Source: Muribaculaceae bacterium
GTDB lineage: Bacteria; Bacteroidota; Bacteroidia; Bacteroidales; Muribaculaceae
Assembly: GCA_016290325.1 (NCBI GenBank)
Contig: JAEETL010000003.1
Span: forward strand, 1-64,000
Reading direction: 5' to 3'
DNA: 64,000 bases
In this document: positions 1 through 64,000 of the stretch, piece after piece
How the letters are laid out: each line of letters starts with the position of its first letter
Position numbering within the stretch: the first letter of the stretch is position 1
Position numbers and translations under genes: made by a program
The notes under the pieces: generated by a model
The model's input: the letters and a program-made list of their open reading frames with translations, nothing else
Told to the model about the DNA's origin: nothing
Databases searched by the model: none

Positions 1-492
1 GTTAAAACCATTTCAGGCGTGTATTCAGCAGAAACCAAATCAGATCCCGACCTGGAAGAGGCTCGTCGCTTGACCGCCCTCTTTGCCAAGAAGGAAGGCC
101 GTCAGCCCCGTATCATGATTGCCAAGATGGGTCAGGACGGTCACGACCGTGGCGCTAAGGTTGTTGCCACCGGTTATGCCGACTGTGGCTTTGACGTGGA
201 TATGGGTCCCTTGTTCCAGACTCCCGAAGAGAGCGCCCGCGAGGCTGTCGAGAACGACGTGAACGTCCTCGGCGTTTCTTCGCTTGCCGCTGGTCACAAG
301 ACCCTCGTTCCCGCCGTTATCGAGGAGCTCAAGAAGCTTGGTCGTGAGGATATCATCGTCACCGCTGGTGGTGTGATCCCCATGCAGGACTATGACTACC
401 TCTATAAGGCAGGTGTTGCCGCCATCTTTGGCCCCGGCACCAACGTCATGAAGAGTGCTATCGAGGTGATGCACATCCTCCTCGACGAGTAA
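1..492 (+). CDS. mutB: Methylmalonyl-CoA mutase large subunit, C-terminal B12-binding domain (5' end outside window)
   Basis: Open frame runs in from base 1; [41 protein letters not shown] is the cobalamin-binding DxHxxG motif region of methylmalonyl-CoA mutase. Confidence 0.93.
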
Positions 493-520
493 GAATTATC
501 TTACTCCTATAGAAGAGTTT

Positions 521-580
521 CACGCTAGGTCGTTAAGTCGCTACATTTCAAGCGACAACGCGACTTAGCGTGACTTTTTT
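521..580 (+). terminator. Rho-independent terminator-like nested hairpin after mutB
   Basis: cacgctaggtcg / cgacttagcgtg outer stem (one G:U), inner gtcgct/agcgac hairpin, followed by T-run. Confidence 0.75.
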
Positions 581-812
581 CATTCCAAAGACCTTCATTT
601 TAATATATGGGTCAAGCAAACTCGTCTTTTTTTGCATTAATTTAACCTTTTTCTTGATTTTGTCCGCTATTAATTATACCTTTGCCCCTGGATGGTGTAA
701 AAATACAATCCTAAGACACTTCAAATTTTGATGTTTTATGCTCTTTTTTGCCAAATGGCGAACCGAGGCATGAATTACTTTACTAATTATTATTTTCTAA
801 ACAACAGTTATT

Positions 813-1619
813 ATGAGAAATCTTATTACACGCTTATTATTTCTAGTGGCACTTATGATGCCAGTTGTGGCTACTGCTAATGTTAATGCCGATGTGAATG
901 GTGACGGCGAAGTAACAGTGGCCGACGTCAATGAGGTCATTGATGCTATGTTAGGTGATGGCAGCAATAACGCTGCCGATGTCAACGGCGATGGTGAAAT
1001 CACAATCGCCGACATTAGTGCAATCATCGACTTCATTCTCAATCCGTATGAGGAGCACGAGTATGTTGACTTGGGCTTGCCAAGTGGCACACTATGGGCA
1101 ACGATGAACGTTGGTGCAATCAGTTCCATAGAGTATGGTGACCTGTTTGCCTGGGGAGAGACTGCTCCTAAGAGTGAGTATAGTTGGAGTAATTACAAGT
1201 GGTGTGAAGGAACGGAAACAACACTGACGAAGTATTGCTTATCCAACAACTCTGGCACGGTTGACAGAAAGACAGAACTGGAACCTGAGGATGATGCAGC
1301 CTACGTGAACTGGGGTCCGTCCTGGCGAATGCCGACACTTGATCAGCAAAGGGAATTGGTTAATAAGTGTACTTGGGTATGGACGAAATGGAAAGGCGTA
1401 AACGGTTGTTTGTTTACCGGTCCCAATGGGAATACTATATTTTTGCCTGCATACGGCGATAGTTTATATGCAAGCGGTTTCTATTGGTCTCGCACGCTCG
1501 GGCCCAACTACTCCCGTAATGCCTGCATCATTTATTTTTATAGTCGAGACACTTATACGATTCACGACTACCGCTGCATGGGCCATCCTGTCCGTGCTGT
1601 TCGTGCGTCACAGGATTAA
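813..1619 (+). CDS. Secreted protein: signal peptide, N-terminal dockerin-like repeats, FISUMP-type (Fibrobacter major paralogous) domain
   Basis: DVNGDGEVTVADVNEVIDAML...DVNGDGEITIADISAIIDFIL duplicated EF-hand repeats; EYVDLGLPSGTLWATMNVGA typical of the FISUMP domain. Confidence 0.85.
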   Translation: MRNLITRLLFLVALMMPVVATANVNADVNGDGEVTVADVNEVIDAMLGDGSNNAADVNGDGEITIADISAIIDFILNPYEEHEYVDLGLPSGTLWATMNVGAISSIEYGDLFAWGETAPKSEYSWSNYKWCEGTETTLTKYCLSNNSGTVDRKTELEPEDDAAYVNWGPSWRMPTLDQQRELVNKCTWVWTKWKGVNGCLFTGPNGNTIFLPAYGDSLYASGFYWSRTLGPNYSRNACIIYFYSRDTYTIHDYRCMGHPVRAVRASQD

Positions 1620-1634
1620 ACTCCTATTAACTTA

Positions 1635-1665
1635 CAGGGCGCCGCATTGGATTATCGGCGCCCTG
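1635..1665. terminator. Hairpin between convergent genes
   Basis: cagggcgccg ... cggcgccctg perfect 10-bp inverted repeat. Confidence 0.7.
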
Positions 1666-1683
1666 TGTTGTCTATCGTCTGAA

Positions 1684-3423
1684 TCATTGTGCCAACAGGA
1701 TGTCTATAAGTTCTGTTACATCGGTGATGTTTACCTTGCCGTCACCGTTAACGTCACTGGCTCCATAGTTAATTTCATTTCCTTGTGTAGTCAACAAAAA
1801 GTCAATCAACTCAGTCACGTCACCTATTCCCAACAAGCCGTTTCCGTCTGCGTCGCCCAGAGGCCTGATCTCACTGAACTGTTTCCAGTATTGGGCTGTT
1901 TTGTAAAGATCAAGTGCAGCCACAGGCACAAATAAGGTTGCCTGCCCGTAAACCTCAGGGTCAAAGTTAGACGGCTGGTCGGGTGAACCAGAGTCCCACA
2001 CTGTCCAAGTGTCTTCGGTTATTGGCGGTACTGCAGCAAGGCAAGTCACGCTACTTATATTGGGACATCTATGAAAAATGATCCCCATCTGTGTGATTGA
2101 ACTGCCAATCGTCACGTGAGACAAATTTGTACATCCCATAAACCAGCCAGCGCCCGAGTATTGAACTGGGGTCTCTACCGAGTTAGGTATGATAGCATGG
2201 GTCAGTCCCTTGCATTCAGCAAATGCAAATTTACCAATCAATTTGACAGAATTAGGAATATCGATGCTTCTCAATTCCTGGCAAGAATAAAAAGCACGAT
2301 CACCTATGGATGTGACTGTGCGTGGAATGATTGTGTTTTGGCATCCGGTAATCAGCTTGTCAGCAGTCGTTTCTATGATAGCATTACAGTTATCGCGAGA
2401 GTCATATACTGGATTATTCTCGTCAACTGTGATGCTTTCTAATGAGCTGCAGCCTTCGAATGGATTGCCAGTGATGGAGATGACTGAATGAGGGATATTA
2501 ATGTTTTTTAGCGTACTACATCCTTTAAACGCATCGCTGCTGATAGCAGTAACGGTATTGGGTATGACTGTATTTTGGCATCCTGCAATCAATGTGTTGT
2601 TAGCAGTTTTGATAATGGCGTTACAGTCGTCGCGTGAGTCATAGTAGGCGTTTCCGTTCTCTACAATGATTTCAGTTAATCCAGGGCAGCAGCAAAATGT
2701 TTCGCTCTCGATGATATTAACCGATCGAGGAATGGTTATGCTTGACAAGTGGGTACATCCATAGAAGGCCTGAGAACCAATAACAGTAACCGATGGTGCG
2801 ATATCGACGTTAGCCAGTCGCTTACAATCCATAAACGCATTCCCGTTAATGATTTTGACCGATTGAGGGATGGTCACGCTAGTCAATCTTTCACAGTTAC
2901 AAAACACATAATTATTTAGAGTCACAATTGTGTTGGGAATGTCCAAATCGGTGACTTCGACTCCGTTCAAGTAGAGATGTCGGGCATAATAAAGTGGATT
3001 GGAAAAGAGTGGGGAATAATCATCGCTATAGCATTCAGGAAAGTTAAATGAAATTTTACACCATGCCTCGATGCTGCTAATATCCACTCGCGTCAATTTG
3101 TCACATTTATAAAAAGCCATCATGCCGATTTCTGTCACCGTACTAGGGATTGCCACACTCGTCAGACCAGAACTGCTTCTAAAAGCCTCGGCATCAATAG
3201 CGGTGACGGCATAAGTGACACCATTGTGAACAACCCTTTGTGGAATAACGACATCACCGCTATAAGTGCTATAATTTGTCGTCTTGTAGGTAACAGTCGC
3301 CATTGTTCTGTTGGCTGTATAATAGATGCCGTCCTCTTCAAAGTCATAGGCACTGGCATCATGTATGCTTGCCAACAATGCAAGGAGCAGGATTGGCAAT
3401 TTAAAGAACAATGGATTTTTCAT
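1684..3423 (-). CDS. BspA-like leucine-rich repeat surface protein with C-terminal dockerin-like repeats
   Basis: Repeated LTSVTIPxSVxxIxxxAFxxC units; C-terminus DADGNGLLGIGDVTELIDFLL...DVNGDGKVNITDVTELIDILLAQ. Confidence 0.88.
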   Translation of the reverse strand: MKNPLFFKLPILLLALLASIHDASAYDFEEDGIYYTANRTMATVTYKTTNYSTYSGDVVIPQRVVHNGVTYAVTAIDAEAFRSSSGLTSVAIPSTVTEIGMMAFYKCDKLTRVDISSIEAWCKISFNFPECYSDDYSPLFSNPLYYARHLYLNGVEVTDLDIPNTIVTLNNYVFCNCERLTSVTIPQSVKIINGNAFMDCKRLANVDIAPSVTVIGSQAFYGCTHLSSITIPRSVNIIESETFCCCPGLTEIIVENGNAYYDSRDDCNAIIKTANNTLIAGCQNTVIPNTVTAISSDAFKGCSTLKNINIPHSVISITGNPFEGCSSLESITVDENNPVYDSRDNCNAIIETTADKLITGCQNTIIPRTVTSIGDRAFYSCQELRSIDIPNSVKLIGKFAFAECKGLTHAIIPNSVETPVQYSGAGWFMGCTNLSHVTIGSSITQMGIIFHRCPNISSVTCLAAVPPITEDTWTVWDSGSPDQPSNFDPEVYGQATLFVPVAALDLYKTAQYWKQFSEIRPLGDADGNGLLGIGDVTELIDFLLTTQGNEINYGASDVNGDGKVNITDVTELIDILLAQ

Positions 3424-3447
3424 GATGCTCTTAATTTAGATATGTGT

Positions 3448-5775
3448 TTAATCGGGTATTGTGGTAATTCTCCCTTTCAGGCGGATGTCGTTGCTTGATG
3501 GTCCAATTAGAATCTGATAAGTGCTGGGTTCCACGGTCCATTCCATATTGGCATCAACAATGCCCAGGTCACCATAATCAAGGTCAAGCGTCACTTGGCG
3601 GGTCTCGCCAGGTTCAAGTGTAATTCGCTTAAAGGCCTTCAGTTGGCGTTCGGGTTGAACGACCGATGGATGGTCTTGATGCAGATATAGTTGAACGACT
3701 TCGTCGCCCTTGCGGTTGCCGGTGTTGGTCACCTTGAATGAGGCATCAAGTCCATCGATGATAGTGAGGTCGCTGTACTCAAATGTAGTGTAACTCAAGC
3801 CATAGCCGAAAGGGTAGAGTGGCTGTGCGCTCATCTCCACATAATCGTGGGCCACAGGTACCGGCTTGTTATAATACACGGGCAATTGGCCCACATGTCG
3901 CGGTACACTCACGGGAAGTCTCCCGGCTGGGTTATAATCGCCGAACAGCACATCGGCAATGGCGCTACCGCCTTGCTCTCCGGGATAGTAAGCGGTGAGC
4001 AGGGCGTTGGCGTTCTCATCGGCCCAGTTCTTGTTCAGGGGGCGTCCCTCGATATAGACGACCACGAGCGGTTTGCCTGTTTTCTTTAAGGCCTCGAGCA
4101 GGTCCATCTGGCGTCCCAACAGGTCCAGCGTGGCTCGGTCAAAGCCCTCGCCGCATTCCATGTCGCTGATGAACTTTTGATTGGCGGTAGCGGCACCCGT
4201 GTCCTCGTAGGAGGTCTTGAAATCCCTCGCCGATGAACCGCCCACCACGGCAACCACCACGTCGGCCTGCATGGCTGTCTCAACGGCTGCGGGAATGTCG
4301 CTGTCCAGCGTATCACGCACGGCACAACCCTTGGCATAGACACAACTGGCCTCGCCAAGCATCGCCTTAATACCGTTATAGACAGTAACCACTTTCCCAT
4401 CGGCCTGAGGTGCGGTGTAATCGCCCAACATATTATAAACGTTATCGGCATTAGGCCCGACAACGGCAACTTTGACCTTTTTGTTCAAAGGCAATATACC
4501 GTCGTTCTTGAGCAAGGTAATCGACTCCAGTGCTGTTTGCTTTGCCGTGGCAACAGCCGCATCGTTATGGACTTCCTTTTGTGCCGTTTTGGCATTAACG
4601 TAGGGATTCTCAAAAAGGCCCATCTCAAATTTCAACCACAGCACTCGCTTCACGGCAGTGTTGACAGCCTCTTCACTCACTTTACCCTGCTTGACAGCAT
4701 CAACGAGTTTTGAAAAACAGTTTCCTCCTAAATCCACGTCAACGCCAGCTAATAGTGCCTGGATGGCGGCTTCTTGTGACGAGGCTGCCGTGTGGTGGGT
4801 TCCTCTTAGGCCGTCAATGCTAAAAAGGTCGCTGACGACAAATCCGCGGTCAAATCCCCATTCTCCACGCAATACATCAGTAAGTAATTCCTTGTTGGAT
4901 GTGCAAGGCACACCGTCAAGCGAGTTGTAAGAGGTCATTACTGACAAAGCCCCTGCATCGATGGCGCGCTTAAATGGTGGCAGGAACACCTGTTTCAGTT
5001 CCCGTGGCCCTACGATGCTTCGGGCACCGTTCTGACCGCCCTCGGTCGTGCCATAGGCGATAAAATGCTTCAAGGTAGCAATGGTCGAGTAGGGCAGACT
5101 CAAATCTCCTTCACCTAGCCCGCGCACCATCGCGGCACCCATTTTGCCACCCAGGTAGTGATCTTCACCCATCGTCTCCTCGACACGTGACCAGCGGGGT
5201 TCACGTGCCAGGTCCAGTACTGGTCCATAACTGATGTGACCGCCTTGTAGCCTGATTTCCTTGCTGATAACTGCTCCCGCTTGCTCCATCAGTTGCTGAT
5301 TCCAGGTTGCGGCCATACCCAATCCAGTTGGGAAGACCGTTGGTCCGATGGCCATGTGACCGTGTGGGGCTTCCTCAGCCAGAAAGATGGGAATGCCCAG
5401 CCGTGAATGTTCGATGGCATAGCGTTGCATGGCATTGGCTGCCTCGGCTGCCAGAGCTGGATTCAAACCGTTGTCAAGCGTCTTTTGTGTCCATGGGTCG
5501 GCACGGAAAACCGCCCAATACATGCCCACGTGCAGGCTGTCTATCTCGTGGCGGAATTTGTCACTGACGGCCACTTTCTTGCCATTTCTCACGTAGGAAT
5601 CCCAACCCATAAGGCAAACCAACTGCCCGACTTTTTCCTCTAGCGTCATGCGAGAAAGTAAATCCTGAGCGCGCACAGATGGGTGCAAACTGGAATCCTG
5701 ATAAGGATATTTTGTTGCAGCAGCCATTGTCAATGACAATAGCAACAAACCCGATAAGAGAAGTCGTTTCATCAT
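3448..5775 (-). CDS. Glycoside hydrolase family 3 (beta-glucosidase/beta-xylosidase-like)
   Basis: Signal peptide, GH3 N domain with VVSDLFSIDGL (nucleophile region), GH3 C domain, fibronectin III-like C-terminus. Confidence 0.93.
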   Translation of the reverse strand: MMKRLLLSGLLLLSLTMAAATKYPYQDSSLHPSVRAQDLLSRMTLEEKVGQLVCLMGWDSYVRNGKKVAVSDKFRHEIDSLHVGMYWAVFRADPWTQKTLDNGLNPALAAEAANAMQRYAIEHSRLGIPIFLAEEAPHGHMAIGPTVFPTGLGMAATWNQQLMEQAGAVISKEIRLQGGHISYGPVLDLAREPRWSRVEETMGEDHYLGGKMGAAMVRGLGEGDLSLPYSTIATLKHFIAYGTTEGGQNGARSIVGPRELKQVFLPPFKRAIDAGALSVMTSYNSLDGVPCTSNKELLTDVLRGEWGFDRGFVVSDLFSIDGLRGTHHTAASSQEAAIQALLAGVDVDLGGNCFSKLVDAVKQGKVSEEAVNTAVKRVLWLKFEMGLFENPYVNAKTAQKEVHNDAAVATAKQTALESITLLKNDGILPLNKKVKVAVVGPNADNVYNMLGDYTAPQADGKVVTVYNGIKAMLGEASCVYAKGCAVRDTLDSDIPAAVETAMQADVVVAVVGGSSARDFKTSYEDTGAATANQKFISDMECGEGFDRATLDLLGRQMDLLEALKKTGKPLVVVYIEGRPLNKNWADENANALLTAYYPGEQGGSAIADVLFGDYNPAGRLPVSVPRHVGQLPVYYNKPVPVAHDYVEMSAQPLYPFGYGLSYTTFEYSDLTIIDGLDASFKVTNTGNRKGDEVVQLYLHQDHPSVVQPERQLKAFKRITLEPGETRQVTLDLDYGDLGIVDANMEWTVEPSTYQILIGPSSNDIRLKGRITTIPD

Positions 5776-8700
5776 AATTCAATCTTAGTTTTAGTCATGT
5801 TCATGCCGCTGATTTCAACAATGGGCTTGCGACCTCTTGTGTCTTCGTTTTTCCACTCAATGTCAATGGTGCGGCTTTCGCCTGGCATCAGGTGGAAATA
5901 GTTGTCACTATAGATAACGGGCAAAATCTGTTCGCCGTCATCGCCCTTAAGGTTAAGGCGAATCATCGCTGCAGGTACTTGGCCATGATTGGTTAAGGTA
6001 ACAGTCCTACCATTAACAGCAGCTGTCACCTGAGTTTGGCGCATGTCATGCAATGAGGTGCGGTCGTTATCTATGGTTGTGTTGACATAATCGTTTTGCG
6101 AGCGCATTTTGCCCTTATCATCTATCAGAGTGAGGCGCAGGAAATAGACTCCGGCCATTTCTTGAGGCACTTTCACTTGCATCATGTCAAGCGTCATGTC
6201 CTCGTCGCAGACGTAACCTTGCACTTGTTCCCAAACCGTGTTACCGTTCAAGTCAATAATGCTGGCCTTGACTGTGCCCTGTTGATGTCCAGCCGAACGG
6301 TTAACGATTTCAACAAAGTTGGTTACGGGATTCCATTGCACATGAAGTGGCTCGCAGGCATGCTTCACGCCAAAATAGGCTGCCGTGGGTTCCAGGTAAT
6401 AGTCGTATGTCTGCCAGACCATCGATGGCCAGCAGGGGTGACTCATCCAGATGAGCAGTCCCATGCGATCCTTGCTGCCGCTCTCGTACATGGCCCGATA
6501 GCCCTCATAATTAATCCACTGTGCCCATTCGCAGAACTCCTCGGCTGAGGTCAGCTCGCCAAAGTTGTCGGCAATGAGTTGGTTGAACGAGGCTCCGCGC
6601 TGCGCGCCCTCCATGGTATAGTCATGGCGACCCCAGTAGAGGTTCTGCGGCCACATGTGGTCGGCATCGAGCGTGCGGCTCAAGCCCTCATAAGTCATCA
6701 CATTGGGCATACCGCGCTCGGTATGCAGTTTGCCCGTCTGTTTCTCAAAATATTCCTTGGCGCTTATCGCCCAATAGGGCCCGTGTCCGCTCACGCCGTC
6801 ATCAGCCGAACTGGAGATGTAGTCCAGCCCGGGATGCAGCATGGCCACAGTGTTGCGCAACCCGTTATCAATCGTTTTGGGCGGATAGCCCTCGTTGCGA
6901 CCGCAATAGATGCCAATACTGGGGTGATTACGTATTTTAAGCACAAAATCCTTGGCATTATCCATAAACATCGCCTCATCATCAGGATCAGGACCATCAG
7001 CGGGGTTGGCCAGCCAAAAGTCCTGCCACACCATAATGCCATAGCGGTCACAAGCTTCAAAGAATTCCTTGTCGCCGGTCATACCCACCCAGTTACGAAT
7101 CATGTTATAATTCATCTCCTTGTGGTGGCGCACGGCAGCATCAAATTCCCTGCCACGATAATTCAAATTGTTCTCACTAAACGCCCAGTTGCCGCCTAGT
7201 GGTATCAGGCGTCTGTTATTAATGTAGATGCGCAGTTTAGTGTCCTTATCCACCGTTTTGACCTCGCGGATGCCGGCCTTGAAGTTGACAGCGTCGCTCT
7301 GTACGCCATTAACCGTGAACGAGAAACTAGCGTCATACAGGTAAGGCTCACCGTAACCGTTAGGCCACCACAGACGCATGCGCTGGTTCTTGAGTTGCGG
7401 GAACTCATTAGGATTAAATGATTCCTCAATCTCTTGACCCGCAGCAATGGTCACTTGCTTCTCAAAGCAAATGTCACCGATATGGCCATGCAATGTTCCA
7501 GTCACGGCCTGTTTGCTATGGTTGGTGAGCATGACGGCTGGCGTCATCGTGGCAAGGGTGTCGCCCTCGGCCAGTGTAGTGGTCACGACAGGATCGCTCA
7601 CAGTGACATCGCTGGCTGCAGTCAAATAAACGTCATCCCAAATGCCGATGTCACGACCACGAATAGTCGAAATCCAGTCCCAGCCAATAGTGGCATGGAA
7701 GGTGGGGTTGTCAGCCCCAAGGATGCCGCCGTTAAAGTCGGTATTCTTTTCGGTCTTGACCTTCACGCCGCCGGGATTGGCATTGGCGATAATGAGTACC
7801 TGTAACTCGTTGCCAGAAGGCTTGAGATAGGGGGTGATGTCAAATTTACCGCGCTTGAAGGCACCCTCGATGCGTCCAACATTAGTGCCATTGAGTGTCA
7901 CCTCGGCCTTCCAGTTGATACCGTCAAAGTTGAGGAAAACGCGCTTGCCCTTCATCTCCTGTGGCAAATCAAATGAGCGCTTATAAATGAAGTCCCCGTT
8001 AAAGAACGATTCTGAAGCCAGCATCAGGTTGTCGTCATAGTTCATGTCAGGCAATGCCCCAGCATTGACGTAACTCGACAATACCGTGGCAGGAACCGTA
8101 GCGGGCAATCCTTCTTCATAATATCCATTGTGGACAACATATTGAGGGCCGCTCATCGGGCCTGCATGAGATGCACGTTGCAACCGCCAGTCCCCGCCAT
8201 TGAGTAACCACTTGTTGTCATCCCAGCCTCCAGCCTCGTGTGGAACGGCCATCGTGCCACCCTTGCCCATGATGATGATTTCCTTGAGGCAGAACGGTTG
8301 CTTGTTGGGATTGGGTTCAATCATGTTGATGCGTACGTATCTTCCCGTCACATCATCAAGTTGGATAAGCTCGTTTTTCTTTGAAAGTGTAGCTATAGTT
8401 TTCCAATTCTGATTGTCATCGCTAATTTGGATATTGCCGCTTGAGGGATTGTTGACCCAGGGCAAGCCAATGCCATTTATGGTTGCTTGAGCGCCTAAGT
8501 CAACGGTAACCCATTCGTCCCTATTGCCCAGGCTGCGCCAAGCACTCACGAAATGTTCAGCCGGCAGAATGCCCTTGGCACGTTTGCCGTCTTTCAGCAA
8601 CTTCAGTTCGGTGATGGTCCAATGGGCTGCGCTGGGGGTGACCATTTCAAGTTTCATGTGTGAAAACGCCTTACCTTTCTTGATGTGGAAGGTATGATCG

Positions 8701-9311
8701 ATATTGCGCGTGGGCAGCAGGTCGTCACCCGAATTCTTATTGGGGTCGCTGTGGACGCGCGAACGCGATGCTTTGCCAGGCAGGTCATCGCCCATCCATT
8801 CGTCTGCCACTTTCCACTTCTTGCCGTCTGTGGACGTGAGTAGTCTTATTTTGAATCCCTTTGGCGCCTCCTCTCGGTAGGCCATGCTGCACACCATCTC
8901 CACCTCATCGATGTCGATGGCCATGTTCTCCCAGTCATATTGCAACCAAGTGTTCCCTCCCATCACGATGTTGCTGGTCCACTCATTGCCGTCGATGCAG
9001 GCTTCGCGCTTGTGAGGTGGCAGTGGTCCCTCGGGCGTGGTGACGTTGAGCCAAGCTGGCATATGATTGTCGATGATGCCGTCAGTCAAAAGTTGAGAGG
9101 TCAGGTTGAAGTCCCATGATGATGACTGATACACAGTGTGATATTTGGACATGTATTCCAGATTACTGCGGCCTTTACCATCTTCGATGCATGGTCCGTA
9201 ATATTCACTCGGATTGCCCGGATATTGCCCAATGGGGCGGTTCATCACTTGTGCCGTGGCGCCCAACGCCAATACTGCCATTATTATAAAAAAGAGTTGA
9301 TTCTGTTTCAT
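5772..9311 (-). CDS. Glycoside hydrolase family 2 protein with discoidin (F5/8 type C)-like domains, exo-beta-glucosaminidase/mannosidase-like
   Basis: GH2 sugar-binding/TIM barrel features (YCGRNEGYPP acid/base, MTYEGLSR), discoidin-like N-terminal regions; 4-bp overlap with downstream GH3 start; track start 9323, MKQNQLFF start preferred. Confidence 0.88.
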   Translation of the reverse strand: MKQNQLFFIIMAVLALGATAQVMNRPIGQYPGNPSEYYGPCIEDGKGRSNLEYMSKYHTVYQSSSWDFNLTSQLLTDGIIDNHMPAWLNVTTPEGPLPPHKREACIDGNEWTSNIVMGGNTWLQYDWENMAIDIDEVEMVCSMAYREEAPKGFKIRLLTSTDGKKWKVADEWMGDDLPGKASRSRVHSDPNKNSGDDLLPTRNIDHTFHIKKGKAFSHMKLEMVTPSAAHWTITELKLLKDGKRAKGILPAEHFVSAWRSLGNRDEWVTVDLGAQATINGIGLPWVNNPSSGNIQISDDNQNWKTIATLSKKNELIQLDDVTGRYVRINMIEPNPNKQPFCLKEIIIMGKGGTMAVPHEAGGWDDNKWLLNGGDWRLQRASHAGPMSGPQYVVHNGYYEEGLPATVPATVLSSYVNAGALPDMNYDDNLMLASESFFNGDFIYKRSFDLPQEMKGKRVFLNFDGINWKAEVTLNGTNVGRIEGAFKRGKFDITPYLKPSGNELQVLIIANANPGGVKVKTEKNTDFNGGILGADNPTFHATIGWDWISTIRGRDIGIWDDVYLTAASDVTVSDPVVTTTLAEGDTLATMTPAVMLTNHSKQAVTGTLHGHIGDICFEKQVTIAAGQEIEESFNPNEFPQLKNQRMRLWWPNGYGEPYLYDASFSFTVNGVQSDAVNFKAGIREVKTVDKDTKLRIYINNRRLIPLGGNWAFSENNLNYRGREFDAAVRHHKEMNYNMIRNWVGMTGDKEFFEACDRYGIMVWQDFWLANPADGPDPDDEAMFMDNAKDFVLKIRNHPSIGIYCGRNEGYPPKTIDNGLRNTVAMLHPGLDYISSSADDGVSGHGPYWAISAKEYFEKQTGKLHTERGMPNVMTYEGLSRTLDADHMWPQNLYWGRHDYTMEGAQRGASFNQLIADNFGELTSAEEFCEWAQWINYEGYRAMYESGSKDRMGLLIWMSHPCWPSMVWQTYDYYLEPTAAYFGVKHACEPLHVQWNPVTNFVEIVNRSAGHQQGTVKASIIDLNGNTVWEQVQGYVCDEDMTLDMMQVKVPQEMAGVYFLRLTLIDDKGKMRSQNDYVNTTIDNDRTSLHDMRQTQVTAAVNGRTVTLTNHGQVPAAMIRLNLKGDDGEQILPVIYSDNYFHLMPGESRTIDIEWKNEDTRGRKPIVEISGMNMTKTKIEL

Positions 9312-9424
9312 GATTTCTTGCAATTAAACCGCAAATATACTCAATAAAGGGCAAATTTCAAACTATTTACCCTCAATTTCAAGAAAAAGCAGTACCTTTA
9401 GGGTCAAATTTCAAATCATTTGAC

Positions 9425-10837
9425 ATGACGCTCAACCTTGATGCGCTAAATACAGCGATCACATCAATTAATGATGCCTTGTGGGCCTATTTGCTGATAG
9501 GCGCCCTGATTTTGTGTGGATTGTATTTCACGATTCGAACGCGTTTCGTGCAATTCACCATGATTGGTGACATGTTCCGCCAACTCGTGGATTCTTCCTC
9601 TAAGAGTGACAAAAAGCATATCTCCTCGTTCCAGGCCTTTGCCGTTTCGATGGCTACGCGCGTGGGTACAGGTAACCTGGCTGGCGTGGCGACAGCCATT
9701 GCCGTGGGTGGTCCTGGAGCCATCTTCTGGATGTGGCTGATCGCACTCTTTGGCTCGGCAACAGCGTTTGTCGAGGCGACGTTGGCACAGTTGTTCAAGC
9801 GCCCGTCAAGTGACTCGTTTATCGGTGGCCCGGCCTATTACATCCGGCATGGTCTCCACAACAAGTGGATGGCAGGATTGTTTGCTGTGCTCATCACACT
9901 CACTTTTGGCCTGTCCTATAATTCCATCCAGAGTAATGCCATTTGTGGTGCCTTAAACAAGGCTTTCGGCTTTGATCCGTTGGTGGTAGGTTGTATCATC
10001 ACCGCGATTGCCCTGTTTATTGCTTTTGGTGGTATTCATCGCATCGCAAATGTGAGCAGCATCTTGGTGCCTTTCATGGCTTTCGGCTATTTCATCCTTG
10101 CCCTGGTTGTGGTTATCATGAATATCGACATGGTGCCTCATGTGTTGCGGTTGATTGTCGAGAACGCCTTCGGCTTTGAGCAGGTGGCTGGCGGTGGCTT
10201 GGGTATGACTATTATGGTAGGTGTCAAACGAGGCCTATTCAGTAACGAGGCGGGCGAGGGTAGTGCTCCCAATGTAGCGGCCACGGCCGACGTAACGCAT
10301 CCTGTCAAGCAGGGCCTCATTCAGGCTCTCGGCGTGTTTACCGACACGTTGCTCGTGTGCAGTTGTACAGCCTTCATGGTGCTCGTCAGCGGACTTTACA
10401 CGACCGAGGGTCTCGAAGGCATCCAACTCACTCAAGCCTCACTGGAGTCACAGGTGGGCAGTTGGGGAACGGTATTTGTGGCCATCGCCCTTTTCCTGTT
10501 TGCCTTCAGCAGCATCATCGGCAACTATTATTATGGTGAGGCCAATATCCGCTTCTTGACCGATAAGAAGTGGGTGCTCACGGTCTTCCGCATCCTCTCG
10601 GGTGGCGCCTTTGTATTCCTTGGCGCGGTGGCCAGTTTCGAGTTCGTGTGGAACCTTGGTGACCTCTTCATGGCACTAGTCACGCTGTGTAACTTGGTTG
10701 CCCTGGTATTCCTGTGTAAATATGCTTTCAAATTGCTGAACAATTACCGCGCCCAAAAACGACGGGGTATCACGAATCCAGTGTTCCACCGTAGCGACCT
10801 TCCCGAAGTCTCCGATGACCTGGAGGCGTGGGATTAA
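9425..10837 (+). CDS. Sodium:alanine (AGCS family) amino acid symporter
   Basis: GVATAIAVGGPGAIFWMWLIALFGSATAFVEATLAQLFK and NEAGEGSAPNVAATADVTHPVKQG motifs. Confidence 0.93.
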   Translation: MTLNLDALNTAITSINDALWAYLLIGALILCGLYFTIRTRFVQFTMIGDMFRQLVDSSSKSDKKHISSFQAFAVSMATRVGTGNLAGVATAIAVGGPGAIFWMWLIALFGSATAFVEATLAQLFKRPSSDSFIGGPAYYIRHGLHNKWMAGLFAVLITLTFGLSYNSIQSNAICGALNKAFGFDPLVVGCIITAIALFIAFGGIHRIANVSSILVPFMAFGYFILALVVVIMNIDMVPHVLRLIVENAFGFEQVAGGGLGMTIMVGVKRGLFSNEAGEGSAPNVAATADVTHPVKQGLIQALGVFTDTLLVCSCTAFMVLVSGLYTTEGLEGIQLTQASLESQVGSWGTVFVAIALFLFAFSSIIGNYYYGEANIRFLTDKKWVLTVFRILSGGAFVFLGAVASFEFVWNLGDLFMALVTLCNLVALVFLCKYAFKLLNNYRAQKRRGITNPVFHRSDLPEVSDDLEAWD

Positions 10838-10879
10838 GAGTAAAGTATATTGTGGCCTTACGACAATCAACAATAGACA

Positions 10880-11818
10880 ATGAAAGGATTAGTCATAAAA
10901 AATACTGGCAGTTGGGTCACCGTCCGTCTCGAGGACAGCCATGAGGAGGTGAACTGCAAAATGCGTGGCGTGTTGAGGCTTAAGGGCCTCAGATGCACCA
11001 ATCCTGTTGCTGTGGGTGACATCGTGCAGGTTGAGGATAAGGGTGGTGATGCCCTAGTCGTGGCTTCTATCGAGCCTCGACGCAATTACATCATCCGCCG
11101 TGCAAGCAATCTTTCCAAGGAATTCCAGATTATCGCTGCCAACCTTGACCAAGCTGTTCTCGTCGCCACATTAATCAACCCTGAGACCAGTACGACCTTC
11201 ATTGACCGCTTCCTGGCTACAGCCGAAGCCTATCAGGTGCCTGCTATGCTCGCTTTCAACAAGATTGATTTGCTAGACTCGCCTGAACTCCGCCAGCAAC
11301 TTGATAATCTTAAAGCACTTTATGAGGGCATCGGTTATCCTGTCACTGTCCTCTCGGCCCAAACCGGTGAGGGCGTTGACAGCCTGCGTGAGCAACTAAG
11401 TGGCAAGATGTCGTTGCTCTCGGGTAACAGTGGCGTGGGAAAGTCATCGATCATCAACCTGCTTGTGCCCGATGCGCAGGTAAGGGTGGGCGACGTGAGC
11501 CAAGCACACCACAAGGGAATGCACACGACGACTTTTAGCGAACTATTAGATCTTCCAGGCGGAGGGTCCATCATTGACACTCCGGGCGTCAAGGCATTTG
11601 GAACCATCGATTTTGAGCGTGCCCAAGTCTCTCACTATTTCCCTGAAATATTCAGGATTTCCGATGACTGCCGTTTCAACAACTGCACCCACACCCATGA
11701 ACCTGGCTGTGCCGTTCTACAAGCAGTGGAGAATGGCGACATCGCCCATTCCCGTTTCATGAGCTACTTGAGCATCCTCGACGAGGATCCTGACAACAAA
11801 TACCGCAAACCTTTTTAA
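10880..11818 (+). CDS. rsgA: Ribosome small-subunit-dependent GTPase A
   Basis: Circularly permuted GTPase: FNKIDLL (G4) precedes SGNSGVGKSSIIN (G1), DTPGVKAF (G3); C-terminal Cys/His zinc motif. Confidence 0.95.
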   Translation: MKGLVIKNTGSWVTVRLEDSHEEVNCKMRGVLRLKGLRCTNPVAVGDIVQVEDKGGDALVVASIEPRRNYIIRRASNLSKEFQIIAANLDQAVLVATLINPETSTTFIDRFLATAEAYQVPAMLAFNKIDLLDSPELRQQLDNLKALYEGIGYPVTVLSAQTGEGVDSLREQLSGKMSLLSGNSGVGKSSIINLLVPDAQVRVGDVSQAHHKGMHTTTFSELLDLPGGGSIIDTPGVKAFGTIDFERAQVSHYFPEIFRISDDCRFNNCTHTHEPGCAVLQAVENGDIAHSRFMSYLSILDEDPDNKYRKPF

Positions 11819-11963
11819 ACGCTTATCACGTGTTGACTATCATACTTAGTAGATATTTGTATCTACATGTGTGATTTTGAGGGATTATTGTATGGTTTTT
11901 AAATGATATTGCTATATTTGCGAGACATTATCCAATTTATTAACTGCTCAATCCCTTACAACT

Positions 11964-12869
11964 ATGAGAAAAATTTCTTTTGCTGTATTATTTATTTGCT
12001 GCATGCTGGTATCGTTCACCGCCGGGGTGGAATATCAGCGTGGTGATGTGAATTACGACGGACAGGTTAGTATCGCCGACGTAACCTGTCTGGTTGATTA
12101 TTTGTTAACGGGCGAGTGGCCTAGCGGCCCGGTGATTCCACCCGATCCCATTGATGAAACCTTCACCGTTCAAGGTGTTACATTCACGATGGTGGGTGTG
12201 AGAGGAGGCACCTTCCTTATGGGTGGTACCGAGGAACAGGGTTCAGATGTCACCAGCTCTGAGTTGCCTGTTCGGGAGGTGACACTGAGCCAGAACTTCA
12301 GTATCGGCCAAACCGAGGTGACACAGGCCCTATGGGTCGCTGTCATGGGGTCTAATCCCAGCTATTTCTCTCCCACTAGTGGCTATCCTAACGACCTGCG
12401 TCGTCCAGTTGAACAAGTGTCGTGGAATGACTGTCAAGAGTTTATTGCTCGCTTGAACGGTATGACTGGCCGAACTTTCCGACTGCCAACCGAGGCCGAA
12501 TGGGAGTTTGCCGCCCGTGGTGGCGTGATGAGTCTGGGTTACAAATATTCCGGCAGTAACAATTTGGATGAGGTGGGCTGGTATAATGCTAACTCCAATT
12601 CTGTGCCCCAGCCCGTGGGCACCAAAGCGCCCAACGAGTTGGGACTTTATGACATGAGTGGCAACGTTTATGAGTGGGTTGAGGACTGGTATAATACCTA
12701 TCCCGCTGAAGCCCAAACCGATCCCGTGTGCACCGAGGGGTCCATTCCTTATCGTGTGACTCGTGGTGGCAGTACGGGAGGCACACCCAAATACAGCCGC
12801 GTGAGCTATCGTGGCGTCAGTCAGCCTGATGCCGGAAACCTCATTCTGGGTTTGCGACTTGCTATGTAA
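11964..12869 (+). CDS. Formylglycine-generating-enzyme (SUMF1)-like domain protein with N-terminal dockerin-like repeat
   Basis: GDVNYDGQVSIADVTCLVDYLL after signal peptide; GGTFLMGGTEEQG...EVTQALWVAVMGSNPS...RLPTEAEWEFAARGG...DMSGNVYEWVEDWY. Confidence 0.9.
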   Translation: MRKISFAVLFICCMLVSFTAGVEYQRGDVNYDGQVSIADVTCLVDYLLTGEWPSGPVIPPDPIDETFTVQGVTFTMVGVRGGTFLMGGTEEQGSDVTSSELPVREVTLSQNFSIGQTEVTQALWVAVMGSNPSYFSPTSGYPNDLRRPVEQVSWNDCQEFIARLNGMTGRTFRLPTEAEWEFAARGGVMSLGYKYSGSNNLDEVGWYNANSNSVPQPVGTKAPNELGLYDMSGNVYEWVEDWYNTYPAEAQTDPVCTEGSIPYRVTRGGSTGGTPKYSRVSYRGVSQPDAGNLILGLRLAM

Positions 12870-12891
12870 CCAGAAAAGAAGTAAACAATAT

Positions 12892-12941
12892 ATGAATTAA
12901 GGACTTTAGGGCTTTTAAAAACCTTAAAGTCCTTAATTCAT
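12892..12941. terminator. Bidirectional terminator hairpin overlapping the M16 stop codon
   Basis: tgaattaaggactttaaggg-like arm (12893..) and ccttaaagtccttaattca arm (..12940), about 18-bp stem. Confidence 0.8.
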
Positions 12942-15725
12942 TACTATCCTTAGTCTCGTGTCTGGCCTCAAGGACTCGATGTAGTTGTTCAGTTTTTCAC
13001 AAGTCAGGGTGGGGTAGATGTGGTCATACCCGCTGATGATATCTATGCCCAAAGCCCTGTGCTGGAGAGCATTCATCCAGTAAGAATTGGTCTGCAAGGC
13101 GACCTCATGCTCATGTCCCACGCGTTCCTTGATTTTATTGAACAGGTCTTCACTCACTCCACTATAAAACACCGCATTAACGGCATAGTCGGCATAGACC
13201 AACATGCTGTCACGGTCCTCGACACTTGTCTCAAACTCATAGTTGATCATCCAGCGGTTGTTATAAAGTGAATGTGACCCGTCGGCAGCCACGTCATAGG
13301 TGCCGTGTTTCTCGTGCCTAAGGAAAGTGAGCAGGGCAGTACCCACCGACTCACCCACCAGGTCTATCATGAAGTCATCATCAAAACTGTAAGGCTTCTC
13401 ACCCATGATACTCACATAGATTGATGATTTAGGGTTGCGCATGGGCACCTGGAAGAAATTATCTATCATGCCAGTCGCCATCGTTGGATGATAGCCCCCG
13501 TAATTCTCTCGTTTGCCGTTATCAGGCAATGAGGCAAGGTAACGCTTGATGAGCGGTCTTATCTCATCAACACTGAACGCCCCGACTATTGAGAATGTAT
13601 AATCTCCAGCATTAGCTACACGTTGGCGATATAGTTGCAGAACCCGTTCCCCATCAAGCTGGTCAATCTGTTCTGGCGGGATGGTGCGATACATTGGATT
13701 TCCGCAATAAATGGTGCTGCCAATGGAGTCGCTGTAAATCATTTTAGGGTTATAGCTGGCTTGTGACAATTGAGAACGAGCTCGTGTTTTTATGCTTTGA
13801 AATGCATCTTCATCGAGGGTCACATCGGTGAAATAAAGATAGCACAGTTGAAGCAGTGTCTCTAGATCGTCACTCTGGCAGCCTCCGCTCATCTGCTCGT
13901 TGGCATCATTTAGAATAAATGAAAGGCCCAACTGTCTGCCGCTTAATAACCGGTTAAGCTGATTGATGGTGTGCCCTCCTAAAGCACACTCCTCAACCAC
14001 CTGGTCCATGAGGCGCACATTAACGTCGGCCGTATCTCCGTAAGCCCAATGGCCTCCTAAACTGAATGCATTAAAAAGCACCTCGTTGTTCTTGAATGTT
14101 GTGGGTTTCAGCCTCACGGTAGCTCCATTACGCAACGTCATCGTCGTGATACCCGTCTCAGGTTCATAATTCTCACTGATGATACTTCCTGGTTTAGGCT
14201 CTTGTTTCAGGAGTTTGTCGTTTGCAACTTGATCGAAGTAGGGTGATTGAGGCGTAGACATGATCCGATTAAAGTGGGCAATCACATCACGGGACGTGGG
14301 ATAGCGGCTATTACCTACCATCGTTTGAGGTCCCGAAATAAGCACACTGACATTGTCTTTGCCAATCACCTCACGCAGATAGTCGTTGACATCATCAAGG
14401 GTAATGTGGCTTAATTCGTCGATGAGCATCTTGGATTCAGCCACAACTCCAGGGATGTAGCCCCCATTCATGTAATGGTCGATGTATTCCTCGACATATT
14501 CTTTATTCTTGCGATTAGATGCTTCAGCAAGATAGTCATTATAAACAGCCTGTGAGTTGCGACGGGCACGTTGCAATTCGCCTTCAGTGAAACCGTATTG
14601 AATGGCGCGTGCCGCATGGGTGATAAGCGAGTCAAGGGCTTCGAGCGATCGGCCTTCTTTGGTCAATGCGACCAAGTTCAGCGCCTCGCGTGTGCGGGTA
14701 ATGAGGAATCTGCGGTCATACACCGATACATAGTCAATAGGAGTACCGGTTGTCCTGGTCATCTCATCTAGGCGTGCACTCAGCATGTTTTGGACAAGAA
14801 ACGAGATGATATTATGCTTGAGAAATACACCTGTATTGCGTTTTTCTACAGGGATGGGCATGTGCTCAAACATCAGGTAAGTCATCGTTGAGGACGCTTC
14901 GGGGTCGGTATTAATAGCATAAGTTATCCCTGCATGGTCATTCACTTGGCCAATTTTGGGGTCAATCGAAGGACTATCGCGTTTAGGGATTGACCCCATG
15001 GTTTGGAGCACCTTCTGTTCCATGAGGTCAGTATCAAAGTCACCCACGATCACCACCGCTTGCCTGTTAGGGCAATACCAACGGTGATAGAACGACAATA
15101 ATTGAGCGCGGGTAAGGTGGCGTATAATAAACATGTCGCCAATGGGGATGCGGTAAGCATAGCGGCTACCAGAGAGCAAGATGGGCAGCGTGTTTTCATA
15201 CAGGCGCATCATTTGGTCGGCATGCATTCGCCATTCTTCTTGAACCACGCCACGCTCTTCCTCGATAGCCCTGTCATCAAAATTCAATTCACAGGATAGA
15301 TCCCTGAGCATCAGCAGGACTGTGTCAAGTAATGCGACCCGCTCGGTAGGGACATTGGAGATTTGGAACCTAGTATCGTCAAAGCCCGTCGAAGCATTGA
15401 TGTCACGGCCATAGGAAACGCCGTTGTTTTGCAGGATATCGACCATGTCGATATTAGGAAAATTACGGGTGCCCTGGAAGGCGATATGCTCAATGAAATG
15501 GGCTATGCCGCGCTCGTCATCTTCCTCGACCAGCGATCCAGTGCCTTGTACTAGCCAAAAGTCAGCACGACCCTTGGGCTGCTCATTATGGCGGATGTAA
15601 TAGGTCATGCCGTTGTCAAGTTTACCGATGCGCAGCTCGGGATCTATCGGCAAATCCTTCTCCCTTGCTTCCACTACCTGCATCACAGCAAGCACAGCAA
15701 GCAACAGCACGATTCCTCTCCTCAT
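12933..15725 (-). CDS. M16 family insulinase-like zinc metallopeptidase
   Basis: HFIEH (HxxEH) motif in GIAHFIEHIAFQGTRNFP; duplicated M16 domains. Confidence 0.93.
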   Translation of the reverse strand: MRRGIVLLLAVLAVMQVVEAREKDLPIDPELRIGKLDNGMTYYIRHNEQPKGRADFWLVQGTGSLVEEDDERGIAHFIEHIAFQGTRNFPNIDMVDILQNNGVSYGRDINASTGFDDTRFQISNVPTERVALLDTVLLMLRDLSCELNFDDRAIEEERGVVQEEWRMHADQMMRLYENTLPILLSGSRYAYRIPIGDMFIIRHLTRAQLLSFYHRWYCPNRQAVVIVGDFDTDLMEQKVLQTMGSIPKRDSPSIDPKIGQVNDHAGITYAINTDPEASSTMTYLMFEHMPIPVEKRNTGVFLKHNIISFLVQNMLSARLDEMTRTTGTPIDYVSVYDRRFLITRTREALNLVALTKEGRSLEALDSLITHAARAIQYGFTEGELQRARRNSQAVYNDYLAEASNRKNKEYVEEYIDHYMNGGYIPGVVAESKMLIDELSHITLDDVNDYLREVIGKDNVSVLISGPQTMVGNSRYPTSRDVIAHFNRIMSTPQSPYFDQVANDKLLKQEPKPGSIISENYEPETGITTMTLRNGATVRLKPTTFKNNEVLFNAFSLGGHWAYGDTADVNVRLMDQVVEECALGGHTINQLNRLLSGRQLGLSFILNDANEQMSGGCQSDDLETLLQLCYLYFTDVTLDEDAFQSIKTRARSQLSQASYNPKMIYSDSIGSTIYCGNPMYRTIPPEQIDQLDGERVLQLYRQRVANAGDYTFSIVGAFSVDEIRPLIKRYLASLPDNGKRENYGGYHPTMATGMIDNFFQVPMRNPKSSIYVSIMGEKPYSFDDDFMIDLVGESVGTALLTFLRHEKHGTYDVAADGSHSLYNNRWMINYEFETSVEDRDSMLVYADYAVNAVFYSGVSEDLFNKIKERVGHEHEVALQTNSYWMNALQHRALGIDIISGYDHIYPTLTCEKLNNYIESLRPDTRLRIVMN

Positions 15726-15757
15726 AATCCTTACCTCTAACCTTTAACCCTTAACCT

Positions 15758-16339
15758 TTAAACTCTAAATAAATTGTCATCGGCGATGACGCCGTCATTT
15801 GTCACGACACAATCCAGCGGTCGGTCATGCGGCTCGACCGGCACCTCGTCCACGAGCTGAAAACCGCACACTACACCAATTGTCGGGCAGCTGGTCGTGC
15901 TCAGCAACCTGTCATAGAACCCCTTGCCACGGCCCAAGCGATTGCGCTTAGCGTCAAGCGCAACGGCAGGCACGATGATAAGTTCCAGACATGAGGCATC
16001 CACCGCATCACCCACAGGTTCCCCAATGTGGAATTTATTATTATCGTCAAGGCTTTGAGCTCCGTGATAGGGCACAATCTCAAGATCATCGCCCACGACA
16101 CGAGGCAAATAGATGTTCTTCCCTGCCTCTAACCACCTTTGCACCATCTCATGGGTGGGCAATTCGTCAGGCAGTGACCAGTAACACAGGATATGCTGTG
16201 CCTGCTTCCATGCCGGCATCTTTTCTATCATGTTAAACACCATGTCGGCCTCGACATGCTTAACAGCTTCAGGCGTCATGCCCTTGAGCTGCTTCATTTG
16301 TTGTCTCAATTCCTTTTTTGTCATGTTCTTTTTCGTCAT
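15758..16339 (-). CDS. 5-formyltetrahydrofolate cyclo-ligase
   Basis: KKELRQQMKQLKG N-terminus, NRLGRGKGFYDRLL motif, VPVEPHDRPLDCVVTNDGV. Confidence 0.92.
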   Translation of the reverse strand: MTKKNMTKKELRQQMKQLKGMTPEAVKHVEADMVFNMIEKMPAWKQAQHILCYWSLPDELPTHEMVQRWLEAGKNIYLPRVVGDDLEIVPYHGAQSLDDNNKFHIGEPVGDAVDASCLELIIVPAVALDAKRNRLGRGKGFYDRLLSTTSCPTIGVVCGFQLVDEVPVEPHDRPLDCVVTNDGVIADDNLFRV

Positions 16340-16535
16340 AAAACTCCCGCAAAGATAATAACAAAAAACCGTTGTAGTGATGCAAGCCAGTTTTTTTAAC
16401 TATGATTTAAAAACATCAATTTAGCGACTTGGCCACTTGGCATGAGGTTGAGTCACTAAATACTTATAATTGCTAGCCAACCCACTAATAAATGTTAAAA
16501 ATATGAATTTTAAACGGCTTATTAGCTAAAAGATG

Positions 16536-16543
16536 TAACTTTG
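16536..16543 (+). promoter_or_regulatory. Bacteroidetes -7 type element (TAACTTTG) upstream of LRR gene
   Basis: Matches TAnnTTTG; no clear -33 TTG seen. Confidence 0.5.
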
Positions 16544-16638
16544 TATATTTAAAGACGAGCCTTCCCTGAGGGTTTAACGGGTTCTGCTCTCAATAAGGCT
16601 CGGAATAGAATTGATAGAACCTACCTTATGAAACCCAA

Positions 16639-18540
16639 ATGAAAAGATTTTTTACCCTTCTGTCAGCAAGTTTGCTGGCCATGTGTTCGCTGGCACAGTT
16701 GCAGTTCACTTCAGGTAAATTCAAATATGAAGTGATAGAGGGCACCGACAACAAGGTGCAGATTATTCCCAAGAGCAATTCAGAAAACGGGGCAGGCTAC
16801 AGCAACCTTTTCTCCTCAGATTTCCAGAGTACCGTAACCTACGACGGCGTGACCTATGATGTTGTGGGCATCGGCGCCAACGCGTTCTACAAGTGTAAAC
16901 TCAATGATCAAGCCATCCTGCAATTGCCCGAGGGCATTATCTTTATCGATGAGGGCGCCTTTTCCTACGCCGAGGTGGGCTCGTTAAAGATGCCTACGAC
17001 CTTAAGGTTAATTGGCGAGACGGCATTTGCCTACAACAAATTTGGGGGAATGACCGTGCTGTCCGACAACCCTTACTTTGCCCACTTGGTTTCTACCCAG
17101 GGCAATGTCACCTACACCATGCTCACCAATAAGGAGAAGACCAAAATCATCGCCGCTCCAGGTGCCAAGCCCACACAGTTCAGCTCAGGCGGTACCACCT
17201 ACCTTACCTCAATCACCATTCCCGATCAAATCACTGAGATTGGCGACTATGCTTTCTATGGCAATCCCACCCTCAAGACGGTGAATTTCCATGCCGGCAT
17301 CACGCGCATCGGTTTAGGTGCCTTCTACGATTCACAGCTCACCCGTGTGAACATTCCCAACCCTGACTGTGAAATCGGCAACAGCTGCTTCAGCAACAGC
17401 CAGGTGGGCAGTGTGACACTGCCCCAGGGCATGAGAAAGCTGGGTCGTCACGTGTTCTTCTACTGCGTCAACCTCACCAGTCTCACTCTGCCTGAAGGCA
17501 TGGAGGAGATTGGTCTGATGTGCTTTGCCAGCTGCTCGCTCACCAGCGTGAACCTGCCTAGCACAATGGTTAAACTCGACAGTTGCGCATTACAGGATAA
17601 CCCGTTTACCAGCATCAACCTCAAGAATGTCAAGTTTGTGGGTCGCCAGGCCTTCAGCATGTGCACTAATCTCACATCAATCACCAGCAATGGCATGCTC
17701 GAGGAGATTGATGGAGCAGCCTTTACCCGTTGTCCCCTCACCACCGCTTATCTGCCCGAAGGCATGCTGACCATCAACATGAATGCCTACTTCCGTTGCA
17801 CCAGCCTGAACTCATTCACCGTTCCTACGACAGTGACCACCATTACCGGTAATCCCTGTGTAGGTGCAACATCATTGAGGGCATTTAACGTGGCCGAGGG
17901 CAGTGAGTATTTCACAACCTATGATGGCTGCCTCTATGCCACCGGCGGCAATACAGTCAAGCCGACTCGAGCCGATGACGATGTGCCCGCGGGATTGACC
18001 GCCCTAGTTGGTGTGCCCACCGGCTGGCAACAAAGCGTGCTCCGTGTGCCCGAAGGGGTGACTGTAATTGCCAACCAAGCAGCACGTGAGGTCACTTCCA
18101 TCACCGAGGTGGAATTACCCTCGACAATGGTCGAAATCCGTCCCAGCGCCTTCAGCAGCATCACAGGCATTACCAAAGTAACCTGCCTTGCCACCACACC
18201 TCCTGAATGTACCGGCGAAAACGGCAACTACTTCACCGATGAGGTTTACCAGAACGCCATCCTCTATGTGCCCATGCGTAGCGTGGAACTATACCAAAAC
18301 GCGGCAGTTTGGTGCAACTTCCAGCACATCGAGGGCATTGACACTGGCGATGAGGAACACATCATAGGCGATGTGAACCACGATGGTCTCGTTTTAATCA
18401 ACGATGTAACTGCCTTGATCGATTATCTGCTTGACGACAGCATTGAAATCTGCACCACCTGTGCCGACGTCAATGGTGATACCAACGTCACCATCGCCGA
18501 TGTGACAGCCCTCATCGACAGATTGCTGGGCAACAATTAA
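16639..18540 (+). CDS. BspA-like leucine-rich repeat surface protein with C-terminal dockerin-like repeats
   Basis: Multiple BspA LRR units; C-terminus DVNHDGLVLINDVTALIDYLL...DVNGDTNVTIADVTALIDRLLGNN. Confidence 0.9.
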   Translation: MKRFFTLLSASLLAMCSLAQLQFTSGKFKYEVIEGTDNKVQIIPKSNSENGAGYSNLFSSDFQSTVTYDGVTYDVVGIGANAFYKCKLNDQAILQLPEGIIFIDEGAFSYAEVGSLKMPTTLRLIGETAFAYNKFGGMTVLSDNPYFAHLVSTQGNVTYTMLTNKEKTKIIAAPGAKPTQFSSGGTTYLTSITIPDQITEIGDYAFYGNPTLKTVNFHAGITRIGLGAFYDSQLTRVNIPNPDCEIGNSCFSNSQVGSVTLPQGMRKLGRHVFFYCVNLTSLTLPEGMEEIGLMCFASCSLTSVNLPSTMVKLDSCALQDNPFTSINLKNVKFVGRQAFSMCTNLTSITSNGMLEEIDGAAFTRCPLTTAYLPEGMLTINMNAYFRCTSLNSFTVPTTVTTITGNPCVGATSLRAFNVAEGSEYFTTYDGCLYATGGNTVKPTRADDDVPAGLTALVGVPTGWQQSVLRVPEGVTVIANQAAREVTSITEVELPSTMVEIRPSAFSSITGITKVTCLATTPPECTGENGNYFTDEVYQNAILYVPMRSVELYQNAAVWCNFQHIEGIDTGDEEHIIGDVNHDGLVLINDVTALIDYLLDDSIEICTTCADVNGDTNVTIADVTALIDRLLGNN

Positions 18541-18562
18541 TGCAATAATTCAATCATGTTTA

Positions 18563-18597
18563 AAAGGCTCAAGCGTTTTCCGGCGCTTGAGCCTTTC
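18563..18597 (+). terminator. Terminator hairpin
   Basis: aaaggctcaagcg ... cgcttgagccttt inverted repeat. Confidence 0.8.
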
Positions 18598-18685
18598 ATG
18601 ATGAGGGAAACTATTATCTTAAACCTTGATTTGTTTCCATTCTTGAGTGATTTATTCTGGTTTTTTTGCCGATAATAAAATCTTT

Positions 18686-18746
18686 ATATAAATTTGCATT
18701 GATATAACCTTCTACATATAAATTTGCATTGATATAACCTTCTACA
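18686..18746. repeat. Perfect 30-bp tandem duplication (2 copies)
   Basis: atataaatttgcattgatataaccttctac repeated at 18686 and 18716. Confidence 0.95.
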
Positions 18747-18821
18747 AGATTTTTATCAAGAAATTATACTAACTTGAATTAGATCTAAATTCATTTTATG
18801 ATCCATTAATATTTTGTTTTT

Positions 18822-19007
18822 ATGAAGAAACTATTATTACTCTTAACAGTTCTGACGCTGGGTCTCGGTGCCCAGGCCGACATGATCAGTTTGCAAAACG
18901 CCAACTATCGTCATGTCAAGAAAACTCAAACAGTCAGTCCTGCCGTATCCCAGTCAGCATTAGCAGATGCTATCAGATTATTTCAGATTATTCAGTTGCT
19001 CCAATAA
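18822..19007 (+). CDS. Short secreted protein, 61 aa, unknown; possibly a truncated remnant
   Basis: Clear signal peptide MKKLLLLLTVLTLGLGAQA followed by only about 40 residues. Confidence 0.45.
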   Translation: MKKLLLLLTVLTLGLGAQADMISLQNANYRHVKKTQTVSPAVSQSALADAIRLFQIIQLLQ

Positions 19008-19075
19008 TAAGGAGTTCCCCATAAATTGATGTTACAAAAAATCTGTCGTTTTTCAGAAAATTGTGGCGTTTTTGC

Positions 19076-19105
19076 TTGTGAATCAGGAATTTTGTTGTAC
19101 CTTTG
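19076..19105 (+). promoter_or_regulatory. Bacteroidetes housekeeping promoter of rpsA (TTG-N19-TACCTTTG)
   Basis: TTG at 19076-19078, 19-nt spacer, TAnnTTTG at 19098-19105. Confidence 0.7.
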
Positions 19106-19169
19106 CAGTCGCGCTTTTCGGGAATGTGTCCGGAAAGGCTGTTTAACTAACTTATTATTAACAATTTAA

Positions 19170-20996
19170 ATGAGCGAAGAATTAAAAAATTCTCCAATCG
19201 CCGATTTCGATTGGGACGCCTATGAGAAAGGCGAAACCAAAAGAGACAAATCTTTTGAAGAACTGGAAAAAACCTACGACAAGTCACTGAACGCATTTCA
19301 GGAGGACGAAGTGACCGAAGGTACCGTAATCTCGATCAACAAGCGCGAGGTTGTGGTTAACATCGGTGCAAAGTCGGACGGCATCATTCCCGTTAGCGAA
19401 TTCCGTTACAACCCCGACCTCAAGGTGGGCGACACTGTTGAAGTGTATGTCGAGAACCGTGAGGACAAGAAAGGTCAGCTCGTGCTGTCGCACCGCAAGG
19501 CCCGTCAGGCCAAGAGCTGGGATCGCGTTAACGAAGCGCTTGAGAACAACGAGATCATCAAGGGTTACATCAAGTGCCGCACTAAGGGTGGTATGATCGT
19601 CGATGTATTTGGCATCGAGGCCTTCTTGCCCGGTTCACAGATTGACGTACGCCCCATCCGCAACTATGATGACTACGTTGACAAGACTATGGAGTTCAAG
19701 ATCGTGAAGATTAACCAGGACTTCCGCAATGTTGTTGTTTCGCACAAGGCTCTCATCGAGGCCGAGCTCGAACAGCAGAAGAAAGAGATCATGTCCAAGC
19801 TAGAGAAGGGTCAGGTACTCGAGGGTACCGTTAAGAACATCACCAACTATGGTGTGTTCATCGACCTGGGTGGCGTGGATGGTCTGATTCACATCACCGA
19901 CCTGTCATGGGGCCGTGTAAACAACCCCGCCGACATCGTCGAGCCCGAGCAGAAGCTCAACGTCGTTATCCTCGACTTCAATGAGGAGAAGAACCGCATC
20001 GCTTTGGGCCTCAAGCAGCTCCAGCCGCATCCCTGGGATGCTCTGGATCCCAATCTCAAGGTGGGCGACCACATCAAGGGCAAGGTTGTCGTTATGTACG
20101 ACTACGGTGCATTTGTTGAGGTGGCTCCCGGTGTTGAGGGCCTGATTCACGTGAGCGAGATGAGCTGGTCACAGCGCCTGCGTCCTGCACAGGACTTCAT
20201 GAAGGTGGGTGACGAGGTCGAGGCCGTTATCCTGGCTCTGGACCGCGAGGACCGCAAGATGTCGCTTGGCGTTAAGCAGCTCACCAACGATCCTTGGGAC
20301 ACCATCGAGGAGAAGTACCCCGTTGGCAGCAAGCACACCGCTAAGGTGCGCAACTTCACCAACTTCGGTATCTTTGTTGAGATGGAAGAGGGCGTTGAGG
20401 GTCTTATCCACATCAGCGACCTGTCCTGGACCAAGAAGATCAAACACCCGAGCGAGTTTACCAAGGTTGACGCCCCCATCGACGTTGTCGTTCTCGACAT
20501 CGACAAGGAGAACCGTCGTCTGAGCCTGGGTCACAAGCAGCTCGAGGAGAATCCTTGGGAGAACTACGAGACCATCTTTACCCGTGGCAGCGTGCACGAG
20601 GGTACCATCAGCGAGCTCACCGAGCGTGGCGGTCAAATCCGTCTCGATCCCTACGGTGTTGAAGGCTTTGCTACACCCAAGCACCTCACCAAGGAGGATG
20701 GCACCACTGCTAAGCAGGGTGAGACCTTGATGTTCAAGGTGATCGACTTCAACAAGGAGAGCAAGCACATCATCTTGTCTCACAGCCGCATCTTTGAGGA
20801 TGAGCAGCGCAACGAGGCTCGCAAGGCACGCCGTCAGGCTGCTGCCAACAAGCCCGCTGCCGAGGCCGCTCCCGCCGCTCCCCAGGTCGAGAAGACCACC
20901 CTGGGCGACGTGACCGACTTGGCTGCCCTGAAGGCTCAGCTCGAGAAGAACGAAGCCCCCGAGGCTACCGACGAAGCTCCTAAGGCTGAGGAGTAA
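19170..20996 (+). CDS. rpsA: 30S ribosomal protein S1
   Basis: Serial S1 RNA-binding domains (GTVKNITNYGVFIDLGGVDGLIHITDLSW, VEGLIHVSEMSWSQR, VEGLIHISDLSWTKK). Confidence 0.97.
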   Translation: MSEELKNSPIADFDWDAYEKGETKRDKSFEELEKTYDKSLNAFQEDEVTEGTVISINKREVVVNIGAKSDGIIPVSEFRYNPDLKVGDTVEVYVENREDKKGQLVLSHRKARQAKSWDRVNEALENNEIIKGYIKCRTKGGMIVDVFGIEAFLPGSQIDVRPIRNYDDYVDKTMEFKIVKINQDFRNVVVSHKALIEAELEQQKKEIMSKLEKGQVLEGTVKNITNYGVFIDLGGVDGLIHITDLSWGRVNNPADIVEPEQKLNVVILDFNEEKNRIALGLKQLQPHPWDALDPNLKVGDHIKGKVVVMYDYGAFVEVAPGVEGLIHVSEMSWSQRLRPAQDFMKVGDEVEAVILALDREDRKMSLGVKQLTNDPWDTIEEKYPVGSKHTAKVRNFTNFGIFVEMEEGVEGLIHISDLSWTKKIKHPSEFTKVDAPIDVVVLDIDKENRRLSLGHKQLEENPWENYETIFTRGSVHEGTISELTERGGQIRLDPYGVEGFATPKHLTKEDGTTAKQGETLMFKVIDFNKESKHIILSHSRIFEDEQRNEARKARRQAAANKPAAEAAPAAPQVEKTTLGDVTDLAALKAQLEKNEAPEATDEAPKAEE

Positions 20997-21038
20997 ATCC
21001 CAATCGAAAAGTATAACCATCGCGTTATATGATCATTG

Positions 21039-21072
21039 TCACCGGCATCTTTTTAAGGTGCCGGTGATTTTT
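21039..21072 (+). terminator. Terminator hairpin of rpsA
   Basis: tcaccggca ... tgccggtga followed by T-rich tract. Confidence 0.8.
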
Positions 21073-21226
21073 ATGTATATCTCACAATTTGGGCAAAAAA
21101 TCCATTATTATACATTATTCAAAAATATTTGCCGAAATATTTCCGTAATCAAAAAAAAACAACTAATTTTGACCCCAAATAAACCCTACATAAATCTATA
21201 ACACTAATAACTAATTCATTTACAAC

Positions 21227-23134
21227 GTGAAAATACTTTCTATTAACGACCTCAATAACTTGAGGAAGCGTGCGCAGCAGGCATTGGCGCTGCGCGAGGA
21301 AAGTTCTGACCAGGCGTCAGAGCAATGTTGTGGTCTTGCTACCGGAGCCGAGCATCTGCAAGTGCTGTGCTGTGGCGGTACTGGTTGCAAGGCGTCCAAC
21401 AGCCACAAAATCGTTGATAACCTGAAAGCCGCATGCGAGGAGAATGGCATTGCCGACAAGGTGGATGTCATCACTACCGGTTGCTTCGGTTTCTGCGAGA
21501 AAGGTCCCATCGTGAAGATTATCCCCGACAACACCTTCTACACCCAGGTGAAGCCCGAGGATGCTGCCGAAATCGTCAAGGAACACATCATTGGCGGTCG
21601 TCGCGTGGAGCGTCTGCTCTATGTTGACCCCAAGACCCAGAAGACGGTGAGCGACAGCAAGCACATGGACTTCTACCGCAAGCAGATGCGTATCGCCCTG
21701 CGTAACTGCGGCCTGATTGACCCCGAGAACATTGAGGAATACATCGCCCGTGACGGTTATCAGGGTATTGCTAACGCATTGCTCAACCAGACCCCCGAAG
21801 AGGTGATTGAAATCATCAAGGCCTCAGGTCTGCGCGGACGTGGTGGCGCTGGCTTCCCCACCGGTATGAAGTGGGGCTTTGCCCGTGGCTATGAGGCTGA
21901 CGAGAAATATGTGGTCTGCAACGCTGACGAGGGCGACCCCGGTGCATTCATGGACCGCTCTATCATGGAGGGTGACCCCAACTCGGTCATCGAGGCCATG
22001 ACCGTCTGCGGTTACTGTATCAACGCCCACAAGGGTTTGATTTACATCCGCGCTGAGTATCCCCTGGCTGTAAACCGCCTGAAGATTGCTATCAAGCAGG
22101 CTCGCGAGTATGGCCTGCTCGGCAAGAGGATTCTGGGTACAGACTTTGATTTTGATATTGAGATCCGCTACGGTGCTGGCGCATTCGTTTGCGGTGAGGA
22201 AACCGCCCTTATCCACTCGATGGAAGGCAAGCGCGGTGAGCCTACCCTGAAGCCGCCGTTCCCCGCTGAGGCTGGTTTCAACATGAAGCCCACCAACGTG
22301 AACAACGTTGAGACCCTCGCCAATGTGCCTATCATCTTGACCAAGGGCGCTGACTGGTTTGCTTCGATCGGTACCGAGAAGAGCAAGGGTACTAAGGTGT
22401 TTGCTCTGGCTGGTAAAATTAATAATGTGGGCCTTATCGAGGTTCCCATGGGCACGACACTGCGCGAGATCATCTACGACATCGGTGGTGGCGTTAAGAA
22501 TGGCAAGGAGTTTAAGGCTGTGCAGACTGGTGGTCCCTCGGGCGGTTGCTTGACAGCTAAGCACCTTGACACTCCCATTGACTATGAGCATCTTACTGCT
22601 GCAGGCTCGATGATGGGTTCTGGCGGTATGATCGTTATGGACGAGGACGACTGTATGGTCAGCGTGGCCAAGTTCTACCTCGAGTTCACTTGTGACGAGA
22701 GCTGCGGTAAGTGCACACCCTGCCGCATCGGTAACAAGCGCATGCTTGAGATCCTTACCCGTATTACCGAGGGCAAGGGCACTATGGAAGACCTTGATCG
22801 CCTGAAAGAGCTCGGCGAGATCATCAAGGACACCGCCCTGTGCGGCCTTGGTCAGACTTCTCCTAATCCCGTGTTATCGACGATTAACAATTTCTGGGAC
22901 GAATATGTAGAGCATGTGAAACAGCACACCTGCCGTGCTAAGCAGTGCAAGGCCCTCGTGACCTACAGCATTGAAGCCTCCAAGTGTAAGGGTTGCGGCG
23001 CTTGTGCCCGCAAGTGCCCCGCCAACGCCATTATGGGCGACATGCGCAAGCCTCACATTATTAACCCCTTCGAGTGCATCCGCTGCGGTATGTGTAAGTC
23101 TAACTGCCGCTTCGACGCCATCTCGGTTTATTAA
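21227..23134 (+). CDS. hydB: HydB/NuoF-like subunit of electron-bifurcating [FeFe] hydrogenase
   Basis: N-terminal Trx-like 2Fe-2S domain (CCGGTGC...TTGCFGFCEKGP), NuoF domain (GLRGRGGAGFPTGMKW, ESCGKCTPCRIG), C-terminal 2x[4Fe-4S]; GTG start. Confidence 0.94.
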   Translation: MKILSINDLNNLRKRAQQALALREESSDQASEQCCGLATGAEHLQVLCCGGTGCKASNSHKIVDNLKAACEENGIADKVDVITTGCFGFCEKGPIVKIIPDNTFYTQVKPEDAAEIVKEHIIGGRRVERLLYVDPKTQKTVSDSKHMDFYRKQMRIALRNCGLIDPENIEEYIARDGYQGIANALLNQTPEEVIEIIKASGLRGRGGAGFPTGMKWGFARGYEADEKYVVCNADEGDPGAFMDRSIMEGDPNSVIEAMTVCGYCINAHKGLIYIRAEYPLAVNRLKIAIKQAREYGLLGKRILGTDFDFDIEIRYGAGAFVCGEETALIHSMEGKRGEPTLKPPFPAEAGFNMKPTNVNNVETLANVPIILTKGADWFASIGTEKSKGTKVFALAGKINNVGLIEVPMGTTLREIIYDIGGGVKNGKEFKAVQTGGPSGGCLTAKHLDTPIDYEHLTAAGSMMGSGGMIVMDEDDCMVSVAKFYLEFTCDESCGKCTPCRIGNKRMLEILTRITEGKGTMEDLDRLKELGEIIKDTALCGLGQTSPNPVLSTINNFWDEYVEHVKQHTCRAKQCKALVTYSIEASKCKGCGACARKCPANAIMGDMRKPHIINPFECIRCGMCKSNCRFDAISVY

Positions 23135-23148
23135 ATTTCGATAGCATC

Positions 23149-24918
23149 ATGGAAGAAAAGAATATGATCACTCTGACGATTGATAAACACGAGGTAAATG
23201 TTCCCGCAGGGACCATGTTGCTCGATGCCGCCAAGACTGTGGGCATCAGCATTCCCACCCTGTGCCACATCGACCTCGAGGGCACTTGTGTTCAGAACAT
23301 GCCCGCATCGTGCCGCATTTGTGTTGTGGAGATCGAAGGCCGCCGCAATTTGGCTCCCGCCTGCGCTACCCGCGTCACCCCGGGCATGGTGGTACACACC
23401 AACAGCGCCCGCGTCATACGCGCCCGCAAGACTGTTGCTGAGCTGATGCTTAGCGACCATCCCAACGATTGCTTGACCTGCCCCAAGTGCAGTGACTGTG
23501 AACTTCAGCGTCTGGTAATGCGCTTTAACATCCGCCAAATGCCTTATAACGGTGGCGAACAGAGCGAGCGCAAGCAAGAGTTGACTCCCGCCATCTCGCG
23601 CAACATGGAGAAGTGTGTTTACTGCCGCCGTTGCGAGAGCGTCTGCAACAATGTTCAGTCAGTAGGTGTGCTGAGCGCTATCCGCCGTGGTTTCAACACA
23701 ACCATCGCTCCCACCTTCGACAAGATGTTCACCGATACCAACTGTACCTACTGCGGCCAGTGTGTTGCCGTATGTCCTACCGGTGCCTTGACCGAGCATG
23801 ACTATACCAACCAGCTCATGGACGACCTGACCAACCCCGACAAGGTGGTTGTCGCTCAGCCCGCTCCCGCCGTTCGCTTCGCTCTTGGTGAGGAATTCGG
23901 CATGAAGCCCGGCACTATCGTGACTGGTAAGATGGCTACCGCATTGCGTGACCTCGGCTTTGATTATGCATTCGACACCGACTTTGCTGCCGACCTCACC
24001 ATTATGGAGGAGGGTACCGAGATCCTGCAACGCCTCAACAAGTTCCTTGCTGGCGATAAGGACGTGAAGCTGCCTATCATGACTTCGTGCTGCCCCGCTT
24101 GGGTTAACTTCTATGAGCACGAGTTCCCCGATCTGCTTGACTATCCCTCAACCGCCAAGTCGCCCGCCCAGATGTTTGGCGCTATCGCTAAGACCTATTG
24201 GGCCGAGAAGATGGGTATCCCCCGCGAGAAACTCGTTGTCGTTTCAATTATGCCCTGCTTGGCCAAGAAGTATGAGGCTGGCCGTGAGGAATTCAAGGTG
24301 GATGGCAATCCCGACGTGGATTACAGCATCTCAACCCGTGAGTTGGGTCGCTTGATCAAGCGCGCCAATATCGACTTCGTCAACCTGCCTGACAGTGACT
24401 TTGACTCGCCCCTCGGCGAATCGACTGGTGCTGGTGCCATCTTCGGTATCACTGGTGGTGTGATGGAGGCTGCTTTGCGTACCGTCTATGAGGTACACAC
24501 TGGCAAGACCCTGCCGCATCTGGAGTTCAACGAAGTGCGCGGCTTTGAGGGCATCAAGGAAGCTACTATCGACCTCAACGGCTTTGAGCTGAAGGTCTGC
24601 GTGGCTCACACCTTGAGCAACGCCCGCAAGGTGATGGATGCACTGCGTGCCGGTAAGCTCAACTACCATGTGGTTGAGGTGATGGCATGTCCCGGCGGTT
24701 GCATCGGCGGTGCTGGTCAGCCCTACCACCACGGTAACATCGAGATTCTCAAGGCACGTGCTGCTGCCGTTTACCGCGAGGACGAGGGCAAGGCCCTGCG
24801 CAAGAGCCACGAGAACCCCGACATCCAGAAGCTCTATAAGGAATTCCTGGGTGAGCCCTGTGGCGAGAAGTCGCACCACCTGCTTCACACGCATTACTTT
24901 GATAAGTCTATTCACTAA
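23149..24918 (+). CDS. hydA: [FeFe] hydrogenase catalytic subunit, group A
   Basis: N-terminal 2Fe-2S, HPNDCLTCPKCSDCELQ (His-Cys3 cluster), 2x[4Fe-4S], H-cluster motifs TSCCPAW / MPCLAKKYE / MACPGGCIGG. Confidence 0.96.
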   Translation: MEEKNMITLTIDKHEVNVPAGTMLLDAAKTVGISIPTLCHIDLEGTCVQNMPASCRICVVEIEGRRNLAPACATRVTPGMVVHTNSARVIRARKTVAELMLSDHPNDCLTCPKCSDCELQRLVMRFNIRQMPYNGGEQSERKQELTPAISRNMEKCVYCRRCESVCNNVQSVGVLSAIRRGFNTTIAPTFDKMFTDTNCTYCGQCVAVCPTGALTEHDYTNQLMDDLTNPDKVVVAQPAPAVRFALGEEFGMKPGTIVTGKMATALRDLGFDYAFDTDFAADLTIMEEGTEILQRLNKFLAGDKDVKLPIMTSCCPAWVNFYEHEFPDLLDYPSTAKSPAQMFGAIAKTYWAEKMGIPREKLVVVSIMPCLAKKYEAGREEFKVDGNPDVDYSISTRELGRLIKRANIDFVNLPDSDFDSPLGESTGAGAIFGITGGVMEAALRTVYEVHTGKTLPHLEFNEVRGFEGIKEATIDLNGFELKVCVAHTLSNARKVMDALRAGKLNYHVVEVMACPGGCIGGAGQPYHHGNIEILKARAAAVYREDEGKALRKSHENPDIQKLYKEFLGEPCGEKSHHLLHTHYFDKSIH

Positions 24919-24944
24919 TTTCGAATCAAAACATCAATAACGAT

Positions 24945-25439
24945 ATGAAGAAGAAAGAAGAAATCAAACTGGCGTGTACCGTAGTTCAACAGGTTGAGGA
25001 AATCTGCGACAAGCACGGCAACAAGCCCGGTGAATTGATTAACGTGCTGCACGAGTGCCAGGCACTGCATGGCTATCTCCCCGAGGAGATGCAGCGCATC
25101 ATTGCCCGCAAGTTGGGCGTGCCTGCTTCCAAGGTCTATGGCGTGGTGACGTTCTACTCGTTCTTCACCATGACCCCCAAGGGCAAGCACCCGATTTCAG
25201 TCTGCCTGGGTACCGCTTGCTATGTGCGCGGTTCCGAGCGTCTGCTTGAGGAAATCAAGCGCATCTTGGGCATTGAGGTAGGCGAGACCACCCCCGATGG
25301 CAAGTTCTCGCTTGACTGCCTGCGCTGCGTGGGCGCTTGCGGTCTGGCTCCCGTTGTCATGATTGGTGAGCACGTTTATGGCCGTCTCGATGTCAAGGAC
25401 ATCCGCCAGATCCTCGAGACAACCGCTGCTCAAGACTAA
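24945..25439 (+). CDS. hydC: HydC/NuoE-like Trx-fold 2Fe-2S subunit
   Basis: HGYLPEEMQRIIARKLGVPASKVYGVVTFYSFF, CLGTACYVRGS, CLRCVGACGLAPV. Confidence 0.94.
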   Translation: MKKKEEIKLACTVVQQVEEICDKHGNKPGELINVLHECQALHGYLPEEMQRIIARKLGVPASKVYGVVTFYSFFTMTPKGKHPISVCLGTACYVRGSERLLEEIKRILGIEVGETTPDGKFSLDCLRCVGACGLAPVVMIGEHVYGRLDVKDIRQILETTAAQD

Positions 25440-25465
25440 GAACACTAAACATCACTAATTACCCG

Positions 25466-25504
25466 AAAGCGGGAGAGCTCAACTCAAAAGAGCCCTCCCG
25501 CTTT
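25466..25504 (+). terminator. Terminator hairpin after hydC
   Basis: aaagcgggagagctc ... gagccctcccgcttt. Confidence 0.8.
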
Positions 25505-25665
25505 CCATCTCTACTAGTCCCGTGATGGTGTATGACCTCGGGGTGTTCAAGGGGGCGTCCTCCTGGGTGAGATGGCGGGTCTATCGGCCTTTGCAGCCTG
25601 CCCAGGGTATGCCTTCCCGAATTATACTTTATTTTTATTGAATTCACCTTAATTGATTCAATTTA

Positions 25666-25696
25666 TTGCAGGATTGGAAGAAAATTCGTAATTTTG
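25666..25696 (+). promoter_or_regulatory. Bacteroidetes promoter (TTG-N20-TAATTTTG) for the second [FeFe] hydrogenase gene
   Basis: TTG 25666-25668, TAnnTTTG-type element 25689-25696. Confidence 0.6.
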
Positions 25697-25756
25697 TGAG
25701 TTAATTTGGGTAGATATCCATCATTCTCCCAACCCTGTGAATGATTAATTTGCTAA

Positions 25757-27571
25757 TTGTCAATGGAATCTCAACAAGATAAATCACTAAACAATCCGAA
25801 AGGAGATGTGCAGTCGGACAATGCCCCTGTAGCTTACGGTTTGATTGCTAACGCCCACGTCCAGGTGCTGTGCTGCTGCGGCTCGTCGTGCTATGAATCG
25901 GGCAGTTTGAAAATCATTGACAATTTTATTCGCGTCATTGCCGAATACGGGTTGGGAAGCCGGGTTGACGTAGTGGCAACGGGTTGCTTCGGCTTTTGTG
26001 CCAAGGGGCCCATCGTCAGGATCATGCCCGACAACACGACTTATGTTCAGGTTCATCCCGAGGATGTTGAGGAAATTGTTAAGACACACATCATCGATGG
26101 TCGTCTGCTTGAGGAGCGTCTGCAGTATGTGGACTTCACGGCCCATCAGCTGATGGACGACTCCAAGCACTGGAGTTCCTATCCCAAACAGTTGTCGATG
26201 GATGCCATGCTCCACGACTACATCTACGAGATTGGCGGCAAGAAGTTCTTGTCGGTGATGTCCTACAAGATCGATGCTGACAAGTGCAAGGGCTGCGGTG
26301 CCTGCAAGCGCGGTTGCTCCAGTCATGCTATTGTGGGCGACTTGCGCCACCCCCATGTGGTCAATCCATATAAATGCACATGCTGCGGTAACTGCACGAC
26401 TAAGTGCAAGTTTGACGCCATCCACGGACCCGTGGGTGCCCTGAGCGAGCGCAACTATGTTGAGGACCTCCTTGTTGATGTGGCCGACCCCGACAAGGTT
26501 GTGGTGGCTCAGACGGCACCTGCCGTGCGCTATGCCTTGGGTGAGATGTTCGACATGCCGCCGGGTACCATCGTCACCGGTAAGATGATCTCGGCCTTGC
26601 GCAAGGTTGGTGTTGACTATGTGTTTGATACCGACTTTGGCGCCGATATCACGATTGTCGAGGAGGCTGCCGAGATTGTTGACCGCATCAGGAAATTCAT
26701 GGCGGGCGACAAGACCGTGAGAATACCCATAACCACCTCGTGCTGCCCGGCATGGGTGAATTTCTTTGAGAACGAGTATCCCGACCTGCGCGAGTATCCA
26801 TCAACCTGTAAATCTCCCGCCCAGATGCTGGGTGCGGTGCTTAAAACCTATTGGGCTCAGCGCATGGGCATCCCGCGTGAAAAATTGGTGGTCGTGTCAG
26901 TGATGCCATGCATTTCCAAGAAATATGAGTGTGCCCGCGATGAGTTTATCACCGACGGTAATCCCGATGTGGATTACTCCATCACGACCTATGAGTTGGC
27001 CAAGCTGATTAAGCGAATGAACATTGACTTCGGGCGCTTGACCGATGGCCAGTTTGACTTCCCGCTAGGCGACTCCTCGGGTGCGGGTGCCATTTTTGGC
27101 ACGACAGGCGGCGTTATGGAGGCTGCATTGCGTACCGTCTATGAGGAGTTTACAGGACGCACCTTGGAGCGCATCGAGTTTGATGAGGTAAGAGGACTCG
27201 ACGGTATCCGCGAGGCCGTCATTGACCTTGATGGCTTTGAATTGATAGTGTGCGTGGTCAACACGTTGGCCAATGCTCGAGTAGTCATAGACAAGCTGCG
27301 TGCCGGTGAACTCGATTACCATGTTATTGAGGTGATGGCGTGCCCGGGTGGCTGCATTGGCGGTACGGGCCAACCTTACCACCATGGCGACATCGAGGTC
27401 ATCAAAGCACGCCAGCGGGCTATCTACAGCGAGGATGTGGGCAAGCAGTTGCGCAAGAGTCATGAAAATCCTGTCATTCTGCGCCTTTATCGCGAGTTCT
27501 TGGGCGAGCCATTGCATGGCAAGGCCCACGAACTACTCCACACCAAGTATCGCGACAAGTCTATCCTTTAA
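25757..27571 (+). CDS. Chimeric [FeFe] hydrogenase: HydB-like Trx 2Fe-2S N-terminus + 2x[4Fe-4S] + H-cluster domain
   Basis: VQVLCCCGSSC...ATGCFGFCAKGPIVRIMPDNTTYVQV parallels the HydB N-terminus; CKGCGACKRGC...CTCCGNCTTKC; H-cluster TSCCPAW / MPCISKKYE / MACPGGCIGG. Confidence 0.93.
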   Translation: MSMESQQDKSLNNPKGDVQSDNAPVAYGLIANAHVQVLCCCGSSCYESGSLKIIDNFIRVIAEYGLGSRVDVVATGCFGFCAKGPIVRIMPDNTTYVQVHPEDVEEIVKTHIIDGRLLEERLQYVDFTAHQLMDDSKHWSSYPKQLSMDAMLHDYIYEIGGKKFLSVMSYKIDADKCKGCGACKRGCSSHAIVGDLRHPHVVNPYKCTCCGNCTTKCKFDAIHGPVGALSERNYVEDLLVDVADPDKVVVAQTAPAVRYALGEMFDMPPGTIVTGKMISALRKVGVDYVFDTDFGADITIVEEAAEIVDRIRKFMAGDKTVRIPITTSCCPAWVNFFENEYPDLREYPSTCKSPAQMLGAVLKTYWAQRMGIPREKLVVVSVMPCISKKYECARDEFITDGNPDVDYSITTYELAKLIKRMNIDFGRLTDGQFDFPLGDSSGAGAIFGTTGGVMEAALRTVYEEFTGRTLERIEFDEVRGLDGIREAVIDLDGFELIVCVVNTLANARVVIDKLRAGELDYHVIEVMACPGGCIGGTGQPYHHGDIEVIKARQRAIYSEDVGKQLRKSHENPVILRLYREFLGEPLHGKAHELLHTKYRDKSIL

Positions 27572-27593
27572 GTAATTAGCAAGTAGCTATCAG

Positions 27594-28796
27594 CTAAGGC
27601 AACGATACCCTGTTAAGGATACCTTTAACGTGGGCAATTGTAATGCCGTAGTTGGTCATGGGCACACCTTGAAGACGGCATTGCTCAACACGCTGGAGCA
27701 TGAAACGACGGTTAAACATACAACCGCCACAGTGGATAATCAAGTCTATTCCAGACAAATCTTCGGGAAAATCCTTGCCAGCCACAATGTCAATCCGCAG
27801 CCCTTTGCCGACCCGTTGCCGCAGCATCCGGGGTATTTTCTCTCTGCCAATATCCTCGGCAAGAGGAGCGTGGGTGCACGCTTCAGCAATAAGCACATGT
27901 GACTGTTCGGTTAGTCGGTCAATGGCCTGGGCACTCTCAACAAAATACTGAATGTCGCCTTTTATTGCCGCCATGAGTACCGAGAATGAAGTGAGCAGAC
28001 TTCCCTCAGGCTTTTTTCGCTCAACAACGTCAAACACCTGCGAGTCGGTGATGATAAGGTGAGGGGGCTCCTTTAACGCTGCCAAAGTGCGGTCAATGTC
28101 CTCGGTTGTGCAGCAAATAGCGGTACAACGCTTATCCATCAGGTCGCGCAGGGTCTGTACCTGTGGCAGGATGAGTCTTCCCTTGGGAGCTTGCGGGTCT
28201 TGAGGCATGACCAGCAGCACGGTATCTCCAGCATGTGCCAATTTGCCTGTGAGCGACTGCTTGCCACCCTCAGGGACAAGGCGTGCCATGGTTTGGCGCA
28301 ACTGGTCCAAACCCGAGCCTTGAAGGGCGCTCACAGTGATGACCTCACCGCCCAGACGTTTTGCGATTGAGTCGAGTAGGGTAGGAGGCACATCATCCAT
28401 CAAATCAACCTTGTTGAGCACTACCACATAAGGCACGTCAGCCTGCTTAAGCATTGTAGCCCACACAGCTTCATCATCAAGCGATAGACCATCTGTCACC
28501 AATAAAGCGATGTCAGCCTGTTTAATGACTTCACGAGTGCGTTGAGTGCGCAGTTCTCCCACCTTGCCACTGTCGTCAAATCCGGCCGTGTCAATCAGCA
28601 CACACGGTCCCAATGGCAATATCTCCATCGATTTGCTCACCGGGTCGGTTGTCATGCCAGCCACTTCGCTCACGATAGCAATCTGTTGTCCCGTGAGTGC
28701 ATTAATGAGCGACGACTTGCCCACATTGCGACGTCCAAACAACGCGATGTGCAACCGCTCGCTCATCGGAGCTCTATTGAAATTTTGATCTACCAT
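27594..28796 (-). CDS. hydF: [FeFe] hydrogenase H-cluster maturation GTPase HydF
   Basis: GRRNVGKSSLINAL Walker A, DTAGFDD, C-terminal IIHCGGCMFNRR cluster-binding motif. Confidence 0.95.
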   Translation of the reverse strand: MVDQNFNRAPMSERLHIALFGRRNVGKSSLINALTGQQIAIVSEVAGMTTDPVSKSMEILPLGPCVLIDTAGFDDSGKVGELRTQRTREVIKQADIALLVTDGLSLDDEAVWATMLKQADVPYVVVLNKVDLMDDVPPTLLDSIAKRLGGEVITVSALQGSGLDQLRQTMARLVPEGGKQSLTGKLAHAGDTVLLVMPQDPQAPKGRLILPQVQTLRDLMDKRCTAICCTTEDIDRTLAALKEPPHLIITDSQVFDVVERKKPEGSLLTSFSVLMAAIKGDIQYFVESAQAIDRLTEQSHVLIAEACTHAPLAEDIGREKIPRMLRQRVGKGLRIDIVAGKDFPEDLSGIDLIIHCGGCMFNRRFMLQRVEQCRLQGVPMTNYGITIAHVKGILNRVSLP

Positions 28797-28822
28797 AAGA
28801 ACAACAATTATTTATAGAAAAA

Positions 28823-28885
28823 ACAATAAATACAATAATCACAATTGTTTAGTTATCAGCAAATTGTTCTTATTGTATTTATTGT
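28823..28885. other. Long AT-rich inverted repeat in hydG-hydF intergenic region
   Basis: Perfect 16-bp arms acaataaatacaataa / ttattgtatttattgt plus inner acaatt/aattgt. Confidence 0.85.
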
Positions 28886-28903
28886 CTTCTTTTTATTGAT
28901 GGT

Positions 28904-30319
28904 TTAGAAATAGAAGTCGCGTTGGCCAGCAGCAATTTCGTTGATGTGCTGGGTGGCAATCTCACGAACACGGGCATTCTTGATTTTAGCCAACTCCTGT
29001 TCGATGAGGGCATTGCCTTTGGCAACAGTGTCCTCACTGGCAAAGTCCATGAGGTACTCCTTGAGTGTCATCAATGCATTGGGCGTACAAATATCGCCAA
29101 TTTTACCGGCTTTGCACAGTTCCATGAAACGGTCACCAGTGCGTCCCGAACGGTAGCATGCAGTACAGAAACTGGGCAGGTAGCCGATGGAGAGCAGCCA
29201 GTTGATCACCTCGTCGAGGGTGCGCGTGTCGCTCACGTCAAACTGGGCCGTCTCGTCATGGCGCTCAACGGTGGTGTAACCACCCACACTGGTGCGACTG
29301 CCGCCACTGATCTGTGAAACGCCAAGGTCAAGCACCTTGGAGCGCACACTCTGGCTCTCACGGGTCGAGATGATCATGCCAGTGTAAGGCACGGCAAGGC
29401 GGATAACTGCAATAATGCGGCAGAAGATGTCATCGGGCAGCACGTCGGGGAACTCATCGAGCGAGATGTCCTCAGCTGGGCAAATGCGAGGAACGCTGAT
29501 GGTGTGAGGACCCACACCAAAACGCGCCTCCAAGTGTTCGGCATGCATCAGCAGGCCTACAAAGTCATAGCGGTAGGTGGTCAAGCCATACAATACGCCG
29601 ATGCCCACATCGTCACAACCACCCAGTTGGGCACGGTCCATTGCCTCGGTATGGTAGCAGTAGTTGCTCTTGGGTCCCGTGGGATGCAAAGCCTCATAGT
29701 TCTTGCGGTTATAGGTTTCCTGGAACAGGATATAGGTACCGATGCCTGCAGCCTTGAGTTTCTCGTAGGCTTCGACCTCGGTAGCAGCGATATTCACATT
29801 CAGGCGGCGGATTTCACCGTTGCCCACCTTGGTGTTATAGATGGTGTGAATGGATTCCAGGATATACTCCAGAGGGTTCATCACGGGGTGTTCACCAGCC
29901 TCCAGTGCAATGCGCTTGTGACCCATCTTGACCAGCGCCTCGACCTCGGCCCGGATCTCGTCTTGGCTGAGCTTCTTGCGAGGAATGGTCTTATTCTTGG
30001 CATGATAAGGACAATAAACACATCCATTGATGCAGTAATTGGACAGATAAAGCGGTGCAAACATGACGATACGGTTGCCATAGAAGCGTTTCTTCACGTC
30101 TTTGGCCAACTGCTCATAGCGTTCGATCAGGTCGGGTTGGTCGCAATCCAGCAACACTGCAGCCTCACGGTGGGTAAGACCCTTGCACAGGGCGGCCTTG
30201 TCGATAATCTGCTCAATCAGTGGGCGATTACTCTTGTTCTTCTCAGCATAGGCGAGCGTCTCTAATATTTCGCTATCGTCGATGAACTCATCGGCATGGT
30301 TCGATTTGACGTTATACAT
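28904..30319 (-). CDS. hydG: [FeFe] hydrogenase H-cluster radical SAM maturase HydG
   Basis: CINGCVYCPYHAKN radical-SAM CX3CX2C motif, C-terminal CTACYRSGRTGDRFMELCKAG motif. Confidence 0.95.
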   Translation of the reverse strand: MYNVKSNHADEFIDDSEILETLAYAEKNKSNRPLIEQIIDKAALCKGLTHREAAVLLDCDQPDLIERYEQLAKDVKKRFYGNRIVMFAPLYLSNYCINGCVYCPYHAKNKTIPRKKLSQDEIRAEVEALVKMGHKRIALEAGEHPVMNPLEYILESIHTIYNTKVGNGEIRRLNVNIAATEVEAYEKLKAAGIGTYILFQETYNRKNYEALHPTGPKSNYCYHTEAMDRAQLGGCDDVGIGVLYGLTTYRYDFVGLLMHAEHLEARFGVGPHTISVPRICPAEDISLDEFPDVLPDDIFCRIIAVIRLAVPYTGMIISTRESQSVRSKVLDLGVSQISGGSRTSVGGYTTVERHDETAQFDVSDTRTLDEVINWLLSIGYLPSFCTACYRSGRTGDRFMELCKAGKIGDICTPNALMTLKEYLMDFASEDTVAKGNALIEQELAKIKNARVREIATQHINEIAAGQRDFYF

Positions 30320-30476
30320 TTTTCAGTCTTTAATGAGTTATTAGTGGTTATTTGGTTTAACCTGCAAATTTACACAGAATTCTCGGAAAACATGTCAACA
30401 TAACAAAGAAAAATTGTAGGCTAAATTTCGTTAAAAACGATTTCTACTTTCTTGAAGTTTTTTTCAAGCAGATGTC

Positions 30477-30507
30477 TTGTGTTTACCTGATATATGTATT
30501 AACTTTG
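30477..30507 (+). promoter_or_regulatory. Bacteroidetes promoter (TTG-N20-TAACTTTG)
   Basis: TTG 30477-30479, TAnnTTTG 30500-30507, about 110 nt upstream of the 30620 CDS. Confidence 0.6.
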
Positions 30508-30619
30508 CAGGAGGCGTGAGGTGTTCGCTATATCTCTAGATTTGATGGAGTTTTCGTGAAGTGATACCGATCTCACTATGGTTGAAATTTCTATATAACA
30601 CCCTAATATATCGATTGTT

Positions 30620-31504
30620 ATGAAAAGATTATTACTAGCTCTTATTTGTACGTGCTTTGGGCTGATGGCGTTTTCCGCCCAGCATCATAATGGTAGTGCC
30701 CTAACCGAACAGCTGCAAGCCAAACCACTCACTGGATATGTCCAACTGGGTGATGTTGACGAGAACGGATGGGTACCTGTTGAGTATGTAGGAACCGAGA
30801 ATGTGACCATGACCGCTACAGTGAACGGTTCCAATGTGTCGATAGTTAACCACAAAATCAAATTGCCAAACTATGGTACCCACGTTGTGGTCATAACTGT
30901 GAAGGCAACAGGCTATGCGACTTTGACAGTGACATTTGATGATGTCACCTGGGAACAGGATCCTCACAATACAGAATGCTGGGTAGTTCTATTGGATATA
31001 TATGGAATTGAGGATTCGATCCCACTTTTAGATATGGCTAATGGACAATTTATGAATGTGATTGATTTTCATCCATATACTTATGGTGATTTTCCTGTCT
31101 ATTTACACTTTTCGATTAATGGAGAAACCTATGGACCTCCTGGTGGTTCCGATTGTCCATATTATTTCGATTGCACTGAATGCAATCTTTTAGTTTTATC
31201 ATCAACCAATTATTATATTGACACTGGTTATTCATATATTATTGGCATAAAACAGCATTTCAATGAAGACTTAGAAATAAGTGGGTATTCCGCTATTATA
31301 CAAATATATTCATCAATGTATTCCCACATTGTGGGTGATGTGAATGGTGACTACAGTGTGAACATTGGCGATGTGACCGCTCTTATTGACTATTTGTTAT
31401 CTGATTATTATTATATCATTGTTGGTAATGCAGATTTAGATGGAAATAGAAATGTAAATATTTCGGATGTGACAGAACTCATCGACATGATACTGAATCG
31501 GTGA
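30620..31504 (+). CDS. Secreted protein of unknown function with C-terminal dockerin-like repeats
   Basis: Signal peptide; DVNGDYSVNIGDVTALIDYLL...DLDGNRNVNISDVTELIDMILNR. Confidence 0.82.
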   Translation: MKRLLLALICTCFGLMAFSAQHHNGSALTEQLQAKPLTGYVQLGDVDENGWVPVEYVGTENVTMTATVNGSNVSIVNHKIKLPNYGTHVVVITVKATGYATLTVTFDDVTWEQDPHNTECWVVLLDIYGIEDSIPLLDMANGQFMNVIDFHPYTYGDFPVYLHFSINGETYGPPGGSDCPYYFDCTECNLLVLSSTNYYIDTGYSYIIGIKQHFNEDLEISGYSAIIQIYSSMYSHIVGDVNGDYSVNIGDVTALIDYLLSDYYYIIVGNADLDGNRNVNISDVTELIDMILNR

Positions 31505-31524
31505 AGATTGAAAAGGACTAATAG

Positions 31525-31563
31525 GAGTCTATCGATTATTTGTGACCGATAGGCTCTTTTTTT
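31525..31563 (+). terminator. Terminator hairpin
   Basis: gagtctatcg ... cgataggctc then T-run. Confidence 0.85.
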
Positions 31564-31673
31564 GTGATGAAACTGCTTTTTGCCCGATTTTTCCACTGAT
31601 TTTTGGTTGTGTTTCCAATTCTTTAGTATATTTGTGGGTTAAAATGGCTTATTGTGCATTAATGTGACAATAA

Positions 31674-34600
31674 ATGTTTGGGAAAAAGGGAAATATGTTT
31701 TCAAAGGTCGCTGCCTGGGTGGGCGGTGGCTTACTGAGCATGGTAGCGGCTCTGCCGTTTGCCATGTACATCCCTTGGGTCCAGAACAAAGCCGCTGACA
31801 TCGCTGCTGAAATAGCCAGTGAGAAGACCGGCATGGACATCAGTGTGGGCGATGTCAACATCAAGTTCCCGCTTGACGTGACAGCTACCGACGTGCAAGT
31901 CATCGATCAGAACGGCGACACGCTCTTCAAGGCCGATGAGGTAAAGGCCAACGTAAAGCCCAAACCGCTGATTGATAAAAAAGTAGAAGTAGAGAACGCT
32001 TCACTCAAGGGTGCCAAAAGCCAAATCAAAACCGAGGATGGCTCTACCGACCTGGATGTTGACCTTGACGAGGCTAAGATTGACGATGCCAAAATTGACT
32101 TGAACAATAACAAGGTGGATGTCAATAACGCTGCACTGAAGGGAGGCAAGGCTAAACTCAGCTATAAACCAGAGAAAAAGAAGCCCGATCCTGACAAGGA
32201 GCCCAGCAAGCCATGGAAAGTCAATGCCAATAAGATCACAGCCGATGATGTTGACTACAAAATGGACATGAAGCCCACCATCGACAAGCTTGATGCCAAA
32301 GTCAAACACGCAGAGGCCAAGAACGTGAAAGTCGATACTGGCGAACAGACCGTTGATGTGGGTTCGCTGGAAGTCGATGAAGCTGACGTGAATTATGAGC
32401 ACCCCAGCGAGAAGGATGCCAAGCAATACAGCAAGGACCATCCCATGCCTAAGGATCAAAAGACTGACGACAAGGATGAAAAGCCTTGGAAAGTCAAGGC
32501 CGGCAAAGTAAGTCTTAAAAACAGCAAGGGCAAATATGCTCAAACGGGCAAGAAGCCCAATAAGCCTGGTACAACGCTCGATCCAGACAACATTGAAGTC
32601 GAGGATGTGAACGCCGACATTGAAGATTTTGAATATGACGGCGATAACATGAAAGTGCCAGTCAAGCACCTTTCGGGTAAGGAGCGAAGCGGCCTGCAAG
32701 TCAAGGATGCCAGCGGTACCGTGAGCAAGAACAAGAACGGCCTTGACCTCGACAACATGAAACTCAAGACCAAGGGCAGCGATATCAAACTCGATGCCCA
32801 TGTGGACCAGGATATGCTCGACGGCAAGCCCAATGGCAAAGCCTCAATCGATACTGATAGCAAAATTGACCTCAATGAGGTAGAGAAACTTGTTCCCGAG
32901 GCCCGCAAGGCACTGAAAGACATTCCTCACAACAAACCAGTGCGCGTCAAGGCCAAAGCCCGTGGCAACCAAAAGCGTGTCGATGTGCAGTCGCTTGACG
33001 CCGATGTGCCAGGTGTAGGCCGCATCAAGGGTAAGGGCACCATCTACAATCCCACCGATTTTGACCGCATGAAGGCAGACCTTGATACTGAGGTCGACCT
33101 GCGTGATCCCAGCCTTCTGAACAAGATGCTCGGCTTGGATGGCGTGAAACTGCCGCCCATGAAATTAAGCGGTAAGTTGAACAAGGAAGGGTGCCGATAT
33201 GTTGCCCGCAACCTGCGCGTTTCCACTGGAAGCGGAACTATGCGAGGCGACGGATACTACGACGTGTGCAACGAGGATTATGATGTTGATGCCACCTTCA
33301 ACAACTTCCCCGTCAAGTCCTTCCTTCCCGACTATGACGTCCAGGGCCTCACAGCCAGTGTCAAGGCTAAAGGGCACGGATTTGATTTCACCGACTGCGG
33401 CTCAACCTGGACCGATGCGACAGTCAATCTGGGTAGTGTACGTTACGACGGAACTCATTATGGTAACATCAAGGCTCGTGGAAAGCTGCGCGGTGGCTAT
33501 GCCGATGTTTATGCGTCTAGCGCTAACAAGGGCTATGACTTTGACGTGGATGCCCACGGCACCATTTGCAACGACCACTATGTCTTTACTGCCGACGGTA
33601 ATGTGCGGGACTTGGATTTGAAGCGTTTGGGAATGTATGATGGCGTGTGCAACGGCTCTACTCAGCTCCATGCCGAGGGCGACATCAACCTGCGCACCCA
33701 AGAGTGGGATGCCGACCTTCATCTTTCTAATCTGGATTGGCAACTTGACAGCAGCTATCTCGTTGCCGAAGATGCACACGCGTCACTTCACAGTACACCT
33801 TGGAACACCTGCATTATGGTTGAGAACGAGGACAATTATGCTCACTTGAACTCACCTAGCAGCATGACTGCATTGATCGAGGATTTCCAGAATACAGCTA
33901 AGGAAATTAAGCGACAAGTTGACGAACGCTGGCTTGACGTGGAACGGTTGAAAGAGCCTATGCCCCGTTTCGACTTTGACATGCACATGGGTACCGACGG
34001 TCTGGTGCAGCGCTATTTGCAGCAATACGAGTTTGACTTCCGCAATATCAGCTGTGAGATGAGCCGTGACACCAGCCTTTACATTAATGGCTTGGCTAAC
34101 GGAATCAGTTATGGTGAGACTAACATTGATACCATCACAATTCGAGCCCATGAGTTGGACAACAAGTACCTTGCCTTCAATGCCCACATGGGTAACCGAC
34201 CCGGCACTTGGGACGACTATGCCCAAGTTGATATCGAGGGAGGTATCAAGGGGCAGGCTCTGGACTTCATGTTGAATCAAAGGAACATCAAGGGCCAGAC
34301 CGGTTATCACCTTGGGTGCAACGCGCGACTCTCAGATGATGAGGTGAGGATGAAACTATTCGGTGACGATCCCGTCATTGGCTACCGTCATTGGACCGTC
34401 AATGATGACAATTTCATTAATCTAAACTATAAGACGAGGTTACTCGACGCCAAATTATCGCTTGAGAGCGACAGCAGTAATCTGGTGTTGCTCACAAACC
34501 GTATCCCAGGCGAGGGCAATGAGGAAATCATGCTCTATGTTGATAACCTGAAACTGGAGGAATGGACCCAGATTGTACCAATGTTGGATGGTACAAGCGG

Positions 34601-36575
34601 CACCGTAAATGCTGACATTGAAATCACTTGGGACGGCGTGAACGCTGACGGTGATGGCACAATCGACATCAAGGACTTTGTGTATAATGGTAAGCCCGAG
34701 GGAGACGTAACGCTCACTGCCAACTTCGACCTCGACCCGGCCACTTCAACAACACGGCTTACAGCCGACCTTATCCTGGACGGAAAGCAAGCGATGGTAC
34801 TGCAAGGTACGCTGAATGACGTCAACTCTGATTCCCCGCTCAAGCTGGGTGCTCGATTCAACCGATTCCCGTTGAGCCGAGTCAATGGGTTTATTCCTGG
34901 TGATTACGTTTGGCTCGATGGCTATGCGTTGGGTGAATTGACCATGACGGGCTCAACCGACAACCCTCGTTTCAATGGTTACTTCAACGCCGACTCGGCA
35001 TCGCTTAACCTGCCGCGATATGGCAGTTCGCTCATGCTTGCTACAAACCGCATCCCTGTCAAGGACAATGTCATCACATTTGACAACTACAGGCTTACCG
35101 GCGCTAACCGCAGCCCTGTATTGCTCAATGGATATGTGGACATTCGTGACCTTGACAACATGATTATCGACCTCAAAGCTGAGGGACGTGAAGTGCAGTT
35201 CATGAACAGTAAACAAGATGACTTGACCCAACTCTTTGGCAAGGGCCTGGCCGATATCGATGCCACAGTCAAGAGCCATGGAAACATGATGAATGTGCGC
35301 GCTAATGCCACTTTGCTTTCAGGCTCCAATATTACTTATGTCATGAAAGATGACATCTCCCAACTCTCGACTGCGGTAGATGAAGGTATGGTAACGTTTA
35401 CTGACTTCAATAACACTACCAACGAGATGATTTTGGTGACCGGCAAAGGTAGCAGTAGCGCCACCAATATCATTGCCAACATTGATGTTCAGCAAGGAGC
35501 CAAGATCAATGCCTATCTGTCTGAGGACGGTCAGAATCGCGCGACGATTGACGGTAGTGGTCGCTTGAAATACAGTCTTGATTTTGCAGGAAAAGACAAC
35601 TTGACGGGCACTTATACAATCTCTAGTGGTAACCTGCGTTACACGCCACCGTTGATTTCCCAAAAGAACTTTAATATCAATAGTGGAAGCACGATATCAT
35701 GGACTGGTGAAATGCTCAATCCCCAACTTGATCTCAAGGGAACAGAGCGTGTCAAGACCGGCGTGATTGGCGAGAAAGATCCGGTGGATTTCCTGATTGA
35801 CGCCCATGTGGGAGGCACCTTGAGTAACATCGACTTGAAGTTTGACTTGAGCTGTGAGAATAACGCCACGGTGAAGAATGAATTGCAGTCGATGAGCGAC
35901 AGCCAGCGCTCACAGGCGGCCATCAACCTGTTGCTCTACAACACTTATTCTGGAACCAATAGCGCAGGCAATATTAATAACCTGACCGCTTCAACGGCCT
36001 TGTTCTCATTCCTGCAATCCAAACTCAATGCTTGGGCCGCTCAGACCTTGCCGGGTATTGACCTCTCATTTGGCATCAACCAGTATGAGGGTGGCAACAG
36101 TGGCGGAACCGAGACCAGCTACAGCTACCGTTTGGCCAAATCACTGTTCAACGACCGCTTCAAGATTGTGGTGGGTGGTGAATACAGCACCGATGCGGTC
36201 GAGGCTGAGCACATTGCCAGCAACCTCTTCAATGACGTGTCGCTGGAGTATTACCTCAACGATAACGCCACCCGTTACTTGAAACTCTTCCGCCATGCGA
36301 GCTATGAGAACGTGCTGGAGGGACCGGTCACCGAGACGGGTGTGGCCTATGTGCTCAAGCGCAAACTCACCGACTTGAGAAACCTGTTCACCTTCAAGCA
36401 CTCGCGCGAATATCTCCTGCGTGACTCGCTCGAGAAAGCCCGCAAGGCGGCTTTGAAACTGCAGGAAGATGCTCTTGATGCCATCACCAGCGATGACGAT
36501 ACTTACGTTGTTCCCCTCGATGATAGCCAGGCTATTGACAAACCTACCGTAAACCGCAAGGAAGATGAAGATTAG
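31674..36575 (+). CDS. TamB-like translocation/assembly module protein (AsmA/DUF490 family)
   Basis: Single N-terminal TM, 1633 aa, repeated beta-rich segments, C-terminal TamB-type region (RVKTGVIGEKDPVDFLIDAHVGGTLSNIDLKFDLSCENNATVKNELQSMS...). Confidence 0.85.
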   Translation: MFGKKGNMFSKVAAWVGGGLLSMVAALPFAMYIPWVQNKAADIAAEIASEKTGMDISVGDVNIKFPLDVTATDVQVIDQNGDTLFKADEVKANVKPKPLIDKKVEVENASLKGAKSQIKTEDGSTDLDVDLDEAKIDDAKIDLNNNKVDVNNAALKGGKAKLSYKPEKKKPDPDKEPSKPWKVNANKITADDVDYKMDMKPTIDKLDAKVKHAEAKNVKVDTGEQTVDVGSLEVDEADVNYEHPSEKDAKQYSKDHPMPKDQKTDDKDEKPWKVKAGKVSLKNSKGKYAQTGKKPNKPGTTLDPDNIEVEDVNADIEDFEYDGDNMKVPVKHLSGKERSGLQVKDASGTVSKNKNGLDLDNMKLKTKGSDIKLDAHVDQDMLDGKPNGKASIDTDSKIDLNEVEKLVPEARKALKDIPHNKPVRVKAKARGNQKRVDVQSLDADVPGVGRIKGKGTIYNPTDFDRMKADLDTEVDLRDPSLLNKMLGLDGVKLPPMKLSGKLNKEGCRYVARNLRVSTGSGTMRGDGYYDVCNEDYDVDATFNNFPVKSFLPDYDVQGLTASVKAKGHGFDFTDCGSTWTDATVNLGSVRYDGTHYGNIKARGKLRGGYADVYASSANKGYDFDVDAHGTICNDHYVFTADGNVRDLDLKRLGMYDGVCNGSTQLHAEGDINLRTQEWDADLHLSNLDWQLDSSYLVAEDAHASLHSTPWNTCIMVENEDNYAHLNSPSSMTALIEDFQNTAKEIKRQVDERWLDVERLKEPMPRFDFDMHMGTDGLVQRYLQQYEFDFRNISCEMSRDTSLYINGLANGISYGETNIDTITIRAHELDNKYLAFNAHMGNRPGTWDDYAQVDIEGGIKGQALDFMLNQRNIKGQTGYHLGCNARLSDDEVRMKLFGDDPVIGYRHWTVNDDNFINLNYKTRLLDAKLSLESDSSNLVLLTNRIPGEGNEEIMLYVDNLKLEEWTQIVPMLDGTSGTVNADIEITWDGVNADGDGTIDIKDFVYNGKPEGDVTLTANFDLDPATSTTRLTADLILDGKQAMVLQGTLNDVNSDSPLKLGARFNRFPLSRVNGFIPGDYVWLDGYALGELTMTGSTDNPRFNGYFNADSASLNLPRYGSSLMLATNRIPVKDNVITFDNYRLTGANRSPVLLNGYVDIRDLDNMIIDLKAEGREVQFMNSKQDDLTQLFGKGLADIDATVKSHGNMMNVRANATLLSGSNITYVMKDDISQLSTAVDEGMVTFTDFNNTTNEMILVTGKGSSSATNIIANIDVQQGAKINAYLSEDGQNRATIDGSGRLKYSLDFAGKDNLTGTYTISSGNLRYTPPLISQKNFNINSGSTISWTGEMLNPQLDLKGTERVKTGVIGEKDPVDFLIDAHVGGTLSNIDLKFDLSCENNATVKNELQSMSDSQRSQAAINLLLYNTYSGTNSAGNINNLTASTALFSFLQSKLNAWAAQTLPGIDLSFGINQYEGGNSGGTETSYSYRLAKSLFNDRFKIVVGGEYSTDAVEAEHIASNLFNDVSLEYYLNDNATRYLKLFRHASYENVLEGPVTETGVAYVLKRKLTDLRNLFTFKHSREYLLRDSLEKARKAALKLQEDALDAITSDDDTYVVPLDDSQAIDKPTVNRKEDED

Positions 36576-38865
36576 GCATATCCACATATTGCTCGCTGCA
36601 TTACTAGTCTTGATGACTGCGTCTTGCTCGACAACCAAGAAGTTGGGCGAGAATGATGTGCTATATACCGGTGTGAAACACCTCAAGTATCACGAGGAAA
36701 ACACCAAGCTGGATGCTGGCGTGAAGGATGACATTTTCACTGCTATCAACGTCCGTCCCAACAACCCCTTGTATTCTCCCTACTACCGCACGCCATTCCC
36801 GATTGGCCTGATGATTTACAATAACATTGATGAGGATGCCAAGGGTTTCAAGGGCTGGCTCTACAAGCATTTTGCAGCCAAGCCCGTCCTCATCAAGCGT
36901 GTGAATCCCCAGACTCGTGTGGATATGATCAACACGATCCTCCGCAATAACGGCTATTTCACATCATCGGCCGATTACGCCATTCTTCCCAAGAGTAATC
37001 CCAAGAAAGCCAAGATTTCCTATGATGTCTATGTCAATCCGCCTTATACCATTGGTAAAGTGCAATATACTGGAGGCAAGGATCCCTTGATGATGATGGT
37101 GGACTCGCTGGCCCGCGAGAACCGCTACCTGAAGACGGGCAGCCGATATTGTCTGGACTCGTTGAGCGCCGTGAGGATTGACATCACCAATTACGTCCGC
37201 AATCACGGTTACTACTTTTTCAGGCCCGAGTACATCCAGTATCTTGCCGATAGTGTGCAAGACAAGGGAATCATCCACATGCGTCTCATCGAATCGGCCG
37301 ATATACCCAACAATGCCCGAATGCGCTACCTCACCAACGACATTGTGGCCACCGTGGTCAATGATGATGGAGTAGGGGAGCCAGACACGATCGAGACTGA
37401 CCGCTGCACCCTCATTAAGTTTGAGCCAGTTCATATCAAGGACCACGTGATTCCTAACAGCATACGTGCCCGCAAGGGTCGTCAGTTCCGTGTCAACAGC
37501 ATCGACCGCACCCAAGCGGCCCTATCGCGCCTAGGCATTTTCAGCATGGTAGATATTCAAGTGAATGCGCTGGATAGCGTGACTCCCAACGGTGAGGGTT
37601 TACTCGACCTGGCCATCAACTGCCAGCTGGATAAACCATGGGAGGTGACATTTGAGATGCATGGCACGTCAAAAAGTAATAGTTTTATCGGCCCTGGTGT
37701 GGAAATCGGTGCCAGTCACAAGAATGCCTTTGGTGCAGGCGAGAAATTCTCGGTGGATATCTATGGTGATTATGAATGGCAGACTGGTGGATCTGGCAAC
37801 TACAAGGGTGCCGACTTCAATTCCTACGAGTTCGGTATCGAGTCCAAATTGGAATTCCCGCGCTTGTTAGCGCCCAAGTTCCTGTATCCCTCACGCCGTT
37901 ACACCAATTGGACCCGTTTCTCGCTCAGTGCCGACCTGATGAACCGTCCTGGTTTCTTCAAGATGTCCCAGTTATCGTTTGCCGCTACATGGGAATGGCA
38001 TGCCGACCGCTATTCCAGCCATGTGTTGACGCCTTTCAAACTCACCTATAACCGCCTGCTGAGCAAAACCGAGAAGTTTGAGGAGTTGATGCGCAATAAC
38101 GAGGCTTTGGAGCAGAGTTTCAATAGTACCTTTATCCCCAAGATTGAATACACCTATACCTTTGACCGTGATATCACTTATCGTGACCATATCACCTTTG
38201 TCGGCAGCGTGTCCGAGGCTGGTAATATCGCCTCAGGCCTATGGTCACTGTTTGGCGCCAAGGGCACCAAGCAACTGCTGGGCACACCGTTCTCGCAGTT
38301 CGTCAAGGCCCAGGGACAAGTGGTATGGACGCGACAATTGGTGGGTAGTTCAGCATTAGCAACCCGTCTGTTTCTCGGTATTGGCCATGCCTATGGCAAC
38401 AGTAGCGAGATGCCTTATAGGGAGCAGTTCTATGTGGGTGGTTCCAACTCGGTAAGAGCCTTTGCGGTTCGCACATTGGGCCCCGGTAGTTTCTTTCCCG
38501 ATTCCACTTACAGCTATTCCTATTACGACCAGACAGGTACATTCAAGTTTGAGGCCAACGCCGAGTATCGTTTCCCCATCTTGGGCTATTTCAAGGGTGC
38601 TGTCTTCCTGGATGCCGGCAATATATGGCTATTGGAAAATGACGAGAATCGTCCTGGTGGCCAGTTAAAGATGAAAAACTTCTTTAAGGAGTTGGCTGTT
38701 GGTACTGGTGTCGGATTGCGTTTTGACATGCAGATGCTCGTCGTGCGTGCCGATTTGGGTATCGGCATCCATGCTCCCTATGACACCGGCAAGAGCGGCT
38801 ACTTCAATCTGCCAAGCTTTAAGAAGGCTCTAGCCTTCCACCTTGCCATCGGCTACCCATTCTGA
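36565..38865 (+). CDS. BamA/TamA-family outer membrane protein (POTRA + surface-antigen beta-barrel)
   Basis: Lipoprotein-like LMTASCSTTKKLGENDVLYTGVKH start, POTRA-like region, barrel motif VGGSNSVRAFAVRTLGPGSF; overlaps tamB-like stop by 11 bp. Confidence 0.9.
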   Translation: MKIRHIHILLAALLVLMTASCSTTKKLGENDVLYTGVKHLKYHEENTKLDAGVKDDIFTAINVRPNNPLYSPYYRTPFPIGLMIYNNIDEDAKGFKGWLYKHFAAKPVLIKRVNPQTRVDMINTILRNNGYFTSSADYAILPKSNPKKAKISYDVYVNPPYTIGKVQYTGGKDPLMMMVDSLARENRYLKTGSRYCLDSLSAVRIDITNYVRNHGYYFFRPEYIQYLADSVQDKGIIHMRLIESADIPNNARMRYLTNDIVATVVNDDGVGEPDTIETDRCTLIKFEPVHIKDHVIPNSIRARKGRQFRVNSIDRTQAALSRLGIFSMVDIQVNALDSVTPNGEGLLDLAINCQLDKPWEVTFEMHGTSKSNSFIGPGVEIGASHKNAFGAGEKFSVDIYGDYEWQTGGSGNYKGADFNSYEFGIESKLEFPRLLAPKFLYPSRRYTNWTRFSLSADLMNRPGFFKMSQLSFAATWEWHADRYSSHVLTPFKLTYNRLLSKTEKFEELMRNNEALEQSFNSTFIPKIEYTYTFDRDITYRDHITFVGSVSEAGNIASGLWSLFGAKGTKQLLGTPFSQFVKAQGQVVWTRQLVGSSALATRLFLGIGHAYGNSSEMPYREQFYVGGSNSVRAFAVRTLGPGSFFPDSTYSYSYYDQTGTFKFEANAEYRFPILGYFKGAVFLDAGNIWLLENDENRPGGQLKMKNFFKELAVGTGVGLRFDMQMLVVRADLGIGIHAPYDTGKSGYFNLPSFKKALAFHLAIGYPF

Positions 38866-38902
38866 TCCCCCTAATCAGAGAACTTCATGGTATATAAAAA
38901 AA

Positions 38903-38937
38903 CATCCCGGAGATTCCTTGTTAGAATCCTCGGGATG
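38903..38937. terminator. Bidirectional terminator hairpin
   Basis: catcccggagattc ... gaatcctcgggatg. Confidence 0.8.
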
Positions 38938-38956
38938 ATTTTAAATTGACTGCCTT

Positions 38957-41131
38957 TTATTCAGCCACTTCCTTTTTAGCTTTGGCTTTTTTGATGCTAG
39001 TGGTGATTTTGTCGTCCTTGACATCGATAACAATCGTGTCACCAGCTACAGCCTCTTCACGCAGCAGCATCTCGCTTAGCGGGTCTTCGATTTCGCTTTG
39101 GATGGCTCGTTTCAGTGGGCGTGCGCCATATTGGATGTCAAAGCCACGGTCGGCCACGAGATTCTTAGCCGCATCAGTAATTTCCAGCTTCAAACCATTC
39201 TCCTCTACACGCCTGTAGAATCCGGCCAACTCAATATCGACAATCTTGAGGATGCAGTCATGGTTCAATGCGCCAAAGGTCACGATATCGTCAACACGGT
39301 TCAGGAACTCAGGCGAGAACTGTCGGTTCAAAGCTTTGCGGATAACCGCATCGCTTCGTTCCTTGGTCAGTTCGCTAGTGTTGAAACCAACGCCCGCGCC
39401 AAAGTCTTTAAGCTCTCGGGTACCGATATTTGACGTCATGATGACGATTGTGTTCTTGAAATCCACCTTACGGCCCAATCCATCGGTCAAGCTACCCTCG
39501 TCGAGTACCTGCAAAAGCATGTTAAACACGTCAGGGTGGGCTTTCTCAATCTCATCAAGTAATACTACGCTATAGGGATGACGGCGCACTTTTTCGGTCA
39601 GTTGGCCGCCCTCCTCATAACCCACGTAACCCGGAGGCGCACCCACAAGCCTGGAGACATTGAATTTCTCCATATACTCGCTCATATCGACACGGATAAG
39701 CGCATCGGCCGAGTTAAAGAGGAATTCAGCGAGCTTTTTGGCAAGCAAGGTCTTTCCTACACCCGTCGGTCCCAGGAACATGAACGAACCGATAGGGCGC
39801 TTGGGATCACGCAGACCTGCACGGTTGCGGCGTATGCTGCGCGCAATCTTGTCGATGGCCTCATCCTGGCCGACTACTTGCTTCTTGAGTTCATCGGTCA
39901 TGCCAAGCAGACGGATACCTTCACTTTGAGCAATGCGCTGGGTGGGCACGCCAGTCATCATGGCGACCACCTCGGCGATGTGACCTTCATTAACAGTCAC
40001 GCGGCGGCTGTCCAATTCCTGTTCCCAGCGCTCCTTAGCCTCAATCAATTCATCTTTCAGCTTTTCCTGTTGGTCACGATAGCTGGCAGCACTCTCAAAG
40101 TTCTGGGCCTGAACTGCCTTGAATTTGTTCTCTTGGGCTTCGGCAATACGTTTTTCCAGATCTTCAATCTCCTTAGGAGTATCCACTTTAGTGATATGCA
40201 CACGTGAACCTGCTTCATCCATCGCATCAATGGCCTTATCGGGGAAGAATCGGTCGCTGATGTATCGGTCGGTCAATGTAACACAAGCCCTCAAAGCCTC
40301 ATCGGTGTAGTTCACGCCGTGGTGCTTTTCATACATCTCCTTAATGTTGTGAAGAATCTCCAACGTCTGCTCGGGCGATGTCGGTTCCACAAGCACTTTT
40401 TGGAAACGGCGTTCAAGGGCACCGTCCTTCTCGATGCTCTTGCGGTACTCATCAAGTGTAGTGGCACCAATGCACTGGAACTCGCCACGTGCAAGGGCCG
40501 GCTTAAGCAAGTTGGCGGCATCCATTGAGCCGCTGGCGTTGCCCGCGCCCACAATGTTATGTATCTCATCAATAAACATGATGACATTCTTATTGGCGCT
40601 CACCTCATCGATGACCGCTTTAAGGCGTTCCTCAAACTGGCCACGGTACTTGGTGCCGGCAACGATGGCAGCCATGTCAAGCGAGATGATGCGCTTGTCG
40701 AGCAGGGTGCGAGCCACCTTGCGTTCCACAATGCGCTTAGCAAGGCCCTCGATAATAGCGCTCTTGCCCACACCGGGCTCACCAATCATTACCGGGTTAT
40801 TCTTCTTGCGACGGCTCAGAATTTGCGCCAAGCGCTCAATCTCCACCTCGCGGCCCACAACGGGATCAAGCCGCCCCTCGGCAGCCTCACGAGTGATGTC
40901 TTTGCCATATTTATCGATTACGGGAGTGGCAGAATTGTCACCCCGACTGACATTTCGTCGCTGTCGTGTCTCGCGGTAGGATGGATTGTCGCTTTCTCCG
41001 TCACCGGTATAACCACCGCCAGGCAGGTCATCATCCTCGTCTTCTTCGTCGGGGAAGTCCGCACCTGCTTTAGGCAGGGCAAAATCCTGCCGCCAGTACT
41101 CTTGTTGCATTTCGTGCTGGTCGTGTATCAT
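38957..41131 (-). CDS. clpC: ClpC-type AAA+ ATPase lacking the N-terminal Clp_N repeat domain
   Basis: Two AAA+ modules ([34 protein letters not shown]), UVR-like middle region; Walker A at about residue 117; in-frame TAG two codons upstream of ATG. Confidence 0.93.
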
Positions 41132-41186
41132 ATTCTAGTATTTACCTTTCTTTTCTTTCAATCAAAATCTAATTCAATCCTATTGT

Positions 41187-41202
41187 AGCAAACACCGTGC
41201 CA
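41187..41202 (-). promoter_or_regulatory. Putative sigma-54 (-24/-12) promoter of clpC
   Basis: Minus strand TGGCAC-GGTGT-TTGCT, matches TGGCACG-N4-TTGCW exactly; about 55 bp upstream of ATG. Confidence 0.75.
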
Positions 41203-41238
41203 TCTAATAACGATAGGGCAGAATCAGAATGAATAAAA

Positions 41239-41274
41239 CAGACACGCCACCTGTTTGAGGAGTCGGCGTGTCTG
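41239..41274 (-). terminator. Terminator hairpin downstream of the nuclease gene
   Basis: cagacacgcc ... ggcgtgtctg. Confidence 0.8.
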
Positions 41275-41299
41275 GATAAATCAAGTGTGATTTGTCGAT

Positions 41300-43135
41300 T
41301 TAATGGCCTAGCAAGAGATCAATCAATTCGGTGACGTCACTGATGTTAATCTCGTCGTCGTGGTTCAAATCGGCTGTTTCACGGTCAAAGCCTTCACCTT
41401 CACGGCCCAACAGGTAGTCGATGAGCGTGGTTACGTCGCTGATGTTCACCTCACCGTCGCCGTTCACGTCACCAATGAGAGGTTCGTCACCGCCACCGAC
41501 GAGGGTAACGTGCTGGATATTTGACCAAACACTCTCGGTTCCGTCGATGTAGATGGCTTTGACTATGTACTCATAGATGCCGCCGTCAAGGTTCCGTACG
41601 GTGTAACAGGTGTCGGTGATGCCGCTTATCATGCGCCAAGTAGAGTCACCTTCCTCAACCACTTGTCGGCGTGGCGCTTTAGCTGTCAGATCTCCGTTGT
41701 AGATGTCGACGCTATAGATGTAAGAACGCTTCTTGGCGGCGTTCATGGCCAACTTGACATTTTGGGCCGTGCAGCCGTTGAGCACCACGGTATAGTCCTC
41801 AGGATTGTCGGTCAGGGTAACGGTTTGGCTTGCTTCACCGCAGGACACGATGACGGAGCTCTTATCGCTTACACCACTGGAATTAATCCAGTTTTTGGCA
41901 TTGAATACCACTGTGACTGTGCTGCTGAGTTGCAACTCGGGACTGATGAGGTAACCGATATCGCTTGATGTGCCCACCTTGAGAGATTTACCTGCAGCTG
42001 TATATACCTTGTAGCCTGTCCAACCGGGGTTGTCGGTGTAGTTGTCAAGCGACCCGCCAACGTCATTGTAACCGTCGGCAGTGGCATTCACCTTAGAGAA
42101 ATTCTCACTCATCAACAGGATAGCACTTGATTCCTGTTGGCGGCTGACCTTGAGGGTATAACTCGACACATCGCCACCACTTGTCCAGTCGGCACGGAAG
42201 GCGTTGGTCTCAACAGCCGTTTCGTCAACGCCAAGCATGACAGGCACCTCTTTGACAATGGGTTGTGGAGTGTCGTCGCCAGTCCAGGCCGTGTGCTGCT
42301 TGGTGCCCCAAATGTGTTCGGCCAGTTCGGGGTGGTCAACAAAGGGGTTGCGATTGCCTTGACCGTATTCTGTGTTACCATCTTTGCTGCTATACACCGC
42401 CTCGTTGCGGGCAATCTCCTTGGGGCTGACAGGGTCGGCACGGTGCCACTCCATGAGCATCTGCATCGACCAGTCGGAGAATGCCTTGTAACCGTTGGCA
42501 GCATAGTCCAATTGATCAGACCCAGGCCATTCGTGAACCGCGCTCTTGTAGCAGGTCACCATGTAGAAATAGATGCGTGCAAAGTCGCCCTTGTACTCGT
42601 CGTCGGGCTCATATACCTTTTGGGAGTAGCCATTGTAGGTGCTTGTGCCAAGTTTTCCCAGCATGGTGACGCCCAGAGCCTCGTTAGTGTAAGTGATGGC
42701 GTCTGAACCATTGCACACGCCATAAGGGTCGTTGCTGCGGCGCTGGTTCACGTAGGCGTCGGCAGGGATAATCATCATCAGGTCGGTATACATTGGGTAA
42801 ACTTCGCCGCCAAACCAACTCTTGGGGAACGAGTGCTCACGGTTGAGGCCCTGTCCCACATAGGAAGCGCCGCCAGGATGAGCTGAATCGTGATTGTATT
42901 TGCTTGTGGAATACATGTCGATGTAATATCCGTCGTCACCCGTGTCGGTATAGGGGTAACAATCCCACAAGAAGTTGTAGCCCAATTGGCTGTGGGTGTA
43001 GATGATGCCCTCAAGGGCCGTCATCAGTGCCTCGTCCTGTTTGCCAACGGCATTGGTGTAATAGCCCACGGGGATATCCGCCCACATCGACAAGCCAATG
43101 ATTGCGGCTAACATTGTTGTAAAGACTTTTTTCAT
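41300..43135 (-). CDS. Secreted endonuclease I-family nuclease with C-terminal dockerin-like repeats
   Basis: LNREHSFPKSWFGG and DPYGVCNG endonuclease I motifs; C-terminus DVNGDGEVNISDVTTLIDYLL...DLNHDDEINISDVTELIDLLLGH. Confidence 0.9.
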   Translation of the reverse strand: MKKVFTTMLAAIIGLSMWADIPVGYYTNAVGKQDEALMTALEGIIYTHSQLGYNFLWDCYPYTDTGDDGYYIDMYSTSKYNHDSAHPGGASYVGQGLNREHSFPKSWFGGEVYPMYTDLMMIIPADAYVNQRRSNDPYGVCNGSDAITYTNEALGVTMLGKLGTSTYNGYSQKVYEPDDEYKGDFARIYFYMVTCYKSAVHEWPGSDQLDYAANGYKAFSDWSMQMLMEWHRADPVSPKEIARNEAVYSSKDGNTEYGQGNRNPFVDHPELAEHIWGTKQHTAWTGDDTPQPIVKEVPVMLGVDETAVETNAFRADWTSGGDVSSYTLKVSRQQESSAILLMSENFSKVNATADGYNDVGGSLDNYTDNPGWTGYKVYTAAGKSLKVGTSSDIGYLISPELQLSSTVTVVFNAKNWINSSGVSDKSSVIVSCGEASQTVTLTDNPEDYTVVLNGCTAQNVKLAMNAAKKRSYIYSVDIYNGDLTAKAPRRQVVEEGDSTWRMISGITDTCYTVRNLDGGIYEYIVKAIYIDGTESVWSNIQHVTLVGGGDEPLIGDVNGDGEVNISDVTTLIDYLLGREGEGFDRETADLNHDDEINISDVTELIDLLLGH

Positions 43136-43149
43136 GTTGTAATTATAGA

Positions 43150-43782
43150 TTAATTAGTTAGTGAATTGTAAATGTTGTCAAAAAGTGCCCTAAATGCCTG
43201 CTCATCGGCAAGCGTCTGCCTAAACTCTTTCAGCCGCCTTGCATTGTCACCATAGGGAATCCATAACTTCAAGTATCCGCCTTCGGCATACTTCTCGAGC
43301 ATGTGATCCATCAAGCGACGGTATTGAGCCTCACGGTCAAGGCCTGGTTCATGAGACATGCCGTATTGCAAGGCACGGCGCACGATGGTCTCGCTGTCGA
43401 TAATGCGGTCGGCCTCGGCTACAATACGGCCATAGATGGTTCGAGGCTCATGTCCGCTCGAGGCGCGATGGTCCTCAGCAGCCTCGGCGATGATATTGAT
43501 TTCCTCTTCATTGAACCAGTGCCTCAAGCGCTGATCATCACGCACAATTCGTGCGCTGTGGATATGATGCTCGTCTCGACCAAAGGCGAGCCCTAAATCA
43601 TGATAGGCGGCTGCGGTCAGGAGCAAGCATGTGTCCACTTCAGGATAGTGACTTGCTAGCGACAAGGATTGTGACATGACAGTGTGGACATGGTCACGTC
43701 CATGCCCAGCGTCAAAATTGTCATATAGTGGAACGATTTCACGTTCCAGAAAATCCCGTATTTCCTCAATATCCCTTGGCAT
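43150..43782 (-). CDS. HD-domain phosphohydrolase
   Basis: HGRDHVHTV...AAAYHDLGLAFGRDEHHIHSARIV HD motif pattern. Confidence 0.85.
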   Translation of the reverse strand: MPRDIEEIRDFLEREIVPLYDNFDAGHGRDHVHTVMSQSLSLASHYPEVDTCLLLTAAAYHDLGLAFGRDEHHIHSARIVRDDQRLRHWFNEEEINIIAEAAEDHRASSGHEPRTIYGRIVAEADRIIDSETIVRRALQYGMSHEPGLDREAQYRRLMDHMLEKYAEGGYLKLWIPYGDNARRLKEFRQTLADEQAFRALFDNIYNSLTN

Positions 43783-43820
43783 CTCTCCCTAAAACCTAAT
43801 ACCTAACGCCTAACGCCTAA

Positions 43821-45035
43821 TCAGTCCACCTTATGCAGGTCATGACCCATGCGGGTCTTCTTGGTGTGCATATAGAACTCGTTGTAACGGTTAGGCTTTA
43901 CCTCGATGGGTACATTCTCAACCACTTCGAGTCCGTAGCTTTCCAGTCCTACTCGCTTAACGGGATTGTTGGTCATCAGTCTCATCTTGGTCACACCCAG
44001 GATGCGCAGGATGTTGGCACCCACGCCATAGTCGCGCTCGTCAGGCTTAAAACCTAGGTGCACGTTAGCGTCAACAGTATCCATGCCGCCTTCCTGCAGC
44101 TTATAAGCCTTGATTTTGTTCATCAAACCAATGCCACGACCCTCCTGGTTCATATAGACGAGCACGCCTTTGCCTTCTTTCTCAATCATCTGCATCGCCA
44201 GGTGGAGCTGCTCACCACACTCGCATCGCATCGACCCAAAGATGTCGCCCGTGGCACACGATGAATGCACGCGCACCAATATAGGCTCACCCTCTTTCCA
44301 TTCTCCCTTGATAAGAGCAATATGCTCACGCCCGTTGTTGATCTGCCTGAAGGGGATGAGCTTGAAATGGCCATATTGGGTGGGGAGATCCACCTGATCA
44401 CCCACTTCGACCACTTTCTCAGTGCGCAGGCGATAAGCAATCAGGTCCTTGATGGTGATGATGGGCATATTGAATTTTTCGGCGACTTTTACGAGTTGGG
44501 GCAACCGGGCCATTGTTCCATCAGGATTGATGATCTCGATGAGTGCAGCGGCAGGGTAGAGCCCGGCAATGCGCATCAAGTCAATCGAGGCCTCGGTGTG
44601 GCCGGCACGCTTGAGCACGCCCTTATCAACGGCGCGCAGCGGGTTGATGTGCCCGGGACGGCCAAAGTCCTGCGGTTTGCTATGTGGATTGGCCAAAGCA
44701 CGTATCGTCATGGCGCGGTCGTGCATCGACACGCCAGTCGTGCAACCATCGAGCAGGTCAATGGTCACCGTGAATGGTGTACCCAACATGGAGGTGTTGT
44801 CATCCACCTGCATATTCAGTTCAAGCTCATGACATCGTTCGGCCGTGACAGGTGCGCACAACACGCCGCGCCCCTCGCGCAGCATGAAGTTAACCTTCTC
44901 CTCGGTAATCTTCTCGGCGGCAATAATGAAATCGCCCTCATTCTCACGGTCCTCGTCATCAACGACAATGACAAACTCGCCGCGGCGCAGTTGCTCCACG
45001 GCCTCGTCAATGGTATTCAGTTTAATATCTTCCAT
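43821..45035 (-). CDS. ribBA: Bifunctional 3,4-dihydroxy-2-butanone-4-phosphate synthase / GTP cyclohydrolase II
   Basis: [63 protein letters not shown]. Confidence 0.96.
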
Positions 45036-45094
45036 TCAATAAAAAATGATTATTTGCAATGATATGATTTTAGTGCTGTAACACTATATTAAAA

Positions 45095-47047
45095 TCAATT
45101 ATTCTCAGCGACACTATATTCCATCTCGCGACTGTACTCGCCGTTGAAAATAGCAACCAATTGGTCACAGGTCTTGATGGTCTGGCTCACATCTCGCTTG
45201 AGGTTTTTCTGATGCCTTAGGCCCACTAACCACAAGGGCAAACCGATTGGGAACAATGCAGCCAATGCCGTGCCAAGGTTCTTGTTGCCCGTCGGGCAAT
45301 AGGTGAGCAGTTGGCGGATGATCGGGAAATCCATTGCTTTGTTCAGGACCATCTGGTCACGGGAATTAGACATGTAATCTACCACGCTGTCGACTTGTTC
45401 AGCAAGCGCTTTGATGGCACTTTTGTCATAACCTTGACGGCAGTAATCGATATAGCGCTGCCTACCTGGATACCTATCCAGGAACTGTTGGCAAGAGGCC
45501 TTGAGAGCATCAATCATAGATATGGCGGTAGTGGTATCCACCTCGTTGATGATGACTTCCTTGGCCTCGAGCTTGCGTGTCTGATGCAGGCCAGTGAAGC
45601 GGCGCAGGATATTAAGCCATGCGTCAGGATTAAACACTGCCGAGTCGTTCACCGCCTTGTGAGTAAGGAAAATGCCTAGCGGCAACAATACCACAGAACT
45701 AAGCCAGATGCCTTGCCACACCTCCCAGCGGCCATCACGCGCAAGTTTGTAGCCCGAGTTATCAATGATGTAATACACGATAAACAGCAACACCGATATC
45801 ACAATGGGTGTACCTAAACCTCCTTTACGGATAATCGCACCCAGTGGAGCGCCAATGAAGAAGAAAATCAGGCACGCCAGCGAAAGTGTGAATTTCTTGA
45901 TCAGCTCGATCTGATGACGCCTAATGACGTAGTTGTCGTCATTGATGGTATATCCCTGGAATTGCAGGTCCTGCATCGCAGTAGTAGTGTGCATCAAAGC
46001 CTGATTGATGATTTGCTGCTGCTCACTAACAGGCATTTCTTTGATGATCTTCTTGACATCGACCACTTCTTCCAACTTGATCTCCTTGACGGTCTCAAAA
46101 CTGGGTTTACCATTATTATAAACAGTTCGTTGTGATGGGACACCGCAAATGGGCGTAGAGCGTAACTTGCTTATTACCAATGAAGCAGCCGAATCCACTT
46201 TAAGACGCACCGAGTCAATCGTGTGTTGCAATTCGGTGATATTTTTTCCTACATATTGCGATCTCATCGTCTCATCGTCCATACGATTGAAATTGGCATC
46301 GTATGGGATCAAGATTTCTTTATCATGGAATGTCTCCCGACGATACAAGTCGTTACTCAATCCATTCACGCCACTACTGGACCTCATTTGTTCATACCAT
46401 GCACCCTTGTAGAGCGTTAGGATTAAGTGACGTTTATCCTCGGTCATCGTCAAGCGTCCAGAGTCGGCAGCGACGATGCGAGGGTAGGTGCTACCCTGTG
46501 ACACGTCATAGATGAGCATATTGTACAACATGTCACGCTCCTTGTCCTTATGCTTCACATAGATGTTATATCCCGGAATCTGACTATAAACCGCACCTTC
46601 AGGAATGTCTAGCGTGGGTGAGGTTTGACGAAATGAGAACAAGAGCGTCCACATCTTCACCTGAGATTTAGGCAAGACGTTATTCTGGAAAAAGAACGCG
46701 CCGATAGCCACCAGAGCCATCAACAGCACAAGAGGCTTCATAATGGTAGTCAGCGATATACCCGAGGACTTGAGTGCCGTGAGCTCCACATGTTCACCCA
46801 AGTCACCAAAAGTCATCAACGCTGCCAGCAGGATACTAAGTGGCAGAGCCAACGGTACCATCGAAAGGGCGGCATAGAAAAACAGTTCGGCAATCATGCC
46901 AATACTTAGACCCTTGCCCACCAACTCATCGATATATCGCCACAGGAACTGCATGATGACGATAAAAAGGCAAATACAAAACGTCATCAAGAATCTGGGC
47001 AAGAATCTTGATAACATAAAGGTATATAACTTTTTTATCTTCAACAT
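45095..47047 (-). CDS. LptF/LptG (YjgP/YjgQ) family LPS export permease
   Basis: MLKIKKLYTFMLSRFLPRFLMTF N-terminus, MVPLALPLSILLAALMTFGDLGEHVELTALKSSGIS; start reassigned from track (47089). Confidence 0.88.
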   Translation of the reverse strand: MLKIKKLYTFMLSRFLPRFLMTFCICLFIVIMQFLWRYIDELVGKGLSIGMIAELFFYAALSMVPLALPLSILLAALMTFGDLGEHVELTALKSSGISLTTIMKPLVLLMALVAIGAFFFQNNVLPKSQVKMWTLLFSFRQTSPTLDIPEGAVYSQIPGYNIYVKHKDKERDMLYNMLIYDVSQGSTYPRIVAADSGRLTMTEDKRHLILTLYKGAWYEQMRSSSGVNGLSNDLYRRETFHDKEILIPYDANFNRMDDETMRSQYVGKNITELQHTIDSVRLKVDSAASLVISKLRSTPICGVPSQRTVYNNGKPSFETVKEIKLEEVVDVKKIIKEMPVSEQQQIINQALMHTTTAMQDLQFQGYTINDDNYVIRRHQIELIKKFTLSLACLIFFFIGAPLGAIIRKGGLGTPIVISVLLFIVYYIIDNSGYKLARDGRWEVWQGIWLSSVVLLPLGIFLTHKAVNDSAVFNPDAWLNILRRFTGLHQTRKLEAKEVIINEVDTTTAISMIDALKASCQQFLDRYPGRQRYIDYCRQGYDKSAIKALAEQVDSVVDYMSNSRDQMVLNKAMDFPIIRQLLTYCPTGNKNLGTALAALFPIGLPLWLVGLRHQKNLKRDVSQTIKTCDQLVAIFNGEYSREMEYSVAENN

Positions 47048-47127
47048 GAGTACGTCAGCTCCATTAAAACGCCTGCAAAGATACACCAAAAAGCCAAATA
47101 AACGATGTATTCAAGATGATTTATGGT

Positions 47128-47592
47128 TTATTCACGGTCTTTCATCTTAATCCCTAAAGCAGAGTTATAGTATTGCCGTTCCCCTGTCACCTCACGTCCG
47201 ATGAACCGAGGCAAGGGAAAGCGGTATTCAACGCTGGGCACTTCCAGTTCTGCCAAGATAAGCCCCTCTAGGTCGCCATGAAATTCATCTACCTCCCAGC
47301 GATTACCCTCATGCATAATGATATAGCGTGTTTTCTCGATAATCGGCGGCTCACACATCGCCATCATCTCCATAGCGTCATCTATGGGAATGTGATACTC
47401 AAACTCGGGATGGGCAGCGCCTTCTCCTTTTCCCTTAATGGTGATAAACGCCTCATCGTCACGCACTCTAACGCGCACTGTCCGCTCAGGGTCCCTAGAC
47501 AAGAATCCCTGCTTGATTTCGTATTGATGACATGCCAAATCCTTAAAGGAGCCGTCAATTACCAGATATTTATGTTCAATCTCAGTAGCCAT
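47128..47592 (-). CDS. CYTH domain protein (triphosphate tunnel metalloenzyme family)
   Basis: IEHKYLV (ExExK-like), QGFLSRDPERTVRVRVRDDEAFITIKGKGEG. Confidence 0.9.
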   Translation of the reverse strand: MATEIEHKYLVIDGSFKDLACHQYEIKQGFLSRDPERTVRVRVRDDEAFITIKGKGEGAAHPEFEYHIPIDDAMEMMAMCEPPIIEKTRYIIMHEGNRWEVDEFHGDLEGLILAELEVPSVEYRFPLPRFIGREVTGERQYYNSALGIKMKDRE

Positions 47593-47680
47593 TGTCTATG
47601 CCATATGTTGCTTGCAAAAATAGGCAATTTTTTCGGCATTTATCGTTGAATACTTAAATATTCTGTAATTTTGCAATTTC

Positions 47681-50212
47681 GTGAGATTGAAACTGAGGCA
47701 TATCATGTGCTTGATGGTGCTGCTGGCTGGGGCGCTATCAGCCTTGGCGCAACAGGCGGTAACACAAATTACCGGACTGGTGCGTGACTCATTGTCACAT
47801 GAGGGCGTATCTTATGCTACAATCACTCTTGTGGGTACCGACGAGGGAACAATCGCCAACGAAAAAGGTGGATTCACCATCAATTCAAGAGCGGCATTCT
47901 CCAAGTTGCGTGTTACTGCTATGGGATATACGCCTCGCGAGGTATCGGTCAAAGCAGGGCAGGGCAACGTGTTGCTCATTGACCTCTTGCCCAGCGGTGT
48001 GGAACTGGGCGAGGTTGTCGTGCGAAAGGGCAAAGAGAAATACAGCAAGAAAAACAATCCAGCCGTAGAAATGATTAAAAAGCTGCGGCAACGGCGTGAC
48101 GATAATGACCCCAAGCGCTTCCCAAACTATGGCTACTCCCAATATGAGCGCATGTTGCTAGGATTCGGCAATTTGGATGACCTGATTAAAAAGCCCGAAG
48201 ATGAGAAATGGGTCGAGCAGTATGCCGACACGTCGTTACTCACCGGTAAGCGGGTGTTGCCCATTTCCATAAAAGAGACCGTTGCGCGCGACTGGTTCAG
48301 TGACGAGGGGCATAAACAGGTGATTTTGGGCACTAAGAGCGCCGGCATTGACGAACATATCGACCAGGAGAACATCAAGAAGGTGCTGGACGATTTCATG
48401 GGCGAGATTGACATTTTCCAGAATGATGTCACACTGATGACTAATCGTTTTGTCAGCCCACTTTCACGCATTGCTGTGGATTTCTACAAATTCTATCTTA
48501 ACGATACGGTGATGGTCGATGGTGAACGATGTGCCGTATTGAGTTTTGTGCCGTTCACCCCACAGACTTTTGGCTTCCTGGGAAGGCTCTATGTCTCACT
48601 CGAGGATTCAACCATGTTTATCAAGCGTGTTTCCATGGGCGTACCACACGACATCAACCTCAATTATGTGGAGCAGATGAGTATTGTTCAGGACTTTGAA
48701 CGATCGCCCAATGGTTCACGCCTTAAAGTGCGCGACAATGTGGAAATAAGCATGAAGCTTTTGTCAAACCTGCCCGAAGTGTTTGCTCGTCGCGAGACTT
48801 CCTACCGAGACCATAATTTTGAACGGCCCGAGGTGGGCGTATTCAACTTTAAGGGCGAAAAACAGGTTGAGAACAGCGCCGCTTTTATGCCCGACGAGTT
48901 TTGGCAGGAATATCGTCCAGCCGATGTACGCACAACGACAGCGACAATGCAAGGATTCATGAAGAGATTGCGCGGCTCAAAATGGTTCTATTGGGCCGAG
49001 CAAGTGGTTGTTGTTCTGGTTAATGGCTACATACCTACAGCCAAAGTGAGCAAGTTTGACATTGGCCCGCTAAACACAATCATCAGTGGTAACTCGTTAG
49101 AGGGTGTGCGTCTGCGTCTGGGCGGAATGACCAATGTCAACCTTAGCCGTCACTGGTTTGCCAGGGGGTACGTGGCCTATGGCACCCGTGACAAGAAGTT
49201 CAAGTATATGGGCTCGTTGGAATACTCGTTCACGCCCAAGAAGGCTATGGACCAGGAGTTTCCCATCCACAGCCTCAGGCTCACGCATCGTTACGATGTG
49301 GACAAACTCGCTCAACATTATTTATATACTAACCAGGACAATGTCTTCCTCACACTCAAACGGCACAAGGACGTGAGGATGCAATACCTGAGAACGACTC
49401 GACTGGAATATCGCCACGAGTGGTATAACCACTTCTCCATCGCCCTAGGGTTCGAACACAACATCCATGAGGCCACAAAGTATGTGCCCTTTATCTATTC
49501 TGACGGCAATGCCTGCAATCGCTACACCCAGGCGGGCTTTACCGCACAACTGCGATTTGCACCAGGAGAGACATTCTACCAGACACGGTCTTACCGCATC
49601 CCCATTAATATGGACGCGCCCATTATTACCCTTAACCAGACATATATGCCCAAAGGCTTCATGGGAAGCCTTCACGAGGTGAATAAGACTGAACTGGGGT
49701 TGCAAAAACGGATCTGGTTCTCAGCCTTTGGCTACGCCGATGTGATCATCAAGGGTGAGAAGGTGTGGAGTAAAGTCGCTTACCCTGACTTGCTGCTGCC
49801 CAATGTTAACCTTAGTTACACGATCCAACCCGAGAGTTTTGCCTTGATGAAACCTATGGAGTTTATCAATGATCAAGCGCTGTCTTGGGATTTGACCTAT
49901 TGGGGTAATGGCATCCTCATGAACCGCTTGCCACTCATCAAGAAACTGCGCCTGCGTGAAGTAATCTCGATGCGCGGTATCTGGGGCAGCTTAAGCGACA
50001 AGAATGACCCGACAAAAAATGATGATGTCTTCCTTTTCCCCGCCGATGCGCTTTGCCAAAAGATGGGCAATCAGCCCTATATGGAAGCTGGTGTTGGACT
50101 GGATAACATCCTCACGATCCTTCGAGTAGACTACATCTGGCGCCTCAGCTACCGCGACCATGCCGGCGCCGACCGCCATGGCATACGCGTTCAACTCCAC
50201 TTTAATTTTTAA
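47681..50212 (+). CDS. DUF5686/carboxypeptidase-like regulatory domain outer membrane protein
   Basis: Signal peptide; GLVRDSLSHEGVSYATITLVGTDEGTIANEKGGF; KKNNPAVEMIKKLRQRRDDNDPKRFPNYGYSQYERM; GTG start. Confidence 0.85.
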   Translation: MRLKLRHIMCLMVLLAGALSALAQQAVTQITGLVRDSLSHEGVSYATITLVGTDEGTIANEKGGFTINSRAAFSKLRVTAMGYTPREVSVKAGQGNVLLIDLLPSGVELGEVVVRKGKEKYSKKNNPAVEMIKKLRQRRDDNDPKRFPNYGYSQYERMLLGFGNLDDLIKKPEDEKWVEQYADTSLLTGKRVLPISIKETVARDWFSDEGHKQVILGTKSAGIDEHIDQENIKKVLDDFMGEIDIFQNDVTLMTNRFVSPLSRIAVDFYKFYLNDTVMVDGERCAVLSFVPFTPQTFGFLGRLYVSLEDSTMFIKRVSMGVPHDINLNYVEQMSIVQDFERSPNGSRLKVRDNVEISMKLLSNLPEVFARRETSYRDHNFERPEVGVFNFKGEKQVENSAAFMPDEFWQEYRPADVRTTTATMQGFMKRLRGSKWFYWAEQVVVVLVNGYIPTAKVSKFDIGPLNTIISGNSLEGVRLRLGGMTNVNLSRHWFARGYVAYGTRDKKFKYMGSLEYSFTPKKAMDQEFPIHSLRLTHRYDVDKLAQHYLYTNQDNVFLTLKRHKDVRMQYLRTTRLEYRHEWYNHFSIALGFEHNIHEATKYVPFIYSDGNACNRYTQAGFTAQLRFAPGETFYQTRSYRIPINMDAPIITLNQTYMPKGFMGSLHEVNKTELGLQKRIWFSAFGYADVIIKGEKVWSKVAYPDLLLPNVNLSYTIQPESFALMKPMEFINDQALSWDLTYWGNGILMNRLPLIKKLRLREVISMRGIWGSLSDKNDPTKNDDVFLFPADALCQKMGNQPYMEAGVGLDNILTILRVDYIWRLSYRDHAGADRHGIRVQLHFNF

Positions 50213-50228
50213 ACCACAATGCTCAAAT

Positions 50229-51227
50229 ATGACAAAGACAACCGACAGAAACCTAAAATATGATATAATTCGTGCAGTGGCCATCTTCTTTGTGGTCTGT
50301 GGCCATTCCATTGGTCCCGTTGTGGATATCAGTAATCAGCAAGCAGCAGGATTTGATTGGATCAAGATTTATTTCACTTTCACGGGGGCATTTGTTCCAG
50401 TGTTTGTCATGTTGAGTGGCGGATTGTTGCTTAGCCGTCAAGAAACATTCTCTAAGGTATTTAAACACAGGTTTAAACGGGTGATTATCCCATTCTTTTT
50501 CTGGAGTTTTATTGTATATACCTCCTCTTTTTTCTACCACGGCGGGCACTCATTCTTGCAATGCCTGACTGGCTATACTCATGACATATTCGTTGGTGAT
50601 GTGCATGAGGTATATTGGTTTGTCTATATGATTCTAGCCTTGTATTTAGTGACACCGTTTTTATGCACCATCGTGCAGTCAAAGGAGAAAAATGACATCT
50701 ACTTGCTCTTGTTTATTGTCGCTGTCCTAATAGCTGGTAAGTGCTTCCCTCGCTTTATCCCTTTATCATGGTGGCATAATCAGATTTCCACTTGGTTACT
50801 CTTTTTTGTTGTTGGCCACTACATTGCCAACAAACTGCAATACCGCTCATGGTTTAAAGTCGCCTCAATCATAGGATTCATTGTCTTGTGGGCAATTTGC
50901 TGCTATTTAGATATCATGCATCTCGAGGAAGGTGTTTATGATTTAATCAGAATCATGGCTTTTATTAGTGTTTATTGCCTGTTTCTGGCAATCGCTCCTC
51001 AAAAGTGTAATCCCACTGTGACTAATGGGGTTTCTTGCCTGAGTAAATACAGTTATGGCATTTATCTCAGCCACATCATGTTCATTCCATTTTTTGTGAA
51101 ATTGCCCGTGTTTAAGACAATCCCATTGTGTGTTTCCCCTTTGTGTTTGGCCTTCTGCGCGGTAATGACTTGCTTGATTATATTACTGATCCTTGACAAA
51201 ATCGGTTTAGGAAAAATATCCCGATAG
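50229..51227 (+). CDS. Acyltransferase family 3 membrane protein
   Basis: LKYDIIRAVAIFFVVCGHSIGP N-terminus, about 10 hydrophobic segments; start moved to the ATG after the upstream stop. Confidence 0.88.
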   Translation: MTKTTDRNLKYDIIRAVAIFFVVCGHSIGPVVDISNQQAAGFDWIKIYFTFTGAFVPVFVMLSGGLLLSRQETFSKVFKHRFKRVIIPFFFWSFIVYTSSFFYHGGHSFLQCLTGYTHDIFVGDVHEVYWFVYMILALYLVTPFLCTIVQSKEKNDIYLLLFIVAVLIAGKCFPRFIPLSWWHNQISTWLLFFVVGHYIANKLQYRSWFKVASIIGFIVLWAICCYLDIMHLEEGVYDLIRIMAFISVYCLFLAIAPQKCNPTVTNGVSCLSKYSYGIYLSHIMFIPFFVKLPVFKTIPLCVSPLCLAFCAVMTCLIILLILDKIGLGKISR

Positions 51228-51322
51228 TTTTGGCATAAAAAGCTGAACAAAATTATAACATGATTGGCCGCTGGCGGCTGATGTGGCAGGGTAGGGGTGA
51301 CAATTTGTCGGTTTTACCCTAT

Positions 51323-51338
51323 TGGCACATTCGTTGCA
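51323..51338 (+). promoter_or_regulatory. Putative sigma-54 (-24/-12) promoter of groESL
   Basis: TGGCAC-ATTCG-TTGCA exact -24/-12 spacing; 61 bp upstream of groES ATG. Confidence 0.75.
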
Positions 51339-51398
51339 GAATTGCAAAGAGTGAAAACAATTAAAACAACAAATATCTTTTAAACATCATTAAAAATC

Positions 51399-51671
51399 AT
51401 GACAATTAAACCATTAAATGACCGCGTTCTTATCGAACCGGCAAAAGCAGAAGAAGTCGTTGGCGGTATCATCATCCCTGACAGCGCTAAGGAAAAACCT
51501 CTGAAAGGTAAAGTGCGTGCCGCCGGTAATGGCACCAAAGACGAGGAAATGATTGTGAAACCCGGTGACACCGTACTGTACGGTAAGTATGCGGGCAACG
51601 AGATTGAAATCGACGGCGAGAAACTGCTCATGATGCGTCAGAATGACATCCTGGCCATCGTAATGGATTAA
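51399..51671 (+). CDS. groES: Co-chaperonin GroES
   Basis: [34 protein letters not shown]. Confidence 0.98.
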
Positions 51672-51765
51672 TGCTCGCTGCGCTCGCAGTTTAGAGTTTA
51701 GTGTTTAAAGTATAAAGAGGCATTCGCCAACAGAAATCTTACTTACAACTAAAAACTAAAAATAG

Positions 51766-53409
<1,644 letters not shown>

Positions 53410-53440
53410 TCCCATTGGCTGTTTCATAATTAATTATAAC

Positions 53441-53480
53441 AATCCCCGAGAGGTGTCTTTATCCTCTTGGGGATTATTTT
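53441..53480 (+). terminator. Terminator hairpin of groEL
   Basis: aatccccgagagg ... cctcttggggatt then T-rich. Confidence 0.85.
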
Positions 53481-53553
53481 GTTTGGACACCTCATTGGCA
53501 GATTTTCCTTTTATGACATTACAGGGCTCGGTGATTATGTGTAATTTAGCGAC

Positions 53554-56028
53554 ATGAAAAATTGGTTACAAATATCGACAATAATCCTGTTGGTCATGTT
53601 GACCCAAGTTGCAGTGGCCGCTCATGCCGTTGCCGTGGAGAACGGTGTGTCGTGGACATTAGCCCAATACCGTTCGGCCCACATCAGCAACGTGTGCTAT
53701 AATCTGTCATTCACGGTGCCGTCCCAAAAGTCAGAACCTGTCTATTTCGAGGAAACACTGACGTTTGACTGGACGGGTGGGGAAGACCTGCAGATTGACT
53801 TCCAGGGCGATGCCAGCCAGTTGTCGCCGCAGGTTCTCGTCAACGACACGAGGGTGAACACGGTGTTAATCAACGAGCACATCGTGATTCCGACCCTATA
53901 TCTTGTGCAGGGCAGCAATTCTGTCTCGCTCAGCGGCTACAGCGGTGACAAAGCGTTGAACCGCAGCGATGACTACCTCTACACCCTGTTTGTGCCCGAC
54001 CACGCCCGCAGCGTGTTTGCCTGCTTTGACCAGCCCGACCTAAAGGCCCGTTTCTCCCTCAACCTGACTGTTCCTGACGGGTGGGTAAGCATCAGCAACG
54101 AGACCACCAAGCCCATTCCCACCTATCTCTTCTCGTTCACAACAGGTAGGTTCCAAGTGAAAACGGCCATGCGCGACGGGCGCCAGTTGACGGCATTATA
54201 CCGTGAGACTGACACCGCCAAGGTGGCCCAGCTGCCCATCGTGTTTGACCAGGTGGCCCTATCCTTGCAATGGATGGAGGAATATACAGGAATTCCGTAC
54301 CCATTTGAGCACTATGGTTTTGTCGTCCTGCCGGGTTACCAGTTTGGCGGTATGGAGCACCCGGGCTGCATCCAGTTCAATGATCAGCGCATCTTCCTCG
54401 GCCCCGAGCCCACTCCCGATGAGGAGATGTCGAGACTCAACCTCATTGCCCACGAGACGGCCCACATGTGGTTTGGTGACCTAGTGACCATGCGTTGGTT
54501 TGATGACGTGTGGACCAAGGAGGTGTATGCTAATTTCATGGCCGACAAAATTGCCCGCGAACAGTTCCCCGACATCGACCACGACCTGGCCTTTATCAAG
54601 ACCCACTATCCGCTGGCGATGAGTACCGACCGTACCCAGGGAACGCACCCTATACAGCAACCGTTGGACAATATGAACAAGGCGGGACTGCTTTATGGCA
54701 ACATCATCTACCACAAAGCCCCCATCATGATGCGCAAACTAGAACAGGACAAAGGTGCCGATGCCCTGCGTGAGGGCCTGCGCTGCTACCTCAGCCGATA
54801 TGCCTACAGCAATGCCACCTGGGATGACCTCATCATCGAACTCGACCGTTTTAACCCCGAGCACAGCGCACAATCCTTCAGCGACGTGTGGGTCAAGCAG
54901 AAAGGAATGCCCGTCATCAAATCCAACCGCATGAGTGACCTTGTCCGTGTTCATCAGTCCGACCCCTATGGCCGCAACTTGGTGTGGAAACAGGGCTTTG
55001 ACATCGGCTATCTTGATGAGAACGGCAGGTTTTGCCAACATCCCATCTATATGAACGACTACGACTATTTGCTCGACTTGAGTTATGGCAAGGGCCTGTT
55101 TGTCAACAGCAACGCCGAGGGCTATGGCCAGTTTATAGTTGATCGTGAGGGTATTTCGAGGATGTCCAAGGCTTGGAAAACGATGGCCGACAACGACCTG
55201 ACCCGCTATGCCGCCGTGCTCAATCTCTATGAGAACTTCCACTTGGGTAACATTACGGCGAAGGACCTGACAAAGGTCCTCATCGAGTTCCTCACCCATG
55301 AGAAAAACGAACTGATTGCCTCGACCACATGCAGTTATATCGGCGACGTGGTGGCATGCCTTGACCGCAAGGAGCGGGCCGCTATCGAGCAACGCCTGTT
55401 CAAGTTGTCCCAGAAGCATGGACTGCAATCGGTACGCCAAACCTTGTTGCGGCAGCTCTCCATCAAAGCCGTGACTCCCAAAGTCTTGGACAAATTGTAT
55501 GAAATCTGGAATCAACAAAACGCCACATTCCTGAACAGCCACGACCACATGCGTATGGCCTATCACCTTGCCATCATGAAGCCCAAGCAATGGCAACAGA
55601 TTCTCGACAGGCAACGTGACAGGCTTAACAATGAGGACCAGCGGCGTGAGTTTGACTTTATCTCACGGGCTTGTAACCCCGACGCTCAGGTGCAGCAGCA
55701 ACTGTTCAACGAACTGCTGCAGGTCGAGAACCGCCGTGTCGAGCCATGGGCACGGGATATGCTGGCACTGCTCAACGACCCCACGCGAGAACCGTTCAGC
55801 AACCGCTACATCATTCCTGGACTGGATGTCCTCCAGGAAATCCAGCAGACGGGTGACATCTTCTTCCCAGGTTATTGGCTCACAAGTCTGTTGTCAGGCC
55901 ACAAGAGCGATGAGGTCAAGACCATTGTAAAACAATGGATTGACTCACACGCTAACCTTGAGCCGGCGCTGATGAATAAACTCAAGGAAAACGCTTACTG
56001 GCTAATCCGTAGCGAGAGGCAGCCATAG
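53554..56028 (+). CDS. M1 family aminopeptidase-like metallopeptidase
   Basis: FGGMEHPG exopeptidase motif and HETAHMWFGDLVTMRWFDDVWTKE (HExxHx18E). Confidence 0.93.
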   Translation: MKNWLQISTIILLVMLTQVAVAAHAVAVENGVSWTLAQYRSAHISNVCYNLSFTVPSQKSEPVYFEETLTFDWTGGEDLQIDFQGDASQLSPQVLVNDTRVNTVLINEHIVIPTLYLVQGSNSVSLSGYSGDKALNRSDDYLYTLFVPDHARSVFACFDQPDLKARFSLNLTVPDGWVSISNETTKPIPTYLFSFTTGRFQVKTAMRDGRQLTALYRETDTAKVAQLPIVFDQVALSLQWMEEYTGIPYPFEHYGFVVLPGYQFGGMEHPGCIQFNDQRIFLGPEPTPDEEMSRLNLIAHETAHMWFGDLVTMRWFDDVWTKEVYANFMADKIAREQFPDIDHDLAFIKTHYPLAMSTDRTQGTHPIQQPLDNMNKAGLLYGNIIYHKAPIMMRKLEQDKGADALREGLRCYLSRYAYSNATWDDLIIELDRFNPEHSAQSFSDVWVKQKGMPVIKSNRMSDLVRVHQSDPYGRNLVWKQGFDIGYLDENGRFCQHPIYMNDYDYLLDLSYGKGLFVNSNAEGYGQFIVDREGISRMSKAWKTMADNDLTRYAAVLNLYENFHLGNITAKDLTKVLIEFLTHEKNELIASTTCSYIGDVVACLDRKERAAIEQRLFKLSQKHGLQSVRQTLLRQLSIKAVTPKVLDKLYEIWNQQNATFLNSHDHMRMAYHLAIMKPKQWQQILDRQRDRLNNEDQRREFDFISRACNPDAQVQQQLFNELLQVENRRVEPWARDMLALLNDPTREPFSNRYIIPGLDVLQEIQQTGDIFFPGYWLTSLLSGHKSDEVKTIVKQWIDSHANLEPALMNKLKENAYWLIRSERQP

Positions 56029-56160
56029 CATTACCTTGTTTTGTTGTATGGTTTCCGTCTAATGGTTACGTTCGAGGCAATTTGTTTACCTTTTTTATCT
56101 CGACTGGTCTATAACTCGAGAATTATATCTAAATTTGCAGCAATTAAATCACACTAACCC

Positions 56161-56718
56161 ATGACTGAGATTGAGAAACTCGAAGCCGGCTTGTTGTATA
56201 ATGCCAGTCAAGACCCTGATTTGCTCGACGATATCCGTCGTTGCGAGAAGTATTGTTATAACTATAACCGCACGTCGCCAGCCGATCTGTCCAGTTTAAC
56301 AGCCCAGTTGGTTAATCTGTTGGGTTCCACTGGCGAGCGTGTGCGCATCATCCAGCCTTTCAAGTGCGATTATGGCTATAACGTGCATGTGGGAGAGGAT
56401 TTCTTTGCCAACTGCAACCTTGTGATCCTGGATGCCGCTCGAGTCATTTTCGGTGACCATGTGTTTGTGGGTCCCAACTGTGGTTTTTACACGGCATCAC
56501 ATCCACTCGATATTCCCCAGCGTAATCAAGGTCTGGAATTTGCCAAACCCATTGTCGTGGGCAACGACGTTTGGATTGGCGGCAACGTTTGTGTCATGCC
56601 TGGAGTGACCATCGGTGACGGCTGTGTCATCGGAGCAGGTTCGGTGGTTACACATGACATACCGCCCCACACGTTAGCGGCCGGCAATCCCTGCCGCCCC
56701 ATCCGCTCTCTCAAGTAG
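56161..56718 (+). CDS. Hexapeptide-repeat sugar O-acetyltransferase (maltose/galactoside acetyltransferase-like)
   Basis: LLYNASQDPDLLDD N-terminal Mac domain, GDHVFVGPNCGFYTASHPLD, VWIGGNVCVMPGVTIGDGCVIGAGSVVTHDIPPHTLAAGNPCRPIR. Confidence 0.93.
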   Translation: MTEIEKLEAGLLYNASQDPDLLDDIRRCEKYCYNYNRTSPADLSSLTAQLVNLLGSTGERVRIIQPFKCDYGYNVHVGEDFFANCNLVILDAARVIFGDHVFVGPNCGFYTASHPLDIPQRNQGLEFAKPIVVGNDVWIGGNVCVMPGVTIGDGCVIGAGSVVTHDIPPHTLAAGNPCRPIRSLK

Positions 56719-56775
56719 AATGCTAATTGGTTACCTTGCTTTAGAGTAATCTATAACTGAATAAGGTGCTAAATA

Positions 56776-58269
56776 TCAGCAGGTGGAATCTTCCGCTTGT
56801 TGGTTTGTTGTTGTTAGCCCATCACTGTTACATGGTTTTGATCGCTTGATTTTCCAACCGATCGCAGCGATGAAAATCGACATGAGTGGGCTCAGGTAAT
56901 TAAAGAAACAATAGGGCAGATAGGTGAGGGTAGGGACGCCTAATACCGTCGCCTGGGTCATGCCACATGTGTTCCAGGGTACCAACACCGATGTGACAGT
57001 AACGGCATCCTCGGTGGTACGGCTAAGCAATCGGGCTTCATAGCCTTCCTTTTCATACACGTTGCGGAACATGTCGGCAGTGAGCACAATACTGATAAAC
57101 TGGTCTCCAGTGGCCACATTCAGGAACATGCCGGTCCCAACAGTCGATGCGACAAGGCTCACCCGGGTGCGCACCCAGCGTATAATTACACTTGTTATAC
57201 TCTCCAGCATGCCACTGGCCACCATCGACGCTCCAAAGCACATGGCACAGATGATGAGCCAAACCGTGTTGAGCATTCCCGCCATACCTCCAGTGGATAC
57301 CAGATCGTTAAGCGAAGCATTGCCGGTGTCGATGGCGGTCGAGCCATAATAGGTAATGGCAAGCCCCTTGGTTAACGCCGCTGCAGTGCCCAGCGAAGCG
57401 TCATTGGCGATCTGGGTCAGGAGGTGAGGCTGCAGGATGAGCGCAGTGATACCTGCCATGATCGACGAGGCAAATAACACGATGCATGACGACACTTGGC
57501 GGGCGATAAGTACACCGGTCACGATAGGGACGAGCAAAGTCCAAGCCGAGATGTTGAATGTGGAAGACAATCCAACAGTGTATTCCTCGACATGCAACGC
57601 GCCTTCGCCGCCCCTGCCAAAACCCGCAATAAGGAAGATAATGAGCGCAATGCTAATCGTGGGGACAGTGGTATACATCATGTAACGGATGTGCTTGAAA
57701 ATGTCAACCCTTGTGGACGAAGACGCCAAAATGGTTGTGTCACTCAAGGGTGACATCTTGTCACCAAAATAAGCCCCTGAGATGATGGCACCAGCTGTCC
57801 ATGCCTCGCTCACGCCTAAGGCGTCACCGATGCCCAGCAATGCAACTCCAATGGTGGCAATCGTTGTCCACGAGCTGCCTGACAGCAACGACACCAGCGC
57901 GCAGATGGCGCACGCGCTCACTAGAAAGAAGCGAGGAGAGAGTATCTGTACACCATAATAAATAAGTGTAGGCACTACACCACTTACCATCCACGATCCC
58001 GACAGCATTCCCACCGATAGCAGAATCAATATCGTAACAAAGATTCCGCTCATCGTTTTAGTCATCTGATCCTCAAAGGCCTTCCAGGGCACATGATAGA
58101 AAACAGTGGAAATCAGCGCACAAACCGCCATACCCATAATAAGGGCAATCTGGCTGCCGCCACTCAACGAATCACTACCAAAAAGCGCGATGGCCACGGC
58201 CAGCAGGCCAATGAGCACCACGACAGGAATGATTGATATTAGGGGATGAGGAAGTTTCCGGTCAGTCAT
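56776..58269 (-). CDS. Na+/H+ antiporter, NhaC family
   Basis: LSGSSWTTIATIGVALLGIG, AIISGAYFGDKMSPLSDTTILASS; start MTDRKLPHP chosen over track start 58317. Confidence 0.92.
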   Translation of the reverse strand: MTDRKLPHPLISIIPVVVLIGLLAVAIALFGSDSLSGGSQIALIMGMAVCALISTVFYHVPWKAFEDQMTKTMSGIFVTILILLSVGMLSGSWMVSGVVPTLIYYGVQILSPRFFLVSACAICALVSLLSGSSWTTIATIGVALLGIGDALGVSEAWTAGAIISGAYFGDKMSPLSDTTILASSSTRVDIFKHIRYMMYTTVPTISIALIIFLIAGFGRGGEGALHVEEYTVGLSSTFNISAWTLLVPIVTGVLIARQVSSCIVLFASSIMAGITALILQPHLLTQIANDASLGTAAALTKGLAITYYGSTAIDTGNASLNDLVSTGGMAGMLNTVWLIICAMCFGASMVASGMLESITSVIIRWVRTRVSLVASTVGTGMFLNVATGDQFISIVLTADMFRNVYEKEGYEARLLSRTTEDAVTVTSVLVPWNTCGMTQATVLGVPTLTYLPYCFFNYLSPLMSIFIAAIGWKIKRSKPCNSDGLTTTNQQAEDSTC

Positions 58270-58507
58270 GTCATATTTTTTTGCAAACCTACATAAAAAA
58301 TTCGGGATGACCTCCACATTTCATGAAAAATATCTCCTCACGCAGCATACCAGGCTCGAACAGCCCACCTAATATAAGGATTTAATGTAAGAATAAGAGG
58401 GATGGGAATAATAAGAAAATGATAGGACACAAACACCAACCGATTCTGTAATAATTTATGGATGGGTGGCTGACTTCAATGTGACGCCTATAGATACGAG
58501 TAAAAGA

Positions 58508-58535
58508 ACAAGCGACTGAGATTCAGTCGCTTATT
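58508..58535. terminator. Hairpin next to tRNA
   Basis: agcgactga ... tcagtcgct then ttattctt. Confidence 0.65.
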
Positions 58536-58545
58536 CTTTAGGTTG

Positions 58546-58618
58546 TGGAGCATAGCGGACTCGAACCGCTTACCTCAACACTGCCAGTGTTGCGCTCTAC
58601 CAGATGAGCTAATGCCCC
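58546..58618 (-). tRNA. tRNA-Ala (anticodon GGC)
   Basis: GGGGCATTAGCTCATCTGGTAGAGCGCAACACTGGCAGTGTTGAGGTAAGCGGTTCGAGTCCGCTATGCTCCA; G3:U70 identity pair; CCA not encoded. Confidence 0.96.
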
Positions 58619-58733
58619 GATTTGCGGATGCAAAGGTAATGCCATTTTTTGAACTGACAAATTTTTGGGTTAAAAAAAATATTCAAATTGAAAATTAATT
58701 GTAAAATGATAGTGATGGATAGGAAAAATATTG

Positions 58734-58741
58734 TAATTTTG
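58734..58741 (+). promoter_or_regulatory. Bacteroidetes -7 element TAATTTTG upstream of coiled-coil/zapA genes
   Basis: TAnnTTTG match just upstream of the 58750 region start. Confidence 0.5.
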
Positions 58742-58758
58742 CAGAAAAATTGGTTACT

Positions 58759-59055
58759 ATGCCTGCACAGGAAATGAAAGACAAACTGCAAAATTTGAAG
58801 CACAAGGTGGACGCTTTGGGCAAGCGGTATGTCGCGCTCCTGGGCGAGAAGAAGGAGATGGAACGCACCATCGAGAGGCAGGAACTGGAAATTGCTAAGT
58901 TGGAGAAGGAGTTAAATCAGCTCCGTATCGACAACGAGTTCCTGCGTGTGGCTCATTCCGTTCCTCGTGACCCGGCAGTGGTCGATCGCTATAAGAAACA
59001 GGTAGCCAAAATGGTGCGGGACATTGACCGGTGCATCAAACAATTGAACGCTTGA
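58759..59055 (+). CDS. Small coiled-coil protein adjacent to zapA (possible ZapB-like role)
   Basis: Heptad-rich MKDKLQNLKHKVDALGKRYVALLGEKKEMERTIERQELEIAKLEKELNQLR; track start 58750, exact ATG uncertain. Confidence 0.7.
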   Translation: MPAQEMKDKLQNLKHKVDALGKRYVALLGEKKEMERTIERQELEIAKLEKELNQLRIDNEFLRVAHSVPRDPAVVDRYKKQVAKMVRDIDRCIKQLNA

Positions 59056-59071
59056 CACGACTATCAACGTT

Positions 59072-59368
59072 ATGGCCGACAATAATAAAGTGAAAATATG
59101 GATACAGCTTGCCGATGCAGCTAACCCGATTGCCCTGAGCATTAATCCGGACGAGGAGGAGAGCTATCGTAAGGCTGAAGAACTAGTCAACACCCTATGG
59201 AAGAAGTGGATGAACCGTTTTAACGGCACCACCGAGGACGTGTTGGCAAGAGTGGCATTCCAGTTCGCTCGACTTTATTTGGAGGCTTATGGTGAAAACC
59301 GCCAGGTCAATGAATTCCTGACTGATTTAGATAAACAACTCGACACTTTGCTTAGTGGCGATGAGTAA
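59072..59368 (+). CDS. zapA: Cell division protein ZapA
   Basis: KVKIWIQLADAANPIALSINPDEEESYRKAEELVNTLWKKW...LARVAFQFARLYLE. Confidence 0.88.
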   Translation: MADNNKVKIWIQLADAANPIALSINPDEEESYRKAEELVNTLWKKWMNRFNGTTEDVLARVAFQFARLYLEAYGENRQVNEFLTDLDKQLDTLLSGDE

Positions 59369-59380
59369 CGTTGATAACCC

Positions 59381-59508
59381 TATCTGCGCCAATGGCAGTG
59401 GGGCTCAACGACGATATTGTTAAGAAATTAGGTTCCTGCACCACTTTAGGTTTTGAATTGAATCACTCTGGTAATCAGTGTGATGAGCATTCTCCCTATG
59501 GTGGCGCT
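59381..59508 (+). ncRNA. ssrS: Putative 6S RNA (SsrS; Bacteroidales type)
   Basis: Non-coding gap between zapA and rny; closing stem GCGCCA/TGGCGC and inner GCTCA/TGAGC, large internal bubble, terminal ATCACT/AGTGTGAT hairpin; zapA linkage is typical of 6S RNA genes. Confidence 0.65.
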
Positions 59509-59540
59509 ATTTATTTATAAATATATTTATCAATTTATTA

Positions 59541-61082
59541 ATGAACACGATTATAACTGTTATTGTAGCCATCCTAGCGATGGTAATTGGATGTGTGGCG
59601 GCGTTATATTTCTCTCGTAAGAACGCCAAATCACGAGCCAACGAAATTATGGAGAAAGCCCGTCTTGAAGCCGAAGTGCTCAAGAATAACGAGGTGATGA
59701 AAGGCAAGGAAGCCGGTATGACCATTAAGAGTGAGGCCGAGAAAGAAGCCAATGCTCGTCTGACCAAGGTTCAGACCAGCGAAGCCAAGCTCAAGCAGCG
59801 CGAGATGACGCTCAACCAGCAGCAGGGTGACCTGCAGCGCCGTCGCAACGAGCTCGACAACCTCAAGGTAAATGTGGACAACCAGATGGCATTACTGGAC
59901 CAGCGCAAGCTCGAGGTGGACAAGATGGAAAAGACCGTACGTGACACATTAGAGCACGTGAGCGGACTCTCGGCCGAGGAAGCCAAGGAGAAACTCATCG
60001 AGTCACTCAAGGACGAAGCCAAAACCAATGCCGCCAGTTACATCAACGACATCATGGATGATGCCAAGATGACCGCCAACAAGGAGGCAAAGCGCATCAT
60101 CATCGAGACCATACAACGTGTAGCAACCGAAACTGCTGTCGAGAATGCGGTGACGGTATTCCATATCGACAACGACGAGATCAAAGGCCGCATTATCGGT
60201 CGCGAGGGACGCAACATCCGTGCCCTGGAAGCAGCTACTGGCGTTGAGATTGTAGTTGATGACACTCCCGAAGCCATCGTGCTTTCAGGCTTTGACCCTG
60301 TGCGCCGCGAAATCGCGCGTTTGGCGCTCCACCAGCTGGTGAGCGACGGTCGCATCCATCCCGCCCGCATCGAGGAGGTTGTTGCCAAAGTGCGTCGTCA
60401 AGTCGAGGAAGAGGTGATTGAGACCGGTAAACGCACTGCTATTGACATGGGTGTCCATGGCTTGCATCCCGAGCTTATCAGATTGATCGGTAAGATGAAA
60501 TATCGTTCTAGCTACGGCCAGAACTTGTTGCAACACTCCCGCGAAACTGCCAACCTTTGCGCCATCATGGCCAGTGAGCTGGGCTTGAATCCCAAGAAGG
60601 CCCGCCGTGCAGGTCTGTTACACGATATTGGCAAGGTGCCCGATGATGAGCCCGAGTTGCCGCACGCACAGTTGGGTATGAAGTTGGCTGAGAAGTATAA
60701 GGAAAAAGCCGACATTTGTAACGCAATCGGTGCCCACCACGATGAGGAAGAGGCCACTAGCCTGTATGCGCCCATTGTTCAGGTATGCGATGCCATTAGT
60801 GGCGCACGTCCCGGTGCCCGCCGCGAGATTGTTGAGGCCTATATCAAGCGATTGAATGATTTGGAGAAATTAGCGCTGTCTTATCCTGGTGTGGTTAAGA
60901 CCTATGCCATCCAGGCTGGTCGCGAGCTGCGCGTGATTGTAGGCGCCGACAAGATCAGCGATGCTGAGACCGAAAAGCTCTCCAACGAGATCGCTCAGAA
61001 GATTCAGGATGAGATGACCTATCCGGGCCAGGTGCGCATCACCGTCATCCGCGAGACACGTGCCGTCAGCTACGCAAAATAA
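59541..61082 (+). CDS. rny: Ribonuclease Y
   Basis: N-terminal TM, long coiled coil, KH domain [33 protein letters not shown] domain LLHDIGK. Confidence 0.97.
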
Positions 61083-61097
61083 TGTCTGTCTTCCACA

Positions 61098-62450
61098 ATG
61101 GACGAGAAAAACAATTTTCAACCAACTGTGCCTGACAGCGGTGGCTCGGGTGTAAAACCCGATTCATGCAGTTGCAATGGTGGCTGCTGTAACGACGTGG
61201 GCCGCTGCAACCTCACCAGCACCAACTGGCTAGAAGATGTGCCCGACAATGACTTTGAGATTGTCGAGGTGCTCTTCAAGAACACCCGTCGTGGTTTTTA
61301 CCGCAACAGCACCCACATCCCCCTCAAGCGTGGTGACTGGGTGGCCGTTGAGGCTAACCCGGGTCATGACATCGGCCGCGTGGGGCTCATGGGACGTTTA
61401 GTCAAGAACCAAATGAAGCGCGTGAACCTGCGCAAAGATGCCGAGATACTGCGCGTCTTCCGCAAGGCTAAGCCCTCTGACATGGAGCGCTATGAGCAAG
61501 CCAAAGCGCGCGAGGAGGACACGATGATACGTTCTCGCAAGATTGCTGTGGACTTGGGCCTGAAGATGAAAATCGGTGACGTGGAGTACCAGGGCGACGG
61601 CAATAAAGCGATATTCTATTATATTGCCGATGAGCGTGTGGATTTCCGTCAACTCATCAAGGTGCTTGCCGATGTGTTCAAGATCAGGGTGGAGATGAAG
61701 CAGATTGGCGCTCGCCAGGAAGCTGGTCGCATTGGTGGCATCGGGCCTTGTGGACGCCCATTATGTTGCGCCACTTGGATGTCGGGATTCGTGTCTGTAG
61801 CTACTAGTGCCGCCCGATTCCAGGACATCTCGCTCAATCCCCAGAATTTGGCGGGACAATGCGCTAAGCTCAAGTGCTGTATCAACTTTGAGGTGAACAC
61901 CTACGTTGAGGCAATACGCCAGTTGCCGCCCAAGGATGTGCATCTCGAAACCAAAGATGCAATCTACTACTTCTTCAAGGCCGACGCCTTAAAGCGTGAG
62001 ATTATTTATTCCACCGAGCGCAATGCTCCTGTCAATACGGTCACACTGACAGCAGCCCAAGCCTTCGAGATCATTGCCTTGAATAAAAACGGCGTCAAGC
62101 CCGACACCCTCAAGGACGATGATGGCAAGAAGGGCTCATCGCCATTTGGAGACTTGCTCAATCAGGATGCTATCAACCGCTTTGACAAAAAGAAGAAGAA
62201 AAAGAAGAAAAAAAGCGGTGACAAGCAAGCCGGGAATGGTGGCAACAAGGCCGAGAAGAACGGCAAACAAGAAAAGCCCATCAGGAATGGTGACGGAGAA
62301 AATGCTAACGGCAAACCAGAGCGCAAACAGCGCCAGGGCAAGCCTCAACGCATGGAGAAAAAAACTTTCAGGCCACAAAAGCCTAATGGCGACAAGCCGT
62401 CCCCCAAAGACAATGGGCATAACAAGCAAAATAACGCCTCTGGCGAGTAA
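61098..62450 (+). CDS. ricT: PSP1/RicT (YaaT-like) protein with Lys-rich C-terminal tail
   Basis: GPCGRPLCCATW and AGQCAKLKCCINFE motifs; C-terminal KKKKKKKKK and K/N/G/R-rich low-complexity tail. Confidence 0.92.
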   Translation: MDEKNNFQPTVPDSGGSGVKPDSCSCNGGCCNDVGRCNLTSTNWLEDVPDNDFEIVEVLFKNTRRGFYRNSTHIPLKRGDWVAVEANPGHDIGRVGLMGRLVKNQMKRVNLRKDAEILRVFRKAKPSDMERYEQAKAREEDTMIRSRKIAVDLGLKMKIGDVEYQGDGNKAIFYYIADERVDFRQLIKVLADVFKIRVEMKQIGARQEAGRIGGIGPCGRPLCCATWMSGFVSVATSAARFQDISLNPQNLAGQCAKLKCCINFEVNTYVEAIRQLPPKDVHLETKDAIYYFFKADALKREIIYSTERNAPVNTVTLTAAQAFEIIALNKNGVKPDTLKDDDGKKGSSPFGDLLNQDAINRFDKKKKKKKKKSGDKQAGNGGNKAEKNGKQEKPIRNGDGENANGKPERKQRQGKPQRMEKKTFRPQKPNGDKPSPKDNGHNKQNNASGE

Positions 62451-62457
62451 TCGCCTC

Positions 62458-62943
62458 ATGAGAATTAACAGCAAAGCGGTGGCAATGATAGTATTCGTTG
62501 CCTCCGCAATGCTTATCATGGCCAGTTGCACACGAAAACCGGTCATGGCCCATGCCCGATTTGTGCATTTACCGTCATCAGGGTGGCAACAGTCCTTCCC
62601 ATTGGCATTTATTCCTGAGTATGACGACTCGACGCTGACCTATGATTTGAAACTGACCGTGCGTCACAACAACAGTTATTCCTATCGCAATCTATCGTTG
62701 GCAATAGACATTTTTGGTGCTGACTCGACAGTACAGCGGCAACAAGTGAACATGGCTCTTGCCGATGAGTACGGTAACTGGACTGGTGGCGGATTTGGGG
62801 CACTTTACCAAGTATCTGCTTCTTTAGCAAAGGGCATATCACCCTCGCAAGCAAGCCGAGTGGTCATATGGCAAACCATGGCCGGAAGTGACACACTACA
62901 AGGTCTCTGTGACCTAGGACTTACTGTTTCCCCTACCAGTTAA
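62458..62943 (+). CDS. gldH: Gliding motility lipoprotein GldH
   Basis: Lipoprotein signal ASAMLIMASC; FIPEYDDSTLTYDLKLTVRHNNSYSYRNLSLAIDI; position after PSP1 gene; track ORF start (62119) is too long. Confidence 0.85.
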   Translation: MRINSKAVAMIVFVASAMLIMASCTRKPVMAHARFVHLPSSGWQQSFPLAFIPEYDDSTLTYDLKLTVRHNNSYSYRNLSLAIDIFGADSTVQRQQVNMALADEYGNWTGGGFGALYQVSASLAKGISPSQASRVVIWQTMAGSDTLQGLCDLGLTVSPTS

Positions 62944-62966
62944 GGCAAAAACAAAAACTAAAATGC

Positions 62967-62997
62967 TTGTTTAATTCGTTAAAATTATCTAATTTTG
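62967..62997 (+). promoter_or_regulatory. Bacteroidetes promoter (TTG-N20-TAATTTTG) upstream of GtrA gene
   Basis: TTG 62967-62969 and TAnnTTTG 62990-62997. Confidence 0.6.
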
Positions 62998-63004
62998 CCA
63001 CGCA

Positions 63005-63457
63005 ATGAAGATTGACAAAGCCGAAGCCCGTCAAACGGGCATACAACTGCTCAAGTATGGAGTGATTGGCGTGCTCAACACGCTCATCACGCTTGTCGTC
63101 TTCTATTTGCTGAACACTAGGCTAGGGTTGTCCTACGGTATTTCAAACGTGGTAGGCTATATCTTTGGTGTGATTAACAGCTTCTTGTGGAACCGTAACT
63201 GGGTTTTCAAGACCAAAAACGACTTCAGGCGTGAGCTATTCCTCTTTGTTTGCGGTTTCCTCATTTGTCTCGCTTTGCAGCTCTGTGTCAGCTGGATCCT
63301 GCTTGAAGGCTTAGGATGGAAGAATCTCCCCGATGATATCATCCCATTCTTCCCCATGCAGAAGGCCGGTCAAAACATTGTCATGATTGTCGCCATGGTT
63401 GCCTACACCCTCGCCAATTATGCCTATAACCGCTTTGTCACCTTCCGCGTCCGCTGA
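63005..63457 (+). CDS. GtrA-like flippase family membrane protein
   Basis: LLKYGVIGVLNTLITLVVFYLLN...GYIFGVINSFLWNRNWVFK...NYAYNRFVTFR. Confidence 0.93.
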   Translation: MKIDKAEARQTGIQLLKYGVIGVLNTLITLVVFYLLNTRLGLSYGISNVVGYIFGVINSFLWNRNWVFKTKNDFRRELFLFVCGFLICLALQLCVSWILLEGLGWKNLPDDIIPFFPMQKAGQNIVMIVAMVAYTLANYAYNRFVTFRVR

Positions 63458-63548
63458 CAATACCAAGCCTTTCATAAAGTGTTGCATACACTCCAGCGGT
63501 TGTGGATCACTTCTTTAGGTTACAAGTCATCATAGCTTTTTAGCAACA

Positions 63549-64000
63549 ATGAAAGAGTCGATCATAAAATATTTCAAGAATGGGGTATTGCCCTTTGTCT
63601 TGCTGAGCGTTGTATTATTTTACCTGCAAGACCAATGGCTGATTATTAACACTGATGATTTCGCTTTTAGCACGATCAGCGAGTTTGCGCTTGACGATGA
63701 CGGCAACCAAATCATCATCCATGACCGTCCTGTCACCTCATTTTTGGACGCGGTGAAGTCCCAAGCGGCCTGCTACATGAAGTATAACGGCCGATTTGTT
63801 GTACACACCATCACCCAATGGTTCTGCGGCACCAAAACCGAGGGCTTCTTTGTCATCATCAATTCTCTGGTATGGGCTATCTTGTTCTTGAGTTTCTCGA
63901 TGCTCGCCTTTGGCAAAGAAAAACTGTCTCTCGCCAACCTCGTCATCGCCTTCAGTGTACTATGGCTATTGATGCCCAATGCGTTACGCATGTTTACCGG
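63549..64000 (+). CDS. Membrane protein, DUF6056/glycosyltransferase-like, 3' end outside window
   Basis: Open frame from ATG MKESIIKYFKNGVLPFVLLSVVLFYLQDQW to window edge with no stop; follows GtrA gene. Confidence 0.7.
   Translation, partial: MKESIIKYFKNGVLPFVLLSVVLFYLQDQWLIINTDDFAFSTISEFALDDDGNQIIIHDRPVTSFLDAVKSQAACYMKYNGRFVVHTITQWFCGTKTEGFFVIINSLVWAILFLSFSMLAFGKEKLSLANLVIAFSVLWLLMPNALRMFT

Follow-up and report, generated by a model that had tools for sequence, protein, structure and literature searches.

A sigma-54 promoter and a helically phased palindrome, the putative site of a single enhancer-binding protein, precede groESL in a Muribaculaceae bacterium

Results

The groESL promoter of this Muribaculaceae bacterium is probably read by RpoN, with a palindrome just upstream serving as the site of the only enhancer-binding protein (bEBP) encoded in the genome and with RpoN being required for basal expression, too. 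The window, i.e. the whole stretch of 64,000 nucleotides that was analysed, contains groES (51399..51671, + strand; 90 aa; homologues in 54 of 61 genomes) and, downstream in the same orientation, an ORF identified as groEL by inspection of its translation (51769..53409, + strand; 546 aa). Upstream of groES, a perfect -24/-12 sigma-54 site, TTGGCACATTCGTTGCA, was found at 51322-51338 of the + strand (local sequence ...accctaTTGGCACATTCGTTGCAgaattgc...), in which TGGCAC occupies 51323-51328 and TTGCA occupies 51334-51338. The GG at -24 and the GC at -12 are separated by the standard distance and the site matches the consensus TGGCAC-N5-TTGC. A sequence-only reading of the window had described TGGCAC-N5-TTGCA with exact spacing 61 bp upstream of groES; this is borne out by the sequence, the motif ending 61 bp before the ATG at 51399. 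Read off from the -12 position, transcription of groESL is predicted to start near 51349.

The same reading had remarked that both protein quality control loci of the window carry the motif and had noticed no other intergenic copy. Indeed, a motif scan of the window revealed only two exact copies, both intergenic, the second of which (TGGCACGGTGTTTGC at 41188-41202 or, one position longer, ATGGCACGGTGTTTGC at 41188..41203, - strand) is located 57 bp ahead of the ATG of clpC (38957..41131, - strand), encoding a 724 aa Clp ATPase with ClpB_D2-small, UVR and AAA_lid_9 domains. Two copies compare with 0.34 expected, and at least two were reached in 3 of 100 shuffles of the window; taken alone, the window evidence is only weakly significant, and the one-mismatch motif (10 found, 7.4 expected) was uninformative. 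It is the excess in the whole genome and the conservation in relatives, not the window, that argue for more than chance.

The Bacteroidales assembly totals 2.93 Mb in 86 contigs, with a completeness of 92%, and contains 23 exact copies of the motif, compared to 4 of a reversed control pattern. Approximately 14 of the 23 precede gene starts in the right orientation and approximately 9 lie inside genes. Exact sites were found before dnaK (a perfect site), groES, clpC, htrA (trypsin and PDZ domains), rpoD, asd, panC and a gene for a LolA_2 protein, and further before adk, a TPR protein gene, the gene of a small glycine-rich lipoprotein and genes of unknown function; gene names were assigned by inspection of translations unless backed by domain or ORF evidence, as for htrA, clpC, rpoN and the bEBP gene. 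Sites with one mismatch precede hsp20, clpS-clpA (clpSA) and, probably, an NfeD-like gene. The site of clpB (TTGGCATAAGTGTTGA) and the weak site of htpG have a degenerate -12 element. The sequence-only reading had proposed an RpoN-dependent chaperone/protease regulon and had named dnaK, clpB, htpG and lon as further genes to scan. For dnaK the site is perfect and for clpB and htpG it is weaker, but the upstream region of lon contains no sigma-54 site, and lon was dropped as a member. The regulon as such is supported by the sites before groES, dnaK, clpC, htrA, clpSA, hsp20 and clpB, the RpoN dependence of their transcription being predicted from these sites. That the motif is tied to protein quality control holds for the chaperone and protease genes but not exclusively, since asd, panC, the LolA-like gene, rpoD and genes of unknown function carry it as well. 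Together, the LolA_2 gene, htrA and the NfeD-like gene hint at envelope genes in the regulon; the LolA_2 gene encodes an outer-membrane carrier and its site (contig C44:2820) is located approximately 20 bp away from the start listed for the ORF. A further sigma-54-like site (contig C35:25167), ahead of a 501-aa ORF, lies within a short repeat: TTGGCACGA is present there, together with its flanks, in more than one copy. A genome scan allowing two mismatches (489 matches, 224 in the control) was too noisy to be used and included sigma-A promoters such as TTTGCACTATCTTTGC.

In 28 of 30 same-genus loci the groES site has been preserved, with a score of at least 20.5 of 23 and at 50-117 bp from the ATG, against a background of divergence elsewhere in the leader; these loci share ancestry and their counts are not independent. 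A common variant in the genus has GTGCA instead of TTGCA. In 19 other families of the order, each represented by one genome, the best groES sites were located 42-82 bp from the ATG (combined Fisher p 1.9e-18). A strict search for TGGCAC-N5-TTGC followed by a groES start in 393 genomes of the order returned, besides the genome itself, only two matches in coding sequence; the groES-anchored alignment attributes this failure to variable spacing and -12 letters and not to an absent site.

A palindrome, TGACA-ATT-TGTCG (51298..51310, + strand), is located upstream of the groES site and is proposed to be the bEBP enhancer (UAS). At groES, dnaK and clpB of this genome, a gap of exactly 11 bp separates the end of the pattern TGACA-N3-TGTC(A/G) from TTGGCA; the distances are 32 and 73 bp for two copies at hsp20 and 78 bp for one at htrA. 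A search for the composite of palindrome and TTGGCA hit exactly four places in the genome, before dnaK, clpB, hsp20 and groES. In 81 genomes of the genus the composite was found at 134 places, compared to 10 in the control, and the gaps between palindrome and TTGGCA were 10-12 (51 composites), 20-23 (39) or 31-33 bp (30), with 14 elsewhere, i.e. the distance from the palindrome to the downstream -24 element amounts to one, two or three turns of the helix. Ninety composites were read out, of which 29 belonged to dnaK, 22 to groES, 9 each to clpB and hsp20 and 21 to other genes. Among the classified composites with a TGC at -12 in the genus, 60 of 61 precede groES, dnaK, clpB or hsp20 and the last runs off its contig. 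The gap at groES alone shifts between 11 and 21-23 bp among species. In the other families, single TGTCA/TGACA half-sites are enriched (38 observed, approximately 5 expected) and their positions follow a 10.5-bp period (Rayleigh p 3e-5 for TGTCA, a slightly optimistic value since 10.5 bp was the best of nine periods tried).

The conserved inverted repeat thus lies upstream of -24 in helical phase, as an enhancer would, but it is not found at every promoter that the same bEBP should serve: within 150 bp, clpC, clpSA, rpoD, asd and others are without it, and so are most sigma-54 sites of the genome. Because the palindrome is missing at many sigma-54 promoters, the UAS assignment is likely rather than established, and the sites of groES and clpC belong to different classes. 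Before htpG (contig C36), a palindrome, TGACGATTTGTCA, is located 22 bp upstream of the weak ATGGCATATTATTTGA, and htpG may be a degenerate member of the palindrome class. A perfect TGACATCTTGTCA at 57751-57763 of the window is located in the interior of a 514-aa ORF, has no accompanying sigma-54 site and is probably a chance match. The Desulfovibrio sigma-54 study (PMC4641369) held no usable TGTC/GACA sites of related bEBPs.

The genome encodes both an RpoN and a bEBP with the G-x-F-T-G-A signature. There is one copy of rpoN (486 aa; PF04552, E 1e-44; PF04963, E 1e-47) and one true bEBP, an NtrC-type AAA+ activator of 418 aa with a GSFTGA loop, in which the AAA+ domain (residues 19-185) has nothing ahead of it and a Fis-type HTH follows at residues 372-413. 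Of 30 same-genus genomes, 29 have exactly one bEBP and the remaining one is 62% complete; therefore, this protein has to serve all sigma-54 promoters of the genus. In six other families a bEBP orthologue (44-50% identity) is encoded upstream of groES in one contiguous run of genes (bEBP, LptE-like, TPR-like, SecG-like, groES, groEL), the LptE-like ORF not being seen in one of the six. In the genome studied here the bEBP gene (2307-3563 of the stretch read from contig C79) lies together with the LptE-, TPR- and SecG-like genes on that contig, apart from groES. All orthologues that were read share the same HTH end, ISERTLYRKIK. This invariance and the linkage to groES make the bEBP the best candidate for binding the palindrome. 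Since most sigma-54 promoters have no palindrome, the bEBP would have to act there by weak binding or without any specific binding, or another protein would occupy the palindrome.

A sigma-A motif (TTTG-N-TAnnTTTG) was found neither before groES, clpC, dnaK, clpB, hsp20 and htpG nor in 27 readable same-genus groES leaders; in the same test, a sigma-A-type motif was found before rpoD. Therefore, basal expression of groESL and the other chaperone genes is also predicted to depend on RpoN, in keeping with an activator that has no sensory domain.

The rpoD gene of this genome (contig C20:20207-21139) has a perfect sigma-54 site in addition to its sigma-A promoter. The closest named match of its product, from a MAG, is 99% identical, followed by proteins from Muribaculaceae MAGs at approximately 90%. 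Where rpoD is single-copy in the genus, it likewise combines the two, with a strong sigma-54 site within approximately 190 bp in 14 of 22 loci. In 17 same-genus genomes rpoD has a tandem duplicate, rpoD2. Each of these 17 copies has a sigma-54 site but lacks a sigma-A -7 element; each of the 17 originals beside them has a sigma-A element but lacks a strong sigma-54 site. At least two duplications are suggested by a quick tree, calculated without support values. Sigma-54 control of rpoD as an order-wide trait was rejected, the site being confined to the two nearest among 80 named loci.

Discussion

In the proposed mechanism, RNA polymerase with RpoN would read the groESL promoter at 51322-51338. 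The sole bEBP would bind the palindrome one, two or three turns upstream of the -24 element and, being on the same DNA face as the polymerase, would remodel Esigma54 into the open complex. Protein-folding stress may induce transcription, perhaps via the abundance of the bEBP or via a trans-acting inhibitor, as for PspF, which is held off by PspA.

That groESL is sigma-54-dependent is common to this mechanism and to a different one, in which a protein other than the bEBP (co-activator or heat-sensitive repressor) occupies the palindrome and all sigma-54 promoters are served by the bEBP without a specific enhancer. Such an arrangement would explain why, with one bEBP in the genome, only some sigma-54 promoters have the palindrome. 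It would also account for its position next to the polymerase: its centre would be near -45 relative to the predicted groESL start, which is unusual for a bEBP, whose enhancers usually lie much farther out. However, phasing by whole turns, to three turns and beyond, points to contact with the polymerase rather than to a steric block, and the orthologue beside groES in six families, with its invariant recognition helix, speaks for the bEBP itself. We consider binding by another protein rather unlikely.

Readings without a role, or with only a minor one, for sigma-54 are much harder to maintain. The number of shuffles that reach two exact matches, and near matches such as the one noted above which turned out to be sigma-A-type promoters, could be taken to mean that the groES motif arose by chance or is part of a sigma-A promoter; this is very improbable in view of the genome excess, the conservation in genus and order and the lack of TAnnTTTG near groES. 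Control by HrcA/CIRCE or by a sigma-32-type factor is the rule for heat-shock genes in many other bacteria and, if it applied here, the sigma-54 site would be of minor importance. But CIRCE (TTAGCACTC-N9-GAGTGCTAA) was not found in the window within 3 mismatches, nor as an exact match in 401 loci, and no other recognisable promoter precedes groESL, so that classical control is hardly to be expected. RpoN with its sole bEBP at the palindrome is, thus, the reading that we prefer.

A sigma-54 promoter before chaperone genes is not new and, by itself, ordinary. In Flavobacterium psychrophilum, a member of the same phylum, sigma-54 (SM4) promoters were mapped by 5' RNA-seq before groES-groEL, dnaK, grpE-dnaJ, htpG, clpB and lon, according to passages of that study (PMC9723704). 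The same passages report a sigma-54 promoter for lon, which has none here, and three PF00158 proteins, compared to one here, and the main-text passages mention neither a palindrome nor a dedicated activator (PMC9723704). A 2025 survey of Bacteroidia describes, in the passages available, sigma-54 enrichment for GroEL, GroES, GrpE, DnaJ, DnaK, Hsp20 and proteases and cites groES of Bacteroides thetaiotaomicron as sigma-54-dependent; these passages assign no chaperone activator or enhancer, and rpoD is absent from its main text (PMC12316311). The enhancer geometry and the single activator are unusual. No phased palindrome, single groES-linked activator or rpoD arrangement of this kind is reported in the open-access literature searched.

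The bEBP resembles PspF-type proteins in having an N-terminal AAA+ core followed by a Fis-type HTH, and PspF structures were among its sequence matches. Unlike PspF, it is the sole bEBP of its genome, its proposed site is promoter-proximal and helically phased and it has no known inhibitor. A system outside the Pseudomonadota with an AtoC activator is similar in that sigma-54 reaches chaperone genes, but there HrcA/CIRCE and sigma-66 act as well, whereas neither CIRCE nor a sigma-A motif was found at the chaperone promoters here.

The Bacteroidota are among the commonest gut bacteria, and there are few direct answers as to how they control their chaperones without the textbook heat-shock regulators. 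Sigma-54 promoters were already on record, but no chaperone activator or DNA site of it is named in the open-access literature searched; one gene is now put forward as the candidate activator and one short element as its DNA site, together with the predictions that activity depends on helical phasing, that basal groESL expression needs RpoN and that a second primary sigma factor is transcribed by sigma-54 only. A broader picture, for and against which we see the arguments as evenly balanced, is that in Bacteroidales a sensor-less bEBP, encoded next to groES in many families, would control the major chaperones via a promoter-proximal enhancer at whole-turn distances and that, in the genus, RpoN would also govern rpoD2 (sigma-54 only; the original sigma-A only). 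In that case, RpoN would head the stress hierarchy, replacing sigma-32 and HrcA.
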